A stretch of DNA of 54,553 nucleotides from Candidatus Oscillochloris fontis. GTDB lineage: Bacteria; Chloroflexota; Chloroflexia; Chloroflexales; Chloroflexaceae. The translations under genes and the position numbers were made by a program. Below, piece after piece: positions 1-54,553 of the stretch. The notes under the pieces were generated by a model. The model worked only from the letters and a program-made list of their open reading frames with translations, searched no databases and was not told the DNA's origin. Where the stretch lies: contig NZ_RYFD01000029.1 of NCBI RefSeq assembly GCF_004138135.1, positions 1 to 54,553 of the forward strand, written 5' to 3'. Each line of letters begins with the position of its first letter. Position 1 is the first letter of the stretch.

Positions 1-67
1 CCCGTTGCGGGCGTTCAAGGTGAGCGGGTGGGTAGTGCTATGTCGCAAAAAGACCTGGAAACTTAAT

Positions 68-370
68 TTACGGACTACTCACGCCATACGAACCTACGGG
101 CATATCCACAGAGATCGTGATATAGGCCGCAGTGATGTCATCATCATCAGCAACCAGATCTCCCACATAGTCCACGCTATAATCGGGAAGAGTTAACCAG
201 AAGCTGATAACCTCTTTGGGCTTAAAGCCACTCAAGGACATGGCGATAAATTCGCCTTGCTGGATAGAGGTCGGAGTCACAACCATAGATGCGCTTTGAG
301 CGCGAGCCGGGGTAGCAAAAGCGGTCATCACCAACGCAATCGTAGCCAACAAGACAAACATGCGACGCAT
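68..370 (-). CDS. Short secreted protein, possibly truncated
   Basis: This 100-residue protein has a clear Sec signal peptide: positive MRRM start, hydrophobic core to about residue 20, and an ARA-QSA cleavage site near residues 23-25. The mature part is only about 75 residues and reads like the start of a beta-sandwich surface domain (TPTSIQQGEF, GFKPKEVISFWLT). The ATG has a good ribosome site (GGAGG, 7 bases upstream). The protein stops abruptly after GSYGVSSP where a beta-domain would usually continue, so a frameshift or truncation near position 68 is possible. I do not recognise the family. It lies next to gdhA in the same orientation with 261 bases between them. Confidence 0.6.
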   Translation of the reverse strand: MRRMFVLLATIALVMTAFATPARAQSASMVVTPTSIQQGEFIAMSLSGFKPKEVISFWLTLPDYSVDYVGDLVADDDDITAAYITISVDMPVGSYGVSSP

Positions 371-579
371 CAGGACACCTCCGTAGCTAATGCTCGATCA
401 CGATACTAGTGTGCAACACTGCACATCTAGCCATTCCGCAACGCGCTTCACTCATCGGTCGTTCCGCATCACAGTCAAGTAGTATGTTGAGCAAGATGTT
501 GAGTGTATGCTTCTACTCATTCTAGTGGTTTGCTCCAACACCTCCTTAGTATTGACAGCAGGATTGATGCTGCTTATTG

Positions 580-609
580 TACACTACTTATTGATGAAAA
601 AGTAGTGTA
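580..609. terminator. Inverted repeat downstream of gdhA
   Basis: Ten-base arms TACACTACTT and AAGTAGTGTA enclose a 10-base loop, about 23 bases past the gdhA stop codon in its direction of transcription. The position suits a terminator, but the stem is AT-rich, so a protein-binding operator is also possible. Confidence 0.4.
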
Positions 610-631
610 TATTAGGTTAATGATCCGCATT

Positions 632-1897
632 CTATGGATAGACTCCACGGGTCTGATCAGCATCAGCGACGCGCTGGACGGCAAGCAGATAGGCGGCGGT
701 ACGCATCGGGAGGTTACGAGTCTGGGCGATCTGCCAGACATGCTCGAAGGTTGCAATCATAATCCGTTCGAGCCGATCATTGACATCACGCTCATCCCAG
801 AAGAACTCCTGAAGCCCTTGCACCCACTCGAAGTAGCTAACGATCACCCCACCCGCATTGGCGAGAATGTCGGGCACAACCAAAATACCGCGTTCGGTAA
901 GGATCTGATCCGCATCGGGGGTGGTAGGGCCATTCGCTCCCTCGACGATCACCGCTGCACGAATGTGTGGGGCATTGGCGCTCGTGATCTGGTGTTCGAG
1001 CGCCGCCGGAATGAGCACATCACAATCGAGTTCGAGCAACTCGGCATTGCTGATGTGTTGCACACCGGAGGCGGTGTAGCCCTCTAGGGTATGGGTGGGA
1101 TGCTGCTCACTAAAGGCACGCATGGCAGTGACATCAAGCCCGTGGGGGCAAGCATAGCCGCCACTCGCATCGGCAAGCCCAACCACCCGGCAACCAATCT
1201 GGTCGAGCAGCAGAGCCGCAGTCCCGCCTACATTACCGAAACCCTGCACTACCACCCGCAAGTCAGTGACGTTGCGCTGCATGCGGTGGGCCACCTCGCG
1301 CACCATCAGCATCACGCCGCGCCCGGTCGCCTCCATACGCCCCAACGACCCGCCAATGATCACCGGCTTGCCCGTCACCACTGCCGGAACAGTATAGCCA
1401 CGGTGCATGGAGATGGTATCCATGATCCAGGCCATCATCTGGGCATTGGTGCCCATGTCCGGGGCCGGAATATCACGTTCTGGGCCGAGCAGAATGGAGA
1501 TCTCCGTTGCAAAGCGGCGTGTCAGGCGTTCCAATTCACCCATTGAGAGCAGTTGGGGATTGACAATCACTCCGCCCTTGGCTCCACCATAGGGGATGTT
1601 GACCAGCGCACACTTCCATGTCATCCACATGGCCAGCGCACGCACTTCATCAATATCTACGTTCGGATGGTACCGAATGCCGCCCTTGACCGGGCCACGG
1701 CTGAGGTTGTGCTGCACGCGGTAGCCGGTAAAGACTCGTGTACTCCCATCATCCATCTTTACCGGGAAGTTGACGGTGAGTTCGCGCTGGGGAACCCGCA
1801 GGATGGCCCGAATACCTTGGGGAAGATTGAGCAGATCGGCAGCCAGATCAAACTGCTGCTGGGCGATGGCGAAGGTGTTGGGGTGTTCAGACGTCAT
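632..1897 (-). CDS. gdhA: Glu/Leu/Phe/Val dehydrogenase (glutamate dehydrogenase)
   Basis: The protein has 421 residues, the usual length for the hexameric NAD(P)-dependent glutamate dehydrogenase family, which interconverts glutamate and 2-oxoglutarate plus ammonium. Visible hallmarks are the substrate-binding KGGIRYHP, the catalytic-lysine segment PYGGAKGGV, and the Rossmann motif GFGNVGG for the dinucleotide. I chose the ATG giving MTSEHPNTF because it has a GAGGG ribosome site. The longer reading that starts with MKLPGSS begins inside a 13-bp inverted repeat and has no such site. GNAT lies upstream in the same direction. Substrate specificity (glutamate or branched amino acids) cannot be read from the sequence by eye. 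Confidence 0.93.
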   Translation of the reverse strand: MTSEHPNTFAIAQQQFDLAADLLNLPQGIRAILRVPQRELTVNFPVKMDDGSTRVFTGYRVQHNLSRGPVKGGIRYHPNVDIDEVRALAMWMTWKCALVNIPYGGAKGGVIVNPQLLSMGELERLTRRFATEISILLGPERDIPAPDMGTNAQMMAWIMDTISMHRGYTVPAVVTGKPVIIGGSLGRMEATGRGVMLMVREVAHRMQRNVTDLRVVVQGFGNVGGTAALLLDQIGCRVVGLADASGGYACPHGLDVTAMRAFSEQHPTHTLEGYTASGVQHISNAELLELDCDVLIPAALEHQITSANAPHIRAAVIVEGANGPTTPDADQILTERGILVVPDILANAGGVIVSYFEWVQGLQEFFWDERDVNDRLERIMIATFEHVWQIAQTRNLPMRTAAYLLAVQRVADADQTRGVYP

Positions 1898-1917
1898 TGT
1901 CTTGCCCTCGTGTGTTG

Positions 1918-1950
1918 AGCTTCCGGGAAGCTTCAAACTTCCCGGAAGCT
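1918..1950. repeat. Perfect 13-bp inverted repeat in gdhA leader
   Basis: Arms AGCTTCCGGGAAG and CTTCCCGGAAGCT flank a 7-base loop (CTTCAAA), ending 21 bases before the gdhA start. No T-run follows on the minus strand, so a regulator operator or a 5' mRNA hairpin is as likely as a terminator for the upstream acetyltransferase gene. Confidence 0.55.
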
Positions 1951-1971
1951 ATGGGAGATCATCACGTGTGT

Positions 1972-2646
1972 TTACAGCAGGCTCTTCCGCATGTAGTACC
2001 ACGTTCCTTGCCCAAAGAGGAGCCAGGCAAAGAAGGAGTGACGGGTGGAAGCATGGACAAATCCGAGGTGCAGGTAGAGGTTCAGTGCGGTGGTATTTCG
2101 CGCACTCACATAGAGACCCAGAAAACGTTTGTGGCGCGCCCGTGCATCCTCTTCGGCGCGCGCCAGCAGACTGCGCGCCACACCACTGCGACGGTACTCT
2201 TCGCGTACCGCCACGTCGGTCAAGAAGCCCTCGTTACGATCAATCAGGTGGTCGAGCAGCGAGAGCGCAAACATCGAGCGAGTGGCCCGCCACACCCCTA
2301 ATACCTCCTGAAAAGTCGCCTCAGCCAAGGTCGAATCATAATTACCCATCTCGGATGTCCGTACCGTGGTCGTTCCGATCAGGCGACCTTCATATTCAGC
2401 TACCAACATCCCGCGCATGGCACCATCACCTTGACGCTGCCAAGTTGTTGCGAGGGCGTGTACCCCCCGATCTATCTGGTCGCGGCCAAATGCTCCGCCG
2501 AAGGTATCGGCGAAGGCATTGCGGTGCAGATCGAGGATAGCGGGAACATCATCAAGATGGGCAGGCCGAATATGCACCGTGATCGGCGGGCCAGCAACGG
2601 GGGTGGCTACCAAGTTGGAGTTACTTAGGATCGCCTGGGTCGTCAT
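1972..2646 (-). CDS. GNAT-family N-acetyltransferase
   Basis: This 224-residue protein has the GNAT fold. Beta strand LIGTTTVRT is followed, after an insert, by FLTDVAVREEYRRSGVARSL, which carries the acetyl-CoA-binding R/Q-x-x-G-x-A loop (RRSGVA). The C-terminal LGLYVSARNTTALNLYLHLGF segment is typical of RimI-like enzymes. The start giving MTTQAIL has GGAAGG upstream; the longer version (MVCWFGRSC) does not. The tail (HSFFAWLLFGQGTWYYMRKSL) is hydrophobic and aromatic, which could suggest membrane proximity. The acceptor substrate is unknown. Confidence 0.85.
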   Translation of the reverse strand: MTTQAILSNSNLVATPVAGPPITVHIRPAHLDDVPAILDLHRNAFADTFGGAFGRDQIDRGVHALATTWQRQGDGAMRGMLVAEYEGRLIGTTTVRTSEMGNYDSTLAEATFQEVLGVWRATRSMFALSLLDHLIDRNEGFLTDVAVREEYRRSGVARSLLARAEEDARARHKRFLGLYVSARNTTALNLYLHLGFVHASTRHSFFAWLLFGQGTWYYMRKSLL

Positions 2647-2678
2647 ACATGACCTTCCGAACCAGCACACCACGGATG

Positions 2679-2837
2679 CTACTTGGTCAGCAATTCCGTC
2701 ACCCGACGGTCGAGGCGCGCCGAAATATCACGGTACATGTTGCCGCGCATCTGCTCGGCTTGGAGTTGACGCCGGAGCACAACGGCATAGAGCGCTGCGG
2801 CAGCAAGCAGGGTAAAGAGGAAGAGATTGAGTTTCAT
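2679..2837 (-). CDS. 52-residue single-pass membrane protein
   Basis: A small open frame encodes MKLNLFLFTLLAAAALYAVV followed by a charged tail ending RRVTELLTK. Residues 3-20 form one membrane helix and the rest looks like a short amphipathic coiled coil. A strong AGGAG ribosome site sits 8 bases before the ATG, and it is 32 bases upstream of the acetyltransferase start in the same direction, so the two are probably co-transcribed. The function is not recognised. Confidence 0.65.
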   Translation of the reverse strand: MKLNLFLFTLLAAAALYAVVLRRQLQAEQMRGNMYRDISARLDRRVTELLTK

Positions 2838-2914
2838 TCAGGTTCTCCTTAGGCGGATCTTCCGCTTAGGTCTCCATTCTAACGCAGTGTGATACAAGCA
2901 TCAAGGCTGTTTAT

Positions 2915-3051
2915 CCGCAGATGTTTGTCCGCAGATGTTTGTCCGCAGATGTTTGTCCGCAGATGTTTGTCCGCAGATTACGCAGATTGCGCAGATTGCG
3001 CAGATTATTTTCTTTTTTAATAATCTGCGTAATCTGCGTAATCTGCGGATA
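2915..3051. repeat. Tandem 14-bp repeats leading into a long hairpin
   Basis: Four direct copies of a 14-base unit (CCGCAGATGTTTGT) start at 2915, 2929, 2943 and 2957 and run into a 9-base periodic tract (CGCAGATTR). That tract pairs across a T-rich loop with TAATCTGCG repeats ending at 3051. The element fills the gap between rlmB and the 52-residue protein gene and resembles dispersed bacterial CGCAGATTA-type repeats. Confidence 0.75.
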
Positions 3052-3066
3052 AAAACGCGGGACTCC

Positions 3067-3819
3067 CTACTCAGCCACCTTTTTGCGCTGGCGCCATGCG
3101 TTGTAGAGCGTGATACTCCCGGCGACAGATGCGTTGAGCGAGGCGATCTGGCCGGCCATGGGCAGGCGCACAAGAAAATCGCAGCGCTCGCGCACCAGGC
3201 GCGCCAATCCCGGCCCCTCGGCACCGACCACTAAGGCCAGCGGCAGGTTGAGATCAGCGGTATCAAGATCTTGGGCCTGCTCATCATCTTCGAGGCCCAC
3301 CACCCATACACCCTCGCGCTGCAAGGTGGCTATCGTCTGGGCCAAATTGCCCACCAGCACCACCCGCAGGTGCTCGGTGGCTCCGCTGGAGGCGTTCACC
3401 ACCGCCGGGGTGATCTCGGCGGCCCGGCGGCCCGGTATGGCAACGCCATGCACGCCCACCACTTCGGCGGTGCGCAGCAGTGTGCCGATGTTCTGCGGGT
3501 CTTGCAGGTGATCGAGCAACAACAACAGCGGTGGCTCGCCACGTTCTGCCGCGTAGGCAAGGCAGTCCTCAAGTTCCACGTAGGGGTACTCGTCGGTCTC
3601 CAACATCACCCCTTGGTGGTTGGCATCGCGCAACTGCTTGTCGAGTTGCTGGCGCTCCACCCGCTGCACCGGCACCCCCACCTGCTCGGCCAACTTGATG
3701 ATCTCGGCAATAATGCCCGTCTCCTGCACCCCGTTGGAGACGACTAGGCGCTTGATGGTGCGCCGCTTGGCGCGTAATGCCTCGCGCACGGCGTTGCGAC
3801 CATAGAGAAGTTCTGTCAT
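3067..3819 (-). CDS. rlmB: 23S rRNA guanosine 2'-O-methyltransferase (TrmH/SpoU family)
   Basis: The protein has 250 residues. The N-terminal substrate-binding domain (LYGRNAVREALRA) is characteristic of RlmB. The C-terminal SPOUT domain shows the family motifs LQDPQNIGTLLRTAEVVG (motif 1), LVVGAEGPGL (motif 2) and VRLPMAGQIASLNASVAG (motif 3), which form the SAM-binding trefoil knot. The known family reaction is 2'-O-methylation of G2251 in the 23S peptidyl-transferase loop; other TrmH-family targets cannot be excluded. It follows dnaJ in the same direction, separated by a palindromic repeat. Confidence 0.9.
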   Translation of the reverse strand: MTELLYGRNAVREALRAKRRTIKRLVVSNGVQETGIIAEIIKLAEQVGVPVQRVERQQLDKQLRDANHQGVMLETDEYPYVELEDCLAYAAERGEPPLLLLLDHLQDPQNIGTLLRTAEVVGVHGVAIPGRRAAEITPAVVNASSGATEHLRVVLVGNLAQTIATLQREGVWVVGLEDDEQAQDLDTADLNLPLALVVGAEGPGLARLVRERCDFLVRLPMAGQIASLNASVAGSITLYNAWRQRKKVAE

Positions 3820-3855
3820 TAGGTATGTACGCTTCTTCTAGGAGAGACGCAAATA

Positions 3856-3883
3856 GTAGAGACGCAACATGTTGCGTCTCTAC
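3856..3883. repeat. Perfect 28-bp palindrome between dnaJ and rlmB
   Basis: Two 14-base half-sites (GTAGAGACGCAACA and its exact complement) meet without a spacer. A related GAGACGCAA fragment precedes it and two direct GTTGCGTCAAAAC units follow it. This looks like a dispersed repeat of the GTAGAGACG type seen in cyanobacteria and Chloroflexota. It may fold in RNA and separate dnaJ from rlmB expression. Confidence 0.75.
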
Positions 3884-3917
3884 GTTGCGTCAAAACGTTG
3901 CGTCAAAACGTGAACCA

Positions 3918-5039
3918 TCACAACCCCAGTGCATCCTTGATCCGCCCAAAGAAGCCCTCGTCATGTTCACCCTGATCTTCGGGCTCGAAGGTGCGCGCCA
4001 ACTCTTGGAAGAGCTTGCGCTGGTGCTCATTCAGACGGCTCGGTACCATCACCCGGCTGACCACGATCTGGTCGCCGCGCCCACTCTGACGCAGGAAGGG
4101 CACGCCCTTCCCGCGTAGCCGGAAGGTCTGGCCGGTTTGGGTTCCGGGCGGAATACGCAGACGCTCCGTACCATCCAACGTGGGCACATCAATTTCCTCA
4201 CCAAGAGCGGCCTGCGCCACATTCAGCTTGAGTTCGAGGATGATGTCGTTGTCATCACGGGCAAAGAGCGCATGCGGCTGCACATCGAGCGCCACATAGA
4301 GATTGCCGGGAATACCACCGCGTGGCCCCGCCTCACCCTCGCCGCTGATGCGAATCTGCTGGCTGCTATCCACCCCCGCCGGTACCTTGACGGTAATGCG
4401 GCGGCTTTGACGCACCCGGCCCTCCCCGCGACACTCCCGGCAGGGCATGGGGATGACATAGCCCGACCCTGAACAGGAATCGCAAGTGGTCACCGTGACC
4501 ATATTGAAGAGCGGGGCACGCTGGCGAACCTCGCCACTGCCGCCACACTTGGGGCAACGCACCGGATCAGTGCCGGGTTCAGCACCATTACCCTTACAGG
4601 TGGGGCATGTTTCGAGGCGGCGGAACTCGATCTCCTTATCACAACCAAAGATCGCCTCTTCAAACGAGAGCTTCAGGTTGTAGCGCAGATCGGCCCCACG
4701 CTGCGGGCCACGCTGGGTGCGCCCGCCACCGCCCGCCCCACCAAAGAAGGCATCGAAGATCGTACTGAAGGCATCGCCGCCCCCAAAGGGATCATAGCCC
4801 CCACCACTGCCGGGGGTACTATGGCCAAAGCGATCATACATCGCCCGCTTCTGCTCATCAGAGAGCACCTCGTAGGCTTCGTTGATCTCCTTGAACTTCG
4901 ACTCCGCGTTCTCCTCTTTGTTCACGTCAGGGTGGTACTGACGTGCCAAACGGCGGAACGCCTTCTTGATCTCATCCGGCGAAGCACCCCGGCTGACGCC
5001 AAGCACCTCGTAGTAGTCACGTTTTGCACCCGTTGTCAT
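3918..5039 (-). CDS. dnaJ: Chaperone DnaJ (Hsp40)
   Basis: The 373-residue type I Hsp40 has an N-terminal J domain with the HPD tripeptide ([10 protein letters not shown], about residues 36-38). A Gly/Phe-rich linker follows (residues 72-105), then four CxxCxGxG-type zinc motifs ([32 protein letters not shown]), then the C-terminal substrate-binding domains. It stimulates DnaK ATPase activity and delivers unfolded clients in the cytoplasm. The start lies 15 bases after the dnaK stop, so the two are co-transcribed and likely under HrcA control from the CIRCE site upstream of hrcA. Confidence 0.97.
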
Positions 5040-5054
5040 AGCGCTTCCCTCAGA

Positions 5055-6908
5055 CTACTCGGCCTTAAATTCGCCATCCACCACATCATCGGGTTGGTTG
5101 GCATTTGCTTGGTAGGCCATCTGGCTGACCTTCTGCACCGCAACGCCCAGTTCGGCATTACGGTTACGAATGGTCTCAACATCATCGCCGCTCAGTGCCG
5201 CCCGCAACGCGGTGATCTTATCCTCAACCTCAGTACGGGTTAGGCCATCAACCGCATCACCGGCTTCACGCAGAGCCTTCTCCGCCGCGTAGATCATCGT
5301 GTCGGCGGCATTGCGCACCTCGATCTGCTCGCGGCGTTGGGCATCCTCCTCGGCATGCACCTCGGCATCCCGTACCATCTGCTCAATCTCCGCATCGCTC
5401 AGGCCCGACGAGGCGGTAATGGTGATGCGCTGCTCTTTGCCGGTGGCCTTGTCGGCAGCGGTGACATTCACAATTCCGTTGGCGTCAATATCGAAGGTAA
5501 CTTCGATCTGGGGCACACCACGCGGAGCCGACGGAATACCACCGAGTTCAAACTTGCCCAGGCTCTTGTTGAAGCGCGCCTCGGCACGTTCGCCCTGAAG
5601 GACGTGGATCTCAACGCTGCTCTGGCTATCGCTGGCCGTCGAGAAGACCTGACTCTTGCGGGTGGGGATGGTCGTATTGCGCTCGATCAGCGGCGTCATC
5701 ACGCCCCCCAACGTCTCGATGCCCAGCGTCAGCGGGGTGACATCGAGCAACAGCACATCCTTGACCTCGCCACCGAGGACGCCCGCCTGCACAGCGGCAC
5801 CCACCGCCACCACCTCATCAGGATTGACGCTGCGGTTCGGCTCCTTGCCGAAGAACTTGCGCACAGCATCCTGCACGGCGGGCATACGGGTCTGCCCACC
5901 AACGAGGATAACCTCATCAATCTGGGCGGGGCGAATGTCGGCATCCTTGAGCGCCTGACGCACCGGACCCATACTGCGCTCGATCAGATCGCCGGTCAGT
6001 TGCTCCAGCTTTGATCGGGTCAGCAAATAGCTCATGTGCTTGGGGCCAGTCGCATCAGCGGTGATAAAGGGCAGATTGATCTCGGTCTGCATGACCGTCG
6101 AAAGCTCCATCTTGGCCTTCTCGGCAGCCTCCTTGAGCCGCTGGAGCGCCATACGGTCGGAGCGCAGATCGATCCCGAACTCCTTCTGGAACTCACTCGC
6201 CAGCCAATCAATGATGCGCTGATCGAAGTCGTCACCACCCAGGTGGGTATCGCCACTGGTGGACTTGACCTCAACCACACCCTCGCTCAGTTCAAGCACC
6301 GAGACATCGAAGGTGCCACCGCCCAGATCATAGACGACGACCAGTTCGTCCTTGCCCTTCTTATCGAGGCCATAGGCGAGAGCACTCGCGGTAGGCTCGT
6401 TGACGATGCGCAGCACCTCAAGGCCCGCGATCTTCCCGGCGTCCTTGGTCGCCTGGCGCTGGCTATCATTGAAGTAAGCTGGCACCGTGATCACCGCCTG
6501 CGTCACCGGCTCACCCAGATAGGCTTCGGCATCAGCCTTCAACTTCTGCAACACCATAGCCGAAATCTCAGGCGGAGCATAATCACGGTCGCCCATCACC
6601 ACGCGCACATCACCATTCGCCGCACCAGTCAACTTATACGGCATCAGATCATGATCACGCTGCACCGTCGGATCAGAAAACTTACGGCCAATAAAACGCT
6701 TGACCGAAAAGATCGTATTTTCAGGATTAGTCACCGCCTGACGGCGGGCGACCTGGCCGACCATCCGCTCACCGGACTTATTCATCGCCACCACCGAAGG
6801 GGTCAAGCGGGCACCCTCAGCATTGGGGATGACCACCGCCTCACCCGCTTCAACGACGGCAACCACCGAGTTGGTCGTTCCAAGATCGATACCGATAACT
6901 TTAGGCAT
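5055..6908 (-). CDS. dnaK: Chaperone DnaK (Hsp70)
   Basis: The 617-residue Hsp70 shows the actin-like ATPase phosphate motifs GIDLGTTNS at the N-terminus and [15 protein letters not shown] near residue 190, the linker [12 protein letters not shown], and a beta-sandwich peptide-binding domain with C-terminal helical lid. The C-terminal tail ends in [11 protein letters not shown], close to the usual acidic Hsp70 end. It binds and releases unfolded proteins using ATP, with DnaJ and GrpE. Gene order grpE-dnaK-dnaJ is the standard heat-shock arrangement. Confidence 0.98.
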
Positions 6909-6956
6909 AGGAAGTCAATCTCTCATCATACATAACGAAATACAGCCGAATCGCAC

Positions 6957-7514
6957 CTACCCGCGCCCGACCTTCACCATCGCGGGGCGCAACACCCGCT
7001 CGTGGAGCTTATAGCCACGCTGAAGCTCGGCAACCACCATGCCATCCTGGCCCTCAGCCTCCTCATAGAGCACCGCCTCGTGGATGTTGGGGTCAAACTC
7101 CGTCCCCACCGCCGGGATCGTCTTAACGCCCTCACTCTCCAGAAGTGTGCGCAGCTTTTGGGCAATAAGCTGGGTGCCGCCCCACCATGCCGACTCAGCA
7201 ATATCGGCAGGAATATTGGCAATCGCACGGTCAAAATCATCAACCACAGGCAACAGCTTGAGCAGCACACCCGCCCCAGCACTGCGAATAAGTTCCGCAC
7301 GCTCAGTATCAGAGCGGCGCTTAAAGTTCTTATAATCAGCCGTAGCGCGCAGCCACTGATCCTTAAACTCAGCCGCCTGGGCTTCAGCCTTGGCGAGCCG
7401 CGCCTCCAGATCGGCTAGGCTCGCGCCACTCGACTGGCCAACCGCCGCGTCCACCACCTCAGCAGCAGCGTGACCATTGTTCTCAGCTTGTAGGTTATTC
7501 TGTTCCTCGCTCAT
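6957..7514 (-). CDS. grpE: Nucleotide exchange factor GrpE
   Basis: The protein has 185 residues. An acidic, low-complexity N-terminus precedes a coiled-coil region (LADLEARLAKAEAQAAEFKDQWLR), the conserved RATADYKNFKRR segment, and the C-terminal beta domain (GTEFDPNIHEAVLYEE, GYKLHERVLRPAMVKVG). GrpE dimers release ADP from DnaK. It is 48 bases upstream of dnaK. A repeat-rich 265-base gap separates it from hrcA. Confidence 0.95.
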   Translation of the reverse strand: MSEEQNNLQAENNGHAAAEVVDAAVGQSSGASLADLEARLAKAEAQAAEFKDQWLRATADYKNFKRRSDTERAELIRSAGAGVLLKLLPVVDDFDRAIANIPADIAESAWWGGTQLIAQKLRTLLESEGVKTIPAVGTEFDPNIHEAVLYEEAEGQDGMVVAELQRGYKLHERVLRPAMVKVGRG

Positions 7515-7604
7515 AGTTCTCCTCGTCTATCTATCTTCGTCCGGTGGGGGCGGCTATGCCGCACAGTCGTTCGGTTATGCGTCCTCTTGCGCCCCGGTTG
7601 TTGA

Positions 7605-7678
7605 CCGCAGAGGACGCAGAGGAACGCAGAGGAAGAACCAGAGGTAGTGTGAAACCCATCCCTCTGTGTCCTCTGCGG
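7605..7678. repeat. Inverted repeat in the hrcA-grpE gap
   Basis: Arms of 18 bases (7605-7622 and 7661-7678, core CCGCAGAGGACGCAGAGG) are complementary with one mismatch. The repeat resembles the dispersed 'gcagaggacgcagagg' elements of many bacterial genomes. It may act as a processing or attenuation hairpin between hrcA and grpE. Confidence 0.65.
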
Positions 7679-7779
7679 TGGTTATGGTGTACCACCGAGG
7701 ATGATGCCCTCCTTAACCGAATACCTATGCAGCTAGGCCGCCGCCAAAGAAATAGCACAATTCAGCCCAAACCTTACCA

Positions 7780-8886
7780 TTACTCCTCAACTGGGGGCCG
7801 TGATTCACCAGCATAGAGTTCGGACAGCAGATTACTCATCAGCGACGAGATATAGCGCACCGTCGAGATCGAGCGCGGATAGGCCATGCGGGTCGGCCCG
7901 ATCACGCCCAGCACCCCCGTGACCGCACCACCCACGCCATAGCGGGCCAGCACGACACTATACTCACGCATCTCATCTTCGCTATGTTCCCCGCCGATGA
8001 TCACCTGAACACCCTCACTCGCCAAGGCTTGCGGGATGAGTTGGCCCAAACCGCGCCCACTCTTGAGAATATCCAGCGCACGGCGCAGGCGCTCGACGGC
8101 ACGTTCAGCATCATCGCGGGCCAAGGCGGGGATAAACTCCGGCTGGCTGAGCATCTCCAAAAGACCATCGGAATAGATATGTTCGCGGGCCTGCTCTTCA
8201 AACGCCTGCATCGCGTGGGTGACGAGGCCAATCACTACCCGCTCAAACTCACCGAAGGTGGGGTGGGGGCGCACGGCATCCTGCGCCAGAAGCTCCTCAA
8301 CCCCACTCAGCGTAAGATCGGCCAGTGCCTCACTCATCCGCCCGGCACAGCGGCGCAGATCCTCAGACGTGCGCACCCCATCAAGCCCAAACGTCTGCTG
8401 TTTAATAATCCCGCTATGAAAGACCATCACCGCCAGCACCATGGTCTCATGGATCGAGATCAGTTCCAGATTCTTAAAGCGCAATTGCTCGGCACGTGGC
8501 GGCGTGACCAGCGACGCATTCTGGGCAGTACGCGCCAAAACCGCGCCAGCCAATTGGATCCACTGATCCAACTCCCCACGCACCTGATAGAACTGATGGC
8601 GAATCATCCGCTGCTCGACCAACGAGAGCGACGTGCGCTCCATCAGATTCTCGACAAAAAAGCGGTAGCCCGCGTCCGTCGGCACCCGACCCGCCGAGGT
8701 ATGCAGGTGCGTCAGATAGCCCAACTCCTCCAGCGCGGCCAGATCATTCCGCACCGTCGCCGAAGAGAACCCCAAGCCAAACTTGCGTACCAGCGCCTCC
8801 GAGGCGACGGGGTTTGCCGTCTCGATAAACTCCTGCACCACCAGTTTGAGAATGAAGAGACGCCGTTCGGTGAGATTGGGTGCCAT
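7780..8886 (-). CDS. hrcA: Heat-inducible transcription repressor HrcA
   Basis: The 368-residue protein begins [20 protein letters not shown], the conserved HrcA winged-helix start (…[35 protein letters not shown]). A GAF-like core and C-terminal dimer region follow ([44 protein letters not shown]). I chose the ATG at this conserved start over an upstream one in the CIRCE leader. HrcA dimers bind CIRCE when GroEL is free. A perfect CIRCE site lies 51 bases upstream, so the gene is autoregulated and probably also represses grpE-dnaK-dnaJ. Confidence 0.95.
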
Positions 8887-8936
8887 AGCTGCCCATCCTA
8901 GTCGCTCGATGACGGGTAGCGCATCGTTGGGAGTTG

Positions 8937-8963
8937 TTAGCACTCTCAAGGGTGGAGTGCTAA
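8937..8963. promoter_or_regulatory. CIRCE operator (HrcA binding site)
   Basis: The sequence is TTAGCACTC-N9-GAGTGCTAA, a perfect match to the CIRCE consensus with the usual 9-base spacer. It is placed 51 bases before the hrcA start codon, inside the leader. Confidence 0.97.
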
Positions 8964-8982
8964 GGGTTCAAGCGAAATGATT

Positions 8983-9002
8983 GGCGTGCATTTATGCACG
9001 CC
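8983..9002. promoter_or_regulatory. Short perfect inverted repeat between CIRCE and defence operon
   Basis: Nine-base arms GGCGTGCAT and ATGCACGCC are separated by TT. The site sits in the divergent region between hrcA (minus) and the defence operon (plus). The shape suits a dimeric repressor operator; no regulator gene is adjacent. Confidence 0.4.
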
Positions 9003-9056
9003 GCTGAATATGATACCACGATTCGGCGTAGTTGTCATGGGGTATACTAGATGACT

Positions 9057-9166
9057 CAGGGCATGGGCAAAGTCACCTCCGGTGGGGGGGCGGGAACGGC
9101 TGCGCCGCCAAAACATACCAAAAATGGGGTTTGGGGCGTAGCCCCAAGAACGTTGCCCATGCCCTG
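9057..9166. repeat. Hairpin element in the leader of the defence operon
   Basis: Fourteen-base perfect arms (CAGGGCATGGGCAA at 9057 and its complement at 9153) enclose 82 bases. The enclosed part contains a second hairpin, TTGGGGC-GTA-GCCCCAA (9131-9147). The inner TGGGGCGTAGCCCC core recurs at 29922, so this is a dispersed repeat. It ends 35 bases before the helicase start codon. A TATACT box at 9043-9048, without a convincing -35, could start a transcript that carries the element as leader. Confidence 0.65.
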
Positions 9167-9201
9167 CTGGAGGTACACGAAACTTTATTGAGGACATACC
9201 T

Positions 9202-12200
9202 ATGCCCCCAGCAGATCAGAATCCGTTCGAGTCTGGTATTCGGGATAACCGTTCGCGGGGTCGGGTGGGCGATTTTCTGCGTGCGCAGGTTCAGCCGGGT
9301 GCGCACCTCGCTTTTGTTTCGGCCTATTTCACGATCTATGCCTACCACCAACTCCAAGGGACACTTGATCAGATCGAACACCTGCGCTTCCTCTTTGGGG
9401 AACCGCGCTTTATACGCACGCTCGATCCTGATCGCAGCGATGCGAAGGCGTTCGCGATCCAAGAAGATGGCCTCAAACTTGCTACGCTCTTGAGCCAACA
9501 TCGGGTGGCCCGCGAGTGCGCTGCGTGGATCAGGCAGAAAGTGGCCATCCGCTCGGTGAAGCAGGCGGGGTTGCTCCACGGTAAGCTCTACCATATCAAT
9601 AATGGCGGGCTTGATGAGGCGCTCCTCGGTAGCTCCAACTTTACCGTGCGGGGTCTTGGTCTGGCTCCTACCAATAGTAATATCGAACTCAATCTGGTTG
9701 TTGATAGTAGCCGCGACCGCCGCGACCTCAAGCAGTGGTTTGATGAGATCTGGGAGAATCACGATCTGGTGGTTGATGTGCGCGATGAGGTGCTTCAGTA
9801 TCTTGCGCAGCTCTATGTCAATCATTCACCCCAGTTGATCTACTATAAGACGCTCTTTCATCTCTTTGAGCGTTATCTTGATGAACAACAACGCAGTGAT
9901 CTGCTCGATGTCCATACCCAGATCGTTGATAGCGATATTTGGCAGTCGCTCTATGAGTTCCAGCGCGATGGTGTCAAGGGCGCAATCAATAAGATGATGC
10001 GTCATAATGGGTGTATCATTGCTGATAGTGTCGGTTTGGGTAAGACCTATGAGGCGCTGGCGATTATTAAGTATTTTGAATTGCGCAATGATAAGGTATT
10101 GGTACTCTGCCCGAAGAAGTTGCGCGAAAATTGGACGATCTATCAGGCGCAGAATAATAGCCCGCTTAATCCCTTTTTGCGTGATCGCTTTAGTTATACG
10201 GTGCTCTCACATACCGATCTGAGTCGCGATGGTGGTTATGCCGATGGAATCAATCTGGCAACCCTCAATTGGGGTAATTATGATCTGGTGGTGATTGATG
10301 AGTCGCATAATTTCCGTAACAATACCCGTGGCCGCCGTGATGAGGAGGGCAATCTGATCCGTAAGAGCCGCTACGAACGGCTTATGGAGGATATTATTCA
10401 GCAGGGGGTGCGCACGAAGGTGTTGCTGCTTTCGGCCACGCCGGTTAATAACGATCTGCGTGATCTGCGTAACCAGATCTATCTGCTGACGGGGGGGGCC
10501 GATAGTGCCTTTAGGGAGTCGCTTGGTATTGAGAGCCTGGAACAGACCCTCACTGTTGCCCAGCGTACCTTTAGCGAGTGGGCACGCAAAGGGAGTGAGC
10601 GCCGTACCAGTGTGCTGCTGGAACGCCTGAGTGCGGGTTTTTTTAGCCTGCTTGATGCGTTGACGATTGCGCGTTCGCGCAAGCATATTCAGCGTTACTA
10701 TGGGGCAACTATCGCTGCATTAGGCGGCTTCCCTGAACGTAAACGCCCCTTGGCGATCTATCCTGAGATTGATCTCGATGGACTCTTTATGTCCTATGAC
10801 AAGCTCAATGATGAGATCTCGAACTACCGTTTGGCGCTCTTCAACCCCACCCGCTATGTGCGCCCCGAATTTCGCGCACGCTATGAGCAGGCCAGCCAAC
10901 GCGATCAGAAGACGCGCTATTTTAGCCAGGGGTTGCGTGAACAGTCGCTGATTGGGATGATGAAGGTCAATTTCCTCAAACGCTTGGAGAGTTCGGTCGC
11001 TTCGTTTGGGATTACGCTGAAGCGCACGGTGGAGAAGATTCGTGCGCTTGAGGATCAGATTAAGCAGTTTAAGTCTGTCCAGGATGCCGAGATTGTGGTC
11101 GAGCCGCCTTCGCTTGATGTGCTTGATGCTGAAGATGAGGAACTGCGCGATATTCTGCTGGTCGGCCAGAGTCTCAAGTTTCAACTCGCACACCTCGATA
11201 TTGATACCTGGTTGCACGATCTCCAGAATGATAAGCAGCAACTCCATGGCCTCTATATCGCGGCGCGTGATGTTGGCCCCGAACGCGATGCAAAGTTGGC
11301 TAAACTGAAGGAGTTGATTCGGGCAAAGGTGTCTCATCCACCACTCGATACGCATGGGCAACCTAACCGTAAGCTGCTGGTCTTTACGGCATTTGCCGAT
11401 ACGGCTGCCTATCTCTATACCCAGTTGGCTCCCTGGGTGCAGCAGGAATTTGGTATCCATGCGGCGCTGGTGTCGGGTGGCGCTGCCGAAAATAGAACCA
11501 GTTTCGGGCGTGCGCAGTTCAATGAGATCCTGACCAATTTTGCCCCGCGTGCGAAACAGCGCGACCGTATGCCCACTATGCCCCAGGATGCGGAGATTGA
11601 TCTGCTGATTGCTACCGATTGCATCTCTGAGGGTCAGAATCTGCAAGATTGTGATTACCTCGTGAATTATGATATTCACTGGAATCCGGTGCGTATCATT
11701 CAGCGTTTTGGGCGGATTGATCGCCTGCGCAGTAGCAATCAGGCGGTGCAGATGGTGAATTTCTGGCCGACCCAGGATCTGAATAAGTATATCAATTTGA
11801 AGAATCGGGTTGAGGCGCGCATGGCGCTGGTTGATGTCACCACAACGGGTGATGATAACCTGTTGGCGAATGAGCAGCTTGAAGAATTGATCGCTGATGA
11901 TCTGCGTTACCGCGACCGCCAGTTGCTGCGGCTGCGCGATGAGGTGCTCGATCTGGAGGATTTTAGCGAGAGTGTGGCGCTTACCGAGTTTACGCTTGAT
12001 GATTTTCGTGCCGATCTGCTGCGCTTCCTGCAAACCAATCGGCGCATGCTTGCCGATCTGCCGCTGGGTCTCTATGCCGTGGTGCCTGCCGATGCGCCCC
12101 ATGAGGCCATCCGTCCCGGGGTGATCTTCTGCCTACGCCAAAAGCGGCCAACCGGCGAGACCCATATCGTCAATCCGCTCCAGCCCTACTATCTGGTCTA

Positions 12201-12519
12201 TGTCTATGCCGATGGCACGGTGCGCTTCGGGTTTGCGCATCCCAAGCAGATCCTCGAAATCTATCGCCTGCTCTGCGCTGATCGTGCCGCTGCTGATGCG
12301 GCGCTCTGTGCGCTCTTCGACCAAGAGACTCATGATGGGCACGATATGGTACGCTATAATCTGCTGCTCGAAGCATCTCTGCGCGATATTGAGCGCCGGT
12401 TTAGCCGCCGCGCTGCCGCGACCCTGACGAGTGGCCGCACGGGGGTGTTGCCCGAACGCGCACAGCAGGTGCGCTCGTCTGATGATGTTGATCTGATTAC
12501 GTGGTTGGTGGTACAGTGA
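9202..12519 (+). CDS. PLD-nuclease/SNF2-family helicase, defence-associated
   Basis: The protein has 1105 residues. The N-terminal phospholipase D-like domain carries HGK (H126, K128) and LLGSSNFT (about 142-148), a single HKD half-site in which the usual Asp position is Asn. Such domains act as dimeric nucleases. A superfamily 2 SNF2-type motor follows: Walker A VGLGKT (K281), DESH box (366-369), motif III LLLSATPVNN, and the C-terminal helicase lobe ending QRFGRIDRLR (from 834). It likely translocates on DNA and cuts it. Its stop overlaps the methyltransferase start by 4 bases. The architecture resembles DISARM DrmD-type or type ISP motors, but here the nuclease is PLD and is fused to the helicase. 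Confidence 0.88.
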   Translation: MPPADQNPFESGIRDNRSRGRVGDFLRAQVQPGAHLAFVSAYFTIYAYHQLQGTLDQIEHLRFLFGEPRFIRTLDPDRSDAKAFAIQEDGLKLATLLSQHRVARECAAWIRQKVAIRSVKQAGLLHGKLYHINNGGLDEALLGSSNFTVRGLGLAPTNSNIELNLVVDSSRDRRDLKQWFDEIWENHDLVVDVRDEVLQYLAQLYVNHSPQLIYYKTLFHLFERYLDEQQRSDLLDVHTQIVDSDIWQSLYEFQRDGVKGAINKMMRHNGCIIADSVGLGKTYEALAIIKYFELRNDKVLVLCPKKLRENWTIYQAQNNSPLNPFLRDRFSYTVLSHTDLSRDGGYADGINLATLNWGNYDLVVIDESHNFRNNTRGRRDEEGNLIRKSRYERLMEDIIQQGVRTKVLLLSATPVNNDLRDLRNQIYLLTGGADSAFRESLGIESLEQTLTVAQRTFSEWARKGSERRTSVLLERLSAGFFSLLDALTIARSRKHIQRYYGATIAALGGFPERKRPLAIYPEIDLDGLFMSYDKLNDEISNYRLALFNPTRYVRPEFRARYEQASQRDQKTRYFSQGLREQSLIGMMKVNFLKRLESSVASFGITLKRTVEKIRALEDQIKQFKSVQDAEIVVEPPSLDVLDAEDEELRDILLVGQSLKFQLAHLDIDTWLHDLQNDKQQLHGLYIAARDVGPERDAKLAKLKELIRAKVSHPPLDTHGQPNRKLLVFTAFADTAAYLYTQLAPWVQQEFGIHAALVSGGAAENRTSFGRAQFNEILTNFAPRAKQRDRMPTMPQDAEIDLLIATDCISEGQNLQDCDYLVNYDIHWNPVRIIQRFGRIDRLRSSNQAVQMVNFWPTQDLNKYINLKNRVEARMALVDVTTTGDDNLLANEQLEELIADDLRYRDRQLLRLRDEVLDLEDFSESVALTEFTLDDFRADLLRFLQTNRRMLADLPLGLYAVVPADAPHEAIRPGVIFCLRQKRPTGETHIVNPLQPYYLVYVYADGTVRFGFAHPKQILEIYRLLCADRAAADAALCALFDQETHDGHDMVRYNLLLEASLRDIERRFSRRAAATLTSGRTGVLPERAQQVRSSDDVDLITWLVVQ

Positions 12520-15500
12520 ATACTCCCTCCCTCCTCGCATCGCTTAAAGATACCCTCGCCTCCCTCGCCACCGCGCCCCTCGCCTCTACGGCACGGTCTC
12601 TCCTGGCCACTCTCGGCTATCAGAGCCAGCGCTGGTTGGAGTTTGAGCCGACTCCTGCGGCGTTCTGTGCGATGTTCGATCCCGATCAGCGCATGAACCC
12701 CACCCATGCCCGCCTTAGTCAGTGGCTTTCGGTGGCGATGTTGGCGCAGATTACGGGTGAGGAATTGGCTACTCGTGCCCAACTCCATCTTGATCTGGGT
12801 GCGCCACCCAACTTTAATGCCCAAACCTATCAGTCGTTACTCTTCTTTGCGGTTGATCTCGCGCCTAAGCCCGCTGCGCGCCCCTATACCCGTGGCGAGT
12901 TGGCGACGATAACCCGCGAGATCAATAAGCTCTTCCTTATGCCGGTAAGCGTGATCTTTCGCTATGATGCCACCCTGACGCTGGCGATTGTCACCCACCG
13001 CCCCCATCGCCGCGATGCTAACCGCGATGTCCTGGAGAAGGTGTCGCTCATCCGTGATCTGGATCTCTCCGCCCCCCACCGCGCCCACCTGGAGATCCTG
13101 GCTGATCTGAGTCTGCCCGCGCTGCTTTCCCGCCAGACGATCAGCGGCTTCGCCGATCTCCAACGCGCTTGGGCACGCACGCTCGATAGTAGCGAACTGA
13201 ATCGGCGCTTCTACCGCGAGATTGCTAATTGGTATTTCTGGGCGGTGCAGGTGGTGGAGTTCCCTGATGATGCGACCCCGCGCCCGCGCCGCAATGCCGA
13301 CCGGGTCATCCGCCTGATTACGCGCCTCATCTTTATCTGGTTCCTGCGCGAGAAGGGGCTGGTTGACCCGCGTCTCTTCCGGCGTGCCGAGGTTGCCGAT
13401 CTGCTCGTGTCGCTTGATGATGCTGCCAGTAGTTACTATCTGGCGATTTTGCAGAATCTCTTCTTTGGTACGCTCAATCAGGAGATGCGCAAGCGCGCCT
13501 TCCGCCGCCCCGAACAGAATTATGGGGCCACCAATCTCTATCGCCATGCCGCGCTCTTCCGCGATCCGCAGGCGGCGCTGACGATCTTTGCGCGGATCCC
13601 CTTCCTCAATGGCGGTCTCTTTGAGTGTCTCGATGATGTTGAGCAGAAGCCGCCGCTGCGGATTGATGGCTTCTCCGACCGCCCCGATAGCCAGCCCTGT
13701 GTGCCCAATGCGCTCTTCTTTACCGCTCAGCCGCTGGCGGTCGATCTCAATAGTGCCTATGGTACCCGTGGCCGCCGCTATGAGGTGCGCGGTCTCTTGG
13801 AGATTCTGGAGAGCTATAAGTTTACGGTGGCCGAAAATACGCCGATTGAAGAAGATGTCGCGCTTGACCCCGAACTGCTCGGTCAGGTCTTTGAGAACCT
13901 GCTGGCGGCCTATAACCCGGAGACGGAGACGACCGCACGCAAGGAGACGGGGTCGTTCTATACGCCGCGCCATATTGTGGCCTATATGGTGGATGAGTCG
14001 CTGCTGCTCTACCTCCAGCCGCATCTGCCCGCCACCCCCGACCGAGAGGCGCGGCTGCGCGAATTGCTGGCCTATAACGATCTGCCGCCGCGCTTTAGTC
14101 CCGATGAGATCGCACTGTTGATCCGCGCTCTCGATAGCCTGACGATGATCGATCCCGCCTGTGGCTCTGGGGCCTTCCCCATGGGTGCCTTGCAGAAGTT
14201 GGTCTTCCTGCTCAATAAGCTCGATCCCGGCAACCACGCCTGGAAGGCGCGCCAGATTGCCCGCGCTCAAGAGATCGAGGATACCCTGGCCCGTGAGGCG
14301 GCGATTGAGAGTATCGAGGAAGCCTTTGAGCGCAATGATCTTGATTATGGGCGTAAGCTCTTCCTGATCGAAAATGTGATCTATGGGGTGGACATCCAGC
14401 CGATTGCGGTGCAGATCGCCAAGTTGCGCTGCTTCATCAGCCTGATTGTCGAGCAGCAGGTACATGATGAGCGCGATAACCGGGGCATTCGCCCGTTGCC
14501 CAACCTAGAGACCAAGTTTGTCGCCGCTGATGCGCTGCATAGTCTGACCGGCCAGGGCGCACTGCGCAGCGATAGGGTGATCGCCCTCGAACACCAGTTG
14601 AAGCAGGTGCGTTCGGCCTATTTTAGTGCCAAGACGCCCCCAACCAAGCGCAAGTATCGCGAGCAGGATCGCAGCCTGCGCCAGGAGTTGCAGACCCAGC
14701 TTGAGGCTGAGGGCATGCCCAAGGCGACCGCCGCCGCGCTTGCCGAGTGGGACCCCTACGCCCAGAATCGCCACGCGCCCTTCTTCGACCCGGAGTGGAT
14801 GTTCGGGCGTGAGCAGGGCTTTGCGCTGGTGATCGCCAACCCGCCCTATGTGCGCCAGGAGCAGATCAAGGAGCGCAAGCCCGCGCTGCAACAACGCTAC
14901 ACCACCTACACCGGCACCGCCGATCTCTATGTCTACTTCTACGAGCGCGGCGTCCAACTGCTCAAACCGGGCGGCATCCTCACCTTCATCTCCTCCAACA
15001 AGTTCTTCCGCGCTGGCTACGGAAAGAATCTGCGCAGCTACCTAAAGCAGCATACCCACATCCAGCAGATCATAGACTTTGGCGACGCACCGATCTTTAC
15101 GGCTATCGCCTACCCCAGCATCATCATTGCCCAGAAGCATACCGACGCGCAGGCCAGCAGCGATACGGCGAGCGAGCAGCGCCTGCTGGCGCTCAACTGG
15201 AACCCGGCCAGCCGCCTCGACGAGTTCCCGGAGGTGATGGCCAACACCCGCGCCGCCGCTGCCAACCCCACCCCCAGCGGCCCGCTCATCCTCCAGCGCA
15301 GCCTGAGCGACGACGGCTGGCGCCTTGAGGGTGCCGCCACCCAGCGCCTCCTGGAGAAGCTGCGCCGCGCTGGCAAGCCGCTCGGTGAGTATGTCGGGGG
15401 AAGGTTCTATCGCGGGATCTTGACCGGCTTCAACGAAGCTTTCGTGGTGGATCGCGCCACCCGCGACCGCCTGATCGCCGCACACCCCTCCAGTGCCGAG

Positions 15501-16184
15501 GTGCTCAAGCCCTTCCTGCGCGGGCGCGATGTGAAGCGCTGGCGGGTAGACTTTGCCGAACAATACCTGATCAAGATAGAATCCTCCGAGAACACACAGC
15601 ATCCCTGGTCAGGCAAGCCAGAAAGCGCGGCTGAACATATCTTTGCCAGCCACTATCCAGCCATTCATAGCTGGTTTGAGCCATTGCGGAGCAATCTGAT
15701 CAAACGCCAAGATCAGGGACACTATTTCTGGGAACTGCGTTCATGCGCCTACTGGCAGGAGTTTGAGCAGGCGAAGATCGTATATCCAGACATCTACGAA
15801 CACCAGAGCTTTTCTTTTGACCGCTCAAAATACTACGCAGGTAACACCTGCTACTTCATACCCACTGAAGAGATCTGGATGTGTGGTCTACTCAATTCCA
15901 CGGCGATAGAGTGGTTCTACTCATTTACCTCGAATCGTATCAGAGGTGGTTATTTGCGGGCATTTAGTGACTACATGAAACAACTCCCCATCCCGCCCGC
16001 AGAGACCAGCAACGCCATCGGGGGGCTCGTAGAGCGAATACTGGCACTGAAGGGCGAGGAGCGCCACGCGGACGTGGGCGCATTGGAGCGCGAGATTAAC
16101 GAGCGGGTGTATGCGTTATACGGGCTACGCCCGGATGAGATACGGATGATCGAGGAGATAGTGGGCGGAGGAGAAGGGGTATGA
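12516..16184 (+). CDS. Eco57I/PglX-like N6-adenine DNA methyltransferase with specificity domain
   Basis: The protein has about 1222 residues from a GTG that overlaps the helicase stop (GTGA); an in-frame GTG at 12501 is the alternative. A large helical N-terminal region includes LITRLIFIWFLREKGLVDP. The methylase core follows, with TARKETGSFYTPRHIV, SAM motif I DPACGSGAF (about residue 546) and catalytic NPPY (about 775, VIANPPYVRQEQ). The C-terminal third (FYRGILTGFNEAFVVD, LKPFLRGRDVKRW) matches TaqI-type specificity domains. I see no PD-(D/E)xK nuclease motif, so cleavage would have to come from the PLD helicase. It probably modifies a specific adenine to mark self DNA. Confidence 0.88.
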   Translation: MNTPSLLASLKDTLASLATAPLASTARSLLATLGYQSQRWLEFEPTPAAFCAMFDPDQRMNPTHARLSQWLSVAMLAQITGEELATRAQLHLDLGAPPNFNAQTYQSLLFFAVDLAPKPAARPYTRGELATITREINKLFLMPVSVIFRYDATLTLAIVTHRPHRRDANRDVLEKVSLIRDLDLSAPHRAHLEILADLSLPALLSRQTISGFADLQRAWARTLDSSELNRRFYREIANWYFWAVQVVEFPDDATPRPRRNADRVIRLITRLIFIWFLREKGLVDPRLFRRAEVADLLVSLDDAASSYYLAILQNLFFGTLNQEMRKRAFRRPEQNYGATNLYRHAALFRDPQAALTIFARIPFLNGGLFECLDDVEQKPPLRIDGFSDRPDSQPCVPNALFFTAQPLAVDLNSAYGTRGRRYEVRGLLEILESYKFTVAENTPIEEDVALDPELLGQVFENLLAAYNPETETTARKETGSFYTPRHIVAYMVDESLLLYLQPHLPATPDREARLRELLAYNDLPPRFSPDEIALLIRALDSLTMIDPACGSGAFPMGALQKLVFLLNKLDPGNHAWKARQIARAQEIEDTLAREAAIESIEEAFERNDLDYGRKLFLIENVIYGVDIQPIAVQIAKLRCFISLIVEQQVHDERDNRGIRPLPNLETKFVAADALHSLTGQGALRSDRVIALEHQLKQVRSAYFSAKTPPTKRKYREQDRSLRQELQTQLEAEGMPKATAAALAEWDPYAQNRHAPFFDPEWMFGREQGFALVIANPPYVRQEQIKERKPALQQRYTTYTGTADLYVYFYERGVQLLKPGGILTFISSNKFFRAGYGKNLRSYLKQHTHIQQIIDFGDAPIFTAIAYPSIIIAQKHTDAQASSDTASEQRLLALNWNPASRLDEFPEVMANTRAAAANPTPSGPLILQRSLSDDGWRLEGAATQRLLEKLRRAGKPLGEYVGGRFYRGILTGFNEAFVVDRATRDRLIAAHPSSAEVLKPFLRGRDVKRWRVDFAEQYLIKIESSENTQHPWSGKPESAAEHIFASHYPAIHSWFEPLRSNLIKRQDQGHYFWELRSCAYWQEFEQAKIVYPDIYEHQSFSFDRSKYYAGNTCYFIPTEEIWMCGLLNSTAIEWFYSFTSNRIRGGYLRAFSDYMKQLPIPPAETSNAIGGLVERILALKGEERHADVGALEREINERVYALYGLRPDEIRMIEEIVGGGEGV

Positions 16185-17605
16185 GATCTTCCAATGAGAC
16201 CCAAACGAGAGTCCGATCCCACGTTGCAGAGGATGAAAAGATCCCCATACTCTTACGCGCATTAAGTCTTCTTGGCCCCGATCCGCATAGCGCAGAAGAG
16301 ATTGCAGAGATCTTCGAGGCCACCGACGCCTTACCCGAACTCAGCAACCAAGAACGGCGGGAGCTCCTACAGCAAGCCACCAACCTAACCCCCATCGTCC
16401 TCTATGACGCTGCTGCCCAGACGTGGCAACTCATGCCAGCGGGATATGATCGGCTTGATGAGATCAGCACTGCGACCGAGATCATTGACGATGAGACAAC
16501 AATACCATTTGATCCGGCAGACATTCGTTTTGAGGTAGGCCAGGATTCAATCTTCTCGATTCTACAACAAATTGAGGACAGCGCGATCATTATCGCCCCT
16601 GACTTTCAGCGTCACTTTGTCTGGGACAGCGTGCGCCAGAGCCAACTGATCGAGTCCATCCTGCTGCGCATACCCTTACCGCCGATCTATCTCAGTGCTG
16701 AACGTGACGACACACTCGTCGTCATGGATGGTCTTCAGCGACTTACCACACTCAAGCGTTTTTGTAGCGACAAGACACTCAAACTCAAGGGGCTACGCTA
16801 CCTCAAAGAGCTTGAAGGGAAGGGATTTCATGATCTGCACCCTCCACAGCGACAAATTCTGTTACACCGCACCAAACTCACACTCTATACAGTAACCTCC
16901 TCCACACCCAAAGAAGTACGTTTTGAAATCTTCTCACGTGTCAACCGGGGTGGACTAACCCTAACCGCCCAAGAGATCCGCAATGCCCTCTACCAGGGTA
17001 AAGCCACAACCATGCTCAAAGAATTAGCCGAGTCAGAGGATTTTCTGCGCGTCACCGGGCGATCAATCAACGCAAGACGTATGGATGATCGCGAATGTGT
17101 CCTGCGCTTTCTCGCATTCACACTTGAGCGTTATGATCGTTTTGGGAACACCAACGATCCGAAAGCGCCGCGCAACCTCGACAGCCTACTCAACCGCACG
17201 ATGGAGATACTCAATCAGCACAGTGATTCACGGAATCAATCGCTGGATCATCTGTTCAAAGAGAGTCTACGAAAAGCAGAACTACTCTTTGGCGAGTTAG
17301 CATTTCGCAAAATTGACCGGGACGCATTTGATCGTCGCCACCTGAGTGAGACAGGGCAATACCAATGGGCAGGAGGCAAACGCAACCCGATAAGCAAAGC
17401 CCTCTTTGAGATCTGGACAGTATTGCTCATCCCATACAGTCAAGAGCAAGTCAGCATGCAGCGCAATGCGATTATCGAGGGTTTTCTGGCGCTGCTGAAT
17501 GATGAAAGCTTTCTGAAAGCCATTTCGCTTGCCACCGGCGGACGTGACGCCATCATGTACCGTTTCTCAAAACTTGAACTGCTGCTCAACGAGGCACTGT
17601 CATGA
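16181..17605 (+). CDS. DUF262 (ParB/GmrSD-like) domain protein
   Basis: The protein has 474 residues. The central DUF262 domain, about residues 115-290, shows the family signatures PDFQRHFVWD, IPLPPIYL, MDGLQRLTTLKRF and FEIFSRVNRGGLTLTAQEIR. The D-G-x-Q-R motif is the nucleotide-binding/hydrolysing signature of ParB-like folds and of GmrS in the type IV GmrSD enzymes. The preceding 110 residues are unrecognised. I see no DUF1524 HNH nuclease motif at the C-terminus, so this is not a full GmrSD fusion. ATG overlaps the methyltransferase stop (ATGA), and its own stop overlaps the ATPase start the same way. Confidence 0.85.
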   Translation: MRSSNETQTRVRSHVAEDEKIPILLRALSLLGPDPHSAEEIAEIFEATDALPELSNQERRELLQQATNLTPIVLYDAAAQTWQLMPAGYDRLDEISTATEIIDDETTIPFDPADIRFEVGQDSIFSILQQIEDSAIIIAPDFQRHFVWDSVRQSQLIESILLRIPLPPIYLSAERDDTLVVMDGLQRLTTLKRFCSDKTLKLKGLRYLKELEGKGFHDLHPPQRQILLHRTKLTLYTVTSSTPKEVRFEIFSRVNRGGLTLTAQEIRNALYQGKATTMLKELAESEDFLRVTGRSINARRMDDRECVLRFLAFTLERYDRFGNTNDPKAPRNLDSLLNRTMEILNQHSDSRNQSLDHLFKESLRKAELLFGELAFRKIDRDAFDRRHLSETGQYQWAGGKRNPISKALFEIWTVLLIPYSQEQVSMQRNAIIEGFLALLNDESFLKAISLATGGRDAIMYRFSKLELLLNEALS

Positions 17606-18723
17606 TCACAAGCCTGCACCTACAGAACTTCAAATGCTTTAGTGACCAACGCATCGCATTTGGGCCACTCACCCTCCTGGTAGGCGCAAATGCCTCTGGC
17701 AAATCAAGCGTAATCCAGTCATTGTTGCTCCTGCGACAATCACATATACAACAGCGGCTCCAAGAGGGCAAGCTACTCTTAGCCGGGCCACTCGTCAATG
17801 TCGGCACCGCCAGCGACATCTATAGCCTCGATCCCATCGAAGAAGAAGAGCCTTGTATCCACTTGGGGCTTGACGAGGTAGATGAGATACACACACCCTT
17901 TAGATTTCAGATTGATACTGGTGATCAAACGAGCTACGTATTACATGGCACCGATGGGCCATATCACCCAGGCAACCTCTTCCAACCAGCATGGAATTAC
18001 CTGAATGCCGAACGTATTGGCCCCCGCCTACTCTACCCCTTACCAACCGATGATCGCTGGCCAAACGATGTCGGCATCCATGGAGAGTACGCACCATTCA
18101 TTCTCGGTCGCTCAAAGCAACGCGATCTCATCGCGAATGACGCCGCGCTTGCCGATGACCGCACCGGAGAGATCGAATCGCGGTCGCTCACCGAGCAAGT
18201 CCGACTCTGGATGCGTCAGATCATTGCCGATGTTGAACTCAAGGCAACACTCCTCAATGAAGCGGATCAAGTCAAAGTGATGTTTGGCAATCGGGGGCCA
18301 GACGATCTTGTCCGTCCCACCAACATCGGCTTCGGGCTCATCTACACGCTCCCCATCGTCGTAGCGGCACTCGTAGCCCCGCCGGGGTCACTCCTCATCA
18401 TCGAGAACCCCGAAGCCCACCTCCACCCGCGCAGCCAATCAATCATGGGGCGATTTTTAGCCCGCGTCGCCGCCGCCGGGGTGCAGGTGGTGGTAGAGAC
18501 GCACAGCGACCATATTCTGAACGGGATTCGCGTAGCGGTACGCCAGGGTGCGTGGGGGCAAGCGATCAGCGCCGATGATGTTGTGATCCAGTACTTTATT
18601 GCGGCGAACGACGGACGACCGCTGCGGGTGCGCCAACCGCGTCTCTACGCAGACGGAGGCATTGACCCATGGCCAAGAGGTTTCTTCGACCAGATGGATG
18701 ACGATCTGCGGGAGTTACTCTAA
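17602..18723 (+). CDS. AAA/ABC-type ATPase with DUF3696-like C-terminus
   Basis: The 373-residue RecF/OLD-like ATPase begins ITSLHLQNFKCFSDQRI. Walker A is GANASGKSS (28-36), Walker B is LLIIENPEAHLHPRSQ, and the switch histidine is in VVVETHSDHILNGIR. The last about 25 residues (LYADGGIDPWPRGFFDQMDD) match the DUF3696 tail. There is no TOPRIM nuclease domain, so it would power or sense rather than cut. DUF262 and DUF3696 proteins are often neighbours in bacterial genomes (my recollection). Start overlaps the DUF262 stop by 4 bases. The downstream gene begins on its last base. Confidence 0.88.
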   Translation: MITSLHLQNFKCFSDQRIAFGPLTLLVGANASGKSSVIQSLLLLRQSHIQQRLQEGKLLLAGPLVNVGTASDIYSLDPIEEEEPCIHLGLDEVDEIHTPFRFQIDTGDQTSYVLHGTDGPYHPGNLFQPAWNYLNAERIGPRLLYPLPTDDRWPNDVGIHGEYAPFILGRSKQRDLIANDAALADDRTGEIESRSLTEQVRLWMRQIIADVELKATLLNEADQVKVMFGNRGPDDLVRPTNIGFGLIYTLPIVVAALVAPPGSLLIIENPEAHLHPRSQSIMGRFLARVAAAGVQVVVETHSDHILNGIRVAVRQGAWGQAISADDVVIQYFIAANDGRPLRVRQPRLYADGGIDPWPRGFFDQMDDDLRELL

Positions 18724-19550
18724 TGCACATCCTCATCAATGAACACTCAATTCAACAGCAAGCACCCACCCCGTATGCTGCTGATCGCATCCTCATCGAG
18801 TTTTCAGATGCCTTAGACACATTGGAGCCACGGCGGATCAATGACTCCGACGACCCAGATGAAAATCGTGACCCGATCTATTCCCACTCATCAATATTCT
18901 CTTTGCGGCTCTGTGCGCAGATGACGCTCAAAGACCTATTTTACACCGAGCGCGATCACGACAGCGAAACCCTCCGCAAACTACGCACTGTACGCACCTC
19001 GCTCCTACGCCGCATCCGTAACGGCCCATACATTGATACCATCCTCGAAAAGATTCTCCATGAATGTACACGCGATGAAGCCGGCAGCAAGAAGAGACTC
19101 GACGAGAGTACGATTGCTGGCGCAGCCTATTTTGAAGGCATTCTCGTCAGCCTTCAGCACAGCCCACACTACCCACCAGGAGACATCGAGGTCTATTTTT
19201 CCAAGGGTGAAGAACCGCAGCCCGTCGAGATCGAACACTACACCTCAGTTGATGAGATCAAGGTGCGCCGTCGGCACTACTGGCCCCACCCCAAGCATGA
19301 CAAATCCATGCCAACCTATGGTGTCATAGGCACCCAAATGGATCTTCCACCGGAAGAAGCTGAGAAGGTCCTGAACGCGGGCATACCGATTGGCAAACGA
19401 GTCTTTGGCCGTTCTGCCAAGGGAAAGCTCTACGCCTTCCATCGTCACCACAGCAATGAATACCACGGCTACCCAGTTGATGAGGAGGAACTGCGGAAGC
19501 GCGCCAGGGTTATCTATAACTACTTGCGGAAACTAGGTTGGTGTGACTGA
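18723..19550 (+). CDS. Unrecognised 275-residue defence-island protein
   Basis: I cannot place this protein in a family. The N-terminal part is acidic (residues 20-50). The middle is helical and basic (KLRTVRTSLLRRIRNGPYIDTILEKIL, 82-110). The C-terminal 90 residues are compact and rich in conserved-looking His/Gly/Tyr: YWPHPKHDKSMPTYG, KRVFGRSAKGKLYAFHRHH, YHGYPV. The last module could be a small toxin-like nuclease or a binding domain, but this is a guess from residue pattern only. The ATG overlaps the ATPase TAA by one base (TAATG), and its TGA overlaps the jetA ATG by one base (TGATG). Tight coupling suggests it works with the DUF262/ATPase pair. Confidence 0.8.
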   Translation: MHILINEHSIQQQAPTPYAADRILIEFSDALDTLEPRRINDSDDPDENRDPIYSHSSIFSLRLCAQMTLKDLFYTERDHDSETLRKLRTVRTSLLRRIRNGPYIDTILEKILHECTRDEAGSKKRLDESTIAGAAYFEGILVSLQHSPHYPPGDIEVYFSKGEEPQPVEIEHYTSVDEIKVRRRHYWPHPKHDKSMPTYGVIGTQMDLPPEEAEKVLNAGIPIGKRVFGRSAKGKLYAFHRHHSNEYHGYPVDEEELRKRARVIYNYLRKLGWCD

Positions 19551-20800
19551 TGACCATGCCCCGTTTCATCCACTTTCTCACCCTAGCCCGCGAGCAGACG
19601 GCACTGATCGTTGACATCTGCGCCGAGTCCGATCTCCTCAGTCGCGCTCAGTTGCTCCACTACCTAGAACATCATGGTGTGGCGGCTGGCCTCAAGGAGT
19701 CCCTGATAGATGATCTCTGCCAAGCCGCCATTCTGCTGGAAGAACACAACCAAGGCTTCATCGTCAACCCGGCAGTAGTCGATCTCGTCAACTATTATGA
19801 ACGACGCGGACGCCTGATCAGTGCAACCTTCCTGCGCGACCAGATGCTCAACATCGCCGAATTGACCGAGCGGTTGCAACGCGAACTCTTTGCTACTGAA
19901 GCCGACCGTACCGCGATCCTCGATACCATTGACAACCTCTACCGACTAGTACGCGAGGTACGCGAGGCTGGATCCGAACACTATATCGCCTGTATGCGGC
20001 TCCTTGGTGACATCAAACGTTCTGGCGGTAAGCAACCCATCGAGCAACGACTATACGAACTAGAAACCGCACAGCGTCGTTATATCGAGCCACTACGTGC
20101 GCTCATTGACCCTAGTGGCGACTATGTGCCCCGTATCGCCCAACTACACCGCCATGTGGGCGAACTTGGCCGCCAGGATGTACTGCTGGCCCAATCACAG
20201 GAACTCGATCACCGTCGCCTGCGTTTGGCGAGTGACCTACACTTCATTGACCATGAACTATTACGCGGATTTGCAGTGATCGTTGATACCGCCCGTACCC
20301 TGTTACGCTCATTGTTCGATGAGAAGTCACTCAAGGATGCCTTAGCCTTCTGTTTGGCCCACCTCGACCAAGTCTGGGTGGCACTCGACACAACAACTCT
20401 GGTCGCCGTTGGGCGTAACGTCACCCAGGCCACGCCACTAGAAGGCCAAGAATCCTTCTTCGCCGATGTGGTACACCGCCGACTGCTACCGCAACCCAGG
20501 GCACTCAGCATCAACCAGCCCGAACAGTGCCGCGCCGAAGACCTCGTGTTGAGCGAGAGCCGCATCTGGCAAACCATTGCTGCAACCGGAAACATTGGCA
20601 GTTGGCCCACCTTTGCTGTCCATACATTCTCTGGTTATGCCGAAGAGGAACAGTTGCGCGCCATGGTACTACCATTGCTACGCCCGCACCCGCAGATCAC
20701 ACTCATGCTCAATGACCAATTGTTTGTTCACGAACTAAGCACCCAAACGCTCCACATGCACGACTTCGGCGTGCGCTGGGAGGAACACTATGCCCGTTGA
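19550..20800 (+). CDS. jetA: Wadjet protein JetA (kleisin-like)
   Basis: The 416-residue protein is first in a four-gene block whose order and features match Wadjet (JetA kleisin, JetB, JetC SMC, JetD nuclease). It is mostly helical: a winged-helix-like N-terminus (LLSRAQLLHYLEHHGV), a long helical middle (LTERLQRELFATEADRTAILDTIDNLYRLVREVREAG), and a C-terminal domain ending LHMHDFGVRWEEHYAR. By family knowledge the kleisin bridges the JetC heads. The assignment rests mainly on context because JetA sequences diverge. It starts on the last base of the preceding stop and overlaps jetB by 11 bases. Confidence 0.75.
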   Translation: MTMPRFIHFLTLAREQTALIVDICAESDLLSRAQLLHYLEHHGVAAGLKESLIDDLCQAAILLEEHNQGFIVNPAVVDLVNYYERRGRLISATFLRDQMLNIAELTERLQRELFATEADRTAILDTIDNLYRLVREVREAGSEHYIACMRLLGDIKRSGGKQPIEQRLYELETAQRRYIEPLRALIDPSGDYVPRIAQLHRHVGELGRQDVLLAQSQELDHRRLRLASDLHFIDHELLRGFAVIVDTARTLLRSLFDEKSLKDALAFCLAHLDQVWVALDTTTLVAVGRNVTQATPLEGQESFFADVVHRRLLPQPRALSINQPEQCRAEDLVLSESRIWQTIAATGNIGSWPTFAVHTFSGYAEEEQLRAMVLPLLRPHPQITLMLNDQLFVHELSTQTLHMHDFGVRWEEHYAR

Positions 20801-21347
20801 TGCCCCACCCCGCAGCGCCGAGATCTTCCAGCGCCTACTGCGTGGCTATCAGTTTAGCGCATCGGATCACGCATCCGACGACCTTGGCCCACTCTACACG
20901 GTACTCGATGATCGCTTTATTTGGTTCCAAGATCACCTCGCTGCGATGGGTTTCAGCCTCGTCCGCGACAGTGAAGTCATACTCCTAGAGAAGGAGCAGA
21001 AGGAAATAACCAACGAAGAGCGCCAAATAGTCGTTGCGATCTTTCTGCTAAGTGATCTCTGGCTTGAACAAGGCGGTAGCTACCAAGATCTCTTTACCAT
21101 GCCCATTCGTTGGGCCGACCTAAACTGGCTACGTGATGGCTATGGGCGCGAATACCTAGCCCAAGTCAGTCTCCAAGATCTCGACTCTCTTGAGGATCTC
21201 TGGCGTCGCATGGTTCGCAAAGGGTTCGTTACCTATAACAACGAGACACGAACCCTAACCCTACGCGATCCCGCCGCACGCATTCTCACCATGGCCCGTC
21301 GGATCCACCAGAGCCTACGTTCCACCGAGGAGGCCGTTCATGCGTGA
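20790..21347 (+). CDS. jetB: Wadjet protein JetB (MukE/DUF4194-like)
   Basis: The 185-residue protein resembles the DUF4194/MukE-like winged-helix partner of kleisin. Visible features are RLLRGYQFSASDHASDDLGPLYTVL, LLEKEQKEITNEERQIVVAIFLLSDLW, and a wing-like end VRKGFVTYNNETRTLTLRDPA. A strong GGGAGG ribosome site sits inside jetA before the ATG, so it may be translated at a higher rate than jetA. Its end overlaps jetC by 8 bases. Confidence 0.78.
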   Translation: MPVDAPPRSAEIFQRLLRGYQFSASDHASDDLGPLYTVLDDRFIWFQDHLAAMGFSLVRDSEVILLEKEQKEITNEERQIVVAIFLLSDLWLEQGGSYQDLFTMPIRWADLNWLRDGYGREYLAQVSLQDLDSLEDLWRRMVRKGFVTYNNETRTLTLRDPAARILTMARRIHQSLRSTEEAVHA

Positions 21348-24099
21348 GATGGCGAGCAGTATCCTCAAGATCGGTATGATCAATAGTGGCATGTTCGATA
21401 CACTAGAGATTAATACCGATGTACGTGCCGTACACTTGGTAGGCGACAATAATGTCGGTAAGACCAGCCTAATCGAGATTATCCAATTTCTCTATTTTCC
21501 CGATCTGCGTGACATGCACTTCTCGAAGAGCCTGACCGAAACCCTAGCCTTCTACTTCCGACGCGAAGGTTCCTACATCCTCTTCACCATACGCAACGTG
21601 CATGGTAAGCAACGCACCCTCGGTGTCTATGGTACTGGAACCGCGCACACACGTCAGGTTTTCGCCTTCGATGGGAGCTTCACGCTCACCGACTTCCTTG
21701 ATGAGCAGTATCACGTACTCTCACCGCAAAATGTCGGTATACACCTAGCAGATCGGCGTTTCTATATCTACCAACGTGTAGAAGATCACGAGCGCGGGTT
21801 GATCGGCGAGCAGAGCGAGGATGCAGCCAACATCCATCTCTTTGATATGGGACGCGACAACTTCCGACTGCTGCGGCGTCTACTCCAGAACCTCCTGCGT
21901 CTAGAGCGCCTGACTGATCGCGATATCCGCCTCTTTCTCAATGCCCTAGTTGAGAGTACCGGTGCCAAGACGCGCATTGATGTCGCCCGCGACTTTGAAC
22001 GCAAGTATGCCGACGCCCGTAACATCCGCGAACGCATCAACAGCCTACAACGCCTCAAACCATTGATCGACCAGTGGATCACAGCGAACACGCGATTGAC
22101 ACAAGCCAAGAACGCGGAACATGCAGCTCGCCTGCGCCTGTACTACGCCGCACAGTGCTACGCCACGCTGCTTGAGGAGCAGCAGCGCGATCTAAGTGGA
22201 CGCATATCTACGATCAACGTGGCACTAAACGAATTAGATGAACAACGCCAACGTCTTGCTAATCAGATCGCGAAACAAAACAGTCGCAAAGACGAACTCA
22301 AATGCATGCTCGATGAGCTACAGAATCTGATCGCGCGCTGCTCTGGTCGTCAGCGCGAGGAGGTACGCACTGAACGCGATGGCTATACCTACCGTGCAAT
22401 CGAACTGCAAAAACGCATTGACCAGTCCAGCAACGTAAGTGTTGCGCAGATTGAGAGCCGACTGCGGCGTGACCAGGAGGAGCGCGAACGCATCCGCCGC
22501 CAGATCGCGAGCCGCACGATCAGTCACTTGCTGGTCGAGGCCAGTTTGAGCGATGAGCAGCGCGCCCTGCTGCGCTTCCTAATCTCGGAACAGCTACTCA
22601 GCCTGCCCCTCGCCGACAGCGTCGCCGATGCCTCGCAGTTGCTAGCGGCTGCGCATGCCGCCGCCAGCCAGGTTGACCCACAGGGGAATTTCCACGGCTT
22701 TGGTCTCAATATCGCTCGCCATGTCTGGTATCGCCCAATCACCGAGGAAGAATCGCTCACCGACCGACTCGCCGAGATTGAGCAGCGCATCGCCAGCCAT
22801 GAACTCGAACTGAAGATCGCCCGTGACCGCGAGCAGGCTCAACAAGAGATCAGATCACTACAGCGTCAAGCCGATGAACTCGACAAATTACTCGGCGCAT
22901 TCGATCACTTGGCGGTGTTAGAGGCAAGCAGTGGTGGAGTAGCATCTGTTTTGCGGGAGTTGGAAGCCTGCCAACACGAACAGGGAGATCTTGAGGCACA
23001 GCAAGGCCCACTTAGGGATCGCGTGCGATCTAAACAAGATGAGCATGTGGCGCTACAGTCGCAACAACGTGCATTGCAACAACACCTCGGTGAGGTGCGT
23101 CAGGAGGTTAAAGAGATTGGTAACATCGAAGACCCATGCCCCACCGACATTGCAGACCTCGCTGCTGCCGAACTACCTAAAATCTTTGATCAGAGCCGTG
23201 AGCACTATCGTGACCAGCGTAGTGAGCGAAAACGGGCCGAAGAAGCACTGCACAATCCGCGTACACAATTGGATCATCTCTATGAACGCGAAGCGCCAGA
23301 ACTACCTTTTGAGCAGTGGGTAGACGAAAAACACCGCTTGACTGCTGAAGTTGAGCGGCTCGAAACCCAACTGCATGAAAGTTACACCAACCTATTCACC
23401 CTTGCCAAAGGCGAACTCGACAAGCTCACTCAAGCCTTTGATGTGGTACGGAGCCGGGTCGCTGAACTGAATAACAGCATCCGGCGGGTAAGCATCTCGA
23501 ATATCGAGCGCATTGAGATTCAGGTACAAGAAAGCCAATTGGTCGAGGCTATCCGGCAGACCAGTCGCGCACAACTCGACATGTTTACACCGATCACGGG
23601 CAATCTTTCACTGGAAGAAGCCGAACAAAAGATCGAAGAACACCTGGCTAACACGTTGCGCGCCCACGGGCACGAGTTGAATCTCGACAATCTCTTCCAC
23701 CTAGAGTTTCGCGTCACCTACGCCCAAACTGGCGAACAGCGCACCGTCACCGAAATCCACAGCTTCGAGTCAAACGGAACTGCCATCGGGGTCAAGATCG
23801 TTGTCTACCTGGGACTGATCCGGCTGCTTCAGGGCAACCGACGCAGCATCGTCAGTCGCATCCCCTTCTTTCTTGATGAGGTCGGTAGCCTTTCTAGCAA
23901 TAACGTTCGCCAGATCATCGCCTACTGTGCCGAACACAATTTCCTACCAATCTTCGCCAGCCCAACGATGCGCAGCGATATTCCACATTCCTACATTTTG
24001 CAGCGCGATGGCGACCGTAGCCGACTGGTCAATGAGGTTATTCTGACTGAACGAGAATATACCGATGCAGCCACCCGCATGGATCACGCAGCTCGCTGA
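21340..24099 (+). CDS. jetC: Wadjet protein JetC (SMC/MukB-like ATPase)
   Basis: The 919-residue SMC-type ATPase has N-terminal Walker A GDNNVGKTS (35-43) and C-terminal Walker B IPFFLDEVGSLSS (D846-E847). A candidate ABC signature loop, FESNGTAIGVKI, precedes Walker B. The interior is long coiled coil (about 230-780) with many Glu/Arg/Gln heptads and a hinge-like break near residues 400-500. It is shorter than many MukB-like JetC proteins (about 1100). In characterised Wadjet, JetABC extrudes DNA loops and senses small circular plasmids. A GAGGAGG site lies just before the ATG. Confidence 0.88.
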   Translation: MREMASSILKIGMINSGMFDTLEINTDVRAVHLVGDNNVGKTSLIEIIQFLYFPDLRDMHFSKSLTETLAFYFRREGSYILFTIRNVHGKQRTLGVYGTGTAHTRQVFAFDGSFTLTDFLDEQYHVLSPQNVGIHLADRRFYIYQRVEDHERGLIGEQSEDAANIHLFDMGRDNFRLLRRLLQNLLRLERLTDRDIRLFLNALVESTGAKTRIDVARDFERKYADARNIRERINSLQRLKPLIDQWITANTRLTQAKNAEHAARLRLYYAAQCYATLLEEQQRDLSGRISTINVALNELDEQRQRLANQIAKQNSRKDELKCMLDELQNLIARCSGRQREEVRTERDGYTYRAIELQKRIDQSSNVSVAQIESRLRRDQEERERIRRQIASRTISHLLVEASLSDEQRALLRFLISEQLLSLPLADSVADASQLLAAAHAAASQVDPQGNFHGFGLNIARHVWYRPITEEESLTDRLAEIEQRIASHELELKIARDREQAQQEIRSLQRQADELDKLLGAFDHLAVLEASSGGVASVLRELEACQHEQGDLEAQQGPLRDRVRSKQDEHVALQSQQRALQQHLGEVRQEVKEIGNIEDPCPTDIADLAAAELPKIFDQSREHYRDQRSERKRAEEALHNPRTQLDHLYEREAPELPFEQWVDEKHRLTAEVERLETQLHESYTNLFTLAKGELDKLTQAFDVVRSRVAELNNSIRRVSISNIERIEIQVQESQLVEAIRQTSRAQLDMFTPITGNLSLEEAEQKIEEHLANTLRAHGHELNLDNLFHLEFRVTYAQTGEQRTVTEIHSFESNGTAIGVKIVVYLGLIRLLQGNRRSIVSRIPFFLDEVGSLSSNNVRQIIAYCAEHNFLPIFASPTMRSDIPHSYILQRDGDRSRLVNEVILTEREYTDAATRMDHAAR

Positions 24100-24886
24100 T
24101 AACGAAGCAGTCGCATATAGCCAGATCCGCCCTAAGGACAAAGTGTTACTTGAGCAGATCCAGGCGCTCCGTCTGGTTGAGATTGCAACCCAGGGCAACC
24201 AACGCCGAGTTGTTATTATCAACAAAGAAGGGTTTAGCCAATGGTTCCGGACGAAGTACCCCGAAACAGCCCTAGCCCCAGTCACTGGTCAACGTGCCGC
24301 CAACATTGCCCGTGCTGGGCATAGTAAGGCAGGCGTCGCTACCCACAAGGCACAACCCATCCTACTGCGCTGGTTCAGCACCGACCCAAATTCGACTTGG
24401 GCTGATCTGACCCGACGTTGTGGGATCATCGGCATCACGAGTGATCGTCTAGCCACGCTCGATCTCCCACCATACTGGACGCTACTGACTATCGAGAACT
24501 GGGAGCCATTTTTAGCCGTAGACTATGCGCCACAGACAGGCGCAATTATTACCATCTTCACAGGCGGTAATATTGCTGAGACGACGCTTCAGGCTCTCGC
24601 CACACTTAGGCCAACACCGACACAGGCTATTCACTTCGGCGACTATGACTGGTCAGGTCTGGCTATCTACCGGCGTATTCGAGCAACAATTCCGCAGTGT
24701 CTTCTCTATATACCTACCGACATTGCGCTACTTTTCCGCAACTTTGCCAGCCACGATCTGCTCATTGGTCAATCCCCCCTTGTAGTACGCGAGGACGATC
24801 CACCTGAGTTCCATGAGGTAACTATGCTGATTGCGCAATACAACGCTGGTCTGGAGCAGGAGATTATTGCCCCGCCAGTGCTCTAA
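24065..24886 (+). CDS. jetD: Wadjet nuclease JetD (DUF2220, TOPRIM)
   Basis: The protein has 273 residues. The N-terminal half carries winged-helix-like segments. The C-terminal DUF2220/TOPRIM domain shows the conserved LLTIENWEPFL (Glu-Asn) motif, AIHFGDYDWSGLAIYRRI (metal-binding DxD) and the terminal LEQEII. These match JetD, the topoisomerase VI-related subunit that cleaves plasmid DNA once JetABC has stalled. It is shorter than typical JetD (my recollection, over 330 residues), mostly at the N-terminus. The start lies 35 bases inside jetC in another frame, with only a weak ribosome site, so translation probably depends on jetC. Confidence 0.85.
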   Translation: MQPPAWITQLADNEAVAYSQIRPKDKVLLEQIQALRLVEIATQGNQRRVVIINKEGFSQWFRTKYPETALAPVTGQRAANIARAGHSKAGVATHKAQPILLRWFSTDPNSTWADLTRRCGIIGITSDRLATLDLPPYWTLLTIENWEPFLAVDYAPQTGAIITIFTGGNIAETTLQALATLRPTPTQAIHFGDYDWSGLAIYRRIRATIPQCLLYIPTDIALLFRNFASHDLLIGQSPLVVREDDPPEFHEVTMLIAQYNAGLEQEIIAPPVL

Positions 24887-24933
24887 CATGCAAAAATCTA
24901 CACAAAGTAGAACACCAACACAAAGGCCCCACC

Positions 24934-25602
24934 ATGCTCCACGCCCTCATCTTCGACTTCGACGGCCTGATTCTGGATACCGAGACGCCCAAATACCAGG
25001 CGTGGCAGGAGGTCTTTGCCGCGTATGGATGCGATCTGCCGATGGCGACCTGGGCGCAGGCGGTGGGCAGCAATCAGCGCTTCGATCCCTACCGCTACCT
25101 CGAATCACTCGTGGGGCGCGAACTGGATCACGACACCCTGCGCGCCACCACCCGCGCTCGCTTCCGCGAATTGCTCGGTGTGCCGCGCCCGCTCCCCGGC
25201 GTGGTGGCCTACATCGAGGCGGCGCAGCGTCTGGACATGCGCCTCGCAATTGCCTCAAGTTCGCCGCGCACCTGGATTGACGAGCATCTCAGCACGCTGG
25301 GGCTGCACCACCACTTCAGCATCTTCTGCACCATTGATGATGTGGCGCGCAGCAAACCCGACCCCGATCTCTACCTGTTGGCGCTGGAGCGCCTGGGGGT
25401 GAGCGCGAGCCAAGCTCTAGCCCTGGAAGACTCGCCCAATGGGGTACGCGCCGCCCAAGCGGCGGGCATCTACAGCATCGCCGTACCCAACCCCGTCACC
25501 GCGCAGATGGATCTGCGCCACGCCGATCTGGTGCTGCCGAGTCTGGCGGCGATGAGTCTGGAGGAGGTGGTGGGGCATGCACAAACCCGCCGGTCATCCT
25601 GA
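24934..25602 (+). CDS. HAD-superfamily hydrolase (beta-phosphoglucomutase-like)
   Basis: The 222-residue protein has HAD motif I IFDFDGLILDTE at the N-terminus (nucleophile and acid Asp), motif II IASSSPRTW, motif III lysine in RSKPDPDLY, and motif IV LEDSPNGVRAA. An alpha-helical cap lies between residues about 15 and 90, as in phosphoglycolate phosphatase/beta-phosphoglucomutase relatives. The substrate is unknown. It starts 47 bases after jetD with a poor ribosome site and reads like a separate housekeeping gene. Its stop codon lies inside the tmRNA terminator hairpin. Confidence 0.88.
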   Translation: MLHALIFDFDGLILDTETPKYQAWQEVFAAYGCDLPMATWAQAVGSNQRFDPYRYLESLVGRELDHDTLRATTRARFRELLGVPRPLPGVVAYIEAAQRLDMRLAIASSSPRTWIDEHLSTLGLHHHFSIFCTIDDVARSKPDPDLYLLALERLGVSASQALALEDSPNGVRAAQAAGIYSIAVPNPVTAQMDLRHADLVLPSLAAMSLEEVVGHAQTRRSS

Positions 25603-25610
25603 CCGGCGGG
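25586..25610 (-). terminator. tmRNA terminator, overlapping the HAD stop codon
   Basis: Eleven-base perfect arms CCCGCCGGTCA and TGACCGGCGGG with a 3-base loop, followed on the minus strand by TTTG. It ends the tmRNA transcript. The HAD gene TGA (25600-25602) is in the stem, so it may also end the plus-strand transcript. Confidence 0.8.
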
Positions 25611-25623
25611 CATTGGGTTGAAG

Positions 25624-25989
25624 TGGTGGAGATGGGGGGATTCGAACCCCCGTCCAGAAAGCTGGACCGCAGACATGCTACAGGTTTATCCCATCGTTTG
25701 AGCTCGCCCGCGACCATACGATGAGCAGAACGGTCTTTGGGCAAACCGATTTATCTTAAGCCTAAGCTAACCGGTGTTCGCCTAAGCAGCACCCGACTTG
25801 CTGACGTCGTACCCCCAACCATCAGGTGAATTGAGGACGACGCGCTACCTAATTAGGCAGCGAGGGCCAGGCGCGGAGCCTGAGCCCGAATGTTGTAGTT
25901 GGCAGTTATTGCCGTTGCCCCTTTAACGTGACTGGGCGGCACGACCTGCAATCCACGGCTTGCCCTCCCTGTCGAAGCCAAGCATCCCC
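25624..25989 (-). ncRNA. ssrA: tmRNA (transfer-messenger RNA)
   Basis: This 366-nt RNA has a tRNA-like end. The 5' GGGGATG pairs with CATCTCC near the 3' end (one G-U), followed by ACCA, with a T-arm around GGGTTCGAATCC. The 3' CCA is encoded. The message part encodes the tag ANYNIRAQAPRLALAA followed by TAA (25853-25903 on the minus strand). The LALAA end is the usual ClpXP/ClpAP degradation signal. The AATAACT just before the resume codon fits the upstream element of other tmRNAs. The RNA rescues stalled ribosomes with SmpB. It is flanked by a good promoter and terminator. Confidence 0.96.
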
Positions 25990-26001
25990 ATTCGTGTCTG
26001 T

Positions 26002-26029
26002 ATTATACCCCAGTTAGGGGGGGCGTCAA
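26002..26029 (-). promoter_or_regulatory. Sigma70-type promoter of ssrA
   Basis: On the minus strand, TTGACG-N16-TATAAT ends 12 bases before the mature tmRNA 5' end, which leaves room for a short leader trimmed by RNase P. Confidence 0.8.
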
Positions 26030-26119
26030 TAGGTCTTTGGGTGGTAACTGTTCACACTTGGGGTAAAGGAAGCTTCTGATTAATGCTAGGAGAACTGTGA
26101 ACAATTACTTTTGGTGCAG

Positions 26120-26716
26120 CTACACGCTCCCAAAGTAGCGTAGCGCCAACCGTAACCGCGACTCCAGATCCTCCGGCGCATCAGCCGGGAGCGCCGCAAC
26201 CGCCGCACTCGCCTCGCTACTGTTATACCCCAGGCTCACCAATAGTTCGGCTAGTTCCGTATTCAGCGCCGAAGGTGCCGCCGCTGCCCCACCCGCAGCC
26301 ATCGGCAAACCCTTCAGATCCAGCTTACCCTTCAACTCCAACACCAAACGCTCGGCGGTCTTCTTGCCAATCCCTGGCACCCGTGCAAGTGCCGCTGTGT
26401 CGTTCTGGGCCACCATCAATCGAATATCGTCCGGACTACCCGCCGATAGCAGGCTTAAGCCTACCTTCGGCCCCACCCCACTGACACTCAGCAAACTCTC
26501 AAAGAGTGCCCGTTGCGCCAATGTGCTAAACCCGTACAACAACAACGCATCCTCACGCACGATCATGTGCGTGTAGAGGAAGAGCAACTCGCCAACCGCC
26601 CCGCACGCCCCCAACACGCTGCGCGGCGCATAGACCAACCAGCCCACGCCACCCGTCTCGATCACCAGGTGGTCGCTGCCAATATGAATGAGTGTTCCGC
26701 GTAATGATGCGATCAT
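26120..26716 (-). CDS. ruvA: Holliday junction branch migration protein RuvA
   Basis: The 198-residue protein starts [20 protein letters not shown], the conserved RuvA OB-fold beginning. Helix-hairpin-helix motifs follow in [17 protein letters not shown] and [22 protein letters not shown]. After a variable linker comes the C-terminal RuvB-binding domain III ([20 protein letters not shown]). RuvA tetramers hold four-way DNA junctions for RuvB. The ATG is only 6 bases after a TATAAT box and has no ribosome site, so the mRNA is probably leaderless. Confidence 0.95.
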
Positions 26717-26722
26717 GGCACG

Positions 26723-26728
26723 ATTATA
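26723..26728 (-). promoter_or_regulatory. -10 box placing ruvA on a leaderless mRNA
   Basis: A perfect TATAAT on the minus strand is followed by CGTGCC and then the ruvA ATG, so transcription would start at or next to the A of ATG. The -35 region is weak. Confidence 0.55.
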
Positions 26729-26784
26729 CCATCCTTGCCATCCCGTAGGCAGAAGGGGTATACTGGTACCTATATCATAGGAGT

Positions 26785-26856
26785 GGCGAAGCATCGCCAA
26801 CCAATGTCGTCCGTGTTCCTCATGATGCCACATGGAGGGCGATGCTTCGCCCCTAC
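26785..26856. repeat. Dispersed hairpin repeat, copy 1
   Basis: Arms GGCGAAGCATCGCC (26785) and GGCGATGCTTCGCC (26838) flank about 39 bases, ending CCTAC. A second copy with nearly the same arms lies at 31479-31545 after the crtI-like gene. The arms are themselves near-palindromes. The repeat resembles a non-coding MITE or REP element. Confidence 0.7.
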
Positions 26857-26881
26857 AACCATATCGAAGGAGGAATGATCT

Positions 26882-28270
26882 ATGTCATTCAAACTCCACG
26901 AGATCACAACGCCCAAACCTACCTCAACGGCTGCAACGGTTGATGCCAGCAGTTTTCCAGACATCCCGCCCCAACCCAGAACAATTGCGGAATCAGGATT
27001 GGCGTTGGGTTTCCTTACCGATCTCATCCTCAAGATTATCTACTTTACCGGTGCAATAACTGGCCAGCGCATTGAGGAAGTCACCAAGTTGCCCTTCCTG
27101 GGGATTATTGACAAAGCCCTTGAGTTTCTCAAACTTGAAGAGTTTGTTGATATTATCGGCTCCGAGGGTGGTGGATTTAGTGAACGCTCCTTCCAGTATG
27201 TGATCGCCAATAAGGGTCGCGCCAAGATCCTGGAGATCCTCTCGCGCTCACAGTATGCCGGGCCTGCTCCGGTGACGTTTGATGAGTATATTCGAATCAC
27301 CAAACGCCAAACGATTGGCGAGATGGTTATTGATCAGGCTAAGATCCGCCAAGCCTTTAGCCATCTGGTCGTCAACGACCGGATGCTCGATAAGATCGGC
27401 CCCGCCGCCAACTCGGCACGCTCGCTCTTCCTCTATGGCCCACCAGGGAATGGAAAAACGACTATCGCTGAAGGTATCGCTAATCTGCTCGGTGGCTATA
27501 TTCTGATCCCCTACGCCGTCGAAGTTGATGGCCAGATCATTAAGATCTTCGATCCCCTTAATCATCAGGTCGTACAACAAAACCAAGTCGGCCATAGTGA
27601 AGCTGCCGCCGCTTTCCCCGGTGCCCCTGCACAGCCCATCAATGCCAACTTCCCCGATGCTCGCTGGCTCGTCTGTAAGCGGCCCCAAGTGGTGGTTGGT
27701 GGTGAACTCATCCTTGAACAACTCGAACTCATCTTCGATCCCGTTGTTAAGATCTATGAAGCCCCCTTCCAGCTTAAAGCCAATGGTGGCCTCTTCCTGA
27801 TTGATGACTTCGGTCGCCAGAAGTGTAGCCCTAAGGATCTCCTTAATCGCTGGATCGTGCCCCTAGAGAAGAAGTTCGATTACCTCGCTCTTCAAACTGG
27901 TAAGAAGCTTCAGGTACCATTTGATGTCCTGATCGTCTTCTCAACCAACCTCGATCCCAAACAACTGGTTGATGATGCCTTCTTACGCCGTATTCGGCAT
28001 AAGATTGAAGTGCCCAATCCTTCACCGGCTGAGTTCCGCTCGATCTTCCAACTGGTCTGTAAAGGCAAGAAGATCCCCTATAGCGATGAAGGCTTGCGCC
28101 ACCTCATCCAAGAACACTATATGAAGGCCGGACGCGATCTTCGCTCCTGTCACCCGCGTGACCTCTGCGACCAGATTCTTGATGAGGCGAAGTATCGGAG
28201 TATCGATCCGAGTATGTCCAAAGAACTGATTGATCGCGCCTGTGAAGCCTATTTCGTCAAACTTGGCTAG
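26882..28270 (+). CDS. AAA+ ATPase upstream of cpaF
   Basis: The 462-residue protein has a helical N-terminal half with no recognised domain. A P-loop ATPase module follows: Walker [10 protein letters not shown] (186-194), Walker [11 protein letters not shown], sensor IVFSTNLDP, and arginine-finger candidates in [13 protein letters not shown]. It starts after GGAGG. The next gene, a CpaF/TadA ATPase, is 43 bases downstream. In Chloroflexota such pairs recur (from memory), so it may load or regulate a pilus or secretion motor. The exact role is unknown. Confidence 0.8.
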
Positions 28271-28313
28271 TACACAGCCCTATCCGCCCACATAGGCGGC
28301 ACCAGGAGGTAGT

Positions 28314-29816
28314 ATGTCCCTGCTCAAACGTCTTGGCGGTGGTGGCGGTAGCCCCCAACCCCCTGAGAGTCCTCCGCCCACGCCCTCCATGCGCGGGCCA
28401 GCCGCTGCACCAGCCCCCCCCCCACCAGCGGCGATCCCTAGCCCGCTGCCCGAACCAGTAGCCCTCCCTCCTCCAGCCGCTGAAGCACGCGCCAGTAGTA
28501 GCAAGGTGGAAGATCCCACTCCGCCTACCGATCCGAAGCGTATGCTCGAACTCTCGCTCTGGATCGTGGATCGTATCCAAGCCTCGTTGGGTAATCAGAG
28601 TGAACTCAAACGCTCACCAGAAAGCGAGAAACTACTCCAGGAACGCTTCGCCCGCATCTACCAGCAGGCGGGGGTCACACTGCCCGATGCGGCGATCAAA
28701 CAACTCTTCGAGATGGTCTGCGATGAACTGATGGGCTTTGGGCCGATCCAGCAACTCCTCAACGACGATAGTATCTCGGAGGTCATGGTCAACGGCCCTG
28801 ATCGTATCTATATTGAGCAGAAGGGTAAACTGCGCCTCAGCCCAGTTCACTTCGCCAGCGATGAACACGTCCTCAAGGTGATTGACCGCATCATCCGCCC
28901 GCTCGGTCGCCGTGTGGATCGCAAGTGGCCCATGGTTGATGCCCGTCTCCCCGATGGATCGCGTGTCAATGCGATCATTCCTCCCTGCGCAATTGATGGC
29001 TGTACAGTCACGATTCGTAAGTTCTCCAAAAATAAACTCAAGATTGATGACCTCATCCGTTTCGGTTCGATGACCCCCGACATGGGTGAGTTCCTCCGCG
29101 CATGTGTGATCAGTCGCCTCAATATCGTTGTCGCCGGTGGTACCGGTTCCGGTAAGACGACCCTGCTCAATGTGCTCTCCAACTTCATCCCCGAAGACGA
29201 GCGCATTGTTACGATTGAAGATAGTGCCGAGTTGCAGTTGGCCCAGGATCATGTGGTGCGCCTAGAGGCCAAACCGGCTGAGGTTGATGGCAGTGGCCGC
29301 GTCACCATCCGCGATCTCGTGATCAACTCACTGCGTATGCGTCCTGAGCGCGTCGTCATCGGTGAGTGTCGCGGTGGCGAAACGCTCGATATGCTCCAGG
29401 CCATGAATACTGGCCACGATGGCTCGCTTACCACGCTGCACGCCAATACCCCGCGTGATGCGCTCGCTCGTATGGAGACCATGTCTATGATGGCCGGGAT
29501 GGATCTGCCGCTCAAGGTTATCCGTGAGCAGATCGCCTCGGCAATTGATGTGATCGTCCAGCAGTCCCGCTTGGATGATGGGCAACGCAAAGTGACCTAT
29601 ATTACCGAGGTGCAAGGGATGGAGGGCGAGAAGGTGGTGCTCCAAGACATCTTTAAGCTCGAAATCCTAGGCAAGACTCCCGAAGGTAAGATTCAGGCCG
29701 ACCTACGCCCCACCGGCGTGCGGCCACGCTTTACGCCGCGCCTCGAAGCCCACGGCTTTAAGCTGCCGCCGAGCATCTTTGGTGCTCAAGTTCCCGGCCA
29801 AAAGAAGGGCTGGTAG
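28314..29816 (+). CDS. CpaF/TadA-family secretion ATPase
   Basis: The 500-residue protein begins with a Pro/Ala-rich flexible stretch (residues 10-65). The N-terminal helical domain of type II/IV secretion ATPases follows, then the catalytic core: Walker A VAGGTGSGKTT (K281), Asp box RIVTIEDSAELQL, Walker B VVIGECRGGETLDML, and the His box GSLTTLHANTPRDAL. CpaF/TadA hexamers power Flp/Tad pilus assembly. No TadB, TadC, pilin or secretin gene is present here. A double hairpin downstream ends the unit. Confidence 0.9.
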   Translation: MSLLKRLGGGGGSPQPPESPPPTPSMRGPAAAPAPPPPAAIPSPLPEPVALPPPAAEARASSSKVEDPTPPTDPKRMLELSLWIVDRIQASLGNQSELKRSPESEKLLQERFARIYQQAGVTLPDAAIKQLFEMVCDELMGFGPIQQLLNDDSISEVMVNGPDRIYIEQKGKLRLSPVHFASDEHVLKVIDRIIRPLGRRVDRKWPMVDARLPDGSRVNAIIPPCAIDGCTVTIRKFSKNKLKIDDLIRFGSMTPDMGEFLRACVISRLNIVVAGGTGSGKTTLLNVLSNFIPEDERIVTIEDSAELQLAQDHVVRLEAKPAEVDGSGRVTIRDLVINSLRMRPERVVIGECRGGETLDMLQAMNTGHDGSLTTLHANTPRDALARMETMSMMAGMDLPLKVIREQIASAIDVIVQQSRLDDGQRKVTYITEVQGMEGEKVVLQDIFKLEILGKTPEGKIQADLRPTGVRPRFTPRLEAHGFKLPPSIFGAQVPGQKKGW

Positions 29817-29835
29817 GAGAGCCTCCCGGCGGGGG

Positions 29836-29938
29836 TTCGGGGGAGGCTTCGCCTCCCCCGAAGAACTCTTTTTCGCCTATGTTGGCGGCTTCGCCGCCAA
29901 CATAGGCGAAAAAAGCGGGTCTGGGGCGTAGCCCCCAG
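29836..29938. terminator. Cluster of three perfect hairpins after cpaF
   Basis: First, 12-bp arms (29836-29862, loop TTC). Second, a 16-bp GC-rich stem extended by T5/A6 tails (29869-29913, loop TTC), which can terminate in both directions. Third, CTGGGG-CGTAG-CCCCAG (29921-29938), which shares TGGGGCGTAGCCCC with 9132. Part of a dispersed repeat family. Confidence 0.75.
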
Positions 29939-30010
29939 CTGAAATCTGCTTAGCTTCAGGGGTATAGGGGCGCGTTACGCCGCGCCCCAACAAGGTGTTG
30001 AGGTGTAGCC

Positions 30011-31477
30011 ATTCATACCCAAACGATTATTGTTGGCGGCGGCCTCGGTGGCCTCGCCGCCGCAATCCACCTACGCCGCGCTGGTCACACGGTGCTCCTG
30101 CTTGAAAAGAACCCCCGCCTCGGCGGGAAACTTAATCTCCTCCAGGCCGCAGGCTATACCTTCGATACTGGCCCCTCGCTCTTTACGATGCCCTGGGTGG
30201 TGCGTGATCTCTTCACCGCTGCCGGGCGGCGGGTCGAGGATTACCTCCACCTCGAACAGATCGAACCCACCTGCCGCTACCGTTGGCCCGATGGTACCCG
30301 CTTTGATGCATGGCAGTGCCTCCCCCAACTGATTCAGGAGATTGAGCGCCTCGATCCCACCGATGTGGCCAACTTCCTACGCTTCCTCGCCTATACCGCC
30401 GATATCTATGGCGCGGTGGCCGACAATTTCCTCCTCAAACCCTTCGATGGCATCGCGGAACTGATCACCCCACGTCTGCTGCGCGATGGCCCAAAAATTG
30501 ACGCATTCCGTAGCGTGGATGCGGCGGTTCGTAGCGCCTTTCGCAGCCCCTACCTACACCAGATCTTCAACCGCTACGCCACCTATAACGGCTCCTCGCC
30601 CTACCTCTCGCCCGCCACCTTCAATGTGATCGCCTATATTGAATTTGCCGAAGGCGGCTGGTATATCCGGGGCGGCATGTACGAACTGGCCCTAGCCCTG
30701 CAACGCCTCGCCGAAGAACTAGGCGTCGAGATCCGCACCGATACCCCCGTCTCCGAGGTGCTGATCGAGCACGGAGTCGCCTGTGGGGTGCGCCTCACGA
30801 GTGGCGAACTACTCCGCGCTCGTCAGGTGATCATCAATGCCGACCCACGCTATGCCTATACCCATCTCATCCCCGGACGGGCGCGAACCGCCCAGCGTCT
30901 CACCCGCCTGGAGCCGTCGTGTAGTGGCTTCATCCTCTTCCTCGGTATCAACCGCCACTACCCCCAACTGGCCCACCATAACATCTTCTTCAGCGGCGAC
31001 TATCCGCGTGAGTTTCAGGCCATCTTCCAAAAAGGTGTCCCCGCCGCCGACCCGACCATTTACGTGGCGAGTACGTGTCTGAGTGACCCCCAGCACGCCC
31101 CACCCGGCCACATGAACCTCTTCGTCCTCGTAAATGCCCCCGCGCTCAACCAGCGCATCAACTGGTACCGCGAGGCACCCGCCTACCGCGATCTGATCGT
31201 GGCCAAGTTGGAACGTATGGGTCTGCACGATCTGCACCACCACATCACCTACGAACAGATCTGGACACCCGTTGAGCTCCAGCGCCACTACAATGCCGCC
31301 GGCGGAGCCATCTACGGCCTCGCCTCCAACAACCGCTTCTCGGCCTTCATGCGCCCACCCCTCCAAGCCCCCGATGTGCGCAATCTCTACTTCGTTGGTG
31401 GCGGTACCCACCCCGGTGGGGGCATCCCCCTCGTGCTGCTCTCCGGCAAGGCCGTCGCTGAACGGGTGTTGCAGTAG
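30011..31477 (+). CDS. CrtI-family FAD-dependent carotenoid desaturase/oxidoreductase
   Basis: The protein has about 488 residues. An N-terminal FAD-binding motif IIVGGGLGGLAAAIHLRRAG leads into VLLLEKN. The middle is typical of phytoene desaturase relatives (FDTGPSLFTMPWVVRD). The C-terminal FAD signature is NLYFVGGGTHPGGGIPLVLLSGK. It likely removes hydrogens from a carotenoid precursor at the membrane. The reading frame is closed just upstream (TGA at 29999) and contains no ATG, GTG or TTG before the Rossmann motif. The only good start is ATT at 30011, with GAGGTG 7 bases upstream. A GTG at 30092 would delete the FAD motif. Exact desaturation substrate unknown. Confidence 0.85.
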   Translation: MHTQTIIVGGGLGGLAAAIHLRRAGHTVLLLEKNPRLGGKLNLLQAAGYTFDTGPSLFTMPWVVRDLFTAAGRRVEDYLHLEQIEPTCRYRWPDGTRFDAWQCLPQLIQEIERLDPTDVANFLRFLAYTADIYGAVADNFLLKPFDGIAELITPRLLRDGPKIDAFRSVDAAVRSAFRSPYLHQIFNRYATYNGSSPYLSPATFNVIAYIEFAEGGWYIRGGMYELALALQRLAEELGVEIRTDTPVSEVLIEHGVACGVRLTSGELLRARQVIINADPRYAYTHLIPGRARTAQRLTRLEPSCSGFILFLGINRHYPQLAHHNIFFSGDYPREFQAIFQKGVPAADPTIYVASTCLSDPQHAPPGHMNLFVLVNAPALNQRINWYREAPAYRDLIVAKLERMGLHDLHHHITYEQIWTPVELQRHYNAAGGAIYGLASNNRFSAFMRPPLQAPDVRNLYFVGGGTHPGGGIPLVLLSGKAVAERVLQ

Positions 31478-31478
31478 A

Positions 31479-31545
31479 GGCGAAGCATCGCCCACCAACC
31501 TTGTTCGGGTTCCCCTGATCCATGGAGGGCGATGCTTCACCCCTA
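31479..31545. repeat. Dispersed hairpin repeat, copy 2
   Basis: Arms GGCGAAGCATCGCC (31479) and GGCGATGCTTCACC (31528) begin two bases after the crtI-like stop. It matches copy 1 at 26785 in arms, in the central CATGGAGGGCGATGCTTC segment and in overall length. Confidence 0.7.
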
Positions 31546-31658
31546 CATACCAAAAAAATCCTTTACACTTCCCATATTACCCACACCCACTACAGCACGT
31601 CCTATTTAGTGTTTTTTGATGCATCTCATTCCATTATCGTTAATTTACGATAGATCGC

Positions 31659-31687
31659 TTGATTTTGTCGCATCAGAGTGCTATGAT
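31659..31687 (+). promoter_or_regulatory. Candidate promoter of an intergenic RNA
   Basis: TTGATT-N17-TATGAT on the plus strand, in the AT-richer part of the gap. Transcription would start near 31694, just before the structured region. No open frame with a ribosome site follows. Confidence 0.45.
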
Positions 31688-31693
31688 AATCAC

Positions 31694-32113
31694 GAAGCCT
31701 CAAGAGAACAGTCCACTCTGAGGGAACCTGTACAACCGAAAACGTGCTACTGGAAAGCAAGCGCGAAACTCCAGTGTAAAGTGATTAGCAAGGAGTAAGC
31801 GTAAGTTAGGGGAAATGATCAGACCGTTGATCAAAGAGACTAACGACCAAGCGCCAGATCACTGAAGGAGTGATCGGATGCTCTGCAAGCATAAAGGTAG
31901 CCTCCAACGCCAAGCTCACCGCGTACGGAACAACAATGAACCCTACGCATAGAAATGAGCCATACCCAAAGACAAAAGCTGACATAGCACCGTCATACAT
32001 ACTGTCGTCTGACAGGAGAAGACAAAGGTGCTGCATGGAGGGCGGTCGAGGGTCGCAATGGATAAGTAGGCAAAGCAGGGGAACGATATAACAGAGGTAT
32101 TGAACTCTTGAGG
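31694..32113 (+). ncRNA. Candidate structured RNA (family not recognised)
   Basis: About 420 bases with many local helices. These are 31698-31723 (8 bp, one bulge), 31749-31775 (6-7 bp) and a nested three-part arm at 31799-31854 (GCGU/GCGC, GUUAG/CUAAC, UGAUCA/UGAUCA). Next come 31857-31875 (7 bp), 31878-31892 (5 bp), 31914-31960 (GCUCA/UGAGC plus GCGUA/UACGC) and 32002-32015 (5 bp). CCTCAAGAG at 31698 is also fully complementary to CTCTTGAGG at 32105, a possible closing helix that would exclude the first hairpin. A G-U pair in the nested arm favours the plus strand. Invariant RNase P, SRP, 6S and group II domain V motifs are absent. Confidence 0.3.
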
Positions 32114-32130
32114 TGCCACTCTTGTACGCT

Positions 32131-32211
32131 CGGATGACGGACGATGACGGACTTCGGACTTCGAACTTGACCTTCGGAACTCGGACTTCGGACTCGAACG
32201 CGAACGGACGT
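32131..32211. repeat. Degenerate GACTTCGGA-type tandem repeat
   Basis: Imperfect units related to GGACTTCGGACTTCGAACTT repeat across about 80 bases next to the fabD terminator. Non-coding low-complexity DNA; part of the 811-base gap that holds no convincing gene. Confidence 0.6.
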
Positions 32212-32248
32212 TACGTAAGATCGGACGAAAGAAAGTTAGTAATGACAC

Positions 32249-32283
32249 AGCGGGCCACCGGAGCATATGCCGGTGGCCTCGCT
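32249..32283 (-). terminator. Likely fabD terminator
   Basis: GGCCACCGG and CCGGTGGCC arms (plus AGCG/CGCT outer pairs) around an 8-base loop, starting 6 bases past the fabD stop on the minus strand. The T-tract is weak. Confidence 0.55.
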
Positions 32284-32288
32284 GATTC

Positions 32289-33227
32289 TTAGAGTTGCGC
32301 TACAAACGCCTGGATATCGGCCAAGTTACTTAGTGTAACCAGACGCGCCTGCGGTGCAATCCGCCGCACCAGGCCAGTCAGCACCTTCCCCGGCCCAATC
32401 TCCACAAAGGTCGTGCAGCCATGCGTCAGCATCGCCTCAACCGACGCGATCCAACGCACCGGGGCCGTCACCTGAGCCACCACCTCCTGGCGCACCGCCT
32501 CGGCACTCCGCAGCACCTCAGCCGTCACATTCGCAATCAGCGGGACTTCCAGGTCGCGCACATCCGCATGCGCAATCTCGTGGGCCATGCCCTCTGCCGC
32601 CGCCTGCATCAACGGCGAATGGAAGGCGGCACTCACCTTTAAGCCGAGCACCCGCTTGGCCCCGCACTCCTTGGCGATCTGCCCCGCCTCGGCCACCGCC
32701 GCCGCACTGCCACTGATCACCAGTTGGTCGGGGGCGTTGTAGTTGGCGATTACCACTGTCTCCCCATGATCGCCACGACGCACCTGCTGACAGATCTGCT
32801 CCAGATCGGGTTGCGCGAGGCCAATCACCGCCGCCATACTGCCCTCGTGGGCCGCCGCCATCAACTCGCCGCGCCGCCGCACCAACCGCAGCGCCGTGGC
32901 AAAATCGAGCGCCCCACCTGCCACCAACGCCGAGTATTCCCCCAGGCTGTGCCCCGCCACCGCCAACGGGCGCACCAAGGCCGTACCACCGATCTCCTCC
33001 AACACCCGCACCAGTGCCGTACTCACCGTTAGCAACGCCGGTTGCGCATTCTCCGTCGCCGTCAACGCCGTCTCTGGCCCCTCAAAGCAGAGGTGTGAGA
33101 GCGAAAACCCCAACACCTCATCGGCCTGATCAAAGACCGCCCGCGCCGTCGGAGAGTGTACGTAGAGATCATGGCCCATGCCGACCGCCTGCGAGCCCTG
33201 GCCTGGAAATACCCACGCAGCGTTCAT
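32289..33227 (-). CDS. fabD: Malonyl-CoA:ACP transacylase FabD
   Basis: The 312-residue enzyme moves malonyl from CoA to acyl carrier protein for fatty acid synthesis. Hallmarks are the oxyanion segment FPGQGSQAVGMG at the N-terminus, the nucleophile motif GHSLGEYSAL (Ser), and AAFHSPLM carrying the catalytic His. The length fits the family. It is downstream of fabH in the same orientation, separated by a dispersed hairpin repeat. The start has an AAGGAT ribosome site. Confidence 0.96.
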   Translation of the reverse strand: MNAAWVFPGQGSQAVGMGHDLYVHSPTARAVFDQADEVLGFSLSHLCFEGPETALTATENAQPALLTVSTALVRVLEEIGGTALVRPLAVAGHSLGEYSALVAGGALDFATALRLVRRRGELMAAAHEGSMAAVIGLAQPDLEQICQQVRRGDHGETVVIANYNAPDQLVISGSAAAVAEAGQIAKECGAKRVLGLKVSAAFHSPLMQAAAEGMAHEIAHADVRDLEVPLIANVTAEVLRSAEAVRQEVVAQVTAPVRWIASVEAMLTHGCTTFVEIGPGKVLTGLVRRIAPQARLVTLSNLADIQAFVAQL

Positions 33228-33280
33228 GTCAGATCCTTTGACGATACGTAGCTGTTCACATTTTCCCTAGCATCCTGGTT

Positions 33281-33360
33281 TTGACGCAAAGACGCCAAGG
33301 CGCAAAGTATTCAAGATAGCCCCTCATCAAAACCTTTGCGTCTTTGCGCCTTGGCGTCAA
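33281..33360. repeat. Inverted repeat between fabH and fabD
   Basis: TTGACGCAAAGACGCCAAGG (33281) and the GCGTCTTTGCGCCTTGGCG stretch ending at 33360 form an imperfect stem of about 28 bases. This AAGACGCCAAGGCGCAAAG motif belongs to a repeat type found dispersed in many bacterial genomes. Confidence 0.7.
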
Positions 33361-33373
33361 TATGAGGATTCTG

Positions 33374-34378
33374 TCAGGCAGCACTCCGCCCCCAGCGGAT
33401 CACCACCGACCCCCAGGTCAACCCACCACCAAAGGCGGTCAACAACACATAGTCGCCATCCTTGATCCGCCCCTGTTCCACCGCCTCGTAGAGCGCAATC
33501 GGCACCGAAGCCGCCGAGGTATTGCCGTAGCGATCCAGGTTGACCATCACTCGTTCCATGGGGATGGCGAGGCGCTTCGCAACCGCTTCAATGATGCGCG
33601 CATTGGCTTGATGCGGGACAACTAGGCTTATGTCATTCAGGCTCAACCCGGCGTCAGCCACCGCCTGAAGAGACGACTCGCTCATGTCGCGCACCGCATT
33701 TTTGAAGATCTCGCGCCCATGCATAAAGACGTACTGCTTACCCTGCGCCAACAATTCAGGTGTGGCCGGCATGCGCGTTCCGCCCGCCTCAACCGCCATC
33801 ATCGCCTCGCCCTCACCGGCAGCCCCAATGCGCGCACTCAGTAACCCCACCCGCTCCTCAGTCGCCTGCAACACCACCGCACCCGCACCATCGCCAAACA
33901 GCACACAGGTATTGCGGTCGTTCCAGTCAATAAAGTGCGTAAAGATGTCCGCAGCGATGAGTAAGAGGTTACGACTCACCCCGCTCTGGATCATGCTGGT
34001 TGCGACCGTCATGCCATAAACAAAGCCACTGCATGCCGCCACCAGATCAAAGGCCGGGGCACGGGTAATCCCCAAGTTAGTCTGCACCACACACGCCGTC
34101 CCCGGAAAGACCCGGTCGGGCGTACAGGTCGCCAGGATCACCATATCAATATCGGTCGCGACCAGACCAGCGCGTTCAATCGCCTCGATCCCGGCCGCCG
34201 TTGCCAAGACCGAGGTATACTCATCGGGCGCAGCGACCCGGCGTTCAGTAATCCCCGTGCGGGTGCGAATCCACTCATCGGAGGTATCAATCCGCTGAGC
34301 CAGATCATCATTCGTCACCACCTGACGCGGGACGGCCATCCCCCAACCAATCACTGCCGCATAGCGTGAATTACTCAC
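33374..34378 (-). CDS. fabH: Beta-ketoacyl-ACP synthase III FabH
   Basis: The 334-residue thiolase-fold enzyme condenses acetyl-CoA (or a branched starter) with malonyl-ACP. The triad is visible: Cys in VAACSGFVYGM, His in VPHQANARII, Asn in RYGNTSAASV. The GTG start (MSNSRYAAVIGWG) is preceded by AAAGG. A GC-rich hairpin ending in TTTTG lies only about 30 bases before the start, so expression may depend on read-through or on a promoter inside that leader. Confidence 0.96.
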   Translation of the reverse strand: MSNSRYAAVIGWGMAVPRQVVTNDDLAQRIDTSDEWIRTRTGITERRVAAPDEYTSVLATAAGIEAIERAGLVATDIDMVILATCTPDRVFPGTACVVQTNLGITRAPAFDLVAACSGFVYGMTVATSMIQSGVSRNLLLIAADIFTHFIDWNDRNTCVLFGDGAGAVVLQATEERVGLLSARIGAAGEGEAMMAVEAGGTRMPATPELLAQGKQYVFMHGREIFKNAVRDMSESSLQAVADAGLSLNDISLVVPHQANARIIEAVAKRLAIPMERVMVNLDRYGNTSAASVPIALYEAVEQGRIKDGDYVLLTAFGGGLTWGSVVIRWGRSAA

Positions 34379-34400
34379 CCTGGCTGCCTTTCTCTCTACA

Positions 34401-34440
34401 CAAAAGGCGACCGGCGCGGTGAGAACACCGTCCGGTCGCC
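34401..34440 (-). terminator. Intrinsic terminator between rpmF and fabH
   Basis: On the minus strand, arms GGCGACCGG/CCGGTCGCC with an inner GGTG/CACC pair form a strong hairpin followed by TTTTG. It lies 35 bases past the rpmF stop and 27 bases before the fabH start, so it may also act as an attenuator. Confidence 0.7.
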
Positions 34441-34475
34441 CCTCGCCGCCGCACCACCATCAGTGCGCTCGATGT

Positions 34476-34676
34476 TTAGCGATTATCGGCAGCTTCGCCT
34501 GCCACCGCAATCACCTGACGGCCCTTGTAGGTACCGCAGGTCTTACAGGCGAAGTGCGCGCGCATCAGGCTCCCACACTGTGGGCAGATCACCAGCGTCG
34601 GCGCGGTGAGGGCCAAATGCTGGCGACGATTGCCACGGCGGTGGCGCGACACTTTTCGTTTCGGTAGTGCACCCAT
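34476..34676 (-). CDS. rpmF: Large ribosomal subunit protein bL32
   Basis: The 66-residue protein begins MGALPKRKVSRHRRGNRRQ and contains a zinc ribbon, CPQCG with CKTCG 13 residues later, the Cys4 type of L32. It follows yceD by 18 bases. The yceD-rpmF-fab order is common, linking ribosome and fatty acid synthesis. Confidence 0.95.
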   Translation of the reverse strand: MGALPKRKVSRHRRGNRRQHLALTAPTLVICPQCGSLMRAHFACKTCGTYKGRQVIAVAGEAADNR

Positions 34677-34694
34677 GATTGTCTCAACTCCTCG

Positions 34695-35231
34695 TTACTT
34701 GTTCTTCTGTTGGGCGGCCCAAGCCTTTAACGCCTCGAACCGGCTATCCACTATCTCATCAGTCGCTTCGTCCCCGATACCCTCTGAGTGTACCGTGTAG
34801 CGTACTGGTTGATCTCGGTACGCTGGGCTAACCGGACTGATCGGCAGTTCCAGCAGCGTATAATCGCGCAATGCTTCACCAATGTCGGCCATGTGCAATT
34901 CATTCAACAGGTACGGATCGTCTTCCATTGGTTCTGGAACGCCCGCACCCGTCATTACATCAACGACAGAGTGAAACTGGTCGCTAAAGTCCAATTCAAC
35001 CGCATGATCGAACGGCTCAAGCGAGCGCACACAGATCAACTCGACCGTCCCGCGTGCCCGTACTTGGGCATAGACCCCGGTTGCTGTGCGGGTAAAACGA
35101 ACCTCACCACTGATGTCACGCAATACGAGTTGATCATCGAGCGGGAGTTTTGCCTCGCTAAAGGTGTAATCCCGGCGCCCGCCAATCATTTCGCGCAAGA
35201 GTTGCGCAACATTAAATTTAATGGTTGACAT
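34695..35231 (-). CDS. yceD: YceD/DUF177 family protein
   Basis: The 178-residue protein has the DUF177 core, with the signature C-V-R-S-L-E-P-F (ELICVRSLEPFDHAVELDFSDQF) and later DIGEALRDYTLLELP. In other bacteria it sits before rpmF and affects 23S rRNA or large-subunit maturation; its exact activity here is unknown. A consensus promoter lies about 40 bases upstream of the ATG. Confidence 0.88.
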   Translation of the reverse strand: MSTIKFNVAQLLREMIGGRRDYTFSEAKLPLDDQLVLRDISGEVRFTRTATGVYAQVRARGTVELICVRSLEPFDHAVELDFSDQFHSVVDVMTGAGVPEPMEDDPYLLNELHMADIGEALRDYTLLELPISPVSPAYRDQPVRYTVHSEGIGDEATDEIVDSRFEALKAWAAQQKNK

Positions 35232-35271
35232 GTCGGTGTGCGGCGCTCATTCTATGCGCTCCAAACGCCGC

Positions 35272-35301
35272 ATTATAGGCCAGGGGCCTAACGGTTGTCA
35301 A
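35272..35301 (-). promoter_or_regulatory. Consensus sigma70-type promoter of yceD-rpmF
   Basis: On the minus strand, TTGACA-N18-TATAAT, both hexamers perfect. The -35 hexamer overlaps the stop codon of the upstream coiled-coil gene. Confidence 0.85.
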
Positions 35302-35735
35302 GCGTGCTTTGGGCTAGGATGATCACTACCCAAGGTCGAGAGACCATTCCGCACACTCGTCACCAATTTGGTTAGCCGATCATCGAGATCTTCGAGTACC
35401 TGACGCGCATACTCATCCGCACCCGCCCGTACCTGCGCTGCTTCCTGTTCCGCATGCTGCAACAAGCGGGTACGTTCCGCATTGATCGCCTCAAGCAAGC
35501 CGCGCTCATCCAACACCTGCTTAACCCGCGCCTCAGCCTCAGCGATCAGCCGCTCCTGCTCCTGGATGATCCGGCGAGCGCGTTTCTGCTCCTCTGGAAT
35601 GGCCACCCGCATACGGTCGAGGATGTCCAGAATACGCTCCTCATCCACCAGCAACCGCCCAATGAAGAGCATCCGCCGACCATCCGCCAGCGCATCCTCT
35701 ATCTCATCGATCAAGTCGTCCAGTTCGATGGCCAT
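35298..35735 (-). CDS. Coiled-coil protein between coaD and yceD
   Basis: The 145-residue protein has an acidic N-terminus ([20 protein letters not shown]) and a long heptad helix from about residue 45 to 115 (EEQKRARRIIQEQERLIAEAEARVKQVL). It resembles DivIVA-like or ATP-synthase b-like coiled coils. I chose the ATG, which overlaps the coaD stop by one base (TGATG), with GAGGAGG upstream; a GTG one codon earlier is possible. No assigned function; coupling suggests a role with coaD. Confidence 0.75.
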   Translation of the reverse strand: MAIELDDLIDEIEDALADGRRMLFIGRLLVDEERILDILDRMRVAIPEEQKRARRIIQEQERLIAEAEARVKQVLDERGLLEAINAERTRLLQHAEQEAAQVRAGADEYARQVLEDLDDRLTKLVTSVRNGLSTLGSDHPSPKHA

Positions 35736-36220
35736 CACCCTCCTCGCGAGAACTTCTCACGCAGTGCCGCAATCACGTGTGGTGGCGCAAAATCTACCGG
35801 TTCACGCCCCAGCGCAGCCATCTCACGCACGGCACTGGAACTGACATGCCCATAGTGACGACCAGCGGCCAGCAAGACGACCTCAATCGAATCATCGAGG
35901 GCTTGGTTGATCTGGGCCATCTGATACTCAGCTTCAAAGTCGCTAACCGTGCGCAGCCCCCGTACCAGCGCACACGCCCCTACTGAACGTGCAAAATCAA
36001 CGGTGAGCGTATGGTAAGGCATCGCCTCGATCTCTGCGATCTGCGCAGTCGCTTCGCGCAAAAGCTCTAGCCGCTCCTCGGTGCTGAAGAGCAGATTCTT
36101 TTGCGGACGATCAAAGACCGCCATAATCACACGATCAAAGATACGAGTGGCCCGCCGGGCAATATCCAGATGAGCCAGCGTGACCGGATCAAAGCTGCCG
36201 GGATAGACTGCAATGCGCAT
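35735..36220 (-). CDS. coaD: Phosphopantetheine adenylyltransferase CoaD
   Basis: The 161-residue nucleotidyltransferase starts [20 protein letters not shown], with the (H/T)xGH-like nucleotide site given here as [21 protein letters not shown] and [13 protein letters not shown] also match. It transfers AMP from ATP to 4'-phosphopantetheine, the penultimate step of CoA synthesis. It lies 36 bases after rsmD; rsmD-coaD is a common pair. Confidence 0.95.
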
Positions 36221-36256
36221 AGATGGTATCTCTGGGATAAGCGATGTTGCCCTACC

Positions 36257-36814
36257 CTACTCGGCATCAATCTCATAGATCGAAAAGCACGCATCGCCCA
36301 GACGACGAAACTTGATCCGAGTCAGATGCGGGTACGCATCAGCCAGTGTCACCCGCGCCGAGTGCCCAACCACCAAGAGTGTCCCCGGATGCCCAAGCTG
36401 GAAGCTACCTACATTATTGATCGTCTGTTCAATCTGCGGATCGGCATAGGGTGGATCCATCACTATTATATCATAGTGACCAACGCCGCGTTGGCTCTGG
36501 ATAAACCGATCCACCGGTAGGCAATGCACCTTACCGAGTGCATCAAGTTTGGTATGCCGCAGGTTCTCATTGATGATCGCACACACATGGGCATTCTGCT
36601 CGACAAAATCAGCCGCGCTGGCCCCGCGTGAAAGGCACTCGATCCCCAACGAGCCAGTGCCAGCATAGAGATCAAGCACCCGACCACGGATACGCCCATA
36701 GCCCTCTAAGATCGAGAAGAGTGACCCCTTGACCTTATCGAGCATCGGGCGAGTTCCCATGCCCTTGGGTGCCTTGAGGGTATGGCCTTTGGCTTTACCG
36801 GTAATGACACGCAT
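36257..36814 (-). CDS. rsmD: 16S rRNA (guanine966-N2)-methyltransferase RsmD
   Basis: The 185-residue Rossmann methyltransferase starts MRVITGKAKGHTLKAPKG, with SAM motif LDLYAGTGSLGIECLSRGA and catalytic motif IVMDPPYADPQ. I used the conserved start; longer readings run into the rpsI terminator. It methylates G966 of 16S rRNA during small-subunit assembly. Confidence 0.93.
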   Translation of the reverse strand: MRVITGKAKGHTLKAPKGMGTRPMLDKVKGSLFSILEGYGRIRGRVLDLYAGTGSLGIECLSRGASAADFVEQNAHVCAIINENLRHTKLDALGKVHCLPVDRFIQSQRGVGHYDIIVMDPPYADPQIEQTINNVGSFQLGHPGTLLVVGHSARVTLADAYPHLTRIKFRRLGDACFSIYEIDAE

Positions 36815-36840
36815 AGCAGTAGGGGGGAGAAGAAAGAGGT

Positions 36841-36861
36841 TCGGGGGCCAATGGCCCCCGA
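36841..36861. terminator. Hairpin after rpsI
   Basis: Perfect TCGGGGGCC/GGCCCCCGA arms with a 3-base loop, 23 bases past the rpsI stop on the minus strand. The following minus-strand sequence is pyrimidine-rich but lacks a clean T-run. Confidence 0.6.
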
Positions 36862-36883
36862 TTTCCAACACAAAACCGAACGC

Positions 36884-37282
36884 TTAACGCTTGGTGTACT
36901 GTGGTGCCTTACGCGCACGCTTGAGGCCCACCTTCTTGCGTTCCTTCATACGTGGATCGCGTGTCAGGAACCCGGCCTTCTTGAGCACCGCCCGCAACTC
37001 AGTGTCCATATCCAGCAGCGCCCGCGCCACACCGTGGCGTACCGCCCCGGCCTGGCTGGCCACGCCACCGCCACACACCTTGACCAGCACATTGAAGCTG
37101 CTCAAGTTGTTGGTCAGCGAGAGCGGCGAACGAATATCGCGCTGCAACACATCCCGCGCCCCGAAATAATCCTCCGGAGTGCGACCATTAACCACGAACT
37201 CCCCATTACCAGGGAAGAGACGCACCCGTGCGACTGACGTCTTGCGCCGCCCGGTGCCCTGGTAGTAGCGCTTTGCTTCCAT
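36884..37282 (-). CDS. rpsI: Small ribosomal subunit protein uS9
   Basis: The 132-residue protein has the S9 start [19 protein letters not shown], a middle [21 protein letters not shown], and the C-terminal [16 protein letters not shown] whose last residues reach the P-site tRNA. It is last in the ribosomal supercluster, 55 bases after rplM. Confidence 0.98.
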
Positions 37283-37337
37283 CGAAAACTCTCCTTCGTA
37301 TGACTGGGTTCGTCGCGAGAGCGACCATCACCCCTGT

Positions 37338-37769
37338 TTAGCGCGGTGTCCAGACCTTCGGCTGCTGGGCGGCATGTGGGTGCTTCGCGCCAGCATAGAT
37401 GCGCAACTTGCCCATCAGGTGGCGGCCCATACGGTTCTTGGGGAGCATCCCCTTGACCGCGATCCGCAGGATGCGATCAGGATGCTTAGCGAGCATCATC
37501 TTGTACGGTGTGGCCTTAATCCCGCCCGGATATCCACTGTGGCGGTAGTAGACCTTCTGGTCGGCCTTGCGGCCCATGATCTTAATCTTCTCGGCATTGA
37601 TGACGACCACAAAGTCGCCACCATCGAGCGAAGGCGTGAAGGTCGGCTTATGCTTGCCGCGCAAGAGAGTCGCGATCTGGGTGGCTAGCCGACCAAGGAC
37701 TTGGTTATCGGCATCAACCAACAGCCAATCGCGCTGTACTTCGGAAGGTTTCTGGTGGTAGGTCTTCAC
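37338..37769 (-). CDS. rplM: Large ribosomal subunit protein uL13
   Basis: The 143-residue protein starts at a GTG ([20 protein letters not shown]), the usual L13 start, with AGGAT upstream. Conserved segments include [44 protein letters not shown] and [14 protein letters not shown]. The longer ATG reading adds 21 unconserved residues. It pairs with rpsI as in most bacteria. Confidence 0.97.
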
Positions 37770-37868
37770 AGCTACTATCCTTATGTGTGTCTGGTTGTCG
37801 GCCGCGCCGCGCCACGGCCCAACCGACCTCAAAAATGTATCGTGCTCAACAACGCAGCATCGTCCGGG

Positions 37869-38657
37869 TTATTCTGGCGTCGCTCCATCATCCCATCGCA
37901 ACAGACCGGGCGGGTAGCCAACTGATACGAGGGTAAGCCCGTGGGGTACCGCCGTTGGCCCAGCAGCCTTACGGTCACGGCCCTCCAAAATGGACTGAAA
38001 GCCATCTGGGGTAATCTTACCGCGCCCAACTAACACCACTGTCCCAACGATCACCCGCACCATATGTTGTAAAAACGCATTCGCCGCGAGGTCAATTGCC
38101 ATCAGATGGCGGTCAAACATCGTCACCGGATGCAAACGGGCGGTGTAACATGTCCGCACCGTAGAGCGCTGCTCAGGGACAAGGGCCGTAAAGGCTGCAA
38201 AATCGTGGGTTCCCTCCAGGCGCACCAGCGCCTCCGCCATAGCCGCCTGATCCAATTGCTGCTCAACAAACCAGACATAGTTGCGTAGGTGTGGTAACCA
38301 AGCCGCATTGTTATCAATCAGGTAGCGATACGAACGGCGATGAGCCGAGTGGCGAGCATGAAAATCGTCATTGACCTCAGCAACCGCCTGGATCGCCACA
38401 TCGGGCGGAAGTTTCGCATTCATCCCGCGCAGGATAGTCCGGCGCGAGTGCCGAGTTTCGGTGCGAATATTGGCTACTTGGCCAATCGCATGAACCCCGG
38501 CATCGGTACGGCCAGCGAGATTCACCCGCCGACGTTCCTGGGTCAATCCCTCCCACGCCTGCTCCAGAGCCTCTTGCACCGAGCGACCCTGGTTTTGATA
38601 CTGCGACCCGATAAAATCGGTACCGTCGTATGCGAGGCGTAGGGCGATATTACGCAC
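37869..38657 (-). CDS. truA: tRNA pseudouridine(38-40) synthase TruA
   Basis: The 262-residue protein has the catalytic-Asp motif [16 protein letters not shown], an N-terminal [17 protein letters not shown] and a C-terminal [17 protein letters not shown]. It isomerises U38-U40 in tRNA anticodon stems. The start is one base past the rplQ stop. truA between rplQ and rplM is the standard order. Confidence 0.96.
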
Positions 38658-38658
38658 G

Positions 38659-39009
38659 TTAGACCAACTCGATCAGCGCCATTTCGGCACCGTCACCCAT
38701 GCGCGGGCCAATCTTGGTGATACGGGTATAGCCACCATTACGCCCAGAGTACTCCTGGGGAGCAAAGGTGAAGAGCTTGCGCATGGCATCCTTGCTATTC
38801 AGCTTGGAGAGCGCCATACGGCGCGCATGCGGCGTATCTACACGGGCGATGGTGATCAACTTCTCGATCTCCGGCTGAACCGCCTTCGCCTTGGCCAACG
38901 TGGTGCGGATACGACGATGATCGATCAGAGCGACCATCAGGTTGCGGTAGAGGGCTTTGCGGTGCTCGTAGGAGCGTCCCAGCAATTTCCCTGCGTGTCG
39001 GTGTCGCAT
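38659..39009 (-). CDS. rplQ: Large ribosomal subunit protein bL17
   Basis: The 116-residue protein starts [20 protein letters not shown], the canonical L17 opening, after AAGGATAG. I rejected a start 9 codons upstream because it is unconserved. It ends [20 protein letters not shown], typical of L17. Confidence 0.97.
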
Positions 39010-39069
39010 TATCTCTATCCTTATCGGCTCAGGCACGCGGGATGCCTGAGCCAGTTATTATAGGTCTGC

Positions 39070-40062
39070 CTATTCAGCTTCGGCTGGCTCGATAACTGCC
39101 GCGTCAGCCTCACTCAACGAACCACTCCCCGACTGCTGAGCGATATAGCCACGCTCCACCAGCCGGTCGCGGATCTCCTCCATAGACTTCTGCCCCAGAT
39201 TACGCACCGAGAGCAGCGCCTTCTCGTCCATCTGCAACACTTGGCCAACCTTGGTAATGTCGGCGCGCTTGAGGCAGTTGTAGGTACGAGTCGAGAGATC
39301 CAGATCCTCAATCGGCGTATCATAGATATCCGACGGGATGGCCAGACCACTCGGTGCGGGCAACTCCTCCTCTTCAACCGCCAAGCGGTTGAAGTCGGCG
39401 ATAGTCTGGCTATACTGCACCAACACCTGGGCCGCGTGGCTGAGCGCATCACCCGGCTTCACCGTTCCGTCCGTCCAGATCTCGATGAGCAGACGGTCAA
39501 AGTCGGTGGCTTGGCCGATACGGGTATTCTCAACCACATAGTTGACCCGTGGCACCGGCGTGAAGATCGCATCAACTGGGATCTCACCAATCGGCAAGAC
39601 ATCGCGCTGATCAGCAGAGACATAGCCACGGCCACGCTCTACCGTCATCTCGATCTCCAACCGCGCAATCTCCGAATCGAGCGTACAGATGTAGTGGTTC
39701 GGATTGACCAACTCGATGTTACTCGGAACATCAATGTCCTTGGCCGTGACGATACCTGGGCCACGCTTGGTGAGCAGCACCTTAACGGGGCGCTCGGCAT
39801 ACGAGCGCAGGCGCACGCCCTTAATGTTCAGCACAATCTCGGTAACGTCTTCTTTTACGCCCTCAATCGTTGAGAACTCATGGAACACACCATCAATCTT
39901 GATCTTGGTGATCGCTGAACCAGGAATGGACGAGATCAGCACGCGACGCAGCGCGTTGCCAAGCGTATGCCCGTACCCCGGATCGAGCGGCTCGATCTTG
40001 AAGCGTCCATAATTCTCAGCCGCCTGCACAACCTCAATCTTGGGCATGGCGATATCAAGCAC
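39070..40062 (-). CDS. rpoA: RNA polymerase alpha subunit
   Basis: About 330 residues. The N-terminal dimerisation domain shows FKIEPLDPGYGHTLGNALRRVLISSIPG. The C-terminal domain (LSTRTYNCLKRADITKVGQVL, LGQKSMEEIRDRLVERGY) contacts UP elements and activators. I chose GTG (MLDIAMPKIEVV), 6 bases after AAGGAGG; MPKIEVV at 40047 is also possible. It lies between rpsD and rplQ as usual. Confidence 0.97.
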   Translation of the reverse strand: MLDIAMPKIEVVQAAENYGRFKIEPLDPGYGHTLGNALRRVLISSIPGSAITKIKIDGVFHEFSTIEGVKEDVTEIVLNIKGVRLRSYAERPVKVLLTKRGPGIVTAKDIDVPSNIELVNPNHYICTLDSEIARLEIEMTVERGRGYVSADQRDVLPIGEIPVDAIFTPVPRVNYVVENTRIGQATDFDRLLIEIWTDGTVKPGDALSHAAQVLVQYSQTIADFNRLAVEEEELPAPSGLAIPSDIYDTPIEDLDLSTRTYNCLKRADITKVGQVLQMDEKALLSVRNLGQKSMEEIRDRLVERGYIAQQSGSGSLSEADAAVIEPAEAE

Positions 40063-40159
40063 GGGTAGCCTCCTTAAAGCCTTGAAGATCTCAGATGACA
40101 AACGGCAGGTTGTCGAACGCCACCATCGACCATCTGCAATCGACCATCATCAGAAGCTC

Positions 40160-40780
40160 TTACCGGCTGTAGAACTCGACGATGAGCTGCTCGTTGATCC
40201 CAGCCTCAGCATCCTCACGGCGGGGCAGCGCAATCACCGTTCCAGAGAGATCTGCACCATCGAGGCGCAGCCAGTCTGGTGCCCGATACTTGTTCAGGTC
40301 ACCGCTGTCAACCAGGTTCTTAAAATAGGCCCGCCGCCGACTCTCCGGGCGAACCGAAATCACCTGGCCGATCTTGAGGGTGAAGGAAGGAATATTGGTC
40401 TTGCGGCCATCAACCATGATATGGCCATGGGTGACGAGCTGGCGCGCCTGGGCGCGGGTCGTCGCCATACCGAGGCGATAGACGACATTATCCAGGCGAC
40501 GCTCCAGCAAGCTCAGCAGATACTCGCCGGTCACCCCGCTACGGCGGGCGGCCTGCTCAAAGATCCGCCGGAACTGCCGCTCCAGCACGCCATAGATAAA
40601 CTTTGCCTTCTGCTTCTCCATCAACTGGAGACCATAATCAGAGACCTGGCGGCGCCGCGCATTCGGGCCATGCTGTCCAGGTGGATACGAGCGCTTATTG
40701 AGAATGCGCTGCCCCTTCTCGGTGATACCGATACCAAGGCGGCGGCTAACTTTCCCGACGGGGCCATGATAACGCGCCAT
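40160..40780 (-). CDS. rpsD: Small ribosomal subunit protein uS4
   Basis: The 206-residue protein has the S4 start [16 protein letters not shown] and the S4 RNA-binding domain ([40 protein letters not shown]). There is no N-terminal Cys4 zinc knuckle, so it is the Cys-free form. S4 nucleates 16S folding and can repress its own operon. A 196-base gap separates it from rpsK; I see nothing definite in that gap. Confidence 0.98.
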
Positions 40781-40976
40781 ACTACATCTGCCTCCACATA
40801 GGTGCGGTGGGTTCGCCCCACCAACAATGAACTCACTCTAGCTGTGGGATGGGCGCTTGTGCGGCGGAATAATCATCCGCAGCGACTATCGTGGTGGGCG
40901 CCCGGGGCACTGCCCTGCGGTTCCATTCCACAATCGTCCCAACAGCTCCAACATCAACAACGACGCACTCCAACCC

Positions 40977-41387
40977 TTACACGCGGCGGCGCTTGGGCGG
41001 GCGGCAACCATTGTGCGGAATGGGCGTCACATCGGTGATTGACGTCACCTGTAGCCCTGCAGCCTGAAGCGAACGAATCGCCGCCTCACGACCTGAACCG
41101 GGCCCCTTCACAAATACCTCAATCGCACGCATGCCATTCTCCATCGCCTTGCGCGCCGCGCTATCGGCGGTGATCTGAGCGGCATACGGGGTGCTCTTGC
41201 GCGAACCCTTAAACCCACCCTGACCGGCGCTGGCCCAGCAGACCACTGCGCCCGACGGATCGGTAATCGTTACGATGGTGTTGTTGAAGGTGCTCAACAC
41301 ATGAGCCTGACCACGCGGAATGTTCTTGCGCTCACGGCGCCGACCACGCTGCCGGGTTGCGGTTGCCTTCTGACCTTTCGGGGGCAT
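40977..41387 (-). CDS. rpsK: Small ribosomal subunit protein uS11
   Basis: The 136-residue protein starts [15 protein letters not shown] after AAGGAG. Conserved parts are [42 protein letters not shown] and the end [18 protein letters not shown]. It forms the platform of the 30S subunit near the E site. Confidence 0.98.
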
Positions 41388-41462
41388 AGATCTCTCCTTA
41401 ACACACAACGGGCACAGGCAGGCACACTCTGCCCACCTGTGCATCAAACCGCTGTTGGTACG

Positions 41463-41843
41463 TTACTTCTTGGTCTTCTTCTTGATCCCAATTGCCTGAC
41501 CCTTACGACCACGGCGGGTGCGGGCATTGGTGCGGGTACGCTGGCCACGCACGGGCATACCCCGGCGGTGGCGCAGGCCACGGTAGCAGCCGATGTCCAT
41601 CAGCCGCTTGATGTTCAACTGCACCTCACGGCGCAGATCACCCTCGACCCGGTACTCACGATCAACGATCTCACGAATACGTCCGACTTCTTCCTCGGTC
41701 AGATCGCGTACCCGCGTCTCCGGGTTGACATTGGCCTTACGTAGTACGTCCAGGCCATTCGAGGGTCCGATTCCAAAGATGTAGCGAATCGAGATCTCGA
41801 TCTTTTTGTTGCGGGGAATATCTACCCCAGCGATACGTGCCAT
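41463..41843 (-). CDS. rpsM: Small ribosomal subunit protein uS13
   Basis: The 126-residue protein starts [21 protein letters not shown], with the helix-turn segment [26 protein letters not shown] and a Lys-rich tail that contacts P-site tRNA. It leads rpsK and follows rpmJ, the usual order. Confidence 0.98.
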
Positions 41844-41944
41844 GAACTTCCTCGTACTAAAACGATCTCAGCAACGCACTCCAACCATTCCGACCCTGCA
41901 TTGCAACAGTCGGGCCTGGAGCGCCAACTGCCGTATGCTGCCAA

Positions 41945-42061
41945 CTAGCCCTGCCGCTGCTTGTGCTTGGGTGTGCGCGAGCAAATCACGCGAATGATAC
42001 CCTTACGCTTGATTACCTTACAGTACTCGCAGCGCGGCTTTACTGAAGCTCGAACCTTCAC
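41945..42061 (-). CDS. rpmJ: Large ribosomal subunit protein bL36
   Basis: A 38-residue frame starting at [23 protein letters not shown] and on to a Lys/Gln-rich end. The C-x2-C…C…H set (CEYC, ICS, KHK) is the zinc-binding form of L36. GGGGAGG lies 6 bases upstream. It sits between infA and rpsM as in most bacteria. Confidence 0.95.
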
Positions 42062-42140
42062 AATCAACCTCCCCTCACAGTGGCACACAATGTCCCACCG
42101 CATGCTGTCTGGTCAATCCAGCATGTGCCTTTGAACAGCG

Positions 42141-42362
42141 CTACTTGTAGCGGTAGGTAATCCGACCACGAGTCAGATCATAGGGCGAGAGCTCGACCAA
42201 TACCCGGTCGCCCTTCAAAATACGAATATAGTTCATCCGCATCTTGCCTGAGATATGGGCCAAGACTTCATGCCCATTCTCTAGTTCGACACGAAACATT
42301 GCATTCGGCAGTGGTTCCGTGATCGTACCTTCCATCTCGATCACGTCCTTCTTTTTCGACAT
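42141..42362 (-). CDS. infA: Translation initiation factor IF-1
   Basis: The 73-residue OB-fold protein starts [20 protein letters not shown] and continues [33 protein letters not shown], nearly the bacterial consensus. It blocks the 30S A site during initiation. Its ATG comes one base after the adk stop (TGATATG), with AAGGAG inside adk. Confidence 0.98.
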
Positions 42363-42363
42363 A

Positions 42364-43041
42364 TCACTCCTTCGGTGGTGCCGTTAGCTCAGGATTGATA
42401 TTCAGAGCTAGGAGCATTGCATCAGCGACCAAAGAGATTTCGCGCTGCCCGTCAATCTCGTGCAGCAATCCTTGGTGCTTGTAGTAATCAATCAGCGGTG
42501 CGGTCTGAGTAAAGTAGACATCCAGACGGTTCTGAGCCGTCTCGAGCGAGTCGTCACTGCGCTGATAGAGCTTACCGGTGCATGCATCACAAATTCCCGG
42601 CCGATGGGACGGGAAGTAATAGATATTATATGTAGCCCCGCAGGTTTTGCAAGTCTGGCGACCAGCAATCCGGCGCAGCAGCACATCCTGCGGCACAAAG
42701 AGGTACAGCACGGCATCAATCGTGCTCCCATGCTTGGACAACGCCTGCTCCAGCGCGGTCGCCTGTTCCAACGTGCGCGGAAAACCGTCGAAGATGACCC
42801 CATTGGCGCAATCCGGCTGCGCAATGCGCTCCAGAATCATGCCAATCACGACCTCATCGGGAACAAGCTCACCACGATCCATATAGGACTTCGCCAACAA
42901 GCCCAACTCGGTCCCTTCACTCAGAGCTGCACGAAAGAGATCACCACTTGCGACATGGCTCAGAGAAGTACGCTCAGAAAGGGTCTTTGCCTGGGTTCCC
43001 TTACCAGCACCAGGCGGTCCAAGCAGAATAACATTGGTCAT
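42364..43041 (-). CDS. adk: Adenylate kinase
   Basis: The 225-residue enzyme interconverts ATP, AMP and ADP. The P-loop is [11 protein letters not shown] at the N-terminus, and the AMP-binding [10 protein letters not shown] is present. The LID domain carries a Cys4 zinc site (CKTCG…CDACTG), the zinc-type LID of Gram-positive-like enzymes. I chose the ATG giving MTNVILLG. secY is upstream and infA immediately downstream; the map gene often between them is missing. Confidence 0.97.
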
Positions 43042-43174
43042 GATCGATGCCTCGTGTATCAAAACCGCATTGGTTCGCGTGTTTTGCCCGCTGTTACCAC
43101 AATTCAGCGCCTGTCACCACCATGCAGTGCCAAGACTGCTTACTATACCACTAAATCGCCATCCCGGTAACGGC

Positions 43175-44527
43175 CTAGCGAGTCAAGAAGCCCTCATAAT
43201 CGCGCATGATCAGTTGGGATTCAAGTTGGCGCATCGTATCAATCGCCACACCCACCACAATCAGCAGCGCCGTACTTCCTAAGCCAAGCTGCACCCCGGT
43301 AATGCTCTGGGTCAGGAAGGGCAAAATAGCCACCAGACCCAAGAAGAGTGCCCCCACCAACGTGATCCGATTCAGAATGCGCCCCAGGTACTCCTCAGTC
43401 TTCTTACCGGGACGAATCCCTGGAATGAAGCCGCCATTGCGCTGGAGACTATCGGGGATATCCTGTTGGCTGAAGAGCACAATGGTATAGAAGTAGGTAA
43501 AGCCGACCGTGAGCAGGAAGAGTAGGATCATATAGACAACCCCACCACTCTGGCCGGTCGGATTAAAGGTGGTGTAGAAGAAACCAGCAATCGCATTACC
43601 GATCCCCTCGACCCCAGGGCGGTAAAACCACGAGGCAATGATCCCAGGGAAGATGATGATGCTCTGAGCGAAGATCAGCGGAATCATCCCCGCCATATTC
43701 ACCTTGAGCGGAATATTGCTACTCTGACCACCATAGACTTTATTGCCCCGCACACGCTTGGCATACTGCACGGGAATACGGCGCTGCCCCTCTTGGACAA
43801 GCACCATGCCAACAATCGTCACCAGCGCAATGATCAGGAAGCCGACCACACCAATAAAGGTGCTCAAACCACCCGCCTGGCTGACCTCGAAGCCCTGAAT
43901 GATCATACCGGGCAATCGCGAGACGATACCACCGAAGATGATCACCGAGATACCCTGACCAATACCACGCTCATTGATCTGCTCACCCAACCAGACCAGC
44001 AACATCGTCCCGGCAACCATCGTGGTGAGAATGGTAAAGGTGGGCAAGAAGTTACTAGCAATGTTAAAGGGCGAACGGAAGAGCGACTGCGCCAGATCGC
44101 TGGTTGGATTGACCGTATACTCCAGCGTTTGGGTCTGACCATAGGCTTGCAGATAGGCCAGCGGGATCGTCAACCACATCTGGTAGCGGTTCATCTTGAT
44201 CCGGCCCTGCTCACCCTCTTTGCTCAACTCTTGGAGCGCCGGGATGAGCGGTTGAAGCAACTGCATAATAATCGAGGCTGTGATGTAGGGATAGACCCCC
44301 ATCGCCGCCACGGAGAAGTTTTGCAGCGCCCCACCAGCGAAGATATTGAGCAACTGAGCCAACTGGTTGGTGGCCAGTGCATCCTGGAGCTGAGCAAGCG
44401 AGGTCGGATTAATATTTGGAACCGGAATATGCGCGATCAGGCGGAAGATCATCAACATCCCCAGTGTGAAGAGGATGCGACGGCGCAGATCTGGCAACTG
44501 AATAGCGCGAAGCACAGCTTGGAGCAT
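43175..44527 (-). CDS. secY: Protein translocase subunit SecY
   Basis: The 450-residue integral membrane protein has about ten helices. The start is MLQAVLRAIQLPDLRRRILF after GAGGG. Recognised segments include FAGGALQNFSVAAMGVYPYITASIIMQLL (plug region and helix 2), PVQYAKRVRG and the C-terminal MRDYEGFLTR. It forms the Sec channel with SecE/SecG. Its place at the end of the spc-type block after rplO is standard. Confidence 0.97.
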   Translation of the reverse strand: MLQAVLRAIQLPDLRRRILFTLGMLMIFRLIAHIPVPNINPTSLAQLQDALATNQLAQLLNIFAGGALQNFSVAAMGVYPYITASIIMQLLQPLIPALQELSKEGEQGRIKMNRYQMWLTIPLAYLQAYGQTQTLEYTVNPTSDLAQSLFRSPFNIASNFLPTFTILTTMVAGTMLLVWLGEQINERGIGQGISVIIFGGIVSRLPGMIIQGFEVSQAGGLSTFIGVVGFLIIALVTIVGMVLVQEGQRRIPVQYAKRVRGNKVYGGQSSNIPLKVNMAGMIPLIFAQSIIIFPGIIASWFYRPGVEGIGNAIAGFFYTTFNPTGQSGGVVYMILLFLLTVGFTYFYTIVLFSQQDIPDSLQRNGGFIPGIRPGKKTEEYLGRILNRITLVGALFLGLVAILPFLTQSITGVQLGLGSTALLIVVGVAIDTMRQLESQLIMRDYEGFLTR

Positions 44528-44614
44528 CGGGATACCCTCTGGATGAGCGACAATAACGGTACTCGCCACGGGCCACACCAGCAACCCGTAGCGAGCACTA
44601 TTGTATCGGTTGGC

Positions 44615-45136
44615 TTACGCCTGCGCCTTTTTCTTGGCGTTGCGTCCACCGTAGTTGGGGCCACGCGAGCGCGAATGGCGCTCAACAACCCAGGGCAACT
44701 CGACAACCGTACCACCGGCAGCCTCGATCTTCTGGCGAGCACTCGTGGAGAACTTGTGGGCCTTGACCGTCAGGGCCGCACTAATCTCACCATCACCCAA
44801 GATCTTGACTGGCATGGTCTTGCGGCGTACCACACGTGCCTCCAGCAGGCTCTCTGGGGTCACCTCAACATCGGCTGGCCACTCGGCCAGATCGCCGACA
44901 TTGAGCACCTCATAATCCACGCGGAAGATGTTGGTAAAGCCACGCTTGAAGGGCATACGCTTGACCAAACGGTTCTGGCCACCCTCAAAGGTGCGGTAGG
45001 GATTGGAGCCAGAACGGGACTTCTGACCCATCATACCCTTACCAGCAGTCTTGCCCTTCCCGGAGCCAGCACCGCGTCCGAGCCGCTTGCTCTTGCTATT
45101 TGAGCCTTCGGCGGGTTTCAGATCGTGCAGTTTCAT
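44615..45136 (-). CDS. rplO: Large ribosomal subunit protein uL15
   Basis: The 173-residue protein starts [22 protein letters not shown], with the Gly/Lys-rich [22 protein letters not shown] extension that threads into 23S rRNA. It is somewhat longer than the typical 145-150 residues because of a C-terminal basic tail ([21 protein letters not shown]). The start overlaps the rpmD stop by 4 bases. Confidence 0.97.
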
Positions 45137-45330
45137 TCCGTCACCTCGTCGGCAATTTCTTCAACCGACACCAGGTGCTTGACCTTAAAGATCATTCCCC
45201 GGACAGCCGGGTTATCGGGTTTGATCACCGAGTGGTTCAGCTTGCGCAGACCGAGGGAGAAGACCGTCTCCTTCTGATCCTTTGCATAGCCAATCACACT
45301 CTTGGTGTAAGTAATCTTCAGCTTACTCAT
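45133..45330 (-). CDS. rpmD: Large ribosomal subunit protein uL30
   Basis: The 65-residue protein contains [39 protein letters not shown] and [10 protein letters not shown], all standard L30 features. It overlaps both neighbours (rpsE and rplO) by 4 bases. Confidence 0.96.
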
Positions 45331-45875
45331 GCCGCCGCCTCCTGGTCGGTCACCTTATGGCGAGCACGCCGGGCAACCAATTCCTGGGTGGTCATATCAC
45401 GGCGACGGGCCATCTCGCCGAGCGAGACCAACTCACTCAACGCCTGGTAGGCCGCCTTCACCACGTTGACCGGGTTATTGCTGCCATAGACCTTGGAGAG
45501 CAGATCCTTGATCCCGGCTGCTTCAACCACCGGGCGCACACCCCGACCAGCGATAACGCCGGTACCGGGCGCTGCCGGGCGGATCATCACCTTGGTTGCG
45601 GAGAACTTGGTCATCACCTCGTGGGGGATGGTCGTATTCACCAAGGGGATGCGAATAATATTCTTCTTGGCAGCCTCGGTTCCCTTACGGATCGCCTCAG
45701 GCACCTCAGCAGCCTTACCCATACCGACGCCGACGTGGCCCTTACCATCGCCGACCACCACCACCGTGCTAAAGCTAAAGCGCCGACCGCCCTTGACCAC
45801 CTTAGAGACGCGATTGATCTGAACAACGCGCTCCTCGAGTTCAAGCGACTCAGCGTTAATACGTTCTCGCTTCAC
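45327..45875 (-). CDS. rpsE: Small ribosomal subunit protein uS5
   Basis: About 182 residues from a GTG ([20 protein letters not shown]) placed 6 bases after GGAGG; a longer ATG reading adds 10 unconserved residues. The double-stranded RNA-binding fold shows [30 protein letters not shown], and the C-terminal domain [26 protein letters not shown]5 contributes to decoding fidelity and mRNA entry. Confidence 0.97.
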
Positions 45876-45904
45876 AGTTCCTCCGGAAAGCTGCCCGAGG
45901 GGCA

Positions 45905-46270
45905 CTAGAAGTTAAGCCCAGCTTCGCGTGCGGCTTCGGCAAGTGCCTTGATCCGCCCGTGATACTTGAAGCCACCACGGTCGAAGACGACCTTTGTAAT
46001 CCCGGCCTCAAGCGCACGCTCAGCAACCAACTTCCCGACCAGAGCAGCCTGCTCCGTCTTGGTCATCTTGGTCTCACTGGCTGGCCATGCCTTCTCATTC
46101 GTCGAGGCAGCGGCGAGCGTGTGGCCGAGCGTATCATCGATGACCTGGGCGTAGATATGGATATTGCTGCGGAAAATATTCAAACGGGGTCGCTCCTGAG
46201 AGCCATTGACCCGTTTACGCAGACGATTATGTCGGCGGATGCGCAGTTCGCGCGGAGATCGCCTTCCCAT
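45905..46270 (-). CDS. rplR: Large ribosomal subunit protein uL18
   Basis: The 121-residue protein starts [20 protein letters not shown] after GAGGAAT. It ends [26 protein letters not shown], the L18 signature. It binds 5S rRNA with L5. Confidence 0.97.
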
Positions 46271-46369
46271 ATATTCCTCATCGTCGCAATAGAGATTATA
46301 TCCCCTATCGCAAGCACTAATCACAGATTGGCGTGGGTGAGGCTCGTTTGAGCCTCACCCAGTTGCCAC

Positions 46370-46933
46370 CTACTTGGCCTTACCGGCCTTACCAGCCTTG
46401 CGGCGGATCTTCTCTTCGAGGTACTTGACACCCTTACCCTTGTAGGGTTCGGGCGGACGCAGGCCACGAATACGTGAAGCCATCTCGCCCACAACCTGCT
46501 TATCAATCCCACGCACCAACAGGCTCAGTGGTTCGTTGGCGCTCTTGCGCTCACCAACCACAAACTCGACATCGGCGGGCGGATCGATCCGCACCGGGTG
46601 GGAGAAGCCCAACTGGAGCACCAGTGTCTTGCCCTCAAGCTGAGCACGATAACCAACGCCATTGATCTCCAGCGCCCGCTGCCAACCGTCGGTGACACCG
46701 ACGACCATATTAGAGAGCAGCGTGCGGGTGAGGCCGTGCAGGGAGCGATGCAACTTGCTATCCGAAGGACGGGTTACCGTCAGCGTCTCTGCATCCTGCT
46801 CGATGATCATGTCGGGATGGAGCTGCTGGATCAGGGTACCCTTCGGCCCCTTGACCGTAACCAAGTTACCCTGAGCAATCTCCACCTTAATCCCTTTAAG
46901 AAGGGTGATAGGTTTCTTACCGATACGCGACAT
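46370..46933 (-). CDS. rplF: Large ribosomal subunit protein uL6
   Basis: The 187-residue protein has the two L6 alpha-beta domains: MSRIGKKPITLLKGIKVEI start, VKGPKGTLIQQLHPDM, and the C-terminal RIRGLRPPEPYKGKGVKYLEEKIRRKAGKAGK. It lies near the factor-binding site of the 50S subunit. Confidence 0.98.
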   Translation of the reverse strand: MSRIGKKPITLLKGIKVEIAQGNLVTVKGPKGTLIQQLHPDMIIEQDAETLTVTRPSDSKLHRSLHGLTRTLLSNMVVGVTDGWQRALEINGVGYRAQLEGKTLVLQLGFSHPVRIDPPADVEFVVGERKSANEPLSLLVRGIDKQVVGEMASRIRGLRPPEPYKGKGVKYLEEKIRRKAGKAGKAK

Positions 46934-46951
46934 TCGCTTCCTCCGTGCGTG

Positions 46952-47350
46952 CTACCAGACGTAGCAGAGCACCTCACCGCCCACATGCTCCCGCCAAGCC
47001 TCGTGGCCTGCCAGAATACCCTTGGGAGTAGAGAGAATGCTCAGACCAAGGCCGCCACGCACCTGCGGAATCTCATCGTGCTTGGTGTAGATGCGCAGGC
47101 CAGGCTTACTTACACGACGCAGGCCAGTGATAGCCGGACGCCGGTCAGACATATACTTCAATGTAATTGCGATCATGCTGAAGGGCTTGCCCTCGATCAG
47201 GGTATAGTCCTTGATAAACCCCTCGCGCTTCAGAATATCGGCAATCGCCAGTTTCATCTTCGACGCAGGAATATTCACAGTCACATGCCGCGCCATACAG
47301 GCATTGCGGATGCGTGTCAGCATATCGCCGATAGGATCGCTAACGCTCAC
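46952..47350 (-). CDS. rpsH: Small ribosomal subunit protein uS8
   Basis: 132 residues from a GTG ([20 protein letters not shown]) with GAGGAGG 7 bases upstream; the longer ATG reading is unconserved. The C-terminus [34 protein letters not shown] is characteristic. S8 binds the central domain of 16S rRNA. Confidence 0.97.
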
Positions 47351-47413
47351 GGTGTGCCTCCTCACACGTCGGGTGCTGGCAGAGATGCCAGTCGCCCGCA
47401 ACGTTATGATGTT

Positions 47414-47599
47414 CTACCAGCTTGACTTCACAACACCCGGAATCAGGCCCTTCAGCGCATTCTCGCGAAAACAGATGCGGCACATGCCAAACTTCCGCAT
47501 ATAGGCGCGAGATCGGCCACACGTCTTACAGCGATGGTACTCGCGCACCTTAAACTTGGCTGGGCGCGACGCCTTCACAACCAATGAGGTCTTTGCCAA
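47414..47599 (-). CDS. rpsZ: Small ribosomal subunit protein uS14, zinc type
   Basis: The 61-residue protein is the short zinc-binding S14 form: [20 protein letters not shown] carries the Cys4 site, and the tail is [16 protein letters not shown]. It lies between rplE and rpsH as expected. Confidence 0.97.
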
Positions 47600-47651
47600 G
47601 GATGGTTCCTCCTAAACAGCTGGACTAGTTAGCGTTGGCTCCTGGCCCATG

Positions 47652-48194
47652 CTAATCACGAAATGGCATACCGAGTCGCTTGAGCAGTGAATATGCCTGC
47701 TCATCATCGGTAGCGGTGGTCACAATTACCACCTCAAGCCCACGGATCTTGTCGATCTTATCGTAGTCAATATCCGGGAAGACAATCTGCTCACGCAGAC
47801 CGAGGCTATAGTTGCCGCGCCCGTCGAACGAACTGCGACCCACGCCACGGAAGTCGCGGATACGTGGCAGCGCCAGATTGACCAAACGGTCGAAGAAGTC
47901 ATACATACGCTCAGAGCGTAGCGTGACCATCGTACCAATCGCCATACCCTCGCGCAACTTAAACGACGCAATGGACTTTTTGGCCTTGGTAATCACCGGC
48001 TTCTGGCCGGTAATGGTGGTCAGATCGGCCACCGCAGCATCGAGCGCCTTGGAGTTCTGCACCGCCTCGCCGACGCCAACATTGACGACGATCTTGGTCA
48101 GGCGCGGAACCTGCATGACCGACGAGTACTTAAACTCCTGCATCAAAGCAGGAACGATCTCGGACAGATACTTTTCGCGCAGACGAACTATCAT
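47652..48194 (-). CDS. rplE: Large ribosomal subunit protein uL5
   Basis: The 180-residue protein starts [20 protein letters not shown] after GGAGAG. It includes [20 protein letters not shown], the [22 protein letters not shown] motif and the [23 protein letters not shown] segment. It binds 5S rRNA and contacts P-site tRNA. Confidence 0.98.
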
Positions 48195-48251
48195 GATCTC
48201 TCTCCAGGGGCTTGGAGGTGCGCGAAAGTGCATCTCCGGCCCTGAGTATGG

Positions 48252-48587
48252 TTACTTCTTCTCGATCACCGCGTCACATGCCTTGCAGAAGCGCACCTTA
48301 CGCGGGTGGCCCTTGTGATTCGTCTCCTCAAGGAAACGGTGCCCGGTGCGCGTAGCATGGCCACAACTAGGGCAGATCAGCATGACGTTCGAGCTATGGA
48401 GGGGAGCCTCCATCTCGATAATTCCACCGGGCTTACCGGGACCGCGTGCCTTGAGGTGTCGCTTGACAATATTCTTGCCCTCGACCACCACTCGGTCCAT
48501 CTTGGGGATCACGCGCTTGATCTTGCCGCGCTGGCCCTTATTCTTGCCCGCGATGATCAGAACCTCATCGCCCGTCTTCACATGCAT
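48252..48587 (-). CDS. rplX: Large ribosomal subunit protein uL24
   Basis: The 111-residue KOW-domain protein starts [23 protein letters not shown]. After the usual GGIIEMEAPLHSSNVML it carries a C-terminal extension with two Cys pairs (CPSCGHATRTGHR, FCKACDAVIEK). This looks like a zinc ribbon, which not all L24 proteins have. Its start overlaps the rplN stop by one base. Confidence 0.96.
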   Translation of the reverse strand: MHVKTGDEVLIIAGKNKGQRGKIKRVIPKMDRVVVEGKNIVKRHLKARGPGKPGGIIEMEAPLHSSNVMLICPSCGHATRTGHRFLEETNHKGHPRKVRFCKACDAVIEKK

Positions 48588-48955
48588 CAGAGCACCTCCG
48601 GTGCCAGCGACACGATACGCATAAACTGCTTCTCGCGCAGCTCACGAGCGACTGGGCCAAAGATGCGCGTGCCGCGAGGGTTATTTTCCTTACCGATGAT
48701 CACCGCTGCGTTATCATCAAAGCGGATGTGCGACCCATCGGGGCGACCGTACTCTTTGGTGGTGCGCACGATCACCGCACGAACCACTTCACCCTTCTTG
48801 ACCGAGCCGCCGGGGGCGGCCTGCTTGACCGAAGCGACGATCACATCGCCAACTCGGCCATATCTGACCCGAGAACCACCGAGGACACGGATGCACATAA
48901 TCTCCTTAGCACCCGTGTTATCAGCAATCTTCAGGCGCGACTGAGGCTGGATCAT
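48587..48955 (-). CDS. rplN: Large ribosomal subunit protein uL14
   Basis: The 122-residue protein starts [20 protein letters not shown], the L14 consensus, and continues [30 protein letters not shown]. It forms part of the intersubunit bridge near the sarcin-ricin loop. Confidence 0.98.
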
Positions 48956-48960
48956 GGCTC

Positions 48961-49227
48961 TTACTCCTCACCACGTTGGACGATCTCAATAACCTTCCAA
49001 CGCTTTGTGCGGCTCAGCGGGCGAGATTCCTCGATCCGCACCAGATCGCCCACCTTACACGTATTTTCTTCGTCATGGGCGTGGAACTTGTTGGTCTTGC
49101 GGATAATCTTACGATAGAGCGGATGCGGCTTGAGGTAGTCAACCGCGACCACCACCGTCTTATCCATCTTATCGCTTACCACCCGCCCGACCTTGACGAT
49201 CTTGCGTGATGTTTGCTGTTCACTCAT
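48961..49227 (-). CDS. rpsQ: Small ribosomal subunit protein uS17
   Basis: The 88-residue OB-fold protein starts [20 protein letters not shown] after GGAG. The core [33 protein letters not shown] and [20 protein letters not shown] match S17. Confidence 0.97.
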
Positions 49228-49228
49228 A

Positions 49229-49423
49229 TTAGATCTCCAGCTCGCGCTCGCGCAGGATCGTCTTAATCCGCGCAACATCCCGCCGCACCTGCGTAAAGCG
49301 GGCAGTATTGGTTAGGCGGCCCGTCACCTGCTGGAAGCGCAGATTAAACAGCTCCTCATCGAAGCTCTTGAGCTGGGCACGCAGCTTCTCGTTATCTTGG
49401 TTGCGCAGCTCACTCGCCTTCAC
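49229..49423 (-). CDS. rpmC: Large ribosomal subunit protein uL29
   Basis: 64 residues from a GTG ([20 protein letters not shown]) with GAGGAGG upstream, inside the end of rplP. Longer ATG readings run back through rplP and are unconserved. The two-helix L29 hairpin is clear ([20 protein letters not shown]). It lies at the peptide tunnel exit. Confidence 0.95.
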
Positions 49424-49847
49424 TGCTCGCCTCCTCAACTTCATCGCGGGTGATAATCTTGCAGGGTACTGGCATCTTCTGTGCGGCGCGGCGCATGGCC
49501 TCCATCGCAATTTCTTCGCTGACCCCACCAAGTTCAAACATCACCCGGCCCGGCTTGACAACCGCTACCCAGTGATCAACCGAACCCTTCCCACCACCCA
49601 TGCGGGTCTCAGCGGGCTTCTGGGTTACTGGCTTATCTGGGAAGATTCGAATCCAGACCTTACCACCACGCTTAATGTAGCCTGTGATGGTACGGCGAGC
49701 GGCCTCAATCTGGCGGCTGGTGATCCAGGTCGACTCCAGCGCCATCAGGCCATACTCACCAAAGGCCACTCCACTACCGCGATAGGACAAGCCACGGTTA
49801 CGACCGCGCTGCTGCTTGCGGTACTTGGTGCGCTTAGGAAGCAGCAT
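49410..49847 (-). CDS. rplP: Large ribosomal subunit protein uL16
   Basis: The 145-residue protein starts [20 protein letters not shown], the conserved start. An ATG two codons earlier is closer to GAGGAGG and less likely. Core motifs are [45 protein letters not shown]. It sits near the A-site tRNA elbow. It overlaps rpsC and rpmC by 14 bases each. Confidence 0.97.
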
Positions 49848-50562
49848 TGTCATTCCTCCTCGCCGGGCGCTCGCGGCGCTCGCTGGGGGCGCTAGGGGCG
49901 CTTGCCTGCTGCTCAACCGCAGCCTTGGCGAGCTGGTCGGGGAAGACCTCGCCCTTATAGATCCAGACCTTCACCCCGATGCGCCCGTAGGTCGTATGGG
50001 CATGCACCTGAGCGTAGTCAATATCCGCACGCAGCGTATGGCGCGGCACACGGCCTTCGCTCTCATTCTGGATACGCGACATCTCAGCCCCGCCGAGACG
50101 CCCGGAGCAGCGTACCTTGACACCCAGAGCGCCCAGGCGCATCGCACGCTGAACGGCCTGCTTCATCGCACGCTTGTACGAGACACGCTTGGTGATCTGC
50201 TCAGCAATACTCTCGGCCACCAACTGAGCATCGAGCTCTGGCTGATGGATCTCCTGAATGTTGAGCTTGATCTTCTTACCCGTCTTCTGCTCAAGATTGT
50301 TCTTTAGCAGATCCACATTGGCCCCACGCTTGCCGATGACAATGCCGGGCTTTGCGGTATAGACCGTCACTTCGATCTTATTGGCCGAGCGCTCGATCTC
50401 GATCCGCGAAACGCCCGCATTCTGCAATTCTTTGGCGATCAGCTTGCGCAGCGCCAAATCCTCGTGGAGTTGATCCGTGTAGGTACGCTCGGCAAACCAC
50501 TTCGACTGCCAGTCTTTAATGTAACCGAGGCGGAAGCCGATCGGATGTACTTTTCGTCCCAA
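49834..50562 (-). CDS. rpsC: Small ribosomal subunit protein uS3
   Basis: The 242-residue protein starts [20 protein letters not shown]. The KH domain ([26 protein letters not shown]) and C-terminal [30 protein letters not shown] follow. The Arg-rich tail ends RRNDNAAS. S3 forms the mRNA entry channel. Confidence 0.98.
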
Positions 50563-50584
50563 GACAACCTCCTAGTCCTATCGG

Positions 50585-50926
50585 CTAATAGGTCTGGCCA
50601 TCGTCCACAATCACGGTGATGTGGGTCGTGGGCTTGCGGATATGGTTGGCCATACCGCGAGCACGCGGCATAAAGCGCTTCAGTACCGGGCCCTGATCGG
50701 CGAAGATCTGCGTAATTTTCAGATCAGCCGGATCCATATCGAAATTATGCTCTGCGTTGGCCGCAGCCGACTTAATCGTCCGCGCAACCTCGCGTGCTGC
50801 CTTCTGGGGCATGTACTGCAAGGTCGAGAGAGCGCGATCCACTGGCATCCCGCGCACCACGTCCATCACGAGGCGAACCTTGAGCGGCGAGATGCGCACA
50901 TAGCGGGTTATAGCTTTGACTTCCAT
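50585..50926 (-). CDS. rplV: Large ribosomal subunit protein uL22
   Basis: The 113-residue protein starts [20 protein letters not shown]. The tunnel-lining loop segment [23 protein letters not shown] is clear. I rejected an ATG 30 codons upstream as unconserved. Confidence 0.97.
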
Positions 50927-51071
50927 TGCCTCACTCGTCTGCGGTTCAGCCGCATCGTTGATAAGATCGTGCGCACGCAAACCCGTACATTGTACCACAA
51001 TTCGGGTTCTGCGCACGCAACCACTTATGGATGCGAACCAACCGGGTCCAGAGTGATACCCGTGGGCATCA

Positions 51072-51359
51072 CTACTTCATTTTGCCGCGCTTATCGGCCT
51101 TCTTGCCCCCATGGCCACGGAAGAAGCGAGTTGGTGCGAACTCACCGAGTTTATGGCCGACCATATTTTCAGTGACATAGACCGGAACGTGGCGGCGACC
51201 ATCATGGATCGCAATCGTGTGGCCGATCATCTGGGGGAAGATGGTCGAGTCACGCGACCATGTGCGCAGGACACGCTTATCATTGGTGCGATTCATCGCC
51301 TCGACACGGTCGAGGAGCCGAATATCAACATACGGCCCCTTTTTGGAAGAGCGAGCCAT
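51072..51359 (-). CDS. rpsS: Small ribosomal subunit protein uS19
   Basis: The 95-residue protein starts [20 protein letters not shown] after AGGAGG, and includes [42 protein letters not shown]. It sits in the 30S head next to S13. A 145-base spacer separates it from rplV. Confidence 0.97.
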
Positions 51360-51436
51360 AGAACCTCCTGGTACCTGATGCCTGATGCTTGATGCCTGGG
51401 AGCCATGCAGCTTCACCAAGCATCAAGGCATCAACT

Positions 51437-52264
51437 TTAGGGCTTGCGTCGGCGCACGATGAAGCGGTCGCTACGCGGATTATGGCGCGTCTTCACACCG
51501 CGAGCGGGCTTACCCCACTTGGTCTTGGGGGTGCTCATACCGCGAGGGGCACGCCCCTCACCACCGCCATGGGGATGGTCACGCGGGTTCATCACCGTTC
51601 CTCGCACGCGCGGGCGGCGACCGAGCCAGCGCGAACGGCCAGCCTTACCAATGCGCACATTCTGATGATCGACATTGCCAACCTGGCCAATCGTGGCCAT
51701 GCAGCGGATGTGAATCATACGCATCTCGCCAGAGGGCATACGGATGGTGGCGTAGTCACCTTCCTTCGCCATGAGCTGGGCCGACGTTCCTGCGCTGCGT
51801 ACCAGCACACCACCGCGCCCGATCTCCAACTCGATGTTGTGGATCTGGGTACCAAGCGGAATGGAGGCCAGCGGCAACGCATTACCGACGCGAATATCGG
51901 CATCGGGGCCATTGCTGAGCATGTCGCCCACCTTCAGGCCAACCGGAGCGATAATGTAGCGCTTCTCGCCATCAACATAGGCGAGGAGGGCAATGCGCGC
52001 CGAGCGATTGGGATCGTACTCGATGGCTTGCACCTTCGCCGGAATGCCGAGCTTGTTGCGCTTGAAGTCAATGATACGGTAGAAGCGCTTGTGACCACCG
52101 CCACGGTGGCGGACCGTGATCCGTCCGGTGTTATTACGACCTGCCTGCTTGCGCAACGGCGCGATCAGACCCGACTCGGGGCGCTTCTTGGTAATATCCT
52201 CGAAGGTCGAAACCGACATGTTGCGGCGACCCGCCGAGGTTGGTTTGTATTTGCGAACACCCAT
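51437..52264 (-). CDS. rplB: Large ribosomal subunit protein uL2
   Basis: The 275-residue protein starts [20 protein letters not shown]. The C-terminal segment [23 protein letters not shown] contains the conserved His used near the peptidyl-transferase centre. It ends [18 protein letters not shown] lies upstream of the ATG. Confidence 0.98.
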
Positions 52265-52318
52265 CGTGTTGCTCCAGGGGCAGAACATAGACACCAGGGC
52301 TATGCCCTCGCGCTATGA

Positions 52319-52603
52319 TTAGCTTTCAAAGATCTCGATGCGGTCGCCGGCGATGAGCGTGACAATCGCCTTCTTCCAATCTCGGGTATAGCCGGACTCG
52401 CGACCACGGCGGCGCATCTTGCCACGCACATTGATCGTATTGACCTTGAGTACGGTAACATTGAAGATGCTCTCGACTGCGTGCTTGATTTCGGGCTTGC
52501 TCGCGTCGCGTAGCACCTCGAAGCAATACTGATTCGACTCCATGAGGATCGTATTCTTCTCGGTGATCAACGGGCGAACAATAATCTGATGCGGGGTCGG
52601 CAT
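52319..52603 (-). CDS. rplW: Large ribosomal subunit protein uL23
   Basis: The 94-residue protein contains [24 protein letters not shown] and [33 protein letters not shown], typical of L23 at the tunnel exit, where SRP and trigger factor dock. It starts two bases after the rplD stop. Confidence 0.97.
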
Positions 52604-52605
52604 CG

Positions 52606-53268
52606 TTATACCTCCTCGCTCTGCGCAGACGCCGCGCCAGTGGCCAGATAGCTCTCGATGACCGCAATGGCTGCCGTAGGCATCACCACGGTATCGCAGG
52701 TCAGCAGATCGCGCACATTGAGGTAGTGGGCGAGCAAGATCTGGACATCCGGCAGGTTGTTGGCCGAAAGCCGGACATTGCCGGTCTGCTCATTCTTCTG
52801 GTCAATGACGATCAGCGTCTTACCGCTGAGGGTATGGGCCTTGAGGAAGGCGACCATATCCTTGGTGCGCGGCTTCTCAAGGGTGAGGGCATCAACAAAG
52901 CGGATCTGGTTGGCAGCGAGCTTAGCCGAGAGGGCCGAGCGTACCGCCAAGCGGCGCATCTTCTTGGGCATGTTAAGCCGGTACGAGCGCGGGTGCGGAC
53001 CATGGGCAATACCACCACCCATGCGGTGCGGGGCGCGGACGGAACCCTGACGGGCGCGACCTGTCCCCTTCTGGCGATAGAGCTTCTTGGTGCTCCCCAC
53101 CACTTCACCACGACCACGGGTATTGTGCGTACCGAGGCGGGCATTGGCACGCTGCATCACCACATACTGGTGCATCACCGGGACATTTGGCTCGATCCCG
53201 AAGATTTCATCGCTGAGGGCAATGCTGCCGATTTGCTCGCCGGCCTGATTATAGAGAGTTGCTTCCAT
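52606..53268 (-). CDS. rplD: Large ribosomal subunit protein uL4
   Basis: The 220-residue protein starts [20 protein letters not shown]. The RNA-binding loop [34 protein letters not shown] is the L4 signature. It lines the exit tunnel. In other bacteria L4 also controls the S10 operon; I see no leader structure to support that here. Confidence 0.97.
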
Positions 53269-53325
53269 TGCTGTTTCCTCTATCCTGCTCCGCGCTGATA
53301 ATCCAGCACAGAGGAGGCATAGTGG

Positions 53326-53955
53326 CTAGGCCTTGACGGCGCGGCGGATCTCAAGCAGACCAGTACGAGCGCCAGGAACCGAGCCTTTGACCAGGATCAG
53401 GTTCTTTTCGGGCAGCACTTCCACCACTTCCAGATTCTGGATGGTGACGCGCTTGCCACCCATGCGCCCGGCCATCTTCTGGCCCTTCCAGACGCGACCG
53501 GGGGTGGTACCGGCACCAATCGAACCCGGCGCACGGTGGCGGTCGCTCTGACCGTGGGTCTTGGGACCACCCCGGAAGCCGTGGCGCTTGACCACACCCG
53601 CAAAACCGCGCCCCTTCGAGGTGCCCGAAACATCAATCTTCTGGCCGGGCTTGAAGAGCTCAACATTGATCACCTCACCAGGGGTGTGTTCCTGGGGGTT
53701 ATCGGCGGGGAACTCGCGCAGGTAGCGCAGCAGCGCATTGGCGGCCTTCAGATGGCCCTGCTGCGGCTTGGTGAGCTTGCGCGGCTCCACCTGCTCGTAT
53801 CCAATCTGCACCGCAGCGTAACCATCACGCTCAACGGTGCGTACCTGGGTAACGATGCACGGGCCTGCGGCGATGACCGTCACCGGCACCACCTCGCCCT
53901 TGTCGCTGAAGACCTGCATCATCCCCAGCTTGCGACCCAACATCCCACTAATCAT
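53326..53955 (-). CDS. rplC: Large ribosomal subunit protein uL3
   Basis: 209 residues from [20 protein letters not shown], with GGAGG 9 bases upstream; the longer reading is unconserved. The central extension [34 protein letters not shown] reaches the peptidyl-transferase centre. It follows rpsJ as usual. Confidence 0.97.
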
Positions 53956-54087
53956 TACTGCTACCTCCGCAGCTTGCGTCATTGCGCAGCGGCTGCCTTT
54001 TGTTATTTGACCAACGACCAACAACACCTGACCAATTGAGCGCCCGGATTGCCGTAGGCCGTCTGCCTTTTATCCTAACCACAATGC

Positions 54088-54396
54088 TTAGAGCTTGATC
54101 TCAATATCTACGCCGGCGGGCAGATTGAGCTTCATCAGCGCATTGATCGTCTGCTGGCTTGGGTCAAGCACGTCGATCAGTCGCTTGTGGGTACGGATCT
54201 CGAACTGCTCCTGCGAGTTCTTATCGATGAAGCCGGAACGAATGACGCTATACTTCTCGATTTTGGTCGGTAGGGGCACGGGACCGGCCACGAGGGCACC
54301 GGTACGCTCGGCGGCCTCAACGATTTGGCGCGCCGACTGATCCAGAATCTTATGGTCGTATGCCTTGAGGCGGATACGCACCTTCTGCTTTGCCAT
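54088..54396 (-). CDS. rpsJ: Small ribosomal subunit protein uS10
   Basis: The 102-residue protein starts [20 protein letters not shown] after GGAG. The core [49 protein letters not shown] matches S10. It is first of the S10 block, 83 bases after tuf; the spacer holds a GC-rich hairpin (GGGGCAGCGG/CCGCCGCCCC). Confidence 0.98.
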
Positions 54397-54479
54397 ACTA
54401 GACTCCTCAGACGAGGGTAAATGCTGGGGGCAGCGGCCCGACAAACCGACCGCCGCCCCTCAGCCAGGATCGTAAACGA

Positions 54480-54553
54480 TTATTCGACAATCTTGGTGAC
54501 AACACCCGCGCCGACGGTACGCCCACCCTCACGGATGGCGAAGCGCAGACCCT
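54480..54553 (-). CDS. tuf: Elongation factor Tu, C-terminal fragment
   Basis: Only the last 24 codons are in the window. They read GLRFAIREGGRTVGAGVVTK and end IVE, then TAA, the canonical EF-Tu C-terminus. The gene continues past the right edge. It precedes rpsJ in the same direction, the usual str-S10 junction. Confidence 0.95.
   Translation of the reverse strand, partial: GLRFAIREGGRTVGAGVVTKIVE

Follow-up and report, generated by a model that had tools for sequence, protein, structure and literature searches.

A structured RNA gene with its own promoter-like element, located behind crtI in Candidatus Oscillochloris fontis and conserved in Chloroflexales

In the stretch of DNA analysed (hereafter the window: 54,553 nucleotides of Candidatus Oscillochloris fontis contig NZ_RYFD01000029.1), an intergenic gap extends from 31478 to 32288, between the end of a crtI-family open reading frame and the convergent fabD gene; the original prediction gave its length as 811 bases, which is exact. 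Located in this gap are a palindromic box, a sigma-70-type promoter, a structured RNA and a GC-rich hairpin (Table 1). The RNA starts around 220 bp after crtI, on the same strand, with its 5' end inferred to lie 6-7 nt past the -10 element. The start of the crtI-family gene is uncertain, the open reading frame call beginning at GTG 30092 and the frame with the FAD-binding motif opening upstream. Within 30001-30100, this motif lies 5' of the first ATG, GTG or TTG (30092), and no standard start codon is present between the preceding stop (29999-30001) and the motif; therefore, translation probably begins at an unusual codon, for example ATT at 30011. A further conserved DNA motif, TTTACAC and its surroundings (31560-31570), is located downstream of the crtI stop codon and upstream of the box, about 75 bp from the latter in the window; by eye, it is present in most of 16 homologous loci, including L003-L012.

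Table 1. Coordinates of the features at the RNA locus (window numbering) and of the second RNA form in relatives.
Feature	Position	Strand	Remarks
crtI-family (phytoene desaturase family) gene	30011-31477	+	TIGR02734, E = 3e-117, above cut-off, for 30092-31477
Palindromic operator-like box ATCGTTAATTTACGAT	31636-31651		ATCG-N8-CGAT form, 5' of promoter
Sigma-70-type promoter TTGATT-N17-TATGAT	31659-31687	+	-35 31659-31664, -10 31682-31687; TG before -10
Core RNA, about 420 nt	31694-32114	+	Conserved P1 5' strand to P1 3' strand in homologues
P1 closing helix, 10 bp	31697-31706 with 32105-32114	+	Pair 31705:32106 significant against tree-based null
Inner basal helix (less certain)	31733-31737 with 32069-32073	+	RNAalifold, 33 sequences
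Central domain	31746-31901	+	Closed by long-range helix 31746-31752 with 31895-31901
Layered arm	31763-31800	+	31763-31764/31799-31800 and 31769-31772/31791-31794
Helix GTTAG/CTAAC with purine internal loop	31801-31848	+	31805-31809/31840-31844; hairpin 31816-31822/31827-31833
Most conserved hairpin	31850-31882	+	31850-31863 with 31869-31882
3' domain arm	31914-31960	+	31914-31917/31957-31960 and 31921-31925/31944-31948
3' domain long arm	31971-32047	+	31971-31989 with 32029-32047; RNAalifold and covariation
GC-rich terminator-like hairpin	32252-32279		Some 137 nt beyond P1; may serve both directions, fabD being convergent
fabD	32289-33227	-	Convergent neighbour; TIGR00128, E = 1.7e-101
Type B RNA copies	L122:3998-4121, L123:4822-5021, L124:4683-4819, L125:4063-4198, L126:4316-4500

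A blastn search with 31690-32125 against 40 relatives and the own genome gave strong matches, the best (E = 2.6e-62) from the same genus; in the own genome the RNA is present as a single copy, also according to the covariance models described below. The core was found in Oscillochloris sp. ZM17-4, Candidatus Chloroploca asiatica, C. mongolica and several MAGs (17 stretches), and 16 oriented loci align across both the RNA and the promoter. Some of the carrier genomes we take to be Chloroflexus- and Roseiflexus-like. Homologous RNAs are 339-422 nt long, those of L056 and L082 being longer.

The two ends of the RNA are joined by P1, which begins about 9 nt after the -10 element. A 9-bp closing helix had been proposed, alternating with a local hairpin. 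The helix is real, although with ten base pairs rather than nine, and at least seven contiguous pairs are found in 45 of 46 homologous RNAs. Its sequence differs among clades with the pairing retained (GCCTCAAGAG/CTCTTGAGGC, GCCTCGAGAG/CTCTCGAGGC and CCCCAGGG/CCCTGGGG). For this count the partner was taken as the best helix of many offsets, which favours long helices; L052 and L085 were set by hand. The idea of alternating folds was rejected: homologues do not retain the local 5' hairpin that would compete with P1, whose 5' strand makes at most five contiguous local base pairs in 42 of the 46 RNAs (bulged hairpins were not scored).

Inside P1, both partners vary in each of the three inner basal pairs 31735-31737/32069-32071, with 83.7% of cells paired. 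The closing helix of the central domain contains the pair 31748:31899, significant against a tree-based null, and six of its seven pairs have changes on both sides. The central domain also contains the three-layer arm of the original prediction, real at about 31763-31800 and variable in length, with 97% of cells paired in its outer helix and 84% in the inner one. In the adjacent GTTAG/CTAAC helix, pairs 31807:31842 and 31808:31841 are significant against the same null, and the family consensus of the purine internal loop is GGGAAA opposite GGGAGA. GGGAAA is present on the 5' strand in 36 of 48 loci, its terminal AAA in all 48, and GGGAGA on the 3' strand in 25 of 48. The most conserved hairpin follows, in which pair 31860:31872 is significant and 10 of 13 pairs show both-side changes (48 distinct rows). 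In the 3' domain arm the outer helix hardly varies, so covariation backs mainly the inner one.

RNAalifold on the 16 oriented cores gave 37 consensus pairs, of which 21 changed on both sides in that alignment. When 50 model matches (48 distinct rows) were aligned, 30 of these 37 core pairs changed on both sides; the share of paired cells is 94.1%, falling to 30.6-41.6% once partners are slid, and the covariation score drops from 0.458 to 0.049-0.094. This alignment (A4) was fitted to the structure and contains two duplicate records. Aligning 33 full-length Chloroflexaceae RNAs with MAFFT (A5) extends the consensus to 85 retained pairs in 19 helices, bearing out the multiple hairpins that had been noticed; 52 of these 85 preselected pairs changed on both sides, and 93.1% of cells are paired, against 32.7-38.7% when slid. 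The 85 pairs were kept from 112 predicted ones mainly for being at least 70% canonical, so the percentage paired is flattered. G-U and U-G combinations (197) outnumber A-C and C-A (53) at paired cells, which supports the plus strand.

A custom tree-based null (40 simulations) was applied to 42 full-length RNAs (alignment A3, which omits six of the 48 loci: L076, L077, L078, L079, L056 and L082). Five pairs, including the long-range 31748:31899 and one P1 pair, reach E <= 0.05, and all five are at least 95% canonical. Of the 60 top covariation scores, only 16 belong to pairs that are at least 90% canonical; clade effects are thus present in the score. Compensatory changes in Chloroflexales homologues, proposed as a check, are abundant, with five pairs passing the stricter null. 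Comparison of folding energy with shuffled sequence, also proposed, gave a modest result for the window RNA alone (z = -1.97, 5 of 100 shuffles equally good) and z = -2.99 for the 418-nt core. Across the family the energy is better than shuffled, with a mean z of -4.47 over 46 homologous RNAs and 42 of them below -2; the exceptions are L052, L053, L069 and L085. Neither of these two checks thus refuted the candidate. The 46 RNAs of this set, also used for the P1 and downstream-hairpin counts, are 44 of type A and two of type B, a diverged second form; L056 and L082 are excluded. Type A genomes G025, G031, G040 and G057 are outside the promoter, P1 and z-score sets.

The promoter TTGATT-N17-TATGAT, already noticed in the original prediction, is by itself at chance level (one found, 0.8 expected), yet it is kept at fixed spacing in homologues, with consensus cTTGatt...TGCTAt.AT over 37 loci. 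The ATCG-N8-CGAT box is present upstream of the -10 element in all 46 extracted type A loci and in neither of two type B loci. Its distance to the -10 is identical in 37 of the 46 (all 37 distinct), and the combined consensus for those is ATCGTtAA....CGAT.aA...cTTGatt.t....c.t.....TGCTAt.AT. The box is probably the site of a DNA-binding regulator, the existence of which is inferred. In the own genome, box plus -35 are matched without mismatch at the RNA locus only. Sites resembling ATCGTNAA-N4-CGAT-N6-CTTGA, with at most three mismatches, number 27 in this genome, against 5 for the reversed pattern; the excess may reflect a small regulon or base composition alone.

On the 3' side, 37 of 46 loci have a GC-rich hairpin 11-234 nt beyond P1, a count that lacks a shuffled control. 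The hairpin of the window probably belongs to the RNA gene; its T-run is weak, and it is absent from the list of the terminator scan. Between P1 and this hairpin, 32133-32199 is a degenerate tandem repeat (GATGACGGAC, CGGACTT), and in its place the tails of relatives are similar by eye, being GTACG..CGTCGG-rich. In L133 (4366-5004), a transposase-like frame, identified by eye, enters the RNA gene antisense from downstream, which suggests an insertion directly behind the RNA.

The genomic context is largely constant. Of the 46 type A loci tested, 43 have crtI 5' of the RNA and in the same orientation, as do three further f2 loci, in one of them at a distance of about 2 kb; in one genus (L059, L085) the RNA lacks an upstream crtI. 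The convergent neighbour downstream is fabD or an SDR-like gene.

Covariance model R1, built from the 16-core consensus, matches 46 of 82 genomes of the order Chloroflexales and 28 of 400 genomes of the phylum, all within the order. The wider model R2 matches 51 of the 82 (35 of 41 in family f1, 5 of 6 in f2, 1 of 9 in f3 and 10 of 26 in f4) and 31 of the 400, of which 30 are within the order; both phylum-sample searches were run under stricter filters. The lone match outside, at E = 0.037, was treated as chance. Two weak additional R2 matches are inside the order, G069 at E = 0.029 and G044 at E = 0.057. The RNA family thus spans four families of Chloroflexales. Type B was found in seven f4 genomes, which we presume to be Roseiflexus-like: in six alongside type A and in G068 alone, the assignments in G069 and G070 resting on a model match only. 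Neighbouring the five copies in Table 1 is an SDR gene, 78-100% identical to that of L122; beyond it lies purL in L122 and, by eye, similar frames in the other four. The copies L078 and L079 (the same places as L124 and L123, respectively) lack the box and have z of about -8 to -9.

Not all relatives carry the RNA beside crtI. In a crtI search of 25 genomes, most without a type A match, 21 loci were inspected downstream, by pattern over up to 1500 bases and by eye over the first 900. No box, promoter and RNA were seen downstream of crtI in the 16 relatives' loci with enough sequence; left out were L141, which ends at once, L144 and L147, which end within 800 bases, and L134 and L142, from genomes whose RNA is elsewhere or further on. 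With an identity of only 47-48%, crtI in the five g21 loci is possibly a non-orthologous gene; in G011, G057, G065 and G068 the crtI search gave 33-37% matches only. Given these 16 loci with crtI and no adjoining RNA, members of the order can apparently do without it. A strict link to phototrophy was considered and rejected. The reaction-centre family PF00124 is present in 64 of the 82 order genomes (63 above cut-off), with RNA but no PF00124 in five f2 genomes, G033, G007 and G057, and PF00124 but no RNA in most g21 genomes, six f1 genomes and others. Since the RNA and the photosynthetic reaction centre do not strictly co-occur, the distribution of the RNA points to no pathway.

No Rfam 15 family accounts for the RNA in the gap. 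At gathering score, Rfam 15 has nothing in the window except a tmRNA (RF00023; 25624-25989, minus strand), which is outside the gap; ARAGORN places a second tmRNA call, probably spurious, at 25225-25720 on the minus strand, overlapping the true one. The whole library (4227 families), run on the gap to E = 10, returned only a chance snoRNA on the opposite strand (E = 7.2). Ten homologous loci scanned to E = 5 gave seven sub-threshold matches and none above threshold, two touching the 3' part of the RNA (OmrA-B in L073, E = 4.5; SNORD44 in L082, E = 0.97). Chloroflexi-1, OLE, ROOL, GOLLD, raiA, HEARO and the group I and II introns were unmatched in both scans; apart from Chloroflexi-1, we assume all of these to be contained in Rfam 15. 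A covarying fold in homologues and the lack of an Rfam 15 match uphold the candidate as a novel structured RNA.

That the gap contains the gene of a real structured non-coding RNA we regard as practically certain. It is not a 5' leader, since the next gene is convergent, and action in trans, which is inferred, is highly probable. As an overall explanation we consider it likely that the locus is a structured non-coding RNA gene with its own promoter, belonging to a new Chloroflexales family, and that the product is the trans-acting RNA of a ribonucleoprotein; transcription and function are both inferred. In such a scheme, the promoter behind the box would start the transcript, of which the first bases would enter P1, and a regulator would probably sit on the box. 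P1 would tie the 5' and 3' ends, and the body of about 420 nt would fold into a central and a 3' domain. The GC-rich hairpin would probably end transcription; the 3' tail beyond P1 must then be trimmed or tolerated, termination and processing being inferences as well. Most likely, the RNA would act in trans by forming the structural part of a complex with protein, with the conserved core (the purine internal loop and the neighbouring hairpin) as a putative binding site in it, and the cell could presumably live without it. Among trans modes of action, we lean slightly towards this scaffold role; it rests on analogy and the conserved internal loops only, no partner protein or target having been identified, and protein binding remains an inference.

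A trans-acting regulator, whose structured body presents a seed for pairing with mRNAs, for example of the carotenoid or fatty-acid genes nearby, would be consistent with the operator-like box at the promoter and with the stable place beside crtI. Most of the RNA, however, is locked in conserved helices, the conserved unpaired stretches are short (by eye) and the RNA does not strictly accompany the reaction-centre genes; this is the alternative that survives best, and we still think it unlikely. Next comes an ornate RNA that needs no protein, either a homo-oligomer, as reported for OLE, ROOL and GOLLD, or a monomeric tertiary fold like raiA, precedents described in PMC12286853. The size, the density of covarying stems and the A-rich conserved loops would suit it, but there is no Rfam match and no direct evidence for an oligomer, leaving it doubtful.

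The location of the RNA, in the same orientation as crtI and some 220 bp beyond it, could also suggest a cis-acting element, either a crtI 3' UTR or the leader or attenuator of a neighbour. Against the former stands the conserved promoter that separates the RNA from crtI, and a leader or riboswitch would have to be in the 5' UTR of its target gene, whereas the downstream gene, here and in homologues, is on the opposite strand. Moreover, six genomes carry both forms, each at its own locus, and one genus has the RNA without crtI upstream, making a cis element very improbable. Even less credible is a peptide-coding or dual-function RNA. The prediction that no good open frame is present holds: although frames of 27-110 amino acids can be read in each of 46 homologues, the longest ones differ in place, length and sequence, and none conserved across the family was seen (judged from the longest frame of each RNA, without a codon test). 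An ATG in the conserved hairpin (MLCE...) is common to some closely related members, whose frames are of unequal length; covarying pairing along the whole RNA argues against coding. A diverged housekeeping RNA or intron copy, despite a length and paired ends reminiscent of RNase P, can be set aside given the near-empty Rfam scan and the presence in the genome, outside the gap, of 6S RNA (RF00013, above cut-off), the bacterial small SRP RNA (RF00169) and a full-length RNase P candidate (contig G000:C92, E = 4.6e-22, 73 bits, below the curated 100), besides the tmRNA of the window; as predicted by eye, the RNase P, SRP and 6S motifs are lacking here, the models RF00010, RF00013, RF00169 and RF00023 having no match in the gap to E = 10.

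Few large structured RNAs have been retained across much of a bacterial order; of those known, a number are ribozymes, cores of ribonucleoproteins or unusual particles. The fold described here is kept across much of Chloroflexales, an order of green filamentous bacteria, and the RNA has apparently not been described before; the new family would give Rfam an entry with a good seed alignment. Its clear promoter, candidate regulator site and absence in some relatives make the RNA well placed for experiment. More speculatively, types A and B might constitute a new class of large RNA, type A having a dedicated transcription factor and a tertiary fold of its own, i.e., a new ribozyme or self-assembling particle; we consider this possible rather than probable.

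OLE, ROOL and GOLLD are larger than the new RNA. For these three, RNA-only self-assembly has been reported and raiA is named as a monomer, according to PMC12286853; with all four the new RNA shares the character of a large, intricately structured bacterial RNA with stems backed by covariation. It differs from them in having no Rfam match and in being found, here, in one order only, mostly beside crtI. The published literature on Chloroflexi RNAs, as far as it was available (PMC2864571 and PMC2996960 in part, subscription journals mostly not covered), yielded no report of this RNA. PMC2864571 lists Chloroflexi-1 RNA (RF01698) for Chloroflexus aggregans, likewise a structured RNA candidate from the same phylum. 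However, the RF01698 model has no match here, and the new family occurs in four families of Chloroflexales. RNase P RNA has paired termini and long-range helices, features that the new RNA shares together with a similar length, but the RNase P candidate of the genome is on another contig and RF00010 does not match the new RNA. 6S RNA is independently transcribed, as inferred for the new RNA, and consists of one long hairpin; the new RNA, in contrast, is multibranched, and 6S is encoded elsewhere in the genome. The RNA is a new family of a known general kind, the large structured non-coding RNAs of bacteria.
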